DNA from: an uncultured Planctomycetota bacterium
Lineage (GTDB): Bacteria; Planctomycetota; Phycisphaerae; Sedimentisphaerales; UBA12454
Direction of reading: 5' to 3'
Assembly (NCBI GenBank): GCA_903847315.1
Contig: CAINDG010000054.1
Span: forward strand, 1-49,741
Length of the DNA: 49,741 nt
Shown: positions 1 to 49,741 of the stretch, piece by piece
Numbering within the stretch: position 1 is the stretch's first letter
Layout: the number at the start of each line of letters is the position of its first letter
Notes under the pieces: generated by a model
Databases searched by the model: none
Told to the model about the DNA's origin: nothing
What the model saw: only the letters and a program-made list of their open reading frames with translations
Made by a program: the position numbers and the translations under genes

Positions 1-1
1 G

Positions 2-1198
2 CCTCATTCGCTCAACGGCGTTCTGATTCAATCGACCCTGGCGATTTTGATTCTGGTCGGTTTTGAAAGCTGCACCGCTCTTGCCGCCGAGACGAAAGAG
101 CCAAAAACAACCATTCCCAAAGCCATCATTTTATCGCTGGTGATTCAAGGGTTGTTCGCATACCTGCTCGAATACTTCGGCGCAGGATATATGATTAACG
201 AAAAACTGACTGGAACAGCAGGTACTCAAGCTGTAACCGGTATTGCTGCCGCCGCCGCATCTGGCGCTCCTATCGGAGACCTGGTAACAATTATCGGTAA
301 CAGCCTCGTGCCGGGTCTGGGCTTTGCACTGATGATTTCTATGGCGATCACTGTTGCAATCGCCGTAATAGGTACAACTTTAAGCTGTATGAATACCGCT
401 GTGCGAGTAACCTGCGGCATGGCTGAAGACCTCGAACTGCCGAAATATCTGAGCTTTATCAGCAAACACAGCACACCTCATACTGCATTATGGACGCTGG
501 TAATTGTTACCTCTATAATCGGCGCAATAGGCGTGCAATCAGTCGTAGGTCTTACCGGCATTACGCTGGCATCGAACTTCGGAACATTTGTGCTCTACGG
601 CCTGACCTGCGTGTGGACCATCGTAGCATTCAGGAAACGAGCCGACTACAATGTCTTCAAACACGGGATAATTCCGGTATTTGGAGTCATTACCAATGTA
701 ATTATGCTCGGAGCGATTATATATTTGTATGCCATCGGAAATGCGGATTCAAAATCGGAAGCGAGAATTTGCTTCTACATCTGCGGCGGATGGGCAATTA
801 TGAGCTTCCTGTATGTCGCGGTCAGCACCGTCAGCAAAACTTATGATTTAAAAATGATTTCGGTCATTATTAGGCCTGAAAGACTTAATATCCTTAGTGA
901 GGTGCTTAAAGATGAATCGCTTCTTATGGGAATGACCGTAACAAAAGTCAAGGGATTCGGAAGACAAAGAGGTCATTTAGAAACGGATGACCCAAAATCT
1001 GCATCCGCCGAGTCAACGTATTTTATTCCGAAAGTAAGGATTGACGTACTGGTTAAAGATTGGGATGTCGCGTATGTAATGGGCATTATGAGAGAGGTCC
1101 TGTACACCGGCGAGGCCGGAGATGGAAAGATTTTTGTGATTGATGCGTCAGAAGCAATGCGAATACGAACCGGAGAAAAAGGCATTGCCGCCATCTAA
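2..1198 (+). CDS. APC-superfamily amino-acid permease with C-terminal PII domain (5' end outside window)
   Basis: The reading frame is open from the first bases of the window, so the N-terminus is missing; the first in-frame start-like codon (TTG at 47) is internal. The visible ~285 residues before the fusion are hydrophobic segments typical of APC permeases, including the family motif GFES...AAETKEPKTTIPKA. At 854 the frame runs straight into a full PII domain of about 113 residues: it opens MISVIIRPERL, has the B-loop-like GDGKIFV and ends RIRTGEKGIAAI. The T-loop is about three residues longer than in GlnB and is rich in Ser, Asp and Glu. It has no Tyr at the usual Tyr51 position. APC carriers normally have cytoplasmic termini, so the PII domain should sit in the cytoplasm and could gate transport in response to 2-oxoglutarate/ATP/ADP (inference). 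The substrate is unknown. A free PII gene follows 30 bp downstream. Confidence 0.88.
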   Translation, partial: PHSLNGVLIQSTLAILILVGFESCTALAAETKEPKTTIPKAIILSLVIQGLFAYLLEYFGAGYMINEKLTGTAGTQAVTGIAAAAASGAPIGDLVTIIGNSLVPGLGFALMISMAITVAIAVIGTTLSCMNTAVRVTCGMAEDLELPKYLSFISKHSTPHTALWTLVIVTSIIGAIGVQSVVGLTGITLASNFGTFVLYGLTCVWTIVAFRKRADYNVFKHGIIPVFGVITNVIMLGAIIYLYAIGNADSKSEARICFYICGGWAIMSFLYVAVSTVSKTYDLKMISVIIRPERLNILSEVLKDESLLMGMTVTKVKGFGRQRGHLETDDPKSASAESTYFIPKVRIDVLVKDWDVAYVMGIMREVLYTGEAGDGKIFVIDASEAMRIRTGEKGIAAI

Positions 1199-1228
1199 AT
1201 CCGGAAAAAAACGTGAAAGGAAATAAAA

Positions 1229-1570
1229 ATGAAAAAAATTGAAGCTATCGTACGACCAAGCAAAGTTGCCAATGTGTGTGCCGTTTTGGAGACAATTGAC
1301 AGCCCAGGTCTGACAATCACCGAAGTTGAAGGACATGGAACGCAAAATGGTTTGGAGCAAAAAGTGCGAGGCAAGACTTACAAGGTGGGATTGCTGACCA
1401 AGACAAGAATTGAAATAGTAGTAAGAGACACCGATGTCATCGGAGTAATCAAGGCTATCCGTGAAACAGCATTCACAGGCAAAGTCGGTGACGGTAAAAT
1501 TTTTGTCTACCCTATCGAAAACGCGGTAAGAATCCGCACCGACGAATACGGCGATGCTGCATTAGTATAA
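1229..1570 (+). CDS. PII nitrogen regulatory protein (GlnB/GlnK family), Tyr51 retained
   Basis: A 113-residue protein of exactly PII length. Aligned by eye to E. coli GlnB it keeps Gln39 (GTQNG), Arg47-Gly48, Tyr51 (RGKTY), Lys58 and the GDGKIFV loop, and ends RIRTDEYGDAALV. PII trimers bind ATP/ADP and 2-oxoglutarate and control transporters and enzymes of nitrogen assimilation. The T-loop is diverged (Glu-Gln-Lys-Val in place of Thr-Glu-Leu-Tyr at 43-46), but Tyr51, the uridylylation site in proteobacteria, is present. This differs from both GlnK proteins downstream. The start is ATG with GAAAGGAAA upstream. It lies 30 bp after the permease-PII fusion, probably in the same operon, so it may form mixed trimers with the fused PII domain or act on the carrier (inference). 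Confidence 0.93.
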   Translation: MKKIEAIVRPSKVANVCAVLETIDSPGLTITEVEGHGTQNGLEQKVRGKTYKVGLLTKTRIEIVVRDTDVIGVIKAIRETAFTGKVGDGKIFVYPIENAVRIRTDEYGDAALV

Positions 1571-1638
1571 CCAGACCAAATTAATACTGACCTTAAACAG
1601 TCGTCTGTATAAAGGCACCACTTCCTAAATAAGTGCCA

Positions 1639-1677
1639 AGAGATTAGGGACCCGCATTTTCGAGTCCCTAATTCTCT
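1639..1677 (+). terminator. Stem-loop after the PII gene (copy 1 of a duplicated element)
   Basis: Arms AGAGATTAGGGAC (1639-1651) and GTCCCTAATTCTCT (1664-1677) pair with a single bulge. There is no strong T-run after it, so intrinsic termination is only a guess; it may be a bidirectional barrier or a processing stem. A sister hairpin sits at 3636-3673 after glnK1. Just upstream, GGCAC (1614-1618) and GTGCC (1633-1637) could form a smaller stem. Confidence 0.5.
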
Positions 1678-1693
1678 GACAATCCATATAAAA

Positions 1694-1735
1694 TACAAAA
1701 ATGTATATTTGATATATTTAGACCACAAAAACGTA
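1694..1735 (+). promoter_or_regulatory. Paired palindromic activator sites upstream of amtB1
   Basis: TACAAAAATGTA at 1694-1705 and CACAAAAACGTA at 1724-1735 share the dyad TACA-N4-TGTA (the second is imperfect). Their start-to-start distance is 30 bp, about three helical turns. They lie 89 bp (start to start) before the -24 element of the amtB1 promoter, the usual distance range for enhancer sites of sigma-54 activators. The same arrangement occurs before amtB2 and glnA. The binding protein is unknown; an NtrC-like activator is the natural candidate, although the site does not match the enterobacterial NtrC consensus. Confidence 0.65.
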
Positions 1736-1812
1736 TATATAAAAACTATTGCAAAAAAGATAATATCACATAACTCCTTTTAATTGCGTTACTTAAAAAC
1801 TAAAATATGTAC

Positions 1813-1828
1813 TGGCACAGTTCTTGCA
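1813..1828 (+). promoter_or_regulatory. Sigma-54 (-24/-12) promoter of amtB1
   Basis: TGGCAC (1813-1818), 5 bp, TTGCA (1824-1828) is an exact match to the sigma-54 consensus TGGCAC-N5-TTGCA. Transcription should begin about 12 bp downstream, leaving a leader of roughly 60 nt before amtB1. The rest of 1571-1890 holds the hairpin and paired palindromes; no gene is seen there. Confidence 0.85.
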
Positions 1829-1899
1829 TATAATAAATAATAGAAATTATGAATTTTTAACAGACGAATTCAAATTTAAAATGAAAGGAAGTGGTGCTC

Positions 1900-3222
1900 A
1901 TGGATATTAGCGCGTCCAAATTAATTTTATGTATGGCATTTTTGTCTTTAACGGCCGCATTCTGCTTTGCGTCAGAAACTCCAACACCTTCTAAAATCGA
2001 TACCGGCGATACAGCCTGGGTACTTATTTCGACAGCGCTTGTTATGTTAATGACGCCGGGGCTGGCGTTTTTCTACGGCGGGCTTGTCAGACGAAAAAAT
2101 TACCTTAACGTTCTGATGCAATGCTTCATTATTCTCGCTGCCCTGAGTATTCAATGGGTGTTGTTCGGCTACAGTCTGGCATTCGCGCCGTCGAACGGAT
2201 TCTGGGGCGGGCTGCAATGGTTCGGACTTAAAGGGGTCGGATTTGAGCCTTACCCTGATTACGCTGCTACTATCCCGCATCAAGCATTTATGATTTTCCA
2301 GGCGATGTTTGCGATAATCACTCCTGCTCTTATTATTGGCGCATTCGCGGAACGGATGAAGTTCTCCGCGTTTCTGATTTTTACGCTGCTGTGGGCGACA
2401 TTCGTATACGACCCAATAGCGCATTGGGTCTGGGGCAGCGGCGGCTGGCTTAAGAATATGGGTACGCTTGATTTTGCGGGCGGAACGGTCGTTCATATCA
2501 ACGCCGGTATTGCTGCTTTAGTTACCGCTTTAATGATAGGAAAAAGAACAAGCTACGACAAATACCCAATACCGCCCCACAATCTGCCGTTCAGCGTTTT
2601 GGGAGCGGCGTTATTGTGGTTCGGATGGTTCGGTTTCAATGCCGGCTCAGCTCTGGGCGCTAATGGACTGGCGGTAAATGCATTTGTCGTTACCAATACC
2701 GCAGCGGCAGCAGCGGCACTGACATGGGCGTTAATCGACTGGATATTAAACGGCAGTCCGACAATGCTCGGAACCATTTCCGGTGCTGTCGCAGGACTAG
2801 TTGCCATAACGCCTGCGGCGGGATTTGTCGGCATAGGCGGCGCTATCGAAATCGGTATAATGGTAAGCGTATTCTGCTTTATAGCGGTCAGCTTCATAAA
2901 ACATAAATTCGGCTACGATGATTCGCTCGATGCATTTGGCGTCCATGGAATAGGCGGTATGTGGGGCGCCATCGCAACAGGAATATTTGCGACAAAACTG
3001 ATAAATCCTGCCGGCGCCAACGGTCTTCTGGCAGGTAATCCAAAACAAGTGCTGATACAGCTGACAGCGACGGCGGTTACTGTGGTGTACAGTTTGATAG
3101 CAACATATATCATATTTAAACTTGTGGATATAGTTATCGGCGTCAGGGTAACCGACAATGATGAAGCTATTGGACTTGACCTGACTCAACATAATGAACG
3201 TGCATATACAATGCTGGAATAA
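1900..3222 (+). CDS. amtB: Ammonium transporter Amt (copy 1)
   Basis: A 440-residue Amt/Rh-family channel that takes up ammonium at the cytoplasmic membrane. It has a cleavable-looking signal peptide (first ~25 residues, ending near CFASE) and then about 11 membrane segments. The family signature [17 protein letters not shown] is present, and the twin pore histidines are His199 and His349, 150 residues apart as in E. coli AmtB (168/318). I chose ATG 1900 because AAAGGAAG lies about 8 bp before it; an in-frame GTG at 1891 overlaps that ribosome site. It is followed 18 bp later by glnK1, the usual amtB-glnK pairing in which GlnK plugs the channel when nitrogen is plentiful. The promoter is of sigma-54 type. 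The gene is very similar to the second copy at 3900-5222. Confidence 0.97.
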   Translation: MDISASKLILCMAFLSLTAAFCFASETPTPSKIDTGDTAWVLISTALVMLMTPGLAFFYGGLVRRKNYLNVLMQCFIILAALSIQWVLFGYSLAFAPSNGFWGGLQWFGLKGVGFEPYPDYAATIPHQAFMIFQAMFAIITPALIIGAFAERMKFSAFLIFTLLWATFVYDPIAHWVWGSGGWLKNMGTLDFAGGTVVHINAGIAALVTALMIGKRTSYDKYPIPPHNLPFSVLGAALLWFGWFGFNAGSALGANGLAVNAFVVTNTAAAAAALTWALIDWILNGSPTMLGTISGAVAGLVAITPAAGFVGIGGAIEIGIMVSVFCFIAVSFIKHKFGYDDSLDAFGVHGIGGMWGAIATGIFATKLINPAGANGLLAGNPKQVLIQLTATAVTVVYSLIATYIIFKLVDIVIGVRVTDNDEAIGLDLTQHNERAYTMLE

Positions 3223-3240
3223 AAGAAAGGAAAACCAGAT

Positions 3241-3582
3241 ATGAAACTGATAATAGCCATAATTCAGCCGCACAGACTCGAACAAGTGAAAGAAGAACTT
3301 TATAAAGAAGAGATCAACCTCATCACTGTAAGCGAGGTTCTCGGACACGGCAGACAAAAAGGCGTAACAGAAGTCTATCGCGGCGTGAGAGAAACAGGAA
3401 ACCTGCTGCGGAAAGTCCGCCTTGAAATAGCAGTAAATGAAAACTTCGTCGAACGAGCAATAAAAGCTATTACGACAGGAGCTAAGACCGGCCAGACCGG
3501 CGATGGTAAAATCTTCGTTGTTGACCTGCCGGAATGCATAAGAATCAGAACCGATGAACGAGGCAGCGAAGCTATAGGATAA
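3241..3582 (+). CDS. glnK: PII protein GlnK (copy 1), Tyr51 replaced by Glu
   Basis: A 113-residue PII protein encoded 18 bp after amtB1 with an AAAGAAAGG ribosome site. Conserved features: [14 protein letters not shown] (Gln39, Tyr46, Arg47, Gly48), Lys58, [12 protein letters not shown] and the [14 protein letters not shown]-terminus. The T-loop tip reads [10 protein letters not shown]. The residue that aligns with Tyr51, uridylylated by GlnD in proteobacteria, is Glu, and the cyanobacterial phosphorylation position Ser49 is Val. So this GlnK cannot be modified at either classic site and probably responds only to ADP/ATP/2-oxoglutarate (inference). Its partner should be the adjacent Amt. Confidence 0.95.
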
Positions 3583-3635
3583 TAATAGACATTAAACAGT
3601 CGTATGTATAAAAGGCACCACTTCCAAAAGTGCCA

Positions 3636-3673
3636 AGAGATTAGGGACTCGAATCTCGAGCCCCTAATTCTCT
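3636..3673 (+). terminator. Stem-loop after glnK1 (copy 2 of the element)
   Basis: Arms AGAGATTAGGGACTCGA (3636-3652) and TCGAGCCCCTAATTCTCT (3656-3673) pair apart from one bulge and one A-C mismatch. It matches the hairpin at 1639-1677 in sequence and position. The inner stem is longer here, yet the stem is kept, which argues that the fold matters. No clear T-run follows. It lies upstream of the next sigma-54 promoter and would therefore be in the 3' end of the amtB1-glnK1 transcript. Confidence 0.5.
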
Positions 3674-3689
3674 AAGATATCATTAAAAA

Positions 3690-3731
3690 TACAAAAATGT
3701 AATTTTTAGATAATCAAATTACAAAAGTGTA
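3690..3731 (+). promoter_or_regulatory. Paired palindromic activator sites upstream of amtB2
   Basis: TACAAAAATGTA (3690-3701) and TACAAAAGTGTA (3720-3731): two perfect TACA-N4-TGTA dyads, again exactly 30 bp apart, and 90 bp (start to start) before the -24 element at 3810. Confidence 0.68.
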
Positions 3732-3809
3732 TAAAACCGCAGTGTGCAAATTCAACGGCAAATCCCTTAAGTATCACGTCAAACAGCACTTATAAAAATA
3801 TATACAGAT

Positions 3810-3825
3810 TGGCATAGTTATTGCG
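3810..3825 (+). promoter_or_regulatory. Sigma-54 promoter of amtB2
   Basis: TGGCAT (3810-3815), 5 bp, TTGCG (3821-3825) keeps the invariant GG and GC of the -24/-12 elements at the correct spacing. It is slightly weaker than the copy before amtB1. The rest of 3583-3899 holds the hairpin and paired sites; no gene is seen there. Confidence 0.8.
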
Positions 3826-3899
3826 ACAAATAATCATATAAAATTGAATATTTTAACTAACTAATACATTCGCATAAAAAATGAAAGGAAGTGGTGCCA

Positions 3900-5222
3900 A
3901 TGAAGGTTAGTGTACGCAAATTGATTTGCTGCGCGGTATTTCTGTGTCTTGCCGCCAATTTATGTCTCGCCGAGGAATCATCAGTCATTCCAAAAATAGA
4001 CGGTGCCGATACGGCATGGGTACTTATATCGGCGGCACTTGTTATGCTGATGACGCCGGGGCTGGCATTTTTCTACGGCGGGCTTGTCAGACGAAAAAAT
4101 TATCTCAACATTCTTATGCAATGTTTCATTGCCCTTGCGGCATTGAGTATCCAATGGGTACTATTTGGATACAGTCTGGCATTCGCGCCATCGAACGGCT
4201 TCTGGGGCGGGCTGCAATGGTTCGGACTTAGAGGAGTCGGACTGGAACCTTATGCCGCGTACAGTGCGACAATTCCTCATCAGGCGTTTATGATATTCCA
4301 GGCGATGTTTGCGATAATTACACCTGCATTAATTATCGGCGCGTTCGCTGAGCGAATGAAATTCTCGGCATATCTGATTTTCACGCTGCTGTGGGCGACA
4401 TTTGTGTATGACCCAATTGCGCATTGGGTTTGGGGTAGCGGCGGCTGGTTAAAAAATATGGGCGTTATGGATTTCGCGGGCGGAACTGTCGTTCACATCA
4501 ATGCCGGTATTGCTGCTTTAGTTACCGCATTAGTAATAGGTAAAAGGTCCTGCTACGATAAATATTCCATCGCGCCGCATAATCTGCCGTTCAGCGTTTT
4601 GGGAGCGGCTTTGCTGTGGTTCGGATGGTTCGGTTTCAACGCCGGCAGCGCATTAGCTGCAAACGGCATAGCGGTAAACGCATTTGTTGTCACAAATACC
4701 GCAGGAGCCGCAGCGGCACTGACCTGGGCATTAATTGACTGGAAGCTTACCGGCAATCCTACGATGCTCGGAACCATATCTGGCGCAATTGCAGGACTGG
4801 CGGCTATTACACCAGCGGCAGGATTTGTCGGTGTAGGAGCGGCATTGATAATCGGCATCGCGGCAAGTATCTTTTGTTATATTGCCGTAAGTTTCGTAAA
4901 ACGTAAGTTCCATTATGACGATTCGCTGGACGCTTTCGGCGTGCACGGTATAAGCGGTATTTGGGGAACCATAGCGACAGGACTATTTGCAACCAAACTG
5001 ATAAATCCGGCAGGTGCCGATGGATTGTTTGCGGGAAATAGTAAACAACTTTTCGTACAGCTTATCGCGGTAGCCGCAACGGTAATTTATGCGTTCATCG
5101 GTACATTTATTATCTACAAATTGATTGATGTCGTCATTGGTGTAAGAGCTACTGAAGAACAAGAGGCTATCGGACTTGACCTGACTGAGCACAATGAACG
5201 TGCATATACAATGCTGGAATAA
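3900..5222 (+). CDS. amtB: Ammonium transporter Amt (copy 2)
   Basis: A 440-residue paralogue of the Amt at 1900-3222, the same length and nearly collinear. It has a signal peptide ending near CLAEE, the [17 protein letters not shown] signature and pore histidines His199 and His349. ATG 3900 has AAAGGAAG about 8 bp upstream; an in-frame GTG at 3891 is less likely. Differences from copy 1 cluster in the signal peptide, the loop near residue 120 and the last third (for example HGISGIWG instead of HGIGGMWG). It is followed 17 bp later by glnK2. Keeping two copies, each with its own sigma-54 promoter, suggests gene dosage or slightly different affinities (inference). Confidence 0.97.
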
Positions 5223-5239
5223 AAGAAAGGAAACCGGAT

Positions 5240-5581
5240 ATGAAACTGATAATAGCCATAATTCAGCCGCACAGGCTCGAACAAGTGAAAGAAGAACTTT
5301 ACAAAGAAGAGGTAAACCTTATCACTGTAAGCGAGGTTCTCGGTCACGGCAGACAAAAAGGCGTAACTGAAGTATATCGCGGCGTGAGGGAAACAGGAAA
5401 CCTGCTGCGGAAAGTCCGCCTTGAAATTGCGGTGAATGAGAATTTTGTCGAACGAACGATAAAAGCCATTACGAAAGGCGCCAAGACCGGCCAGACCGGC
5501 GACGGCAAAATCTTTGTTGTTGACCTGCCCGAATGCGTCAGAATAAGAACCGACGAACGAGGCAGCGAAGCTATCGGATAA
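5240..5581 (+). CDS. glnK: PII protein GlnK (copy 2), Tyr51 replaced by Glu
   Basis: A 113-residue PII protein that differs from the GlnK at 3241-3582 at only a handful of positions (Val for Ile-26, Thr for Ala-73, Lys for Thr-79, Val for Ile-100 or nearby). It has the same T-loop tip [10 protein letters not shown], with Glu at the Tyr51 position. The ribosome site is AAAGAAAGG. It should gate the Amt encoded just upstream; the near identity of the two GlnKs makes mixed trimers and cross-talk between the two Amts likely (inference). The hairpin element found after the earlier PII genes is missing after this copy. Confidence 0.95.
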
Positions 5582-5642
5582 TAAATTAAAAAGTAACATA
5601 TTTGTTGTTTTATACGGCTTTTGCGAACAAATCTGTAATAAA

Positions 5643-5684
5643 TACATTTTTGTAGATATTTCTAAATAAATCTACAAAAATGTA
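5643..5684 (+). promoter_or_regulatory. Paired palindromic activator sites upstream of glnA
   Basis: TACATTTTTGTA (5643-5654) and TACAAAAATGTA (5673-5684): perfect TACA-N4-TGTA dyads, 30 bp apart, 100 bp (start to start) before the -24 element at 5773. This third set is not part of the amtB-glnK duplication, so its conservation is independent support for function. Confidence 0.68.
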
Positions 5685-5772
5685 TATAAAGGAAAATTAT
5701 ATTGAATTTATAATTTTTCATAATATCTTTAAGGGCAATGACCTGTGGAAATTTTAGTATTAAAATACAGGC

Positions 5773-5788
5773 TGGTACAGTTATTGCA
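5773..5788 (+). promoter_or_regulatory. Sigma-54 promoter of glnA
   Basis: TGGTAC (5773-5778), 5 bp, TTGCA (5784-5788), with correct -24/-12 spacing. The leader to glnA is about 85 nt. The 304-bp region 5582-5885 otherwise holds only the paired dyads and AT-rich sequence. Confidence 0.8.
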
Positions 5789-5885
5789 TATAATTAAAGT
5801 TATCAGGTGATTGTATAAATTTGTCCGTATATAATAAATACAAATTAATATCAGGCAAAAAAACACAAGTGAAAGGAAATAAGAA

Positions 5886-7298
5886 ATGACCGCGAAAGAA
5901 TTTTTTGATTTTTGTAAGAAAAACGACGCCAAAATGGTCGATTTGAAATTCGTTGACCTTCTGGGCACCTGGCAGCACTGCACATTCCCAGTGGAGTTTT
6001 TGGATGAAAAGTCATTGAAGGAAGGTCTCGGTTTCGATGGCTCCTCAATCCGCGGCTGGAAGCCAATTCACCAGTCCGATATGATGGCGGTACCAGACCT
6101 GGACACCACAGTAATGGACGCGTTTTTCGCCAAGCCAACAGTGAGCGTCCTCGCGGACGTCCTCGATCCCATTACACGCGAAGATTACAATCGTGACCCG
6201 CGCAATATCGCCAAGAAAGCGGCTGAATTCGCGAAAAAGACCGGGTTGGCGGATACCGCATATTACGGCCCGGAGCCGGAATTCTTCATCTTCGACGAAG
6301 TCCGCTACGAGCAGAACCAGCATACCGGTATGTACTCAATCGATTCTTCGGAAGGGTCATGGAACACCGCCCGTTTCGAGGAACCCAACCTTGGGTATAA
6401 ACCATCATACAAAGGCGGTTATTTCCCTGTAAGTCCTACCGACACTCAGCAGGATATTCGAACCGAAATGGTCGAGGAAATGCAGAAAGTCGGAATCGTA
6501 GTCGAGAAACATCATCATGAAGTCGCCACCGGCGGACAAGCCGAAATCGACATGCTTTTCGCGCCGTTAGTCGAACAGGCCGACAAGCTTATGTGGTATA
6601 AATACATCGTCAAGAACGTAGCCAAGCGTCACGGCAAAACGGCAACATTTATGCCCAAGCCGATATTCCAGGATAACGGTTCTGGTATGCACACACACTT
6701 CTCTCTCTGGAAAGGCGGTAAAAACCTGTTCGCTGGAAAAGGTTATGCAGGATTATCCGAACTCGGATTGCACTCGATCGCAGGGCTTATCGCTCACGCA
6801 CCAGCCATCCTTGCTTTTGCAGCTCCGACCACAAATTCATACCGCAGGCTTGTGCCGGGCTTTGAGGCACCGGTAAATCTTTGTATGTCAGCCCGTAATC
6901 GTTCGGCTGCCTGTCGAATTCCGATGTATTCTCCGAGTGAGAAAGCTAAACGTGTCGAATTCCGCTGCCCAGACCCAAGCTGCAACGGCTATCTTACTTT
7001 CGCTGCTATGCTTATGGCTGCCAACGACGGTATCAATCGCAAGCTCGATCCGGGTAAGCCGATGGACGTAGATGTTTATGAGCTTTCCGCCAAAGAGCTG
7101 GCCAACACCAAACAGGCACCCGGTTCCCTCGAAGAAGCGATGAGTGCACTCGAGAAAGACCATAAATTCCTGCTCGAAGGCGACGTCTTTTCCAACGACC
7201 TTATCGAGACGTGGATTCAATGGAAACGAGAAAAGGAAATAGATGAGATATCGCTGCGGCCGCATCCGCACGAGTTCCATCTGTATTACGATTGCTAA
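5886..7298 (+). CDS. glnA: Glutamine synthetase type I
   Basis: A 470-residue GSI, the usual length, that makes glutamine from glutamate, ammonia and ATP in the cytoplasm as a dodecamer. Visible motifs: FDGSSIRGW, the metal-binding [25 protein letters not shown], the active-site [12 protein letters not shown], and the nucleotide-binding region around [17 protein letters not shown]. Near the C-terminus Tyr398 in DVYELSAKE aligns with the adenylylated Tyr397 of E. coli (NLYDLPPEE). The local consensus is only partly kept, so control by GlnE is possible but not shown. The ribosome site is GAAAGGAAAT. It is expressed from a sigma-54 promoter with paired upstream sites shared with amtB, consistent with nitrogen-limitation control. 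Confidence 0.98.
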
Positions 7299-7336
7299 TA
7301 CCGGTTAGCACAATACCGATATTTTGATACACAACG

Positions 7337-7367
7337 ACCCCTGCCGGCCAGAAAAACCGGCAGGGGT
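7337..7367 (+). terminator. Stem-loop terminator after glnA
   Basis: ACCCCTGCCGG (7337-7347) and CCGGCAGGGGT (7357-7367) form a perfect 11-bp GC-rich stem with a 9-nt loop. The T-run is short (TT), but the stem is strong and sits between glnA and the gltB promoter. Confidence 0.65.
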
Positions 7368-7395
7368 TAGCGTATCTATAAGAACATATATAACA

Positions 7396-7424
7396 TTGAC
7401 ATAAATAATAAAATCTATTATAAA
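7396..7424 (+). promoter_or_regulatory. Sigma-70-like promoter of the gltB operon
   Basis: TTGACA (7396-7401), 17 bp, TATAAA (7419-7424). If used, transcription starts near 7431, which is downstream of the first ATG of gltB (7425). That would force translation to begin later. No -24/-12 element or TACA-N4-TGTA pair is seen here, in contrast to glnA and amtB. Confidence 0.5.
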
Positions 7425-10400
7425 ATGTCGATATCTGCGGAGGGATTTACACTGTCGTCAAAACAAATGGATTTCGGTCTGTATGAGACAAAAACCGAGC
7501 AGGACAGCTGCGGTATAGGGGCTGTTGTAAACATTTCAGGTAAAGCCGACCACTCCATTATTGAATATGGCAAGGAAATCCTCGTAAATCTCCATCATCG
7601 CGGCGCCGCCGGCGCAGATGAAACCACAGGCGACGGAGCGGGAATACTTTTCCAGATTCCACACGAGTTTTTTTTTGCACAGAGTAAAAAACTCAATATA
7701 AATCTGCCGCAGCCAGGCAAATACGCCGTCGGTATGATTTTTGCCCCGAAAGACAATGAATTACGCGAAAAATGCCATGCTATCTTCCAGCAGGCAATCG
7801 AACTGCACGGAATGAAAATACTCGGCGAGCGAATCGTACCTGTAAAGCCTGACTGCCTCGGAAAAATCGCCCTCGAGGCAGAGCCTCATATCAGCCAGAT
7901 ATTCATTGACGCCTGTGGGTTGGCGGATGAACAGCTTGAAATAAAATTATTCCTGGCCAGGAAACGCACCGAAAAACAGATAAGAGAAAATTTTGGCGCT
8001 GCGGGAAATGACTTTTACATCTGCTCGCTCAGCAGCAGAACAATCTGCTATAAGGGAATGTTTATGGCCTGGCAGTTGTCCGCATATTACCCTGACTTGT
8101 CGGATAAGCAGTTGAAAAGCGCACTTGCCATAGTTCATCAGCGGTACAGCACTAATACATTTCCAAACTGGCGGCTGGCGCAGCCGTTCCGCTGCATCGC
8201 ACACAACGGCGAAATCAACACATTGAGCGGAAACAAAAACTGTATGGCCGCAAGAGAATACAAAATGTCCTGCGAAAAATTCGGTCAATATATGCCGGAT
8301 GTTTTTCCAGTACTTACGCCGGACGGCAGCGATTCTGCCTGTTTCGACAACGCTCTTGAACTGCTGATTCGCTCCGGAAGGTCTCTGCCGCACGCTATGA
8401 TGATGATGATTCCTGAAGCGTTCGGACAAAAATATCATATAAGCATAGACAAGCGGGCATTCTATGAATATCACTCTTCAATTATGGAGCCGTGGGACGG
8501 CCCTGCCGCGATGGTTTTCACCGACGGCCAAATAATCGGCGGAACGCTCGACAGAAACGGGTTGAGACCCTGCCGATATATCGTAACAACAGACGGTCTT
8601 GCGATTCTGGCAAGCGAGGCCGGAGTAGTGGAATTTCCACCTGAAAAAATCCGGAAGAAAGGCCGGCTTCAGCCCGGACATATGTTCCTCGTAGATACTG
8701 CTGAAGGCAGGATAGTTACTGATAATGAAATTAAAAGTAAAATATCAAGACAAAAACCGTACAGACGCTGGCTCGATGAAAACCGCATCGAATTGTGGGG
8801 CTTTTTCGACAGTCCCAAACTCGTAACAAGCGACTCCGATACCATTTTCCAGAGACTTCGTGCCTTCGGGTTTACCCGCGAAGAATTAAAAATGATTCTT
8901 ATTCCAATGGCCGTCAACGGGCAGGAACCTGTCGGCTCTATGGGCAACGATGCTGCGCTGGCGGTGCTGAGCAATAAATCAAAATTATTGTTTAATTATT
9001 TCAAACAGCTCTTCGCACAGGTTACAAACCCGTCAATTGACCCGCTGCGTGAAGGACTGGTAATGAGCCTGATGGGCTTTACCGGCAGAAGACCGAATAT
9101 TCTCGAAGAAACGCCGCAGCACTGCAGACAATTAAAACTGCCTCATCCAATCCTGACAAACGAAGATATTGAGCGATTGCGATCGGTAAAGATGAAAGAT
9201 TTTAAGGTTGCTACAGTTTCGGCACTTTTTGACGCACAAACAAATGACCCTGCCGGGAGCTTGCGGCACGGAATTGATAGACTCATTAACGATGCTCAGG
9301 CTGCTGTGAAAAACGGCGCCTGTCTGGTAATAATCAGCGACAGAAATTCATCCCAGAGCCTGGCACCGATTCCTTCATTACTGGCAACCGCCGCCGTTCA
9401 TACGGGACTGCTCAAGGCCGGCTTGAGGGCCGATGCAGGTATTATCGTCGAAAGCGGCGAACCGCGGGAAGTAATGCACTTTTGTCTTTTGTGCGGTTAC
9501 GGCGCAAACGCGATAAATCCGTATCTTACATTTGAATGCCTTGACGAAATGCACAGACAAGGCGACCTGCCGGCAAATATGGAGCCGGTGCAGATTGCGG
9601 ATAATTACATCGCCGCGATTAAAAAAGGTATCCTTAAAACTATGAGCAAAATGGGAATTTCGACCCTGAGAAGCTATCATACGGCTCAACTTTTCGAGGC
9701 AATAGGTCTCAATAAGGAAGTTATAAAAGAATTTTTCACAAATACCAGTTCAAGAATACAAGGAATCGGGCTTGAAGAAATAGCGAAAGAAACGCTTGCC
9801 AGGTATCAAAACGCGTTTGAGCCGAGAAAAGGCGGCCAGCTTGAACTGGAATTCGGCGGCGAATACCACTTCAGAAATTCCGGCGAAGCGCACCTGTGGA
9901 ATCCAATAACAATCTCCCGGCTCCAGCATGCCGTAAGAAACAATGACCAGAAAGCGTATGATGACTATGCGAATGCCGTCAATCAGCAGGGAGAAAAACT
10001 CTGCACGCTGCGGGGACTTTTTGAATTCAAAGAAGGCCAGCCGATTCCGATTGAAGATGTTGAGCCGGCAAGTGAAATCGTAAAAAGATTTTGCACCGGC
10101 GCTATGAGCCACGGCTCGATAAGCAAAGAAGCTCACGAATGTCTTGCGATAGCAATGAATAAAATCGGCGGTATGAGCAATACGGGCGAAGGCGGTGAAG
10201 ACGAAAAAAGATATATTGAGAAAAAAAATGAAACTTCAAGAAACTGCGGCATCAAACAGGTCGCCAGCGGCAGGTTCGGCGTAACTATAAATTATCTTTC
10301 TCACGCCAAAGAACTGCAGATAAAAATGGCACAAGGCGCAAAACCCGGCGAAGGCGGCCAGCTGCCGGGCAACAAAGTAACTGAAGAAATCGCAAGGCTC

Positions 10401-12002
10401 CGGTATTCCACGCCGGGCGTTACCCTGATTTCGCCCCCGCCGCACCACGATATTTATTCAATCGAGGATTTGGCCCAGCTTATATACGACCTCAAATGCA
10501 GCAATCCTGGCGTAAAAGTCTCGGTTAAACTTGTTGCCGAAATCGGTGTAGGAACCATCGCGGCAGGCGTCGCAAAGGGCAACGCCGACGAAGTTTTAAT
10601 CAGCGGACACGACGGTGGAACAGGCGCAAGCCCGCTCAGCTCAATCAAACATACCGGCTGTCCGTGGGAACTCGGGCTTGCCGAAACGCAGCAGGTACTT
10701 GTAAACAACAATCTCCGCGACAGAATAACAGTTCAGACAGACGGGCAAATAAAAACAGGACGGGATGTTGTTATCGGTGCGATGCTCGGCGCTGAAAGAT
10801 TCGGTTTCGGCACAGCCGCTCTTGTTACGCTGGGCTGTACCCTGCTCCGCAAATGCCACGAAGGCGCCTGCACTTTCGGCATAGGCACGCAGGATAAGGA
10901 ATTAAGGGCAAGATTTGCCGGCAAACCGGAATACATCGAAAGATTTATGTTCTTCGTCGCCGAAGAAGTCCGGAAAATTATGGCTCAACTGGGCTTTGGA
11001 AAATTTGAGGATATGGTCGGCAGAGTCGATATGCTCCTTACGAAAAAAGCAATCGACCATTACAAAGCGAAAGGTCTGGACTTTTCCGCTATATTCTATC
11101 AGCCGGATGCTTCGGACGGCAGAGCGATAAGAAAAATTCATCCCCAGCCGGACAAACTGGCCGACCATCTCGATTGGCAGATTCTTGAAAAAATAAAGAC
11201 CGCTATCGACAGTAAACAAAAAGCAAAAGTCCAGATGCCGATTCGCAACGTCAACAGGACGGTCGGCACGATAATAAGCAACTATATCGTAAAAAAATAC
11301 GGCCCAGCCGGTTTGCCGGATGATACCATCGAATTGGAATTCAGCGGCTCGGCAGGACAGAGCTTCGGTGCGTTCCTTGCGCCGGGAATTACGCTCAAAC
11401 TTACCGGACAGAGCAACGATTATCTCGGTAAAGGCCTTTCAGGCGGCAGAATCGTCGTCAAAACGCCTGAAAAATCGCCGTTCATCGCCAATGAAAATAT
11501 CATCGCCGGAAACACTCTGCTTTACGGCGCCACAAAAGGCGAAGCCTTTATTAACGGTATGGCGGGCGAACGCTTCGCGGTACGAAACAGCGGAGCAATC
11601 GCCGTAGTAGAAGGACTTGGCGACCATGGCTGCGAATATATGACAGGCGGAACGATAGTTGTGCTCGGTAACACCGGCTGCAATTTCGGCGCAGGTATGA
11701 GCGGCGGCATCGCTTATGTCCTCGACGAAATGCAATTGTTCGATACGCTCTGCAATCTCGATATGGTTGAGCTCGAAAGCATCCGGCTCAAAGAAGACAA
11801 AAAACTTTTGAAAGAACTTATCGAAAAACATTACAAATGGACACAAAGCAAACAGGCCCGGAGGATTTTAGATTCCTGGTCTGATATGCTCGGCAGATTT
11901 GTCAAAGTTATACCTATTGATTATCGAAAAGCACTTGAGAAAATGCGAGCCGCCGAACAGAGACATACGGAAACAACCCCTGCCACTGAAGAGGTGTTTT
12001 AA
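7425..12002 (+). CDS. gltB: Glutamate synthase (GOGAT) large subunit
   Basis: About 1,525 residues, full length for the alpha subunit of NADPH-GOGAT, which transfers the amide of glutamine to 2-oxoglutarate. Domains in order: class II glutamine amidotransferase with the nucleophile Cys29 in DSCGIGAVV (exposed after propeptide removal), central domain, FMN-binding synthase domain, [3Fe-4S] site Cys1138-x5-Cys1144-x4-Cys1149, and the C-terminal beta-helix GXGXG domain. The start is uncertain. ATG 7425 has no ribosome site and lies on a likely promoter. GGAGGG (7439-7444) is 7 bp before an in-frame CTG at 7452, and ATG 7467 is another option; all keep the catalytic Cys. The stop overlaps the gltD start by one base (TAATG), implying coupled translation. 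Confidence 0.97.
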   Translation: MSISAEGFTLSSKQMDFGLYETKTEQDSCGIGAVVNISGKADHSIIEYGKEILVNLHHRGAAGADETTGDGAGILFQIPHEFFFAQSKKLNINLPQPGKYAVGMIFAPKDNELREKCHAIFQQAIELHGMKILGERIVPVKPDCLGKIALEAEPHISQIFIDACGLADEQLEIKLFLARKRTEKQIRENFGAAGNDFYICSLSSRTICYKGMFMAWQLSAYYPDLSDKQLKSALAIVHQRYSTNTFPNWRLAQPFRCIAHNGEINTLSGNKNCMAAREYKMSCEKFGQYMPDVFPVLTPDGSDSACFDNALELLIRSGRSLPHAMMMMIPEAFGQKYHISIDKRAFYEYHSSIMEPWDGPAAMVFTDGQIIGGTLDRNGLRPCRYIVTTDGLAILASEAGVVEFPPEKIRKKGRLQPGHMFLVDTAEGRIVTDNEIKSKISRQKPYRRWLDENRIELWGFFDSPKLVTSDSDTIFQRLRAFGFTREELKMILIPMAVNGQEPVGSMGNDAALAVLSNKSKLLFNYFKQLFAQVTNPSIDPLREGLVMSLMGFTGRRPNILEETPQHCRQLKLPHPILTNEDIERLRSVKMKDFKVATVSALFDAQTNDPAGSLRHGIDRLINDAQAAVKNGACLVIISDRNSSQSLAPIPSLLATAAVHTGLLKAGLRADAGIIVESGEPREVMHFCLLCGYGANAINPYLTFECLDEMHRQGDLPANMEPVQIADNYIAAIKKGILKTMSKMGISTLRSYHTAQLFEAIGLNKEVIKEFFTNTSSRIQGIGLEEIAKETLARYQNAFEPRKGGQLELEFGGEYHFRNSGEAHLWNPITISRLQHAVRNNDQKAYDDYANAVNQQGEKLCTLRGLFEFKEGQPIPIEDVEPASEIVKRFCTGAMSHGSISKEAHECLAIAMNKIGGMSNTGEGGEDEKRYIEKKNETSRNCGIKQVASGRFGVTINYLSHAKELQIKMAQGAKPGEGGQLPGNKVTEEIARLRYSTPGVTLISPPPHHDIYSIEDLAQLIYDLKCSNPGVKVSVKLVAEIGVGTIAAGVAKGNADEVLISGHDGGTGASPLSSIKHTGCPWELGLAETQQVLVNNNLRDRITVQTDGQIKTGRDVVIGAMLGAERFGFGTAALVTLGCTLLRKCHEGACTFGIGTQDKELRARFAGKPEYIERFMFFVAEEVRKIMAQLGFGKFEDMVGRVDMLLTKKAIDHYKAKGLDFSAIFYQPDASDGRAIRKIHPQPDKLADHLDWQILEKIKTAIDSKQKAKVQMPIRNVNRTVGTIISNYIVKKYGPAGLPDDTIELEFSGSAGQSFGAFLAPGITLKLTGQSNDYLGKGLSGGRIVVKTPEKSPFIANENIIAGNTLLYGATKGEAFINGMAGERFAVRNSGAIAVVEGLGDHGCEYMTGGTIVVLGNTGCNFGAGMSGGIAYVLDEMQLFDTLCNLDMVELESIRLKEDKKLLKELIEKHYKWTQSKQARRILDSWSDMLGRFVKVIPIDYRKALEKMRAAEQRHTETTPATEEVF

Positions 12003-13423
12003 TGGCTGAGATAAAAGGCTTTTTAAAATATAAACGCAAAAAAACCAGTTACAGACCGATTGAACAGAGAATAATCGATTTCAAAGAGGTCGAACTGGCT
12101 CTTACGCCCGACGATATTATCCAGCAGGCGGCAAGGTGCATAGATTGCGGCATACCTTTCTGTCACGGTTTGGGGTGCCCTCTGGGAAACAATATACCGG
12201 AATTCAACGATATGATTTATAAGGGGCAATGGCAAAAAGCCTGCCAGCTTCTCCACTCGACGAATAATTTTCCGGAAATTACCGCCCGCATCTGCCCTGC
12301 TCCCTGCGAAACGGCGTGTACGCTGGCGATAAATGACGAGCCGGTCTTTATAAGACAGATTGAATTCCAGATTGTCGAACGCGGTTTCGAGAATGGCTGG
12401 ATAAAACCGGTTATAGCAAAACAAAAAACCGGTAAAAAAGTCGCCGTCATCGGCTCCGGCCCGGCAGGTCTTGCCGCTGCGCAGCAGCTCGTCCGTGCGG
12501 GACACGGCGTTGTCATCTTTGAAAAGGATGAAAAAATCGGCGGCCTTTTGCGATACGGAATACCGGATTTCAAACTCGAAAAAAATGTTATCGACCGAAG
12601 ATTGGCTCAACTCGCCGCTGAAGGAGTTGAATTTCAGACCGGCGTTGAGGTCGGAAAAGATATCTCGGCTCATTATCTGAAAAAAATGTTCGATTGTATC
12701 TGCCTCGCTATGGGAGCAGGCGAGCCAAGAGATTTGGCCATTACCGGCAGAGGTTATGAAAATGTCGTATTCGCGACAGATTACCTAACGCAGCAGAATA
12801 AAATCTGTAACGGCGAAACAATTGCCGGTAAAATAATCTCCGCCAAAGACAAATCCGTTGTTGTAATAGGCGGCGGCGATACCGGCAGCGACTGTGTCGG
12901 CACCGCACGCAGACAGGGCGCGAAAAAAATCTATCAGCTTGAAATCCTGCCAAAACCGCCAAACATTAGACCTGAAGATACCCCCTGGCCGATGTGGCCC
13001 AGAATTATGAGAACCTCCTCCTCGCACCAGGAAGGCTGCGAAAGACTCTGGGGCGTTAAAACAACCAAACTTTCAGGCGCAGAAACGAACGTAAGCGAAC
13101 TGCGAGGCTGCAGTGTTGAATGGATAAAAACTCCTAAAGGCTGGAATATCAAAGAGATAGAGAATACGGAATTCACCATAAAAACCGACCTTGTAATTCT
13201 TGCGATGGGCTTTCTACATGTTAAATATGAAGGCCTGGTTCAAAGCCTTAAATTAAAACTCGACGAGAACGGCAATATCGCGGCTAACAATTTCCAAAGC
13301 AGCGTACCGGACGTATTTGCCGCCGGCGATTCGATGCTTGGCGCTTCGCTGGTCGTAAAAGCCATTGATACCGGCAGAAAAGCCGCCGACAGAATTGATA
13401 AATGGCTTATGGACAATAAGTAA
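12002..13423 (+). CDS. gltD: Glutamate synthase small subunit
   Basis: A 473-residue beta subunit that passes electrons from NAD(P)H through FAD and iron-sulfur centres to GltB. The N-terminal part has the cysteine clusters CIDCGIPFCHGLGCP and CPAPCETAC. The FAD Rossmann motif is VAVIGSGPAGLAAAQQL, and a second nucleotide motif is VVVIGGGDTGSDC. The C-terminal DVFAAGD motif closes the FAD site. The start ATG overlaps the gltB stop codon. GltD-like proteins also serve other enzymes, but the overlap with gltB fixes the role here. Confidence 0.97.
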   Translation: MAEIKGFLKYKRKKTSYRPIEQRIIDFKEVELALTPDDIIQQAARCIDCGIPFCHGLGCPLGNNIPEFNDMIYKGQWQKACQLLHSTNNFPEITARICPAPCETACTLAINDEPVFIRQIEFQIVERGFENGWIKPVIAKQKTGKKVAVIGSGPAGLAAAQQLVRAGHGVVIFEKDEKIGGLLRYGIPDFKLEKNVIDRRLAQLAAEGVEFQTGVEVGKDISAHYLKKMFDCICLAMGAGEPRDLAITGRGYENVVFATDYLTQQNKICNGETIAGKIISAKDKSVVVIGGGDTGSDCVGTARRQGAKKIYQLEILPKPPNIRPEDTPWPMWPRIMRTSSSHQEGCERLWGVKTTKLSGAETNVSELRGCSVEWIKTPKGWNIKEIENTEFTIKTDLVILAMGFLHVKYEGLVQSLKLKLDENGNIAANNFQSSVPDVFAAGDSMLGASLVVKAIDTGRKAADRIDKWLMDNK

Positions 13424-13457
13424 ATAATCTGTAAAATAGCCAAAAAACGGAAAATTA

Positions 13458-15098
13458 ATGAGCTTAAAAACAGGTTTAGCGCAAATAAACACAACTGTCG
13501 GGGATTTTGCCGCCAATTTGGCCAAAATTAAACTGATGTACGACCGCGCAAAAGAGGCAAAACTCGATTTGCTTGTCTTTCCGGAATTGTGCCTCTGCGG
13601 CTACCCGCCGGAAGATTTGCTGCTCAAAAAACATTTTCTCGCTGAAAATAAAAAAGCGATACAGCAGCTTGCGAAAGATTGCCCCGATATAACCATTATG
13701 GCTGGTTTCGCTGAAGCCGACGACGGGGCATGCTTCAATTCGCTCGCAATACTTCAGGCAGGAAAAATCACAAAAGTTTACCGCAAGGCCCTGCTGCCGA
13801 ATTACGGGGTTTTTGACGAAAAAAGATATTTCGTCGGCGGCACCGAGCCGGTAGTAATAAAAATAAAAAATTTATCCGTAGTATGCACAATTTGCGAAGA
13901 CATCTGGGACTTAAACTGGCTCAAAGAGTTTCTGGCCGGCGTTACCGAAAAAGACCTTATTGTCAACATCTCCGCTTCGCCTTTCTATGCTGGAAAGATA
14001 AATCAGAAGTTGATTGTTTTGGAAACCTGCGCCAAAACCTTCGGCTGTCCGCTCGCTTACTGCAATATCGTCGGCGGTCAGGACGAGCTCGTCTTTGATG
14101 GCAGAAGTATTTTTGTCGATTCAGACGGAAACCTTGTCGCCTGCGCAAAGGCATTCGAAGAAGATTTACTTATCGCCGATGTAGAAACGAACGGACATAT
14201 AAAATCTGAATCTGCTCTAACAAAAGTCGATGACATCGAAGAAATTTATAAAGCGCTTGTGCTGGGAACTAAAGATTATATTAAAAAGAACGGCTTCAAA
14301 AAAGCTCTCATCGGCTTAAGCGGCGGAGTAGATTCCGCCCTTACCGCGGCAATTGCCGTCGATGCACTCGGTAAAGAAAATGTTATCGGCGTTACAATGC
14401 CGACAAGATTTAACTCGGCAGAAACGATAAACGATGCTCAAATCGTCGCGAAAAATATCGGCATTGAATTTCATTCCATACCGATAGAGCAGGTATTGCA
14501 GGGATTTAATCAGGAACTCGCTAAAATCCCCGGCTGGAGCGAAAAAGGTCTTGCCTATGAAAATCTGCAGGCGCGAATCCGCGGCACTATCCTGATGTCG
14601 ATGAGCAATCAATTCGGATACCTTGTTCTGACAACAGGCAATAAAAGCGAAACCGCTGTCGGATACGCCACGCTTTACGGCGACACCGCGGGCGGTTTTG
14701 CGGTCATAAAAGATGTGCCCAAAACCGTCGTCTATCAGCTAAGCGATTATGTAAACAAATTGCACAGCAGAGAAGTTATCCCGCAAAGTGTAATTAAGAG
14801 AATTCCTACCGCCGAGCTTCGCTTTGGGCAGAAGGACAGCGATTCGCTGCCGGAATATGAAATACTCGATAAAATACTCAAGGCTTATGTTGAAGAAGAA
14901 AAATCTCTGCCGGAACTTATCAAACTGGGCTTTGACGCCGAAACTGCGGCAAAGGTTATAAGTATGGTTGACCGAAACGAGTACAAACGGCGGTTATGCC
15001 CGCCGGGAGTAAAAATTACGCCCAAGGCCTTCGGAAGAGATAGAAGAATGCCGATTACAAACCTCTATCGACAACAGCTTCAGAGAAAAAATAATTAG
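13458..15098 (+). CDS. nadE: Glutamine-dependent NAD+ synthetase
   Basis: A 546-residue two-domain enzyme that amidates nicotinic acid adenine dinucleotide to NAD+. Residues ~1-250 are a nitrilase-type glutaminase with the Glu-Lys-Cys triad visible in FPELCLCGYPPEDLL, YRKALLPNYGVFDEKRYF and CTICEDIWD. Residues ~265-546 are the ATP-pyrophosphatase domain with the SGGVDS loop. Having its own glutaminase explains its place in an operon of glutamine-using enzymes, 34 bp after gltD and 22 bp before carB. The ribosome site is weak (ACGGAAA). It ends in TAG, which shows TAG works as a stop codon in this genome. Confidence 0.96.
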   Translation: MSLKTGLAQINTTVGDFAANLAKIKLMYDRAKEAKLDLLVFPELCLCGYPPEDLLLKKHFLAENKKAIQQLAKDCPDITIMAGFAEADDGACFNSLAILQAGKITKVYRKALLPNYGVFDEKRYFVGGTEPVVIKIKNLSVVCTICEDIWDLNWLKEFLAGVTEKDLIVNISASPFYAGKINQKLIVLETCAKTFGCPLAYCNIVGGQDELVFDGRSIFVDSDGNLVACAKAFEEDLLIADVETNGHIKSESALTKVDDIEEIYKALVLGTKDYIKKNGFKKALIGLSGGVDSALTAAIAVDALGKENVIGVTMPTRFNSAETINDAQIVAKNIGIEFHSIPIEQVLQGFNQELAKIPGWSEKGLAYENLQARIRGTILMSMSNQFGYLVLTTGNKSETAVGYATLYGDTAGGFAVIKDVPKTVVYQLSDYVNKLHSREVIPQSVIKRIPTAELRFGQKDSDSLPEYEILDKILKAYVEEEKSLPELIKLGFDAETAAKVISMVDRNEYKRRLCPPGVKITPKAFGRDRRMPITNLYRQQLQRKNN

Positions 15099-15120
15099 CC
15101 AGCAACATTGGATGTAAAAA

Positions 15121-18100
15121 ATGCCTAAACGTACAGATATCCATAAAATAATGATAATAGGCTCCGGCCCTATAGTAATAGGTCAGGGTTGCGAGTTCGA
15201 TTATTCCGGCGCCCAAGCCTGCAAAGCACTTAAAAAAGAAGGCTATCAGGTAGTGCTGGTCAACAGCAATCCGGCAACGATTATGACCGACCCTGAGCTT
15301 GCGGATTGCACTTATATCGAGCCGATTACGCCTGAGATGATTGAAAAAATCATCCAGAAGGAAAGACCGGACTGCATCCTGCCGACGCTCGGCGGACAAA
15401 CAGGACTCAATACCGCTGTTGACCTTGCTGAGAGCGGCATCCTGAAAAAATACAATGTAAAACTCATCGGCGCAAATCTTGCCACGATAAAAAAAGCTGA
15501 GGAACGCGACAAATTCAAAAAAATTATCCTCGATATCGGTCTTGATGTGCCAAAGAGCGGCTACGCGACTTCCTGGGAGCAGGCTCAGAAAATCGTCGAG
15601 CAAATAGGCTTTCCGGCGATTATCCGTCCTTCTTATACACTCGGCGGAACGGGCGGAAATATCGCATACAACGCTGAGGAATACAAAGAATTTATTCATT
15701 GGGGATTGAGCCTTAGCCCTAAGGGGCAGGTACTGGTTGAAGAATCGGTCATTGGCTGGAAAGAATACGAGCTTGAGGTAATGCGCGATAGAAAAGACAA
15801 TGTCGTAATTGTCTGCTCGATAGAAAATCTCGACCCGATGGGAATTCATACAGGCGACAGCATTACCGTTGCCCCCGCGCAGACCCTTACCGACAAGGAA
15901 TATCAGACGATGCGCGACGCTGCCCTGAAAATTATCAGAGCTATCGGCGTCGAAACCGGCGGCTCAAATATCCAGTTCGCTATCAATCCGAAAAATGGAA
16001 AAATGTATGTAATCGAAATGAATCCTCGAGTTTCAAGAAGCTCGGCGCTGGCCTCAAAGGCTACGGGTTTTCCAATCGCAAAAATCGCCTCGCTGCTGGC
16101 GGTCGGCTACACGCTCGATGAGATACCAAACGACATAACCAAAAAGACCCCTGCCTGTTTTGAGCCGACAATAGATTATTGCGTCGTCAAATGGCCTCGG
16201 TTCACATTTGAGAAATTTCCAGCGACAAATTCTCAGCTTACCGTCCAGATGAAAAGCGTCGGCGAAGCAATGGCTATCGGCAGAACTTTCAAAGAGGCGT
16301 TTCAGAAGGCCATTCGTTCGCTTGAAATCGACCGCTATTCCTTAGACAGAAAACATATCGACTCAACGATAGATGACGAACGGCTAAAGCAAATTTTACG
16401 CACCAGTCGCTGGGACAAAATCTGGTACGTCGCGGAGGCATTGCGAAGAAAACTTTCAATCGATGAAATATACGAGCTTACAAAAATCGACCCCTGGTTT
16501 TTGAATAATATCAATCAAATCGTTCAGTTCGAAGACAAAATAAGCGTCAAAAACCTCAAACAGGCCAAAAAACTCGGCTTCAGCGACAAATACATCGCGG
16601 CAAAATTGAATATTACCGAACCGCAGCTTAGAAAAACAAGACTCGACGAAAAAATATCCGCTGTCTATAAAATCGTCGATACCTGCGGAGCGGAATTCGA
16701 GGCCAACACACCCTATCTGTACTCAACTTATGAGGACCAGTGCGAGGCAAATCCGACAAATAGAAAGAAAGTTATCATTCTCGGCGGCGGCCCGAATCGA
16801 ATCGGGCAGGGAATCGAATTCGACTATTGCTGCTGCCACGCGGCCTTTGCGCTCAAGGAAATCGGTATTGAATCTATAATGGTAAACTGCAATCCCGAAA
16901 CAGTCAGCACCGATTACGACACGTCGGACAGGCTGTATTTCGAACCTTTGACCTTTGAAGACGTAATGAGCATCGTCGATATCGAAAAACCGGACGGCGT
17001 TATCGTTCAGTTCGGAGGCCAGACGCCTTTGAAACTGGCAAACGCACTGTCGAAGGCCGGCGTAAAAATCATCGGCACAAGTCCTGAAAGTATCGACGCC
17101 GCCGAAGACAGAAAACTGTTCAATAAAATAGTCGACAAACTAAAACTCAACCAGCCGCCGAGCGGAACCGCGATGAATTATCAGCAGACCGTCAAAATCG
17201 CAAAGAAACTCGGCTATCCCCTGCTCGTCAGACCTTCGTTTGTCCTCGGCGGAAGAGCGATGCAAATCGTCCACGACGAAACAGAATTAAAAACCTGCGT
17301 CGAAAACGCCCTCGCCGTTTCGGAACATCATCCGATACTCATTGACAAATTTCTCGACGATGCCGCCGAGCTCGACGTCGATGCCATAAGCGATGGCAAA
17401 ATAGTCGTCATCGGCGGAGTTATGGAGCATATCGAAGAGGCGGGTATCCATTCAGGAGACAGCGCCTGCTCTCTGCCGCCGTTTTCCCTGAGCCCTGCCT
17501 TAATAAAGGAAATCAAGCGTCAGACAAAACTTCTTGCGCTCGAATTGAAAGTAAAAGGCTTAATGAACGTCCAGTTCGCCGTAAAGGACGACCAGATTTA
17601 CATACTCGAAGTCAATCCGCGGGCATCAAGAACAGTACCATTCGTCAGCAAGGCTATCGGCGTTCCGCTCGCGAAACTGGCCGCGAAGGTAATGGCAGGC
17701 AAAACCCTCGACGAGCTTGGATTTACAAAAGAGGTGCATCGCAATTATTTCTCTGTCAAGGAAGCGGTCTTCCCGTTCCTGAAATTCCCCGGCTGCGATA
17801 CGCTGCTCGGCCCTGAAATGCTTTCGACCGGCGAAGTAATGGGCCTGTCCGATGATTTCGGAATCGCTTACGCCAAATCGCAGATTGCCGCAGGAAATTC
17901 GCTGCCGACAAAAGGAAACATTTTTATCAGCGTTAAAGATACCGATAAGCCAAAGGCTGTGGAGATTGCCAAAAAACTTCACCAATTGGGCTTTAAGCTT
18001 CTGGCTACAAAAGGAACCTGCATTGAGCTGATTAAGAACAACATACCGTCGGAATTCGTATTGAAAATGAACGAAGGCAGACCGCATATCGTCGATTTGA

Positions 18101-18306
18101 TTATCAATAAGCAGGTCGCGCTGATTATAAATACTACCGTCGGCAAGCAAACTATCAAAGATTCGTTCGCCATAAGACGAACTGCCCTCGACCGGAATGT
18201 GCCTTATACAACGACAATCAGAGGCGCCGCCGCTCTTACGAAAGCGATTGATTCGATGAAACAGAAAAAAATGGATGTTAAACCAATACAGCTTTATTAC
18301 AAATAA
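15121..18306 (+). CDS. carB: Carbamoyl-phosphate synthase large subunit
   Basis: A 1,061-residue enzyme with the expected two homologous ATP-grasp halves. The first opens [21 protein letters not shown]; the second opens [16 protein letters not shown] near residue 555. The C-terminal ~140 residues form the MGS-like allosteric domain. It makes carbamoyl phosphate from bicarbonate, ATP and ammonia supplied by CarA, for arginine and pyrimidine synthesis. The order here is carB then carA with a 9-bp gap, the reverse of the common carAB order. No pyr or arg gene is adjacent. Confidence 0.97.
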
Positions 18307-18315
18307 GGAAACAAA

Positions 18316-19431
18316 GTGAAAGGTATATTGCTGCTCGAAGATGGAACTTGCTTTCAGGGTTTAGGTTTCGGAGCCCAAGCCAGAAAGTGCGGAGAAGTTG
18401 TTTTCAATACCGCTATGAGCGGCTATCAGGAAATTCTCACCGACCCATCCTATCACGAGCAGATTATTACAATGACTTATCCGCAGATTGGCAATTACGG
18501 CACAAACTCGCTGGACGTCGAGGCTGGCAAACTTTATCTGAGTGGATTTGTAGTAAAAGAAAACTGTAATTTCCCGAGCAACTGGCGAAATAAAACATCG
18601 CTCGACGATTATCTTAAAAAATACAACATCCCTGCTATCGAAGACATCGACACCAGAAAATTAGTTATGCTCCTCCGCAAAACCGGTTCGATGAAAGGAA
18701 TCATCTGCACAGACGGCACAAATATTAAAACCCTTAAAAAAGAACTTGACGAATATCCCGGCCTTGTTGACAGAGATATCGTTAAGAACGTCTGCGCAAA
18801 AAAAAGCTATACCTGGGACAAACCAGTTGAAGACGAATTCGGACAGAAACACAATGCCCCGGTGAAATATAACGTCGTCGCCTTCGACTTCGGCATAAAG
18901 CAGAATATCCTTCGGCTGCTTGTTTCGCACGGCTGCAAAGTAACCGTTGTACCTGCCCAGACAACCGCTCAGCAAGTGCTGGAGCTCAAGCCGGACGGCG
19001 TATTCCTCAGCAACGGTCCCGGTGACCCCGGCCCCATAAGTTATGCCATCGAGACAATTCGCAAATTGCTCGGCAAGGTGCCGATATTCGGAATATGCCT
19101 CGGCCATCAGCTTTTAGGCCTTGCCGTTGGCGGAAAAAGTTTTAAATTAAAATTCGGCCATCACGGCGCAAACCATCCGGTTAAAAATCTGATTACGGAA
19201 AAAATTGAAATCACCAGCCAGAACCACGGCTTCTGCATCGACCCAGATTCGCTTTTAGATAAAGACATACAGATTACGCATATGAACCTTAACGATAATA
19301 CGCTCGAAGGTTTCCGCTGCAAAAAGGTACCGGCATTCGCAGTCCAGTACCATCCCGAGGCCTCTCCCGGCCCCCACGACTCCAATTACCTGTTCGATGA
19401 TTTTATCGAACTTATGAACAAGGCAAAATAA
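18316..19431 (+). CDS. carA: Carbamoyl-phosphate synthase small subunit (glutaminase)
   Basis: A 371-residue class I glutamine amidotransferase that feeds ammonia to CarB. The N-terminal CPSase small-chain domain opens GILLLEDGTCFQGLGFG. The amidotransferase half has the nucleophile Cys in GICLGHQLLGLA and the His-Glu pair in QYHPEASPGPHDS. The start is GTG 18316, with AAGGAAA about 6 bp upstream. The gene ends directly against the stop codon of the convergent gene (19432), with no bases between and no visible terminator. Confidence 0.96.
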   Translation: MKGILLLEDGTCFQGLGFGAQARKCGEVVFNTAMSGYQEILTDPSYHEQIITMTYPQIGNYGTNSLDVEAGKLYLSGFVVKENCNFPSNWRNKTSLDDYLKKYNIPAIEDIDTRKLVMLLRKTGSMKGIICTDGTNIKTLKKELDEYPGLVDRDIVKNVCAKKSYTWDKPVEDEFGQKHNAPVKYNVVAFDFGIKQNILRLLVSHGCKVTVVPAQTTAQQVLELKPDGVFLSNGPGDPGPISYAIETIRKLLGKVPIFGICLGHQLLGLAVGGKSFKLKFGHHGANHPVKNLITEKIEITSQNHGFCIDPDSLLDKDIQITHMNLNDNTLEGFRCKKVPAFAVQYHPEASPGPHDSNYLFDDFIELMNKAK

Positions 19432-21852
19432 TTACTGCAGTTTTTCGTAAGGCCACATCTCGATGCCGCCGTCAAGAACTTTTACATCCTTAAAGCCCTG
19501 ATGTTTCAATATAATCGCCGCTTCATAAGCCCTGAGCGAATAATTACAAAACGCCACGATGGGCCTGTCCTTATTAAGTTCCATAAATCGCGACCGCAGC
19601 GAAGCAAGCGGAATAAATACCGCATCGCTTAGCCGTTGCTGCCTGTACTCAGACGGCGTTCTTACATCCAGCAGCACAAAATCTTTCTTGTCCTGTATCA
19701 TTTGCCGAACCTGTATCGGACCAATCCCATCCATCAGGCCGTCAAGTTTATTTCGGGCGACATTCGCCGCCGTAATAATATTATCAATCACCGGCGCATA
19801 AGGCGGCGCATAGCACAAATCAAGATTCGCTATTTGCTCAACCGTCATTTTGCCGCTAATCGCCGTCGCTGCGACATCGATTCGTTTGTCGGTATTGCCT
19901 GCGCCTATCGCTTGTGCGCCCAGAAGCCTGCGGCTCTTTTTGTCAACGACAAGTTTCAGCATCACAAGCTCCGCTCCCGGCACAAAATGCTCTCTGTCCG
20001 GCGCAGGAACAAGAACCGTAACAATATCGAATCCCGCCTTTTTAGCTGTATGTTCCGTAACGCCGGTAAGCGCGACATTATAATCGAAAACTTTGCACGC
20101 CACCGTCCCCAGAATCGGAGAAAACGCGTCATTTCCGCCGCAGATATTTACCGCAGCCACTCTGCCCTGCTTATTCGCCGTTGAGCCTAAAGGCACATAA
20201 CAGGGCTTTTGCGTAATCATATCGATATTCTCGACGCAATCGCCGGCTGCGTAAATGTCGGGGTCGGATGTTTGCATTTGCGGATTGACTTTCAGCCCGC
20301 CGATTGGCCCGATTTCAAGACCCGCCTGTTTGGCCAAAGCAATATTAGGCCTGTGTCCGGTCGCGATTATCACAAGGTCTGCCGGATATGTTCCTTTGTC
20401 AGTTACAACAGATTCGACAGTATCTTTGCCCTCGAATTTTTTTACACCCGTTCCGGTCAGGACTCGCACGCCGTGCGATTCGAGCTGATTTTCCACAAGC
20501 ATCGCAAGTTCCAAATCCAAAAGCCGGAAAATCTGCGGCAGCTTTTCAACTATCGTTACCCTGCACCCCTTCTTTACCAGAGCTTCCGTCATCTCTATTC
20601 CGATAAGTCCGCCGCCGACAATAACAACATCGTGGGCCTTGCCGCGGTCAAGAGCCGCTTTTATGCCCTCTGCGTCCGTCACGCCGTGAAGTGTAAATAT
20701 ATTGCCGAGTTTTATTCCTTCTATATTCGGCCTAATCGGCTCCGAGCCGGTCGCTATTACAAGTTTATCATAATCGAGCAACGACTCGGCATTATCAACT
20801 AAATGTTTTACACGAACCTGTTTATTTTTACGGTCAATCGCTATCGCCTCGGTCTGGTTCATAAGATGAACATTTTTTACCTGCTGGAAGAATATCGGGT
20901 CTCGCACAACGCCTGCAGGTGAACTCATCAGTTCGCTCTGGTCTTTAACAACGCCGCCGATGTAATAAGGCAGTCCGCATCCCGCGTAAGACAGCAGTCT
21001 GCCCTTTTCGACAATCGTTACATCAGCGTCAGGGTCAAGACGCATAACCTTCGCGGCGACTTTCGGACCTGCCGCCACTCCGCCAATTATTACTACTTTC
21101 ATTGGCTTTTTCATATTTGTATCTCCAGTGATTTCTTCCGCTGCTGTTTTTGCCGCAGCTTTAAGATTTACTACAAGTTCAACTCCCCCCAGATGCGATT
21201 TCTCGATATGAACATTTCCGCCCGCCGCCTCGACCATCGCCTTTACAAATGCAAGACCGAGCCCAGTACCGGGCCGCGATGAATCATGAGCGCCGGTCGT
21301 CCTGAAAAAAGGCTGAAATACCTTTTCGTAATTCTCTTCCAAAATTCCAATGCCCGAATCGGCGATTCTTATCTGGTATGTTTTCATCGCCTCGTTATAC
21401 AAAAGAACTATTTCAATCCTGCCGTTGTCGGGTGTGTATTTTATCGCGTTTGAAAGCAGAGCTTCAAACACTTCGGTCATCGCCGCCTCACTGCCCGCCG
21501 CCCACGCCGGCTCAACATCGACTTTTGCTGTCAGGGTTATATTATGCTGACTTGCCTGCTCGCTGTAGGTTATCGAGCTTTTGCGGACGATTGCCGAAAG
21601 TTCGACCTGCCCTTTGAACGACACAGGGTCGTTAAAGGCTTTGGAAATCGCAAGAAGTCTTTGCGCAGCAACCAGCGCCTCATCGCAGCGTCCAATCGCT
21701 CTTTGCAGAAGGTCTTTTTGTTTTGGCGTAACAGGCCCTGCAAATTCGCCCGAAAGTGTCTCAAGAATTGTGCCTATGGATGCAATCGGCCCTTTAAGCT
21801 GATGCGCTACGAGCGTCGCGAATTTCAAAGGGTCTGATATGATATTCTTCAT
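19432..21852 (-). CDS. Histidine kinase / CoA-disulfide reductase / rhodanese fusion protein
   Basis: An 806-residue protein with three parts. Residues 1-~235 are a histidine-kinase core without any sensor domain: phosphoacceptor His17 in AHQLKGP, N box EALLSNAIKYTPDNG, G boxes DSGIGI and GTGLGLAFV. Residues ~250-700 are a FAD/NAD(P)H disulfide reductase of the CoA-disulfide reductase/NADH oxidase type, with IIGGVAAGPKVA, active Cys292 in YAGCGLPYY, and AAGDCVE. Residues ~715-806 are a rhodanese domain with the loop CNYSLR (Cys769). Reductase-rhodanese fusions are known and handle persulfides or polysulfides; I do not know of a kinase joined to the front. An internal ATG (codon 247) has GGAG 8 bp upstream, so a shorter reductase-rhodanese may also be made. 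No response regulator lies nearby. It is last in the minus-strand gene string. Confidence 0.88.
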   Translation of the reverse strand: MKNIISDPLKFATLVAHQLKGPIASIGTILETLSGEFAGPVTPKQKDLLQRAIGRCDEALVAAQRLLAISKAFNDPVSFKGQVELSAIVRKSSITYSEQASQHNITLTAKVDVEPAWAAGSEAAMTEVFEALLSNAIKYTPDNGRIEIVLLYNEAMKTYQIRIADSGIGILEENYEKVFQPFFRTTGAHDSSRPGTGLGLAFVKAMVEAAGGNVHIEKSHLGGVELVVNLKAAAKTAAEEITGDTNMKKPMKVVIIGGVAAGPKVAAKVMRLDPDADVTIVEKGRLLSYAGCGLPYYIGGVVKDQSELMSSPAGVVRDPIFFQQVKNVHLMNQTEAIAIDRKNKQVRVKHLVDNAESLLDYDKLVIATGSEPIRPNIEGIKLGNIFTLHGVTDAEGIKAALDRGKAHDVVIVGGGLIGIEMTEALVKKGCRVTIVEKLPQIFRLLDLELAMLVENQLESHGVRVLTGTGVKKFEGKDTVESVVTDKGTYPADLVIIATGHRPNIALAKQAGLEIGPIGGLKVNPQMQTSDPDIYAAGDCVENIDMITQKPCYVPLGSTANKQGRVAAVNICGGNDAFSPILGTVACKVFDYNVALTGVTEHTAKKAGFDIVTVLVPAPDREHFVPGAELVMLKLVVDKKSRRLLGAQAIGAGNTDKRIDVAATAISGKMTVEQIANLDLCYAPPYAPVIDNIITAANVARNKLDGLMDGIGPIQVRQMIQDKKDFVLLDVRTPSEYRQQRLSDAVFIPLASLRSRFMELNKDRPIVAFCNYSLRAYEAAIILKHQGFKDVKVLDGGIEMWPYEKLQ

Positions 21853-21934
21853 AAAATATTATTTTACTATGTATTTTAAGAAATTCAAACCCCAAATTAT
21901 CCTTCAGTTAGACAAAAAGTACTTAACCTTAAGA

Positions 21935-24055
21935 TTATTCTCTGACCGGCATAATTCCGACTCCGCCGCTGAGAGTCGCACTTGCCGCTCCGGTTTTGAG
22001 GTTATATTCTATCCCCTCGGTAAAAACGCCGTTTAGCATACAAGGCATTTCCGGAGTGCCGGAAACGGTCATAAAATCTTCCGCGGCGTTGTAAATAAGC
22101 TCCTTGCCGGCAAATTCATATTTGCCCTGTTCGTAGTAAACGATTCCGCCGGTCGCTTTAAGTTTTTTCAATTGAGCCTTGCCTTTTATCGGCTCAAAAT
22201 AATCAATGTCAACCTGACGCGTATCGATTGTGATTCTTTGTCCATAACCGTTCGCGAGAACAGGCAGATAACCGATATGTATCCCGGCGGTTTTTTCGCT
22301 GGATGCGCTCACATGCATCGAATTTGTGCTCCAGACAAGTTTGGTAAATCCCTCAACAAGCGTGAAACACGGTTTGTCGAGCGATTTTTGTCCCGAAGGA
22401 TTGGCGGAATTTTGGGAAGTATTGCCGTACTCAATTTTGCCTCTGCCTGTGGCGATTATATCTCCCATAGCACGGTCATAATCGATTCTCTCGGATTTGA
22501 GCCTTACGTGACTTAATTTTGTTTTGTCAAGCATTCTCAGGGATTCAAGCCGAACGTTAGGCCCGATGACTGCTATATGCGATACATCTGAAGAAGCCAT
22601 AATATCCTTGCTGTCTCGTTTTTCATTGAGATTCGCGATAAGTTTGCTGCCGTAAAAAGTATTTTCCTCATCATAAAAATCGGTCTGCTTGACAAATTTA
22701 CCTTTTACGTCGCCGTAGAAGATTGCCTCCCTTTGCGGCACAACAAACTGAGCGCCCTGTTTCGCACTTATAATAAACGGCATTTTCCCACGGCCTTTGG
22801 GAGTTTCAATCTGGGGATAAAAAACCAGTTCCACCTGTCCCGTGGCACTGGCAGTCTGGGTTGCGATATCGTAACCTATTCGCTGGGCCAAGAGTACATT
22901 CCGCTGGCCAAGCCAATAGACAAGATCGCTGCTCAACTGATAAAAACTCCTGAACTCGGTCGGTTTAAACTCGTCGAGATTGGCGGCTAAAAGCGGCTTT
23001 ACTATCATCGGACCGTCACATTTCACCCTGGCGACTATAGTTTTTTGCTGTGAAGGACCCGTTAACAAGGAAGTCGCAGTACTGTTATCCCTGGACAGGG
23101 CGGCATTGGGATCCTCTTGCAGCCTGTTATTCTCGGATACTGCAACATTGGAATCCTGCTGCGGCTGTTTTTTCTGCGACCAGAGAAGATTTGTTATCGC
23201 AATCTCATCGGCAAGGATAACTTCCTCTTTATATTCTATTGTTACATTATCCCTGAACAGACATTGATAATTGTCTTCTTTTTTAGCAGCAGCTTTCGGG
23301 GGCGGTTCGGAAGATTTATCGGCAATTGTCGCAGGTTCAGATGCTTTAGCTGTCTGCGATTTGGCGACTGCTTCGTCGCCGGGCGATTTCTCCAGTTTCT
23401 TTATATTTAAAAAATTAACTTTCTTTATTTTAAGATATTCCAGCCTGTTAGTAATACTGTTATATATAATTTCCAGGCCTTTCCCTAAAAGGTCCGCATC
23501 GGCTGAAACAAAATTAACATCGTTGTTGGACCACAGCATCGAACGGTCGCTGTCGAACGTCACCTCATTAAGATAAATAAAACTATCCGCGCGTTTGTCC
23601 TGCCCAAAAATATGAACGATAACATTACCTTTCAAAACAGCCTGCCTGGGCGAAGGGTCTGCCCCTTCAACATTCTCAAGCTCGACTGTACCTGTATCGG
23701 CGGTGATATTACAGCGGAGATTTTCCTGAAAAACATTCATATAAGGCTTGTCGAGTATCCATTCATCGCCGCTTTTGTGCAGAACTTTTTCAAAACCGAC
23801 TACACGTTTGAGCTTTCTCGTCTTCGGGTCGACTGTTTCAAAACGGGCCTTTTCCACATACTCAAGTCTTGTCTTGCCAACCTGGCCGGCGTTGGAATCG
23901 GAGGCGAATCCGTTTATATCTTTCTGCTCAATCCCGTAATCCTGTTTGGATATTCTTATAATACCGATATTGCTGAATATCCTGTAAATCAAAAAGACAA
24001 ACAGAACAACAGCAAACGAAACAAACCAGATTTTGAATTTTCTGTTCTGAATCAT
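21935..24055 (-). CDS. Large LptC-like membrane-anchored protein (LPS export)
   Basis: A 706-residue protein with one N-terminal membrane helix (residues ~9-28) and a large periplasmic part. The first ~190 residues resemble LptC, and the position directly after kdsD and kdsC matches the kdsD-kdsC-lptC order of proteobacteria. LptC passes lipopolysaccharide from the inner-membrane LptBFG complex to LptA. Normal LptC is about 190 residues, so this one carries ~500 extra. These include a low-complexity linker rich in Ala, Ser, Lys and Pro (~230-265) and later beta-rich stretches that could be further LptA/OstA-like modules (inference). Neither lptA nor lptB follows. The start ATG has no clear ribosome site, and the gene lies 18 bp after kdsC. 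Confidence 0.75.
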   Translation of the reverse strand: MIQNRKFKIWFVSFAVVLFVFLIYRIFSNIGIIRISKQDYGIEQKDINGFASDSNAGQVGKTRLEYVEKARFETVDPKTRKLKRVVGFEKVLHKSGDEWILDKPYMNVFQENLRCNITADTGTVELENVEGADPSPRQAVLKGNVIVHIFGQDKRADSFIYLNEVTFDSDRSMLWSNNDVNFVSADADLLGKGLEIIYNSITNRLEYLKIKKVNFLNIKKLEKSPGDEAVAKSQTAKASEPATIADKSSEPPPKAAAKKEDNYQCLFRDNVTIEYKEEVILADEIAITNLLWSQKKQPQQDSNVAVSENNRLQEDPNAALSRDNSTATSLLTGPSQQKTIVARVKCDGPMIVKPLLAANLDEFKPTEFRSFYQLSSDLVYWLGQRNVLLAQRIGYDIATQTASATGQVELVFYPQIETPKGRGKMPFIISAKQGAQFVVPQREAIFYGDVKGKFVKQTDFYDEENTFYGSKLIANLNEKRDSKDIMASSDVSHIAVIGPNVRLESLRMLDKTKLSHVRLKSERIDYDRAMGDIIATGRGKIEYGNTSQNSANPSGQKSLDKPCFTLVEGFTKLVWSTNSMHVSASSEKTAGIHIGYLPVLANGYGQRITIDTRQVDIDYFEPIKGKAQLKKLKATGGIVYYEQGKYEFAGKELIYNAAEDFMTVSGTPEMPCMLNGVFTEGIEYNLKTGAASATLSGGVGIMPVRE

Positions 24056-24073
24056 AATATGACCGGACTAATC

Positions 24074-24601
24074 TCAAACAAGATAACGTTCCATAAGAAC
24101 CGACCACTGGCCGGTGTTCTTGAGAATATATTCCACAACCTCCCTTACAGCTCCATCGCCGCCTGCTCTGGAGGTTACATAATGAGCGCAACTTTTAAGT
24201 TCGTCAACCGCATTCGCTACAGCGACACCGAAGCCGACGCGCCTTACAATCGGAATATCCAGCACGTCATCGCCGATATAAGCTATATTCTTCGGCTCAA
24301 GCTGCGAATCCGCAAGGAGTTTCTTAAAGCACTCGAGTTTTTGCTGACAGGGCTGATATACGAAGTCGATTTCCATATCATCAGCTCTCTGTTTTGTTAC
24401 CACGCTTTCTCTGCCGCTTATCATCGCCGCCTTCAGCCCCGCTCTGCGCCACATTTTTATGCCGTGACCGTCCAGCAGATTGAAAGTTTTGAGTTCCGAA
24501 CCGTCGGAGCTTATCATCACCGTTCCATCGGTCAGAACACCGTCAACATCCATCGCAAGCAGTTTTATCTGCTTAAGGTCCGTCTTGTTTATCTGTGTCA
24601 T
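24074..24601 (-). CDS. kdsC: 3-deoxy-D-manno-octulosonate 8-phosphate phosphatase
   Basis: A 175-residue C0-type HAD phosphatase that releases phosphate from Kdo-8-P. HAD motifs: AMDVDGVLTDG (nucleophile Asp), MISGR and IGDDVLD. A long helical cap is absent, as usual for tetrameric KdsC. It sits 7 bp after kdsD and is followed by the LptC-like gene, the conserved Kdo/LPS gene order. This is good evidence that the organism makes Kdo-containing LPS. Confidence 0.95.
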   Translation of the reverse strand: MTQINKTDLKQIKLLAMDVDGVLTDGTVMISSDGSELKTFNLLDGHGIKMWRRAGLKAAMISGRESVVTKQRADDMEIDFVYQPCQQKLECFKKLLADSQLEPKNIAYIGDDVLDIPIVRRVGFGVAVANAVDELKSCAHYVTSRAGGDGAVREVVEYILKNTGQWSVLMERYLV

Positions 24602-24608
24602 TTTTCGG

Positions 24609-25586
24609 CTAACCTACAATCTTTATCGCGACAATATCCTGTACGTCAATCAGGCCTATGGGTTTGTCTTCCTCATCGACAACAGGCAAATCGTCAATTC
24701 TATGCTTATGAAATATCGCCATAGCCTCCGCAGCAAGCGCGCTGGCTTTGATTTTCTTGCAGTTTGCGGTCATTATATCTTTTACCGCACGTTCAAAAAT
24801 TTTGGCCCCGTTTTGCGCCATAAGTCTTCTCAAATCCGCGTCGGTAATAATGCCTGCCAGTTTACCGGCGGAATCGACAACCATAACGGCGCCGTGCCTT
24901 TTTACATCGCTGTTTTTATTGAGCAGTTCTTTAACCGTGTCGCTGGTTTTTGCGATGGGCAGTTTCTCGCCCGCCCGGAACATCATTGATTGCTCTACCG
25001 TGATAAGTTTCGCCCCCAGCGAGCCGGCAGGATGAAAACGCGCATAATCCTCGATGCTGAACTCCTTGGCTTTCATTACCACAAGCGCCAGTGCATCGCC
25101 GACAGCGAGCATACAGGTAGTTGAAACGCTTGGCGCAACGCCGAACGGACAGGCCTCGTCAAGTTCGCCCATACACAGAACTATATCGCTGTGAGTGGCA
25201 AGACGGGAATCTCGGTCGGCGGTAATCGCTATTAGTTTTATCTCAAGCTGTTTGACAATGTTTATCAGACGAATAATTTCGTCGGTCTCTCCGCCGTAAC
25301 TTAACACAAGTACGACGTCGTTCTTTCTCAATCTTCCCAAATCGCCGTGGACAGCTTCGACAGGATGCAGAAAATGGCTTGGCGTACCTGTCGAGGCAAG
25401 AGTCGCGCTGATTTTCCGGCCGACAATCCCTGCCTTGCCGATACCTGTAACTATAACAGAACCTTTACAGGAATAAATGAGTTCTGCCGCCTTGGCAAAG
25501 ACATTATCTATCAGCTTGGCCATCTTTGCCACGCCTTTTGCCTCAGCATTTATCACCTGCCTTGCGTATTCAAGGTCAAATGTCAT
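24609..25586 (-). CDS. kdsD: Arabinose-5-phosphate isomerase
   Basis: A 325-residue KdsD/KpsF-type enzyme converting ribulose-5-P to arabinose-5-P, the first committed step to Kdo. The N-terminal SIS domain (residues ~35-170) shows VTGIGKAGIVGRKISATLASTGTPS split over its sugar-phosphate loop and SYGGETDE. Two CBS domains follow (~205-325). The start ATG has GGAG 7 bp upstream. It ends in TAG just before kdsC, another case of TAG as a normal stop. Confidence 0.95.
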   Translation of the reverse strand: MTFDLEYARQVINAEAKGVAKMAKLIDNVFAKAAELIYSCKGSVIVTGIGKAGIVGRKISATLASTGTPSHFLHPVEAVHGDLGRLRKNDVVLVLSYGGETDEIIRLINIVKQLEIKLIAITADRDSRLATHSDIVLCMGELDEACPFGVAPSVSTTCMLAVGDALALVVMKAKEFSIEDYARFHPAGSLGAKLITVEQSMMFRAGEKLPIAKTSDTVKELLNKNSDVKRHGAVMVVDSAGKLAGIITDADLRRLMAQNGAKIFERAVKDIMTANCKKIKASALAAEAMAIFHKHRIDDLPVVDEEDKPIGLIDVQDIVAIKIVG

Positions 25587-25600
25587 TCATATACTCCGTT

Positions 25601-27127
25601 TTAAACCTTTACAATACCTTCACGTTCGTCAAAACATACTACCTTATATTGCTCTCCGGGACAAGTTTCATCGGAACGAATTATTATTTGTTTCTGCTCG
25701 CTTGTTTCGATTCTGGCAATCACCGCTCTGCGATAATTAAGCAGGAAATCCGCAACGCTCGGCGAGACGGTAAGCTCTATCCTTTTTATTTCCTGTTTAG
25801 ACGCGGTCATATTGAGAGTTCTTATTATCTCCACAGCGGCGGTCTCAGGATTTTTAACCATTCCTGTTCCTCCGCAGTGCGGGCATTCACGGTAAGTGCT
25901 TAATTGCAGGCTCGGCCGCATCCTCTGCCTTGTCATCTCGATAATTCCGAAGGCGCTGATACGCAGTATCCTGCTGCGGGCACGATCGCTTCCTAAAGCG
26001 GTGCGAAATACCTTTTCAACTTCTCTTCTGTTTTTGCCGTCGCGCATATCGATAAAATCGCAGATAATCAAACCGCCAAGGTCGCGAAGTTTTAATTGCC
26101 TCGAGATTTCTTTCGCGGCTTCAAGATTTATCTTCAGCGCAGTTTGTTCCGCGTTTTCGTGCTTCGTATATTTTCCGCTGTTGACATCTATCGCAACCAG
26201 CGCTTCAGTCTGTTCGATAACGATTGAGCCGCCGCTTTTTAAATCCACGTTTCTTGAATGAATTTTCCTGATTTCATCCTCTATTCTATACTTATGAAAC
26301 AGCGGCACTTTGCCGTCATAATATGTCACGCGTTTTATCATTCGGGGTTGAACTATCGAGAGAAAATCCCTGATTCTCCGGCAGACAATTTCGCTGTCGC
26401 ATATAATCCTGCTTATATCGCTGTTAAAAATATCGCGCATCGTACGAATCACCAGGTCAGATTCCCGGTACAGCTCGGCCGGCGCCGGCACGGTATCTAT
26501 TCGCTTCTGAATCGCCTTCCAGAGCCTGTCAATATAACCCATATCCTTCTGAATATCCTTTTTTGAGCAGCCGGCGCTTGCGGTGCGGAGAATAAAACCT
26601 GCTCTTTCAGGCAGCTGAACTTCCTCAAGAATCGTTCTGAGTCTGGCGCGTTCCTGCTCGTCTTCAATCTTCTGCGAAACGCCCAAATCATGCATCCATG
26701 GCATCATTACCAGGTATTTGCCGGGCAGAGATAAATACGTTGACAGCGTTGGGCCTTTGGTATTTATCCCTTCCTTTGTAACCTGTACTATCAGGTCCTG
26801 TCCCCTTTTAATGCACTGCTGAATGGGCGGCCTTTCCCTCAGTGATTTTCTTTTGCCGATATGCTCGGTATATTCCTGACCTTTCCGCATAAAATATTTC
26901 GGATGCAGGTCGCTTATATGCAAAAAACCATTTTTGCCCAGACCAAAATCAACAAATGCCGCCTGTATCGCAGGCTCGACATTTACTACCCTTCCTTTGT
27001 AAATATTGCCGACATGGCTTGCCACCGAAGGCCTCTCGATATGAAGTTCCTCCAGGCTGTTATCTTGAACAACAGCAATCCTGCATTCCTCAGCCTCTGC
27101 GAAATTTATAAGCATCTCTATTGTCAT
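25601..27127 (-). CDS. rng: Ribonuclease G/E family endoribonuclease
   Basis: A 508-residue protein of RNase G size, lacking the long C-terminal scaffold of RNase E. The S1 domain is near residues 35-120 (GNIYKGRVVNVEPAIQAAFV). The catalytic DNase I-like part contains DVNSGKYTKHENAEQTAL and ICDFIDM (metal-binding Asp residues), and the Zn-link motif is CPHCGGTG. It cuts 5'-monophosphorylated RNAs in rRNA maturation and mRNA decay. The start could be Met1 (27127) or Met5; a GAGG lies about 11 bp before Met1. It lies 37 bp after the DUF2344 gene, a pairing seen in many genomes. Confidence 0.93.
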   Translation of the reverse strand: MTIEMLINFAEAEECRIAVVQDNSLEELHIERPSVASHVGNIYKGRVVNVEPAIQAAFVDFGLGKNGFLHISDLHPKYFMRKGQEYTEHIGKRKSLRERPPIQQCIKRGQDLIVQVTKEGINTKGPTLSTYLSLPGKYLVMMPWMHDLGVSQKIEDEQERARLRTILEEVQLPERAGFILRTASAGCSKKDIQKDMGYIDRLWKAIQKRIDTVPAPAELYRESDLVIRTMRDIFNSDISRIICDSEIVCRRIRDFLSIVQPRMIKRVTYYDGKVPLFHKYRIEDEIRKIHSRNVDLKSGGSIVIEQTEALVAIDVNSGKYTKHENAEQTALKINLEAAKEISRQLKLRDLGGLIICDFIDMRDGKNRREVEKVFRTALGSDRARSRILRISAFGIIEMTRQRMRPSLQLSTYRECPHCGGTGMVKNPETAAVEIIRTLNMTASKQEIKRIELTVSPSVADFLLNYRRAVIARIETSEQKQIIIRSDETCPGEQYKVVCFDEREGIVKV

Positions 27128-27164
27128 ATATTCGTTATCCTCATCAGTTTAACTACTCAAAATA

Positions 27165-27887
27165 TTATGTTATTTGCCAATTAACTTTTTTTCTAATTAC
27201 TGAACTGCCGATTCGATTCGGCTCCATCTTCAAAAGTCTTAATATCTCATCCAGTCTTATAGTTCCCTTGTCGGTGATTTTGCAGATAACCCTGACGCCC
27301 CCGGAAACCTGCTCGAATGATTTCAAAAATCCGGAGACATCGATAGTTTTCACAGAACCTTCTTCGTCCAGTATCCTTTCAATCATTATTTTTTCACCCG
27401 CCTCGATAAAGCCGTTGAGCATATCTATCGCGGCAGATATTTCCTTCGATTCCCGTTCATTTATCTCAATCAGATACTCCGCTTCAACCGGTTTATAAGT
27501 AACTTTCCCATTGTGAACAGCTATATCCGTCAGGGAAAATCCCAGCGGTAACTGTCCGGCAATATTCTCGAAATTTTTTTCTGTCGGACCGGTTTGAGCT
27601 ATTTGGGCGCAGAAAACTTCGTCCTCCGACGCAAGTCCTACACTTTTCGGAAGCGGCAGCGACAGTTTCGGATGGGGATTATAGCCTTGACTGTAAATCA
27701 GGCCTATTCCGCTGCGTACCAGGGTCCTCTGAATAACCCTGAACGCTTCCTGATGTGATAAAAACCTGACACCGCCGTGTATTCTGTATCTTCCTGCTAA
27801 TGTCTGTACGTTCAGATTTATTTTCCAATCTCCAAATTTTGTTTTTAAAATTTTATTTAGATAAATCCGCTTCAGCGGATTCCACAA
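27165..27887 (-). CDS. DUF2344 (TIGR03936-type, radical SAM-linked) protein
   Basis: Up to 240 residues. The recognisable domain starts near residue 33: RYRIHGGVRFLSHQEAFRVI, then YSQGYNPHPKLSLPLP. This is characteristic of the DUF2344 family, usually adjacent or fused to a radical SAM/B12 protein and often near rng. The function is unknown; links to RNA modification have been suggested. Here its neighbours are ptsI and rng, and no radical SAM gene is in the window. The first start (TTG 27887) lies only 10 bp after ptsI, at a strong hairpin, and has no ribosome site; a later start just before the conserved domain is possible. Confidence 0.82.
   Translation of the reverse strand: MWNPLKRIYLNKILKTKFGDWKINLNVQTLAGRYRIHGGVRFLSHQEAFRVIQRTLVRSGIGLIYSQGYNPHPKLSLPLPKSVGLASEDEVFCAQIAQTGPTEKNFENIAGQLPLGFSLTDIAVHNGKVTYKPVEAEYLIEINERESKEISAAIDMLNGFIEAGEKIMIERILDEEGSVKTIDVSGFLKSFEQVSGGVRVICKITDKGTIRLDEILRLLKMEPNRIGSSVIRKKVNWQIT
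27864..27881 (-). terminator. Short perfect hairpin between ptsI and the DUF2344 gene
   Basis: AATCCGCT (27864-27871) and AGCGGATT (27874-27881), 8 bp with a 2-nt loop (or 7 bp with a TTCA loop). On the minus strand it is followed by TATCTAAATAAAATTTT. It could weaken read-through after ptsI, or influence the translation start of the next gene. Confidence 0.35.
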
Positions 27888-27897
27888 TTTTAATTTT

Positions 27898-29634
27898 TTA
27901 AAATACTTCAGGCAGAACTTTCATTGCGGCACTTCGAATATAATTCACTATTTCCCGCTCGGAGTTCATCGAAAGAGCTTTTCTTGCGATAATATTGCAG
28001 GACTCTACTGTAACCGAGCGGACAAGTTTTTTAATTTCCGGTATCATCGGAGGAGCAAGCGAAAAGATTCTAAATCCCAGTCCTAAAAGCAGCATAATAT
28101 ATTCCGGCTCCGAGGCCATTTCGCCGCAGATGCTGGCGCTTATTTTTGCTTTGTTCGCGTCATGTATGACGCTGCGAAGAAGATTTACCACCGCAGGGTC
28201 GGCGCCGGAGTAAAGGGTGGAAACACGTTCGTTTCCGCGGTCCACCGCCAGCGTGTATTGAATCAGGTCGTTTGTCCCTATACTGAAGAAGTCGCTTTCG
28301 CCGGCAAGAATCGATGCCGTAAGGGCTGCCGATGGCGTTTCAATCATTATGCCCACCGGCATATTCGGATTATATTTTATTCCGTCTTCGTCAAGGTCTT
28401 CCATTACATCGTGCAATATCATCTTCGCCTGCCGAACTTCGTGCAGACTGCTTATCAGCGGAAACATTATCCGGACATCGCCATCAACCGACGCCCGCAA
28501 TATCGCCCGCAATTGCGTTTTGAATAATACGAGATTCTGCAGACAGAACCTGATTGAGCGAAGGCCGAGGAATGGGTTGCGTTCCTGTGTGAATCGTTTG
28601 CTCTGCGTAAACTTGTCGGCCCCGAGGTCCATTGTTCTTATTATTATAGGCCTGTTGCCGAAAATCCTGATTACTTCGCTGTATGCTTTATAGTGGTCTT
28701 CTTCCGTGGGTTCGGTCTGGCTGTAAAGATATAAAAACTCGGTACGGTAAAGGCCTATACCCTGGCCGCCCTTATCGAGCACCATTTCCGCTTCATACGG
28801 AAATTCGATATTTCCATACAATTCAATTGCGACCCCGTCGCGGGTAACCGCATCCATATCCCGCAGAGTATCGAGTTCTCTTTCAAGCCGTTCGAATTCG
28901 ATTGCATGCTGTCGATATTCCTTGAGGGTCGGCTCGTCAGGGTCGATTATGACAACGCCGCGGTTGCCGTCTACTATCACAGTTGCAGTCGGAGCGATAT
29001 TTCCTGTAACATCCTCAAGACCCACTACCGCGGGAATACCGAGTGAACGGGCAACGATAGCCGTATGACTTGTCCTGCCGCCCGCATCCGTCGCTAAACC
29101 TTTTATAAATTTTCTGTCAAAACTCGCCGTCTGTGTAGGACTTAGCTCATGAGCGACAATCACAACCTCGCGATTTATATGTTCCGCGTCATCGCGTTTC
29201 CCGCCAACCAGATGTCTCAACAAACGTTTCTCAATGTCATAGATATCTGCCGCGCGTTCGCTGATATATTTATCCTGCACGCTGGCGAAATGGTTTGCGA
29301 TATCACGTAAAGTTATCGAAACAGCGTATTCCGCTGTCAGCAGTTCGTTATAAACAAGGTCGGTGATTTTTTTTCTGAGGTTTTTATCCTTTAAGAAACG
29401 CTGGTGAACGGCAAAAATATCTTTTATATTTCCTTCTGCGATTTCTTCGCCGGACGAAAATTTTTCAAGCTCTTTAACGGCCTTTTTAAAAGCATCCCTG
29501 ACCCGTTTGACTTCCGAGATCTTGGCCGACGGCAGTACAGACCGTTTCGGTATCCGGTAGTCTTCCGAATCTATAACAAGGGACCTTGCGATAGCGATCC
29601 CCGGCGAAACAGCAATTCCTTTTTTAATTTCCAT
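27898..29634 (-). CDS. ptsI: PTS enzyme I (phosphoenolpyruvate-protein phosphotransferase)
   Basis: About 578 residues from ATG 29634 (MEIKKGIAVSPGIA); upstream in-frame codons overlap ptsH, so I prefer this start. It takes phosphate from PEP onto a His and passes it to HPr. The phospho-His lies in GGRTSHTAIVARSLGIPA. The PEP-binding domain shows LYRTEFLY, FLGLRSIRFCL, IETPSAA and the active Cys in SICGEMA. There is no N-terminal GAF domain, so by architecture it is ordinary EI, not EI-Ntr, even though its neighbours are a ptsN-like EIIA and hpf. No EIIB/EIIC is in view. Confidence 0.96.
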   Translation of the reverse strand: MEIKKGIAVSPGIAIARSLVIDSEDYRIPKRSVLPSAKISEVKRVRDAFKKAVKELEKFSSGEEIAEGNIKDIFAVHQRFLKDKNLRKKITDLVYNELLTAEYAVSITLRDIANHFASVQDKYISERAADIYDIEKRLLRHLVGGKRDDAEHINREVVIVAHELSPTQTASFDRKFIKGLATDAGGRTSHTAIVARSLGIPAVVGLEDVTGNIAPTATVIVDGNRGVVIIDPDEPTLKEYRQHAIEFERLERELDTLRDMDAVTRDGVAIELYGNIEFPYEAEMVLDKGGQGIGLYRTEFLYLYSQTEPTEEDHYKAYSEVIRIFGNRPIIIRTMDLGADKFTQSKRFTQERNPFLGLRSIRFCLQNLVLFKTQLRAILRASVDGDVRIMFPLISSLHEVRQAKMILHDVMEDLDEDGIKYNPNMPVGIMIETPSAALTASILAGESDFFSIGTNDLIQYTLAVDRGNERVSTLYSGADPAVVNLLRSVIHDANKAKISASICGEMASEPEYIMLLLGLGFRIFSLAPPMIPEIKKLVRSVTVESCNIIARKALSMNSEREIVNYIRSAAMKVLPEVF

Positions 29635-29644
29635 TTTTAAATAC

Positions 29645-29956
29645 TCACTCGGCAGCTTTCTCTTTCGGCTGCCAGGCGACTTCATCGAAAAGCCTTACTT
29701 CCACAAGGTCTTTTAATGCTTCTATCGCCTGCTGCGAATCTGGCCCTTTGGCCGTTATTGTCAGTTTCGTTCCCGCAGCGGCCGCCAGCATTGCCATATG
29801 CATAATGCTTTTGCCGTTCACCTCGGTTTTGCCGTTGCTTACTTTTATTTCGCTGGTAAATCGGCTTGCAGTATCTACAAACTGCATCGCCGGCCGCATA
29901 TGCAGGCCGTTGGCATTCCTTATTTCTACCTCACTCTGGCTGACTGTATCTGCCAA
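29645..29956 (-). CDS. ptsH: HPr phosphocarrier protein
   Basis: About 103 residues. The phospho-His is in NGLHMRPAMQFV, and a Ser equivalent to the regulatory Ser46 of Gram-positive HPr is in VNGKSIMHMAML. It relays phosphate from EI to EIIA. The start is TTG 29956, supported by AGGAGA about 8 bp upstream. Ser46 implies possible HPr kinase control; no hprK is in the window. Confidence 0.94.
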   Translation of the reverse strand: MADTVSQSEVEIRNANGLHMRPAMQFVDTASRFTSEIKVSNGKTEVNGKSIMHMAMLAAAAGTKLTITAKGPDSQQAIEALKDLVEVRLFDEVAWQPKEKAAE

Positions 29957-30010
29957 CAGTTATTCTCCTGCGTTTCTAATCGGCCTTTCGTTGTAAATAT
30001 TCCGTTCGTT

Positions 30011-30481
30011 TTACCACGATGGATTCTGGTCTGCCTCTACCAGCAGTTCCTTTATCTGTTCTACTGTTTCCGATTGCTTGAGAAATTTTCGGAAATTATC
30101 ATTTTGAAGATGTTCAAAGATGGCTTCCATTGCCTGAAGGTGCTGGTCGCCATCAACAGGACTAATCAGCATAATAATGGTATATACCGGCTGTTTGTCG
30201 AGCGCAGAAAAATCTATCCCGGTCGCGCTTATTCCAATAGCGGCAACGACCTTTTTAACTGCCTTGTGTTTCGTATGCGGCACGGCAACGCCTTTGCCTA
30301 TACCTGTGCTGGCCTCGTTTTCTCTTTTGATAACAGCCTTTGCGATGTCAGCCGCGTTGTCCTTGCCGAGTTTCCCGGCCTTGTCAAGAATACTGATAAG
30401 TTCCCTTATCGCTTCATCTCTTTTTACCGCCTCAAGCCTTGGTATAATTGCCTTGGCACAGATAACATCCGCTATTTTCAT
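30011..30481 (-). CDS. ptsN: PTS EIIA protein (ptsN/fructose type)
   Basis: A 156-residue EIIA domain of the fructose/mannitol/Ntr family. The phosphorylated His is in GKGVAVPHTKHKAVKK. It is a stand-alone domain with no EIIB/EIIC, next to hpf, which matches the regulatory nitrogen-PTS gene order of proteobacteria (hpf-ptsN). Its likely role is to report PEP/nitrogen/potassium status rather than to carry sugar (inference). AGGAGT lies 4-5 bp before the ATG. Confidence 0.9.
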   Translation of the reverse strand: MKIADVICAKAIIPRLEAVKRDEAIRELISILDKAGKLGKDNAADIAKAVIKRENEASTGIGKGVAVPHTKHKAVKKVVAAIGISATGIDFSALDKQPVYTIIMLISPVDGDQHLQAMEAIFEHLQNDNFRKFLKQSETVEQIKELLVEADQNPSW

Positions 30482-30495
30482 ATTAACTCCTGAAT

Positions 30496-30813
30496 TTATA
30501 ATTCGCCGCCTGTATGCTTGTTGTCTCTTTCTTTTTGTTTTTGTTTTGTAATCTGGCGTTCGACTTTTTTAACCGCTTCGTCCACGCACGCATACATATC
30601 CTCACCGGTCTCTTTGCCAACAAATACGTGATTATGCCGTGCTCTCGCGATTATTTCCACGCTGCTTGATGCTCCATCTTTGCTGCCTTCGACAATTGCT
30701 TCCACATCCATTATACTGTTGTAAAAATGGGCAAGTCCGGAGACTTTCTCCTCAATTCGCGTTTTGATAGAATCGGTCATTTCCATATGTTTGCCTATTA
30801 TTCTGATGTCCAC
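30496..30813 (-). CDS. hpf: Ribosome hibernation promoting factor (short HPF/RaiA type)
   Basis: A 105-residue protein that opens MDIRIIGKHMEMTDSIKTRI, typical of HPF/YfiA, and ends in a charged tail. It binds the 30S decoding region and silences ribosomes in stationary phase. It lacks the C-terminal dimerisation domain of long HPF. The start is GTG 30813, with AAGGAG 8 bp upstream. It is first in the minus-strand string that continues into ptsN, ptsH and ptsI. Confidence 0.92.
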   Translation of the reverse strand: MDIRIIGKHMEMTDSIKTRIEEKVSGLAHFYNSIMDVEAIVEGSKDGASSSVEIIARARHNHVFVGKETGEDMYACVDEAVKKVERQITKQKQKERDNKHTGGEL

Positions 30814-30865
30814 GTTAGCTTCTCCTTAATAAACATTCATTCATCTTATAAATAATAAGAAAACA

Positions 30866-30895
30866 GATACAATTACACAAATTCCCGATTGTCAA
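30866..30895 (-). promoter_or_regulatory. Candidate sigma-70 promoter for the hpf-pts gene string
   Basis: On the minus strand, TTGACA (30895-30890), 18 bp, then TGTATC (30871-30866). The -35 is perfect and the -10 is weak. The region 30814-31138 contains no gene I can support; it holds this promoter and, further right, the hairpin downstream of lpd. Confidence 0.4.
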
Positions 30896-31059
30896 AATGG
30901 CTGGCAACAGTGGAGCCGGACTCCTGAAGAAGTACGTCCTAAAATTTCGTAAAATCTGCATTTCCCCTGACTTATAATCTTTTTATTGTTTTTTCTTAGG
31001 CTGACATTCAGCCATTAGCTTCAGTAAAATCATAAAATGGACAAAAAAAGTCGCTAAAT

Positions 31060-31082
31060 CTGTAAACCACTGTACTTTACAG
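31060..31082 (-). terminator. Stem-loop downstream of lpd
   Basis: CTGTAAA (31060-31066) and TTTACAG (31076-31082), 7 bp, 9-nt loop, about 57 bp past the lpd stop. It is weak and has no clean T-run. Confidence 0.3.
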
Positions 31083-31138
31083 GGTACTGCCCGTCAATAA
31101 AAAACTAAAGCTTAATATACTGTACGGCGGCAGGCATT

Positions 31139-32521
31139 TTAAGTTCTTGGCGGTATATGCAGGCCCAAACCGAAGGCGTCTTCCCACGCTTCTTTGAGAA
31201 CCTCTGAAACTGTCGGATGCGCAAACGAAATTTCGCTTATTTTTTCTTTGCTGCCCAAAAGAATCCGTGCAGCAGCAATCATTTCAGTAACGCCGGCGCC
31301 AACCATTGTTACACCGAGAATTTGATTTGTTTTTTTGTCCCGTATAACTCTTACTTCGCCGACCGTTTCATTATGCGCAAGACTCCTGCCGTTGGCTCTG
31401 AAGAATGACCTGCCGACAGTGTAATCAATCCCCGCCTGTTTGCATTTAGTCTCATTTTTGCCGACTGATGCGACTTCTGGAAATGTATAAACCGCCCTCG
31501 GCACAAGCGAATAATCTTCTATGCGAGCCTTACCACCCATCGCATTTTCAGCGGCTGTCTCCGCTTCAAGAAATGCGCCGTGAGCAAGATATGTCGTCCC
31601 GACCGCGTCGCCAATCGCATAAACGCCCGGCACATTCGTTTCCATTCTGTCATTGACCTTTATCGCTGAACCGTTCATCTGGAGCGAAAGATTTTTAACA
31701 GTCTGATTGTCGCAGAACGCTTTTCTGCCGACAGAAACAAGAACCTTCTCGGCCTCGATTGATGTACCGTCTTCGAGAGAAAGTTTTATCTTTGAACCTG
31801 ACTTTTCGGAAGTTGTCACCTTTTTGCCGGCAATTATATCTATACCGAGTTTTTTGAATTCTCTTGTTAATAATTGCCCTACCCATTCATCCTCAAACGG
31901 CAGAATATTCGGCAGCGCCTATATAATAGTTATTTTTGAGCCGATGGCGGCATAAATACAGGCCATTTCGCAGCCGATTACTCCCCCGCCTATTATAATC
32001 ATCGACTTGGGTATCTCGGCCAGGGACAAAGCCTCCGTACTGCTTATTATTGTTTTGCCGTCAAAGCGAACAGACGGAATTTCTATCGGTACCGAGCCGG
32101 TAGCGATGATTATTTTTGCCGCTTCAATCTCAGCCGGCGAATTTCCCTGCACAGCGATTTTATTTTTTGCCGTAACAGTACCCGTCCCCTGAAATATTTT
32201 TATTTTATTGCTTCCAATCAATCCAGCCAGACCTTTTCTTGACCCCGCAACGACCGCTTCTTTTCGGCTTTGCATTTTCGGCCAGTTTACTCTTGGGTTA
32301 TCGAAATCAATCCCCATCAAACCGGCATTTTTTGCAAGATTAAAAATATGGGCAGAGGCCAGCAGTGTTTTCGACGGGATGCAGCCCCTGTTAAGACAGG
32401 TTCCGCCAATTTGCTCCTTTTCGATAATGGCAACGGCTGCGCCTTTTTGTGCGCATCTTATTGCAGCGGCATATCCGCCCGGCCCCGAACCGATTACAGC
32501 AACGTCAAATTTTTCAGCCAT
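31139..32521 (-). pseudogene. lpdA: Dihydrolipoamide dehydrogenase interrupted by one in-frame amber codon
   Basis: Read through, the frame gives about 460 residues, the usual Lpd length. It has FAD motif AVIGSGPGGYAAAI, redox pair GGTCLNRGCIPSK, NAD motif IIIGGGVIGCEMA, AIGDAVG, and the C-terminal catalytic His-Glu in AHPTVSEVLKEA. Codon 201 (31921-31919) is TAG. The frame on both sides is the same, and the missing residue falls where Lpd proteins have Glu in ...TIIEALP, the Glu that holds the NAD ribose. GAG to TAG would explain it. TAG ends nadE, kdsD and pelA here, so recoding is unlikely; a real nonsense mutation or a consensus error fits better. The start is ATG 32521, with GGAG 7 bp upstream. 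It follows birA, nadC and uvrB. Confidence 0.88.
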
Positions 32522-32523
32522 TA

Positions 32524-33336
32524 TCAATCTCCGTTTGCCTGATTTTTCACTATCGTAGTTGAAGCCGCATCGAACATCCTGACCCCGCCGCGCTCAAGCT
32601 GCAATATAAGTCCCTCGGCAGGTTCGACACCGACGCAATTGCCCGTAAACTCCCTGCCGTTATGCCCGACAGTAATACGTTTGCCAATCAGCATACTCCT
32701 GTTTCGCCACTTTTCAACAATTTCATCAGAATTTTTAACCGCAATATCGATAAAACTGTCAAGATTTACAAGCAGTCTCTTTGCAAGCTGGTTCCTGTCG
32801 CATACCAAACCGCTTTCAACATCGATACTCGTAGCCGTCTGTGCCAGTTCGCCGGTAAAATCCTGCTTTCCCTGATGGCAGTTTATCCCGATACCCACAA
32901 TATAATATTTCTTTTTGTTTTTTGTGAACGCCTCAACCAGGATGCCCGCTGTTTTTTTGCCGTTCAGCAGAATATCGTTAGGCCATTTTATTTTCGCCTC
33001 ATTCCTGCCGCATTTCGCGATTGTCTCCGCTGCAGCGACAGCAACCGTGATGGTTATCATATCTGAACCGATTTGAGGATTAAAAAGCAGAACAGAACAC
33101 AAAATGCTTTTGCCATTATCGTCGAACCATTTATTGCCTCTCCTGCCCCTGCCCGCGGTCTGATGCTCTGCAAAAACTACAAGCCCGTCGTTCTTCTCGC
33201 CGCCTTTTGCGTACTCGGATGCGACATCGTTTGTGCTTGAAGTGCTTTTGTAAACTATTACTTCCCTGCCTATTCGGCCGGTGTCGAGATTTGATTTAAT
33301 TAAATCTGCGTCAAGTAAAATATACTGACCGGACAT
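32524..33336 (-). CDS. birA: Biotin--[acetyl-CoA-carboxylase] ligase
   Basis: About 270 residues from ATG 33336 (MSGQYILL). It activates biotin as biotinyl-AMP and attaches it to carrier proteins. Motifs: TSSTNDVA, the biotinyl-AMP loop GRGRRGNKW, and KWPNDILLNGKKTAGIL. No N-terminal winged helix is present, so it is the monofunctional class without repressor activity. A longer TTG start at 33357 would overlap nadC. It overlaps the lpd ribosome site at its 3' end. Confidence 0.93.
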   Translation of the reverse strand: MSGQYILLDADLIKSNLDTGRIGREVIVYKSTSSTNDVASEYAKGGEKNDGLVVFAEHQTAGRGRRGNKWFDDNGKSILCSVLLFNPQIGSDMITITVAVAAAETIAKCGRNEAKIKWPNDILLNGKKTAGILVEAFTKNKKKYYIVGIGINCHQGKQDFTGELAQTATSIDVESGLVCDRNQLAKRLLVNLDSFIDIAVKNSDEIVEKWRNRSMLIGKRITVGHNGREFTGNCVGVEPAEGLILQLERGGVRMFDAASTTIVKNQANGD

Positions 33337-33340
33337 TTTT

Positions 33341-34219
33341 TTAAAATTCTCTGTCAAGACCTATATCGACTGACACGGCACCATGCGTTATAGCGCCTAT
33401 GGAAATTCTGTCCACGCCGCAAAGCGCGATTTGTCTTACATTATTGAGCGTAATTCCGCCGCTCGCTTCAAGCTGCGGCTTGTTTTTGCCTCTGCACATC
33501 TTGTCTCTCATCGCGACGGCGTGTTTATACTGCCACTGACCCATATTATCCAGCAGCACCACATCGATGCCCGGCACCTTCAAAACGTGGTTAAGCTGGT
33601 CGTCAACGTGGTCAACTTCAACGCAGACAAATTTTACGCCTTCAATTTTCCTCGCTTTTCCGACAAGGATTTTCAGCCTCGGCTCAAAATTTTTACTAAG
33701 CTGTGCAATATGATTATCCTTGAACATCACAGCTTCTCTAAGGCTGAACCGGTGATTATGTCCTTTGCCGCATCGAACAGCGTATTTCTCAAGCTCTCGC
33801 CACCCGGGTATCGTCTTACGAGTATCGAATATCTTCGCTTGCGTCCCGCGGACTGCGTGAACAAATTTATAAGTCATCGTCGCTATTCCGCACATCCTCT
33901 GCAAAAAATTGAGAACCACCCGCTCGGCGCTCAGCATCGGCCGTATCGGTCCTTCGATAACGCCCAGTCTGTCGGCGACATTTGCACGCTGCCCGTCGTG
34001 TTTGAGAATCTTCAGTTTCAGTTTCGCGTCGTATTTCTTCAATACCTCCCTGGCCACATTCATTCCGCTTACTACTATTTCCTCGCGCGTAATAATATAT
34101 GTCTTGCCCGTCGCTCCTGCGGGTATCATAAGCTCGCTCGACGGGTCTCCGCCGCCGTAATCTTCCTCGATTGCCATATCGATAAGTTTTCTTACTCTAT
34201 CGTTGTCCAGCATTTTCAT
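33341..34219 (-). CDS. nadC: Nicotinate-nucleotide pyrophosphorylase (carboxylating)
   Basis: A 292-residue quinolinate phosphoribosyltransferase that makes nicotinate mononucleotide. Motifs: [43 protein letters not shown] and LEASGGI. Its ATG overlaps the uvrB stop (ATGA). It supplies the NAD pathway whose last step, nadE, lies elsewhere in the window. Confidence 0.96.
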
Positions 34220-36201
34220 TTTATTTTTCCTATCTGCGGCAGTTCTTTTAATTCTTTCAGTTGGTCTCTCAAAAATGCCGCTCTTTCAAAATCGAGCTTT
34301 TCCGCCGCCTCCAGCATTTCCTTTTCTATCTGCACCGCTATTTCAGCGGCGTCATATTCTTCATCGCTCAGATTCACCGCCTGCTGAGCGATTTGTCTTG
34401 CCTTTAGTTTATCCTGCAGACCGGCATAAATCTGTTTTTTTATCGTTTCAGGCGTAATATTGTGTTCTTTATTGTACTGTATCTGTATTGTACGCCGGCG
34501 ATTCGTTTCGTCAATTGCTTTTTGCATCGAATTCGTTACCCTGTCGGCATACAAAAACACCTTCGCGTCAACGTTTCTCGCTGTTCTGCCGATAGTCTGA
34601 ATAAGCGATGTATGGCTCCTCAAAAAACCTTCCTTGTCAGCATCGAGAATCGCTACCAGCGAAACCTCCGGCAAATCCAGTCCTTCACGCAGCAGATTTA
34701 TACCGACCAATATGTCAAACTCGCCCAAACGCAAATCGCGAAGAATTACAACTCGTTCAAGTGTTTTTATTTCGCTATGCAGATATCGGCACCGATATCC
34801 TTTTTTCGTTATGTATGAAGACAAATCTTCAGCAAGTCTTTTCGTTAATGTCGTAACCAATACCCGCTGTTTCAACTGCACGTGTTTTTCAATCTGGTCA
34901 AGAAGATGAGGCACCTGGTTTGACGCCGGATGAATAAAAATCTCCGGGTCAATCAATCCTGTCGGCCTGACAACCTGCTCGACTACCGCGCCTTTGCTCA
35001 GGTTCAATTCGAATTCTGCAGGCGTCGCCGATACAAATATTACATTGCGCCAATCCTGCTGAAATTCCTCAAACCGCAAAGGCCTGTTATCCATCGCGCT
35101 GGGCAGTCGAAATCCATGCTCGACAAGAACTTCTTTCCTGCTCTTGTCTCCCGCGTGCATCGCCCGAATTTGCGGCACCGTCACGTGCGATTCGTCGATA
35201 AACAAAAGAAAATCGTCCGGAAAATAATCAATCAGCGTATATGGCCTTGCCCCCGCAGGCAGTCCGCTCAAATGCCTTGAGTAATTTTCAATCCCGCTGC
35301 AAAATCCGACTTCCTTAAGCATCTCGATATCGTACATCGTCCTTGCCGCGAGCCTCTGCGCCTCTAAAAGTTTGCCGTCCTGCCGCAATTTCATAAGCTG
35401 CTGGTCAAGTTCGGCTTTTATACTCGTCGTGGCAAGTTCAATCCGCTCTGCGGGCATTACATAATGCCCTGCCGGATATACGAACAATTGTTCTTCTTTC
35501 GCCAGTATTTCTCCGCTTGTCGGATTGATATAATTTATCTTTTCAATCTCATCGCCGAAAAATTCCAGCCTTACCGCAAACGATTCGTAGCTCGGCCACA
35601 ATTCCACAACATCGCCTCGAACCCTGAAAGTGCCGCGATGAAAATCAATATCGTTCCTTGCGTATTGAATATCCGACAATCTGCCTAAAAGTTCATTGCG
35701 TTCGACCGTCTCGCCGATTTTGATAGCGACAACACTTGATTTATAATCTTCAGGCGAACCCAAACCGAAAATGCACGATACAGAGGCAACGATAATCACA
35801 TCTTCTCGGCTTGTCAGACTGGCCGTCGCCGCAAGGCGGAGTCTATCTAATTCATCGTTTCGGGATGCGTCTTTTTCGATATAAATATCCCGCTGCGGTA
35901 TATACGCCTCAGGCTGGTAATAATCGTAATAGCTGACGAAGTATTCGACCGCGTTATTTGGAAAAAGCCCTTTGAATTCTTCATAAAGCTGGGCGGCAAG
36001 TGTCTTATTATGACTAATTACGAGTGTTGGCCTTTGATATTGTGCGATGACGTTAGCCATTGTGAATGTTTTTCCGCTTCCCGTAACGCCATGCAGGGTC
36101 TGGTACTGTTTGCCGGCCTTGATGTTCTCGGCAAGGATTTTTATCGCCTCCGGCTGGTCGCCTTTAGGCGTAAATTGACTTATTAATTGAAACTTCGCCA
36201 T
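34216..36201 (-). CDS. uvrB: Excinuclease ABC subunit B
   Basis: A 661-residue nucleotide-excision-repair helicase. Walker A is [14 protein letters not shown]. The beta-hairpin that inserts between strands is [15 protein letters not shown], and DEAD-like motif II is IDESHVT. Helicase motifs V/VI are [16 protein letters not shown] and QTIGRTARN. The C-terminal UVR coiled coil is near residues 620-655. It is first in the uvrB-nadC-birA-lpd unit. Confidence 0.98.
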
Positions 36202-36213
36202 ATTCTTAATATT

Positions 36214-36241
36214 AACCGCGAATTACACTTATTTCACGGTT
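36214..36241 (-). promoter_or_regulatory. Inverted repeat just upstream of uvrB
   Basis: AACCGCGAA (36214-36222) and TTCACGGTT (36233-36241) match in 8 of 9 positions with a 10-bp spacer. It is centred about 26 bp before the uvrB ATG, so it could be an operator (for example for an SOS repressor) or a leader hairpin. The rest of 36202-36339 shows no gene. Confidence 0.3.
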
Positions 36242-36339
36242 TATTTGTTCAGTCCCCTCATCCCCACATGATGGGATTGTCATTGTGATGTCATGTATCG
36301 CATCGAAACAACGTAAAGACGGCAGGTTAAAATTTGCGC

Positions 36340-36370
36340 AAAAAAAAGGCTGCCCTTTTAACGGTCAGCC
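36340..36370 (-). terminator. Intrinsic terminator of the ncRNA
   Basis: On the minus strand GGCTGACC (36370-36363), a 7-nt loop and GGGCAGCC (36355-36348) pair except for one mismatch. They are followed by eight T residues (36347-36340). Confidence 0.85.
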
Positions 36371-36580
36371 GCTGTGAAAAACCCATTCCTACCTTGGACA
36401 CTTTTTGCCCACCTTGTTGCTACAAATGCACACGAGCACGAGCACGAGCACCGAATTCCTCGGTTCTGTAAGGCAGGCGAACAATCCCTCAGGCATTAAA
36501 GTTATCGCTCATGCAAATCTGTTTGAGCAAAGGCATACGCTATGACTTCCTTTGCCGGCCTTTCAGCAATGCTACTATAT
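36340..36580 (-). ncRNA. Structured non-coding RNA, possibly 6S-like
   Basis: This ~240-nt minus-strand unit has its own promoter (36615-36586) and intrinsic terminator (36370-36340) and contains no credible ORF. Reading 5' to 3', GCCTGCCTT (36476-36468) can pair with AAGGTGGGC (36415-36407) over 9 bp (two G-U), enclosing an ACCGA/TCGGT stem and a (GTGCTC)-type tandem repeat. Outside this helix are unpaired strands TTGTTC and AAAAAGTG, then GGA/TCC and CCT/AGG. A long rod with a central bubble and the 5' stretch CCTGAGGGATTGTTCGCC resemble 6S RNA. The match is by eye only. A 5' hairpin GCAAAGG/CCTTTGC is extra to normal 6S. SRP RNA, RNase P RNA and tmRNA signatures were not found. Confidence 0.6.
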
Positions 36581-36585
36581 CGACT

Positions 36586-36615
36586 ATTCTACCTTCTTTT
36601 TTGAGGAAATGTCAA
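36586..36615 (-). promoter_or_regulatory. Sigma-70 promoter of the ncRNA
   Basis: On the minus strand TTGACA (36615-36610), 18 bp, TAGAAT (36591-36586). The predicted start is near 36580. It lies after the terminator of the upstream gene, so it defines a separate unit. Confidence 0.75.
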
Positions 36616-36701
36616 GTCCTGTTTCGCGATATTTCCATAAAATCCTGCAAAAACAGCCTAAAAACCGATTTTTTAAGCTAATTTTGGTAAAATATCCGGA
36701 T

Positions 36702-36735
36702 AAAAAAACGGCCGAAAGACGAAAATCTTTCGGCC
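36702..36735 (-). terminator. Intrinsic terminator after the small membrane-protein gene
   Basis: GGCCGAAAGA (plus strand 36710-36719) and TCTTTCGGCC (36726-36735) form a perfect 10-bp stem. On the minus strand it is followed by GTTTTTTTA. Confidence 0.88.
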
Positions 36736-36789
36736 TACAAATACGTGTGTACTGAAAAACTTTGGCTGGTCGCCCAAAAAGGCAACGGC

Positions 36790-37152
36790 TTATTTATCTT
36801 CCGCTCCCTCAGCTGTGTTTACAGTACCTGAATTTTTAGCGTTTTCCATCAGCTTCTGCATCCCCCTGTTGAACGCATCCTTAAACTCCTGCGTGTTCAT
36901 CCCCGCGCATTTTGCGGCAACCTTGCCATAAACGTTATCGCGAAGCATGGCCAAAGTCTCCATAGCCTTGCTTTGGTTTATAGCGGTTGCCTCAACACTT
37001 CTTTCCCCTTCACTGCTGGTGCTGCCGCCGGCCTGAGTAACAAAAATACTCTGAATGGCAGCCCTGCCGTCCGGCGAAAGATAATAAACTGCAGTTGCAA
37101 AACCCGCAAAATACACAATCAAAATAAATAGAAACTTACTTCTCCAGCCCAT
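36790..37152 (-). CDS. Small single-pass membrane protein of unknown function
   Basis: 120 residues. One membrane helix lies near residues 6-25 (FLFILIVYFAGFATAVYYL). A Ser/Gly/Glu-rich linker (~40-55) and a helical, charged C-terminal part follow (~58-105). I recognise no family. The protein probably has its N-terminus in the cytoplasm and most of its length in the periplasm (positive-inside rule, inference). It ends with a clear intrinsic terminator, and an ATG start with a G-rich stretch upstream supports a real gene. It follows the broken pectate lyase gene on the same strand at a distance of 114 bp. Confidence 0.7.
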   Translation of the reverse strand: MGWRSKFLFILIVYFAGFATAVYYLSPDGRAAIQSIFVTQAGGSTSSEGERSVEATAINQSKAMETLAMLRDNVYGKVAAKCAGMNTQEFKDAFNRGMQKLMENAKNSGTVNTAEGAEDK

Positions 37153-37266
37153 ATAACCCCCATAATTTAATAGTTATAGGCCCTTCGGTCTTTCTGCTTT
37201 GGCTCTATTAAAACATACGAAATAAACAAGCGAAAGCAAATCCTCGAAGCTGTTATTCCTATGTTT

Positions 37267-38394
37267 CTATTTATTGCCCGACGTCGAGACGGACCGTTTC
37301 TCTTTCCATTTAGCGTAGTTTTCGGCGACGTGCTTGCCCCATTCGCCGTACCATGCGTAGTGGCCGCGGCGTTCCTGCTCGATTTCGGCAAGATTATACT
37401 TTTTCACGCCATCGCGGCCGGAAAAGAACGGACGATTGGTTTCGATTTCATAAAATCTGGCCCACAGAGACGGAGCGTTGGGGTCTTTTACCACAATACG
37501 GTCGCTGCCGGTACGAATAACTCTGATGCCTGTAATTTTTGACGACTCGAACCATTCGGCACCGGCCTTGACGGCACGGATTACTTCGGGACTGGGATTA
37601 TCAAGACTCATCAGCAGTTCGAGAATATCTGCGCTTTCCGAACCGCTGAGCGAGACAAGTTCGTAAGTCCTCGCTGGACGAGGGCTGTAATTTTTCTCAT
37701 CGTGCTGGGCGCACCAGACCGTGAGTTTGCCGTTGACTTTGATTTGACATTTGAGAATGCATTGAATGCCGCGGTCGAAACTTTTTTGTGCCGTCTTACG
37801 CAGGCCGGAGTCAAGGAAGACAAAATCCGGCGAGACGGCGACATCGCGCAGAAAATTCATCAGACGGTCCATAGCATTGTCGTTAAATGTGATGTGACGG
37901 GAATAGTCCTTGCCGAGCGGATAAAACTGCGGCCAGCCGCCGGTGGGATACTGCGCTTTAAGAATATTATCAATGCCCTTGAGAACCGCCTGCTTATAAC
38001 GCTTGTCTTTGGTTACGCGGAAGGCTCAAGCCAGGAACCGTATTTCGTTAGTTGTGGCGCTATTATCGAAGGTGCCCTGAAGTGTTTTCGGATTTCCTGT
38101 GAATGGTTCAAGAGTTGTATTGGTATTTTTGGGCCAACTGCCCTGCCGACTTTGCCAGGACAGAATATTATTGGCGATTCGAATGCCCTCGCTGCTCCGA
38201 TACCAGTCGTCGGATTGTTTGCTGTACTCGGCCCACTGATTTCTGGGCTGGCGTTTGGGCCTGTTTGCCGCGGAGGCGTCAGATGCCGATTGCGACGGCT
38301 TGTTCGGTTCGGCAAAAAGAAAAGAACAGAAAAATACAGATAGAAATATAGCAAATAGAAATGTTCTTTCCCTGAGGTTTCGGTTTTTCAGCAT
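37267..38394 (-). pseudogene. pelA: Pectate lyase (PelA, PL10 family) interrupted by one in-frame TGA
   Basis: Read through, the frame codes for 375 residues with a signal peptide (MLKNRNLRERTF...FLFAEP) and PL10 features: GSWPKNTN, GTFDNSATTNEIRFLA, QYPTGGWPQFYPL, HITFNDNAM, CQIKVNGKLTVWCAQHDEK and LSGSES. Codon 123 (38028-38026) is TGA between FLA and AFRVTKD, in the same frame on both sides. Homologues normally have Arg or a similar residue there, so CGA to TGA, one transition, explains it. TGA ends ptsI's neighbour ptsH, kdsC and uvrB, so it is not reassigned. The start is ATG 38394, with AAGGA about 7 bp upstream. The enzyme would cut polygalacturonate outside the cell. It begins 13 bp after recJ. 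Confidence 0.88.
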
Positions 38395-38407
38395 AATGAT
38401 TCCTTTT

Positions 38408-40156
38408 TCATTCGAATTGAATATCCGCCAGGACAAGCTGAACTGAAGGCTCGCCGTAGAAATTATCAATCTGCGGGGCGAAGGCGATATTAAAAAATTC
38501 ATTTTCCAGCAGCTTCTTTTCCTGATGCGCCATATTAAAGCCGATGCAGCGGACATTGGCGGCATTATCGCAAACCGCTAACTGGAGATGTTCGCCGTTG
38601 ATGCCTACTCTTCTCGGTGCAGCGACAAGTCTTACTCCCCTTGCGGCAAAGACGGGAGCTGGATTGCCCCTGCCGAACGGGCCGAGCGCCGTAAAAGACC
38701 TTACGGTCGGCACCGACAAATCCTTCAAAGAACAAACGGCATCAATTTCAAACCGGCTGACAAATTCGGAATCGTTCCAGTTATCGGCGGCATATTTTTC
38801 AAAGGCCTGCGAGAAGTTATCAATCTTATCGGCGTCAATCGTGAGACCCGCCGCCATTGCGTGGCCGCCAAAGGTATTCAAATACTCGCCGCAGGCTGTG
38901 ATTGCCGCCAGGATATCAAAACCTTCAATTGAACGAGCCGATCCCTGGGCCTTGTCGTTGGCAATATTAAATAGAATCGTCGGCCTGTAATATTTATCGA
39001 TAAGTCTTGAGGCGACGATACCGATTACGCCGGTGTGCCATTCGTCGCTGGCAAGGACAATTGTTTTTTTGTCGGGATGGTCAAGTCCCCGCTCGGCCAT
39101 CATCGAGCAGGCGTGCTTGAAAATTTTCTTTTCAATCTGCTGGCGCTGCTTGTTCTGCTCCTTGAGATATTCGGCGATTCGGATTGCCTTTAATTTGTTG
39201 TCGCTCGTAAGCAATTCGACAGCGAGACGGGCATGTCCCATTCTGCCGGCGGCGTTGAGAACCGGAGCAAGGCAAAAACCGATATGGAAACTGTCGATAG
39301 TCTGGCCTTTTATGCCCGCTGCGCCGATGAGAGCTTCTATGCCGGGTAGATTCGATTCGGATATCGCTCGCAGACCGAAACTGCTGATGATTCTGTTCTC
39401 TTCGCGAAGGTCAACGACATCGGCAATTGTACCCATCGCCGCGAAGATTGTGGAGTTGACAAGAAACTGACGGAGATGCTGCGGCGTTGCGCCTGAGCCT
39501 TTGAGACGATTGACGACCGCCCAGGCGAGTTTGAAAGAAACCGTTGCGCCGGAGCTTGACTGGGCAGGATAACTTTTGTCGAGGTTCGGATGAACTATCG
39601 CAATCGCTTCCGGAAGTTTGCCGTCAGGCGAGGGGCGATGATGGTCGGTAATTATCAAATCAAGGCCTTTGTCTTTGGCGGCTTGAGCGGCGTTAAAAGC
39701 GGTTATACCACAATCGACGCTTATGAGAAGTTTTGTTCCGGTCTTAAGAATCTGCTCGATGGCTTCGATATTCAGGCCGTAACCTTCGTCAACGCGATGC
39801 GGAATATAATAATCGACTTGTGCGCCGAGCAGTTTGAAAAGGCCGTCGAGAATCGCTACGGCTGTTATGCCGTCAACATCGTAATCGCCGTAAATAGTAA
39901 TCTTCTGCTTTTCTTTTACGGCTTTTTCAATTCTGTCAACGGCGGCTTTTATGCCGGGCAATCGCTCTGGCTCGATAAGGTCGTTGAGTTTCGGATTGAG
40001 AAAAATCTTTGCCTGCTCGACTGTTTTTATCTGCCGATTGACAAGCACCTGTGCCAATAAAGGCGAAACCTTCAATTCGGCAACGAACTGACCAGCCATC
40101 GGCTCGGCAGGTAAGATATGCCATTGTTTTTTCTGCATCCTTGCGGACAGGCGCAT
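38408..40156 (-). CDS. recJ: Single-stranded-DNA-specific exonuclease RecJ
   Basis: A 582-residue 5'-3' exonuclease of recombination and repair. DHH-family motifs: YGDYDVDGITA, VDCGI, ITDHHRP and, later, GGHAMAAGLTI of the DHHA1 domain; an OB-like C-terminal part follows. The start is ATG 40156, with AAGG 8 bp upstream; a second Met seven codons in is too close to its own AGG. The first 47 bp of the gene are copied 1,513 bp upstream, at 41623-41669. Confidence 0.96.
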   Translation of the reverse strand: MRLSARMQKKQWHILPAEPMAGQFVAELKVSPLLAQVLVNRQIKTVEQAKIFLNPKLNDLIEPERLPGIKAAVDRIEKAVKEKQKITIYGDYDVDGITAVAILDGLFKLLGAQVDYYIPHRVDEGYGLNIEAIEQILKTGTKLLISVDCGITAFNAAQAAKDKGLDLIITDHHRPSPDGKLPEAIAIVHPNLDKSYPAQSSSGATVSFKLAWAVVNRLKGSGATPQHLRQFLVNSTIFAAMGTIADVVDLREENRIISSFGLRAISESNLPGIEALIGAAGIKGQTIDSFHIGFCLAPVLNAAGRMGHARLAVELLTSDNKLKAIRIAEYLKEQNKQRQQIEKKIFKHACSMMAERGLDHPDKKTIVLASDEWHTGVIGIVASRLIDKYYRPTILFNIANDKAQGSARSIEGFDILAAITACGEYLNTFGGHAMAAGLTIDADKIDNFSQAFEKYAADNWNDSEFVSRFEIDAVCSLKDLSVPTVRSFTALGPFGRGNPAPVFAARGVRLVAAPRRVGINGEHLQLAVCDNAANVRCIGFNMAHQEKKLLENEFFNIAFAPQIDNFYGEPSVQLVLADIQFE

Positions 40157-40330
40157 CGAAATACCTTAAATATGCTTATAAAAATTGCTTTTGTACGTTT
40201 GGGATGATTATAGCAGGAAACGAAGGCTTGTCAAAGTAAGTGTTTTACGCAAAAAGGAAAAGGCTTAGCTGATTAATCCTGTTTTTGAAGCAAAAACCCA
40301 ATTTTTATGGGTCTTTTACGCAAAATTACC

Positions 40331-40359
40331 TTGTTTTTCTTACCTCTCTTTAGGATAAT
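40331..40359 (+). promoter_or_regulatory. Candidate promoter of the first PEP-CTERM gene
   Basis: TTGTTT (40331-40336), 17 bp, GATAAT (40354-40359). The equivalent in unit 2 is TTGTTT (41866-41871), 17 bp, GAGAAT (41889-41894). The spacing is kept in both copies despite an insertion just upstream. The rest of 40157-40460 has a GTTTTTG/CAAAAAC hairpin and no gene. Confidence 0.35.
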
Positions 40360-40460
40360 AGACAATGAGGCGCAGTAGGGCTGTATATAATATTATGTAT
40401 AGTCATATTCGTGCATCGGAAGAGGTTTTTTAATTTTAATAATTTTTAAGGAGGCAGGAG

Positions 40461-41528
40461 ATGAAGAAATGTTTATGTGTTATTGTTTTACTTGCAGGTC
40501 TTACGACGACAAATAGCGCATTTGGCGTTTGGCTGTATGACTCTTGCAGTGTTCCAGTAGGTAGCTGGGCCGGTACCCATACAGAGGGTGAAAACACCGT
40601 GTTGAACTGGGTTGACATAACATCGCCATCCACTCATAAGGAAACATTGCCGAATGGCAACGAGGAATGCAGAATCAAGGGCTCGACGACTATTGTTACA
40701 TTAAATACTAATGAAAATTGGACCAACACGGGTACCGATGCCGGCCGCGACAGACTGAGAATATACGGCGGAGCAACGCTGAATGTAACGGGCGGACAAC
40801 TTACAAATGTGGGTTGGATGCGTATCGGCGCGTCAAGCGATGGCGGAGGAATAGGTGTTATAAATCAGTCCGGCGGACTCTTCAGATTGGGAGTAGCCAG
40901 AGACACTGTATTCGACAATGGTAGATTCGCTATCGGCGATACAGTGACAGCCGCAGGTTCTCTCTATACGATTAGCGGCGGAACTCTTACCTATGATACA
41001 ACGCTCACAGCTTGCAGGGGTCAGTTGTTTATAGGCGACAGAACTGGTCAGGGTAAGATGGTTGTTGATGGTGCCGGCGGTACCATCAGGATAAAGAACC
41101 TGTATATCGGTTGCGATGGCACGTCCGCGGACAATGTCGGCGTTCTTGAATTTAAGGTTGGCAGCAGCGGCGTAAGCGCAATTCAACTTACAGGTACAAC
41201 TCAAATGCACTCGACAGCGGCAGCAGCAGGCCGCAGTGGTTCGGCTGAACTGATTATTACTTTGACAGCGGCTCCTCCGGAAGGCGATATTATCCTTGTT
41301 AACAATACGACATCTATGCTTGCTACCAGCGTTTTCAATCTAATCAATGGTGTTGCCAGCGGTGCAGAAGGTTCTTTAGTGTCGGCGAGTTTTGATGGAA
41401 TTACTTATTATTGGAACCTGACTTACAAGGGTGGTCCAGACGGCAAGGATATCGTTCTTGTTGTTCCGGAACCAGCGACGATTGCGTTACTCAGTCTTGG
41501 TTTACTTGCCATAAGACGCAGGAAATAA
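40461..41528 (+). CDS. PEP-CTERM surface protein 1
   Basis: 355 residues: signal peptide (MKKCLCVIVLLAGL... to about AFG), a Gly/Thr/Ser-rich body with recurring short strands such as YTISGGTLTY and VINQSGGLFRLG suggesting a beta-helix, and the C-terminal sorting signal VPEPATIALLSLGLLAIRR. PEP-CTERM proteins are processed by exosortase and end up at the envelope or in extracellular matrix. A strong ribosome site AAGGAGG lies 6 bp before ATG. The biological role is unknown; no exosortase is in the window. Confidence 0.92.
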   Translation: MKKCLCVIVLLAGLTTTNSAFGVWLYDSCSVPVGSWAGTHTEGENTVLNWVDITSPSTHKETLPNGNEECRIKGSTTIVTLNTNENWTNTGTDAGRDRLRIYGGATLNVTGGQLTNVGWMRIGASSDGGGIGVINQSGGLFRLGVARDTVFDNGRFAIGDTVTAAGSLYTISGGTLTYDTTLTACRGQLFIGDRTGQGKMVVDGAGGTIRIKNLYIGCDGTSADNVGVLEFKVGSSGVSAIQLTGTTQMHSTAAAAGRSGSAELIITLTAAPPEGDIILVNNTTSMLATSVFNLINGVASGAEGSLVSASFDGITYYWNLTYKGGPDGKDIVLVVPEPATIALLSLGLLAIRRRK

Positions 41529-41552
41529 AGAAAGTTTTACTGTTAACCTCAG

Positions 41553-41573
41553 GGCCAATCCGATGAGTTGGCC
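41553..41573 (+). terminator. Stem-loop after PEP-CTERM gene 1
   Basis: GGCCAA (41553-41558) and TTGGCC (41568-41573), within a wider AGGGCC...GGCC context; no T-run. Its counterpart after gene 2 is a much stronger stem. Confidence 0.4.
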
Positions 41574-41622
41574 ATGGGCAAGTTTAGCGGACTTGAGTTG
41601 TTAGAGATTGCGTATTAGAAAC

Positions 41623-41669
41623 GGTAAGATACGCCATTGTTTTTTCTGCATCCTTGCGGACAGGCGCAT
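41623..41669 (-). pseudogene. Remnant of the recJ 5' end
   Basis: 47 bp matching the first 15-16 codons of recJ (40110-40156) with a single difference (CAT to CGT at codon 13). It has the ATG and the upstream ribosome site but no continuation, because the copy ends at the duplication junction. From ATG 41669 the frame would run into the 3' flank of PEP-CTERM gene 1. The stretch 41529-42023 contains only this remnant, the duplicated promoter region and the hairpin. Confidence 0.85.
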
Positions 41670-42023
41670 CGAAATACCTTAAATATGCTTATAAAAATTG
41701 CTTTTATACGTTTGGGACGATTATAACAGGAAACGAAGGCTTGTCAAAGTAAGTGTTTTACGCAAAAAGGAAAAGGCTTAGGTTATTAGTCCTGTTTTTG
41801 GGGTAAAAACTCGATTTTTATGGCTCCTTTGCGCAAAATTATCCTTATTAATGCGCAATATCGCCTTGTTTTTCTTGCCTATCTTTAGGAGAATAGAGAT
41901 AATAAGATGCGGTAAGACTGCATATACGATACTGAGTGCGTTATTTGGTATGTATATGGTCAAAATATCCGTGGATTAAGAAGAAGCTTCGTATTAATAT
42001 TTGTTTTTTTTAGGAGGTAGAAG

Positions 42024-43028
42024 ATGAAGAAATGTATTGTTGTTTTAATGTTAGTAGGTCTTATGGCCAGTAGTGCGTTTGCTACTAATTCCTGGGTTGG
42101 CCCATCAGGTTCCTGGGGAAACGGCGCATTATGGGGTTCAGGATTACCTGATGGCAGTACTCTTCAAGGCGACCTGAAGATTTGCAAGACAAACGTGACA
42201 TCATGCGATCTGGATGTTGCGGCGGTTTCAATGGACAATGGTAAACTTGCTCTCGGCGGTGCTGCGGGCTATACCATAGCGTTCAATATTAAAACCGGCG
42301 GAAGCATCGCCATAGGAACAGAGTTTAAGGTTGGCGATTCAAGCGTTGGCGGCCAGGGCATGTATGGTAAAGTTGTGCAGACAGGTGGAACTGTTACTTT
42401 GAACACCGGCACAAAAGTTGGAAAGCTTGAAATTGGATACAAGGCTGGTGGAGACGGTATCTACACTATTAGCGGCGGCACCATCAACGGCACCGGCACT
42501 ATATCTGTAGGAGCCAACGCCACTTCGAGCGGCGGCGCATCCGGCGCTTTTGGAAAATTTACCGTACAGGGCAGCAGCGGGAGTATTTCCACGACGGGAA
42601 ATCTTCTTGTTGGAACTTCCGATGCAACAGAAACCTATACTGGCACCGGCAAGCTCGAATTTAAGCTTGAAAGCGGCACAGTATCTGCCATTAATGCAGG
42701 GAATGTTTACATCGACCCAACAGCTACAGCACCCTCGATTGCGGATCTGATTGTCTCTATAACGAGCGGCACTCCGACTGGTAATATTCTCCTTGTTAAT
42801 AATACTGGCACTGCTGCTGTGTATGGCGTGTTCGACGGAGTTTCTGTCGATGGCGGCGCTACTTACGGTTCAGCAATTGAAGGCGCTTCTGTAGTTCTTG
42901 GCGGCAATACTTACACCTTGACCTATAAAGGCGGCACAGGCAACGATATTGTACTGGTTATTCCAGAACCAGCTACAATCGCATTGTTAAGCATTGGCTT
43001 GCTGGCTATCAGACGTAACAGGAAGTAA
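42024..43028 (+). CDS. PEP-CTERM surface protein 2
   Basis: 334 residues: signal peptide (MKKCIVVLMLVGLMASSAFA), Gly/Thr/Ser-rich repeats with the same YTISGGTI-like strands, a shared motif before the end (GNILLVNNT versus GDIILVNNT), and the sorting signal IPEPATIALLSIGLLAIRR. It arose by tandem duplication from the gene at 40461-41528; the signal peptide and C-terminus are conserved, while the middle has diverged strongly. Ribosome site TAGGAGG lies 6 bp before ATG. Confidence 0.92.
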   Translation: MKKCIVVLMLVGLMASSAFATNSWVGPSGSWGNGALWGSGLPDGSTLQGDLKICKTNVTSCDLDVAAVSMDNGKLALGGAAGYTIAFNIKTGGSIAIGTEFKVGDSSVGGQGMYGKVVQTGGTVTLNTGTKVGKLEIGYKAGGDGIYTISGGTINGTGTISVGANATSSGGASGAFGKFTVQGSSGSISTTGNLLVGTSDATETYTGTGKLEFKLESGTVSAINAGNVYIDPTATAPSIADLIVSITSGTPTGNILLVNNTGTAAVYGVFDGVSVDGGATYGSAIEGASVVLGGNTYTLTYKGGTGNDIVLVIPEPATIALLSIGLLAIRRNRK

Positions 43029-43046
43029 AAACAAAGTTATTAATCT

Positions 43047-43080
43047 CAGGGCCATATCCCGATAATAAGATATGGCCCTG
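43047..43080 (+). terminator. Strong stem-loop after PEP-CTERM gene 2
   Basis: CAGGGCCATATC (43047-43058) and GATATGGCCCTG (43069-43080) form a perfect 12-bp stem with a 10-nt loop. No T-run directly follows, though an eight-T tract occurs at 43133. The rest of 43081-43408 has no gene I can support. Confidence 0.55.
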
Positions 43081-43408
43081 GGTAAATTTAGCTGACTTGA
43101 GTTTTGAGAGACTGCGTGTTAGAAACCGTAGGTTTTTTTTATTATATTATATCGGGAACTTTTATAGAACCCGGCTTTGGGTGAAGGGGGAATTTCATGA
43201 GAAGAACAATTCGATAATAAATCGGGGCCGCATTTTTTTTGGCAAGACCAAAACAAATCACCAATCATACGCCTGCCGCAATTTATTCAAGTCTGTGATT
43301 AAGGTTTGCCATTCGAAAAAACCTTTAGTAAAATAAGCTGTCTGAAAACGAAAAACAGGTTGACGATAAAACTTAAATGTTTGTAACTTGTTGTAAATAA
43401 ATACTTTA

Positions 43409-43482
43409 GCGCTCGTAGCTCAGTTGGATAGAGCGTTGGTTTCCTAAACCAAAGGTCGCAGGTTCGAATCCCGCCGGGCGTA
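43409..43482 (+). tRNA. tRNA-Arg (anticodon CCU)
   Basis: A 74-nt cloverleaf: D stem GCTC/GAGC, anticodon stem TTGGT/ACCAA with loop TTCCTAA (anticodon CCT), and the TTCGAAT T loop. The acceptor arms GCGCTCG and CGGGCGT pair with a G1-U72 wobble and a U-G; the T stem GCAGG/CCCGC has one A-C mismatch. CCA is not encoded. The sequence is otherwise the standard bacterial tRNA-Arg(CCU). Confidence 0.95.
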
Positions 43483-43531
43483 ATTGCTGTTATTCAATTC
43501 AAAAATGTAAAAATATAAAACGAAAACACAA

Positions 43532-45112
43532 ATGATTGAAAAAATCAAAAATCCAATTCTGTCCGGCTTTTATCCCGACCCGTCAATCGTAAGAGTAAAT
43601 GACGACTACTACATCGCAAACTCAACCTTCGAATGGATGCCGGGCGTAATATTTCATCATTCAAAAGACCTTGTCAACTGGGAGCTTGCCGGATATGCGC
43701 TCACGTCAAAAAAATATATCGATATGTCTGGCAACCCAAGTTCCGGCGGCGTATGGGCGCCCTGCCTGACATACTGCGATGGACTGTTCTATCTTATTTA
43801 TTCCGACCTGAAAACTATAAGAGGGCCGTACAAAGACGCGCATAATTATCTTATAACGGCGCCGAAAATTACAGGGCCGTGGTCGGACCCGATTTATCTC
43901 AACAGTTCAGGATTCGACCCATCGTTGTTCCACGATGACGACGGCAAAAAATGGCTGGTCAATATGCTGTGGAATCACCGCTACACCGATGCAAGACGAT
44001 TCGGCGGAATTATAATGCAGGAATACGACCCAAAGGCAGGGAAACTCGTCGGGCCAATCAAAAATATTTTCGCGGGCACCGCACTGGGCAAAACCGAAGG
44101 GCCGCATATTTATAAACTCAACGGATATTACTATCTTATGCTTGCCGAAGGCGGCACAGGCATCGAACACGCTGTATCGCTGGCAAGGTCGAAATCGCTC
44201 CACGGACATTATGAGATTCATCCCGATAATCCAATTCTGACATCCAAAGACAAACCGCATCTGGCTCTGCAAAGGGCAGGCCACGGCTGCCTGGTCGATA
44301 CACAAAACGGTCAGTGGTATCTGGTACATCTGTGCGGCAGGCCGGTAATGCCGCAAAAAAGATGTGTGCTCGGCAGAGAAACAGCAATTCAGAAAGTAAA
44401 ATGGGACAATGACGGCTGGCTAAGATTAGAAGCCGGCGGAAACGACCCGCAGGTAGAGGTTCCTTCGCCGGGACTTGCACCCTGCTCATTTAAACCTCAG
44501 CCGATGCGGGACGATTTCGACGACAAAACGCTGAACTTATATTTCAACACCCTGCGGATTATGCCGGATGAAAGCTGGCTGACGCTTAAGGAAAGGCCGG
44601 GCCGGCTGAGAATGTACGGCAGAGAATCGCTCGGCTCAAAATTCAGCCAGAGCCTTATTGCAAGAAGAATCACGTCGCTCGACTGCATCGCACAAACCTG
44701 CGTTGAATTTGAGCCGCAAACTTACCAGCAGGCGGCAGGGATTGTCTGCTTCTATGATAACCATAACTTTTATTATCTGAAAATCACACACGATGAAAAT
44801 ATCGGGAAATGTCTGACTGTCTGCTACAATCAGAATAATAAATATACCGAACTCCTCGAACAGCAAATATCACTGAAACAAAAAAACTGCCATCTGAAAG
44901 CTGAAATTAAATATGATAAATTATATTTCTCATATTCGCTGGACGGCAAAAAGTGGCAGACAATCGAACAGGCATTCGACATAACGACATTAAGCGATGA
45001 ATTCTGCCTTGACGGCTGCTTTACAGGCGCAATGGTCGGAATATGCGTGCAGGACCTTACCGGGGAGCGGTTAAATGCTGATTTTGACTATTTCGAATAC
45101 CGTGTACAATAA
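43532..45112 (+). CDS. Glycoside hydrolase family 43 (beta-xylosidase / alpha-arabinofuranosidase)
   Basis: A 526-residue inverting glycosidase. The five-bladed propeller carries the catalytic trio: base Asp in GFYPDPSIVR, pKa-modulating Asp in SSGFDPSLFHD, and acid Glu in KTEGPHIYKL. A C-terminal beta-sandwich of ~200 residues follows (from about residue 325), as in the XynB-like GH43 subfamilies. No signal peptide is present, so it probably acts on imported xylo- or arabino-oligosaccharides in the cytoplasm. It starts 50 bp after the tRNA and ends 8 bp before the convergent oxidoreductase gene. The exact substrate cannot be told from sequence. Confidence 0.93.
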   Translation: MIEKIKNPILSGFYPDPSIVRVNDDYYIANSTFEWMPGVIFHHSKDLVNWELAGYALTSKKYIDMSGNPSSGGVWAPCLTYCDGLFYLIYSDLKTIRGPYKDAHNYLITAPKITGPWSDPIYLNSSGFDPSLFHDDDGKKWLVNMLWNHRYTDARRFGGIIMQEYDPKAGKLVGPIKNIFAGTALGKTEGPHIYKLNGYYYLMLAEGGTGIEHAVSLARSKSLHGHYEIHPDNPILTSKDKPHLALQRAGHGCLVDTQNGQWYLVHLCGRPVMPQKRCVLGRETAIQKVKWDNDGWLRLEAGGNDPQVEVPSPGLAPCSFKPQPMRDDFDDKTLNLYFNTLRIMPDESWLTLKERPGRLRMYGRESLGSKFSQSLIARRITSLDCIAQTCVEFEPQTYQQAAGIVCFYDNHNFYYLKITHDENIGKCLTVCYNQNNKYTELLEQQISLKQKNCHLKAEIKYDKLYFSYSLDGKKWQTIEQAFDITTLSDEFCLDGCFTGAMVGICVQDLTGERLNADFDYFEYRVQ

Positions 45113-45120
45113 GGACAAGA

Positions 45121-46125
45121 TTACTTTAAATCCATAATTTTGCCCTTTTCGGCCGCTTCGCGAGCAATAAGGCAAATCTTAGTCAGCATAAAAGAAATTT
45201 CCTTGGCCTCTTCGTTGCTTTTGCCTGCGAGAAGATTCAAAAGGAATCTGCGGAATATCTTATCTTTTCCTTCGGGCAGCGGCTGCTCGAAAGTGCCCTT
45301 TTCATTGCTGATGACGAGGCAATTCTTTTTGGCCAGACTGGCTTCGAGAACGCCTTTAGTGCCGATGACTCTAATCCAGTCGTCGCCGTGCGTCGGAGCC
45401 GATTCAGGCCGGCAGTAATCAACGCTTATCGTAGCGTGTCCGCCGTTGCTCAGCTCAGCTATAAGGACGCAATTGTCCTCGCAGCCGGGCCTGTCAGGAT
45501 GGACAAGATTGCCTTTCATTGCGGCAACTTTCGTAAAATTCAATCCTGTAACAGAATTGATAAAGTCAAAAGCGTGTATTCCGACCCATCCTATTGTACC
45601 GCCGTATTTATCTTTTTCGCCGAACCAATCCGGCCTTGTGCCCCACTTATAACTCTTTCGGGCGTTTGCCAAAATTGCCTGGCCTATCGCGCCGCTGTCA
45701 TAAACCTGCTTTGCAGCAACAAACTGAGGGTCGCTTCGCATAGTCAGCATAGCCATAAGATTAATTTTGTTTTTCTCAACTGATTTGCGAACTTTTTCCA
45801 GAGTGCCAAAATCAAGAGCCAGAGGCTTTTCCGCGATTATATGGATGCCCATGTCAGCGACTTCCATAATAAGTTTGGGAATCAAATCGAGTCTTGTGCT
45901 GACTACCGCGACATCGGGCTTTAACTCCTTGAGCATCTGCTTATAGTCATCTTGATATACCTTTTTGTCGGCTGCGGGCGTAAGTTTGAGAAACTTGGAA
46001 ATATCCTCACCTGCATAAGCCGGCGCCATTCCAACCAAATCGGCCTCGTCCATACCGGTCAAATCACGAAATACCGCATCGATATGACCAAAGCCGCCTA
46101 TTGTAACTATTCGGATTTTTTTCAT
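45121..46125 (-). CDS. Gfo/Idh/MocA-family oxidoreductase
   Basis: A 334-residue NAD(P)-dependent sugar dehydrogenase-type protein. The N-terminal Rossmann fold opens KKIRIVTIGGFGHIDAVF, and the family motif is AEKPLAL near residue 95; the C-terminal alpha/beta domain follows. The substrate is unknown. AAAGGG lies 8 bp before the ATG. It follows the pectinesterase gene by 37 bp on the same strand, so it may process a pectin-derived sugar (inference). Confidence 0.9.
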   Translation of the reverse strand: MKKIRIVTIGGFGHIDAVFRDLTGMDEADLVGMAPAYAGEDISKFLKLTPAADKKVYQDDYKQMLKELKPDVAVVSTRLDLIPKLIMEVADMGIHIIAEKPLALDFGTLEKVRKSVEKNKINLMAMLTMRSDPQFVAAKQVYDSGAIGQAILANARKSYKWGTRPDWFGEKDKYGGTIGWVGIHAFDFINSVTGLNFTKVAAMKGNLVHPDRPGCEDNCVLIAELSNGGHATISVDYCRPESAPTHGDDWIRVIGTKGVLEASLAKKNCLVISNEKGTFEQPLPEGKDKIFRRFLLNLLAGKSNEEAKEISFMLTKICLIAREAAEKGKIMDLK

Positions 46126-46162
46126 AAGAAATACCCTTTACAAAAACCAGAAAATTTCCAAT

Positions 46163-47278
46163 TTACTTAGATTTAAGACCTGTCTTCGATTTATCAAGGC
46201 TGTCATTACAGCCGAAACTCTTTCGAAAATCAAGAATTTTCCGCAGCCATTTGTCGGTGGTTTTGCCATCAACTTTCATAAAGTTTTTCGGCAGAAACTT
46301 TTTGGCTTCCTTGTCGGTGAGCTGATGAGACCATTTTACGCGTGCCGCGGGATTAACGCCGGGGCCGGAACTTTTGTATTCCGCATAAAAAGCTGTCTTT
46401 TCTCTGTTGGGGTCGCGCCAGTTATCCCAGCCTTCAGGCTTTACACCCTTGTCGAGCCAGCAATTATAGTAAACCACTTTCGCGTATGGCCGCCAAGGTC
46501 TGCCGAGGTCCGTCATAACCCCATCGTTTGTCAGAATCCGGCAATTATAAAAGACGTAGCCGGTAGGCAGATTAGGTTCGGTGCCGGCGTGAGCGGTGAT
46601 ATGGCTGCTTTCTTTGGAACGTATCAGGCAATTTTCAAAAACGGCCTGGGCGTGGCCATATATAAAATCTGTACCGCCTTCAATATAACAATTCAAATAA
46701 TAATGCCGGCCTGAATGTGTCATTAGCGTGTCCTGCCCGCCGAGCAATCGGCAATTAACCACAAGAGCAGTATCGGAAACTATTTTTACAGTCTGCGCCT
46801 GAGGATGCGGGCCATAGGTATTCTCAACAGTAAGATTCTCCATAATAAACTCAGAACCCCAGGCCCTAAGCGTAGCACAATCAGCGCCGTATGTCCGCAA
46901 CCCGTCAGGCCTCATCATTTGTGCGTTGAGATTATAACTTATAATCGTTTTATACGGGTCGGTGCCCCGCAGCGTAATGAAAGGCTTGTTTTGGGGAATT
47001 TGTACGCGCTCTTTATAAAAGCCGGGTTTTATTAATACAACAACCCGTTTATTATTATCATTTGGAATTGAATTTACCGCCTTCTGTATCGAATTAAAAT
47101 CGGCAGGACCATTGGCATCCACCGTTATCTGACGGGTCTTGGCGGTTTCAAAAAGCTTAACTAATCCGGCCAGTTTTCCATCCGCCTGCCATGGTGTATT
47201 ATTATCCCCGGCAGCGAAAATCGTGCTCGCTTCCAGTAAAGATAAAATCAATACTAATCGAAAGATTCTGCTTGCCAT
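46163..47278 (-). CDS. Pectinesterase (CE8), secreted
   Basis: About 371 residues from ATG 47278 (MASRIFRLVLILSLLEASTIFAAG), a signal peptide with AAGGA about 7 bp upstream; a TTG six codons earlier is less likely. It removes methyl esters from pectin. The right-handed beta-helix shows the CE8 motifs GGQDTL, EGGTDFIYGHAQAVFE (active-site Asp) and LGRPWRPYAKVVYYN (active-site Arg). It pairs functionally with the pectate lyase gene at 37-38 kb, which needs demethylated pectin. Confidence 0.94.
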   Translation of the reverse strand: MASRIFRLVLILSLLEASTIFAAGDNNTPWQADGKLAGLVKLFETAKTRQITVDANGPADFNSIQKAVNSIPNDNNKRVVVLIKPGFYKERVQIPQNKPFITLRGTDPYKTIISYNLNAQMMRPDGLRTYGADCATLRAWGSEFIMENLTVENTYGPHPQAQTVKIVSDTALVVNCRLLGGQDTLMTHSGRHYYLNCYIEGGTDFIYGHAQAVFENCLIRSKESSHITAHAGTEPNLPTGYVFYNCRILTNDGVMTDLGRPWRPYAKVVYYNCWLDKGVKPEGWDNWRDPNREKTAFYAEYKSSGPGVNPAARVKWSHQLTDKEAKKFLPKNFMKVDGKTTDKWLRKILDFRKSFGCNDSLDKSKTGLKSK

Positions 47279-47548
47279 AAAGACATCCTTGTACAATTTG
47301 CTTCCATAGGAAAAACTAATTTACTCCATCAGCAGCCAATCATCAACAATATAAAGTATACTGAGAAGTGTATCTCTCTCATCCGTCAATAGAGTTTTTG
47401 CCGAAACTTTCAGCGTCTGGAAATGCAGGCACCGCCCACCCTTTGCTGAGCCCCAATAAAATGAAAAAAACAGGAAATACAGATTTCCCCCGATATTGTT
47501 TTTTTAGTATTTTCACGCTGAAGCAATGACACAACCCCCACTTATCCT

Positions 47549-47579
47549 TTCCCCCGAACAAGATCTCTTTCCGGGGGAA
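47549..47579 (-). terminator. Stem-loop downstream of the pseudopilin gene
   Basis: TTCCCCCG (47549-47556) and CGGGGGAA (47572-47579) form an 8-bp GC-rich stem with a 15-nt loop. The 364-bp stretch 47279-47642 contains this stem and no gene I can support. Confidence 0.4.
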
Positions 47580-47642
47580 CAGTACGGTTCTCGCCACGAC
47601 AATTTATGTCAGCTATTATCGGTGGTTATCCAGTCGTCCGTC

Positions 47643-48488
47643 TTACGGCTGAATCATCCTAAATATATTAAAGAAGAAATATCTGTAGTCTATGGTCGCA
47701 GTACCACCATTTGGTGGAGACCATCGGTCCCAAAGATCTGAAGTAAAAATCTTCGTGTCCGTACAGAAAACTACGTGACCATCCTTGAACAAAGCATTCA
47801 GACCATAAGAACCTCCCACCCTATGACTCGTCGAACTTTTCTTCCAGAGAAGGTCACTCATATACGGTATCTTTGCCTCCAATCCGTCCCAGCGTCTGGC
47901 ACTGTATGCAGGTGCGCCACCGGTAGGGGTACCGCTCGTAGGCGGTTTAACAGACGGGTCCGTCGGATAATAAGTAACTCCTATACGAACCCATTCATTC
48001 GATTGCGTCTTGTTAAACTCCTGAGGCAAAGTACCCCAGGGCGGAGGATTTGTGTAGGACTCGTATCTGTAAACTAAATCTACGTTAGACGGGCAATAAA
48101 ATATTCTTGCATCCTTTATGATGCCCTTCGCATACAGGCAAGCCAATTTCATTGGAAGAGGTTTGCTGGTAGAATCGCACTTCTCTGTATAGGTTGTTGG
48201 TACGGCCCTATATGCAGCATACGGATGGGCCTCATCAGCCGGTGTTGCGCTATAACGGCAAGTACCATAGTAAATGCTATCTGTGCCGCCATAATACGGC
48301 ATTATGTTGTTATACTCGCCGGCATACATAACCATACCAGAACCGACACTTTTGAATTGGTTCGAACAAATTACTCGCTTAGCCGACTCTCTGGCTTTAC
48401 TCATTGACGGAATAATTATCGCCAACAAAAGGGCGATAATCGCAATTACCACCAATAATTCAACAAGCGTAAAACCCTTTTTCTTCAT
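47643..48488 (-). CDS. Type II secretion-type pseudopilin (H-X9-DG domain)
   Basis: 281 residues. The N-terminus MKKKGFTLVELLVVIAIIAL is a prepilin leader with the Gly-Phe cleavage site and Glu5, followed by the hydrophobic helix. The C-terminus has the H-x-x...GLNALFKDGHVVF pattern of the prepilin-associated H-X9-DG domain abundant in Planctomycetota. These proteins occur in large families; their role (type II secretion-like apparatus or surface fibres) is not established. It lies between secreted polysaccharide-active proteins. Confidence 0.92.
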   Translation of the reverse strand: MKKKGFTLVELLVVIAIIALLLAIIIPSMSKARESAKRVICSNQFKSVGSGMVMYAGEYNNIMPYYGGTDSIYYGTCRYSATPADEAHPYAAYRAVPTTYTEKCDSTSKPLPMKLACLYAKGIIKDARIFYCPSNVDLVYRYESYTNPPPWGTLPQEFNKTQSNEWVRIGVTYYPTDPSVKPPTSGTPTGGAPAYSARRWDGLEAKIPYMSDLLWKKSSTSHRVGGSYGLNALFKDGHVVFCTDTKIFTSDLWDRWSPPNGGTATIDYRYFFFNIFRMIQP

Positions 48489-48552
48489 GGCACTTTTCCT
48501 TTGCCAAAAAATACAATGGTATACTAATTTCCCGACTATTTTCAGTTACCGC

Positions 48553-48584
48553 CATTGCGACCCCGAAAAACCGGGGTCGCAATG
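48553..48584 (-). terminator. Perfect stem-loop between the glycine-rich protein and pseudopilin genes
   Basis: CATTGCGACCCCG (48553-48565) and CGGGGTCGCAATG (48572-48584), a 13-bp perfect stem with a 6-nt AAAAAC loop. It is likely the terminator of the upstream minus-strand gene; the symmetric shape would also act in the other direction. Confidence 0.6.
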
Positions 48585-48620
48585 ACAGATAAACATCTCT
48601 ATAACTATTCTAAATAACTT

Positions 48621-49741
48621 TTACCAAGTAGAACAACCACCATTTGTTCTTCCGCGACATTCAAGCCACGACTGCACAAATGTGAACAATTCAGCCGGTT
48701 GCAGGTCGTATTCGTCCGGGGTTGTCTCACCGCCGCGAAGTGGTGTCATCCAGTCTTTAGCAAAGAACCAGAAGTCCAAATCATTAACTACGCAGTCATG
48801 GTTGATATCCCACGGCCACCAACCGTTAGAATCGACTACATGGTCAACATGGTTTGGTTCCTGACACCGCCAGCCAACTGTCTTGAACGACCATACATCA
48901 CTTGTAACCGCGGTATCAGTTACAACTTTCATATAGTACGTCTTATTGGGTAAAACAGACTTAACTGCAGTATGCTGACCACGGGTTGCGGATACCGATG
49001 TAACCGAAGTTGTCGGATTGGGATTAGTATCGCAGAAAAGCTCATCTGTTCCACCGCCGTAACCGGAGAACCATCCCACCACAATATCATTTGGTGAAGC
49101 GGGACAATAAACAAACTGGCTGCCATTCTTCGGAATCGGGGCAGAAGCCTTCTTGGGCAAATTACCTGAAGAACTATGAACAAAGACAGTTCCGTTCTGA
49201 CCATCATCAGCAAGGCTCGTTCCAATAGTCAACGGTGAAAAAGACGTTGAAGTTAGAGTGCCTTTAAGACCGCCGGTAACGCTGATTTTGTTTGGCTCCG
49301 GAATATTCTTGGTACCGCCATAGAGTATGGCTATACGACCGCCGGCGCCACCGCCGCCAGTACCATTTCCTTTCTCGTTGCCGTCGCCGCCATGACCACC
49401 TTTTGCACTAAGCGTGCCTTTAATGGTAACATTGGCATCAGTAATAATCTTAATAGAACCGCCTGAACCGCCGCCTGCTGCATACTGGACAGCAACTGGA
49501 ATATTGCCGCCATTGGCAAGTATCTGAGCATTTCCATCGATAATTACGTTCTTAGCGATAATTTCAAGACCACCACCGCCAGAGCCGGCAGAAATGCCGC
49601 CCGCACCATTAGGCCAGCCGCCGCTGCTGCCGCCAAATGGAACTGGTACTAAATAATCACCGTAAGAGGGGCCGCCGGAGAATATACCATAGTAGTAGCC
49701 TCGACCGCTTTCGCCGCCGGTGCCGCCATATCCGCCGCCGC
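48621..49741 (-). CDS. Secreted glycine-rich protein with dockerin-like C-terminus (5' part outside window)
   Basis: The minus-strand frame is open to the window edge, so only the last ~373 residues are seen. The first visible part is very Gly-rich with short strands (GGGGLEIIAKNVIID, GGSIKIITDANVTI, GGAGGRIAILYG), suggesting a beta-helix or similar fold. A ~100-residue beta-sandwich-like part follows. The C-terminus has DINHDCVVNDLDFWFFAKDW, a calcium-loop/dockerin-like motif seen at the ends of many planctomycete secreted proteins. An internal ATG-like codon at 49232 is not the true start. It is probably extracellular or surface bound. Confidence 0.85.
   Translation of the reverse strand, partial: GGGYGGTGGESGRGYYYGIFSGGPSYGDYLVPVPFGGSSGGWPNGAGGISAGSGGGGLEIIAKNVIIDGNAQILANGGNIPVAVQYAAGGGSGGSIKIITDANVTIKGTLSAKGGHGGDGNEKGNGTGGGGAGGRIAILYGGTKNIPEPNKISVTGGLKGTLTSTSFSPLTIGTSLADDGQNGTVFVHSSSGNLPKKASAPIPKNGSQFVYCPASPNDIVVGWFSGYGGGTDELFCDTNPNPTTSVTSVSATRGQHTAVKSVLPNKTYYMKVVTDTAVTSDVWSFKTVGWRCQEPNHVDHVVDSNGWWPWDINHDCVVNDLDFWFFAKDWMTPLRGGETTPDEYDLQPAELFTFVQSWLECRGRTNGGCSTW

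Follow-up and report, generated by a model that had tools for sequence, protein, structure and literature searches.

NADH-dependent persulfide reductases (Npsr), such as those of Archaeoglobus fulgidus (6pfz) and S. loihica (3nta), and the CoA-persulfide reductase 8a56 combine an FAD/NADH reductase with a C-terminal rhodanese domain, and the known members of both groups lack a kinase. HisKA-type sensor histidine kinases with a PhoR/PnpS/WalK-like core are built in the order DHp-CA, and a sensor placed behind the ATP-binding domain is unusual among histidine kinases. In the HoxBC-HoxJ regulatory hydrogenase system, a metabolic redox enzyme, in this case a separate hydrogenase, serves as the sensor for a histidine kinase controlling hydrogenases, whereas RegB and ArcB are membrane redox kinases that sense quinones, are subject to cysteine-based control and contain no reductase domain.

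The gene described here lies in a window of 49,741 nucleotides (contig CAINDG010000054.1 of an uncultured Planctomycetota bacterium), meaning the whole stretch of DNA that was analysed. It is a single uninterrupted open reading frame on the minus strand, on which the initial annotation was silent, with an ATG start, a stop codon included in the coordinates and no internal stops, and it joins a histidine kinase core to an Npsr-type reductase and a rhodanese domain (Table 1). Compared with PhoR/PnpS/WalK-like kinases, the fusion has no N-terminal sensor and carries an enzyme after the CA domain; compared with Npsr and 8a56, it adds a kinase to the same reductase-rhodanese arrangement. A literature search, short of most subscription journals, gave no description of a protein with such a layout, and the initial annotation had likewise known of none. 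The fusion is immediately preceded on its strand by a 706-aa open reading frame (21935-24055) that has no Pfam match and resembles an Lpt/OstA-type envelope protein by its sequence.

Table 1. Features of the fusion gene in the window and gene order around the fusion in other genomes
Feature	Genome, locus	Position	Strand	Basis
HK-Npsr-rhodanese fusion gene, 806 aa	window	19432..21852	-	ORF and translation; Pfam
HisKA/DHp region, residues 10-71, H-box HQLKGP	window	21640..21825	-	Pfam HisKA 8e-4
His17, predicted phospho-acceptor	window	21802..21804	-	26/26 fused proteins
Cys56 in DHp region, candidate redox cysteine	window	21685..21687	-	26/26 fused proteins
HATPase_c, residues 122-232; N box (N135), DSGIG and GTGLGL motifs	window	21157..21489	-	Pfam 2e-20
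Linker, residues 233-250; 16-22 aa in relatives, poorly conserved	window	21103..21156	-	comparison of fused proteins
Predicted ribosome-binding site and start within the gene: GGAG, then 8 nt, then the ATG of Met247 in frame	window	21112..21126	-	GGAGATACAAATATG
FAD/NADH reductase (Npsr/CoADR type), residues 251-700	window	19753..21102	-	Pfam Pyr_redox_2 and Pyr_redox_dim; 6pfz 7e-154
Cys292, catalytic thiol beside FAD	window	20977..20979	-	aligns with A. fulgidus Npsr Cys42; 26/26
Rhodanese domain, residues 714-800	window	19453..19713	-	Pfam 2e-17
Cys769, rhodanese active-site cysteine, present in window protein	window	19546..19548	-	C in 18/26 fused proteins
Fusion-Rex-Ech-type hydrogenase operon	G004, L103
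Fusion-receiver-Ech-type operon	G037, L089
Rex-GAF kinase-receiver-fusion, divergent from Ech-type operon	G024, L086
hox NiFe large subunit-maturation protease-receiver, convergent with fusion	G115, L096
NiFe large subunit (HoxH)-protease-fusion	G063, L094
Fusion-HypC-HypD	G016, L087

The kinase core spans residues 10-232 and shares with PhoR/PnpS/WalK-like kinases both the domain order and the H, N, G1, F and G2 motifs. Merely nine residues lie ahead of the HisKA match, so that the description of this core as sensorless in the initial annotation is right for the N-terminus; the ATP-binding boxes reported there are also present, and their motif residues are invariant in the 26 distinct full-length fused proteins compared, the window's own included. 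The invariant positions comprise N135, D165, G167, G169, G195, G197 and G199 in the CA domain and His17, Gln18, Leu19 and Pro22 in the H-box. A degenerate ATP-binding scaffold with no signalling function might be suspected from the HisKA match, which scores under the curated Pfam cut-off, and from the Gln that follows the phospho-acceptor His, where Glu or Asp is commoner; however, HQLKSP H-boxes are known in other kinases of the class, and the invariance of His17, N135, D165 and the G-box glycines across 26 proteins makes a dead kinase highly improbable. Cys56 is likewise invariant, and most of the other kinases in the comparison lack it. As a hallmark of the fusion alone it is not supported, since a Cys occupies this position in some HQLKSP kinases that are unfused.

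In the reductase half, Pfam recognizes Pyr_redox_2 (residues 251-544, 4e-70) and Pyr_redox_dim (585-688). The name CoA-disulfide reductase, proposed from the sequence at the outset, needs correction: the NCBIfam model TIGR03385 matches along the whole reductase (1.5e-130), with a common fold and catalytic Cys, but the score of 436 bits remains under the curated cut-off of 579. Among solved structures, the reductase is closest to NADH-dependent persulfide reductases, namely 6pfz and also 3nta. The former, deposited under the name NADH oxidase NoxA-3, is taken here to be the A. fulgidus enzyme of PMC7969121. The FAD/NAD folds, dimerisation domain and catalytic Cys expected of an Npsr are all present, and the active-site Cys, the NADH-side Glu and the CoA-pocket loop of Npsr and 8a56 align with the fusion. 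The invariant E436 corresponds to Glu183 of A. fulgidus Npsr, one of several residues credited with disfavouring NADPH, and residues 310-316 correspond to residues 60-66, the loop over the CoA pocket of that enzyme (PMC7969121). Cys292 and Cys539 are invariant in the 26 fused proteins, none of which has lost Tyr681 or the FAD/NAD motifs; His17, Cys292 and Cys769 fall where the initial annotation had placed them, Cys292 aligning with its A. fulgidus counterpart. A structure prediction from seven close homologs (mean pLDDT 56) yielded an unusable model. Elsewhere in the window, a second pyridine nucleotide-disulfide oxidoreductase-like stretch occurs on the minus strand (31229-32146), its match containing a single in-frame TAG.

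The joining of a redox enzyme to a kinase core that looks intact is real and conserved. It exceeds chance, as identical domain order and the same joint are found in 25 distinct relatives with 52-82% identity to the window protein, and an assembly artefact is ruled out by the occurrence of this joint in many independent assemblies. Conservation in relatives, which had been suggested as a check, extends to eight groups at family level within the class and to a single genome from a different class. The whole fusion is present at 70-82% identity in seven further genomes of the window genome's family, fusions across the order and class (families f1, f4, f5, f6, f7, f16, f18 and f26) are mostly 55-61% identical, and the genome from another class, G632, carries it at 52% identity as the sole carrier among 29 genomes of its class. 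A complete fusion occurs in 22 of the 298 genomes of the class sample; the named relatives are metagenome-assembled genomes, and all counts given here treat related genomes separately and are inflated by shared ancestry. One peptide-pattern scan outside Planctomycetota, sensitive to close relatives only, gave no further fusion.

The refuting case named in the initial annotation, relatives with two separate genes and a stop between them, was not encountered: no relative examined has the kinase as its own gene. Kinase-less orthologs, mostly with 55-65% identity over the reductase, do exist in f3, f4, f16, f19 and other classes; in the kinase-less class genomes tested, an orthologous free kinase was absent both beside the reductase and elsewhere, and the top kinase matches are generic and about 30% identical. 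Some of these orthologs lie near other regulatory genes, including a PAS sigma-54 activator in G019, with a similar gene in G023 (L061:10903-12270, L062:6562-8058), and a GAF-SpoIIE protein in G253 (L064:1073-2500). In a tree built from the reductase part only, 27 of 28 fused proteins form one clade (support 99/97), the other being L104 of G632, which lies apart from it at an uncertain position; one main origin of the fusion is the simplest reading. The fused set includes L036 and L039, each cut by a contig end, since the kinase part comes before the reductase in L036 and is found on another contig of the genome for L039. A row inside the fused clade without the fused label, L071, represents a second G053 copy starting at a contig edge, and a same-family kinase fragment (L191) ends at another contig edge of this genome, so that L071 is probably a broken fusion. 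In addition, an apparently decayed fusion was found at L190:4108-4620 (G306:C228), where the N-terminal part of the kinase is followed at once by a short reductase-matching stretch, CKVFD, and then a stop, apparently through a long deletion or an assembly error.

The linker harbours a potential second start. Met247 lies four codons before Met251 and is preceded by GGAG at 8 nt, and GGAG or GGAGG is positioned 7-8 nt before an in-frame linker ATG in 12 of the 26 fused genes, with a thirteenth carrying GGAGG before a GTG; the feature is mostly absent in f7 and f16. The linker Gly codon is GGA in all 12 site-bearing genes, as against 3-31% GGA among the Gly codons of the same genes, which gives a product of 1.4e-11 under an independence that these related genes do not have. 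Any such Shine-Dalgarno (SD) motif accompanies 34 of 481 internal ATGs, linker ATGs included, and the kinase-less ortholog L040 has its own ribosome-binding site, GGAGATAGTACAATG, nearly equal to the internal site. Codon bias, rarity of the motif and likeness to the L040 site together make internal initiation likely, and a free reductase is probably also produced from about half of the fused genes. The resemblance to a native ribosome-binding site is consistent, too, with the loss of a stop between adjacent genes, after which the fusion would have persisted since both parts function, with the internal start delivering the reductase and with no special coupling in the joined form, and the unconserved linker sequence and the lack of an obvious SD at the full-length start of the window gene point the same way. 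Against such an uncoupled fusion, which we consider unlikely, the joint has been kept across deeply diverged lineages, among which no gene was found split again, the linker stays within 16-22 aa, the 13 of 26 genes without an internal SD-start remain fused, and a free orthologous kinase occurs in no kinase-less genome tested.

Gene content links the fusion to hydrogenase genes. NiFe large-subunit genes are present in all 26 genomes with a complete fusion and, within the class sample, in 22 of 22 fused genomes versus 153 of 276 without the fusion, hydrogenase genes being common in the class (175/298). Family scans of the neighbours place hydrogenase, Hyp, Rex or receiver genes next to the fusion in six families (Table 1). 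In G037, the fusion and the gene of a GAF sigma-54 activator flank a gene for an 859-aa protein with a PPDK_N domain (L089:2332-4911). In the window genome, the fusion adjoins carAB, away from hydrogenase and receiver genes, and the hox operon is located on another contig (G000:C48, L131), where the last gene encodes a 124-aa receiver (L131:10964-11338; G000:C48:65963-66334) with 48-82% identity to its counterparts in relatives. The search for an orphan response regulator proposed in the initial annotation thus yields a candidate, but one that is also found without the fusion: this receiver occurs in 16 of 22 fused genomes and in 18 unfused class genomes, is missing from the fused genomes of f7, and is adjacent to the fusion in G115 though not in the window genome. 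The pairing is therefore not exclusive, and the receiver is no more than a candidate partner. More generally, the 124-aa receiver is a conserved last gene of hox operons in the class (L151-L170), with or without the fusion.

The rhodanese cysteine, which has been proposed to take part in the sulfur relay (PMC7969121), has a different history from the other catalytic residues. Of the 26 fused proteins, 18 have C at its position, 6 have G and 2 have S, and the truncated fusion L039 has Ala, whereas the Cys is kept in 44 of 44 unfused proteins. The losses fall in about four tree lineages, and the difference between fused and unfused proteins has a Fisher value of 1.7e-4 when related sequences are treated as independent. 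With this residue gone from 8 of the 26 fused proteins, the mechanism cannot in general be a persulfide relay that uses it, and its loss in fused proteins only fits a shift from turnover to sensing. An alternative is a bifunctional protein that is first of all a working persulfide/NADH enzyme dealing with reactive sulfur, with a kinase that regulates or reports on the reductase and signals via Cys56 or another input. The intact Cys292, Tyr681 and FAD/NAD motifs in all fused proteins, the retention of the full enzyme by kinase-less orthologs, and an internal start suggestive of a need for free enzyme would suit such a protein, but the loss of a relay residue in fused lineages only and the presence of hydrogenase genes and redox regulators as neighbours argue against it, and we regard it as rather doubtful.

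The conservation of the fusion, often beside hydrogen-metabolism genes, suggests that the enzyme probably serves as the sensor of the kinase. The proposal of the initial annotation, a flavoprotein sensor through which persulfide or redox state would control phosphorylation, is thereby supported in part. Our best reading, held with evenly balanced confidence, is that the protein may be a cytosolic NADH/persulfide-responsive histidine kinase that tunes hydrogen/NADH metabolism, with the fused enzyme as its sensor. Counting against this reading are the place of the window fusion beside carAB, the non-exclusive receiver, the commonness of hydrogenase genes in the class and the unusual position of a sensor behind the ATP-binding domain. 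Sequence comparison establishes the fusion and its conservation, the kinase and reductase motifs, the internal SD-ATG and the association with hydrogenase genes, whereas we infer what the signal is, which way it acts, which partner takes the phosphate and what follows. In this model, the soluble kinase would be governed by a persulfide-reductase dimer, fused behind the ATP-binding domain, whose state would follow the NADH/NAD+ ratio, the availability of persulfide, polysulfide or oxidant, or both. This state could be read at the FAD and Cys292, perhaps also at Cys56 of the kinase, and would alter autophosphorylation at His17; phosphate would then pass to a receiver, plausibly the single-domain receiver of the hox operon or, in other families, the receiver beside the fusion, and the output would be an adjustment of hydrogen/NADH redox metabolism. 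The internal ribosome-binding site would probably give free reductase as well in roughly half of the lineages. The proposed cysteine-based control recalls RegB and ArcB, and a redox enzyme as sensor recalls HoxBC-HoxJ, although here a fused flavoprotein reductase would replace the separate hydrogenase. A more specific scenario is put forward tentatively, with low confidence: an Npsr might have been taken over as C-terminal sensor by a cytosolic histidine kinase that controls NiFe-hydrogenase systems via receivers, with the gene giving the coupled form and, through internal initiation, free enzyme as well, and with the rhodanese site decaying in several lineages as sensing replaced catalysis.

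What is new here is the contrast between the invariant kinase residues, Cys56 and Cys292 and the lost rhodanese cysteine, together with the start in the linker and the link to hydrogenase genes. If the sensor reading is true, the cytosolic NADH/persulfide redox state would be tied directly to two-component signalling, with an enzyme that replaces the sensor domain and is positioned after rather than before the kinase core. The reductase alone, the fusion with an intact rhodanese and the fusion with a dead rhodanese would then constitute a natural series for the passage from enzyme to sensor, and mostly uncultured anaerobic planctomycetes would have a testable route for the tuning of their hydrogen metabolism.
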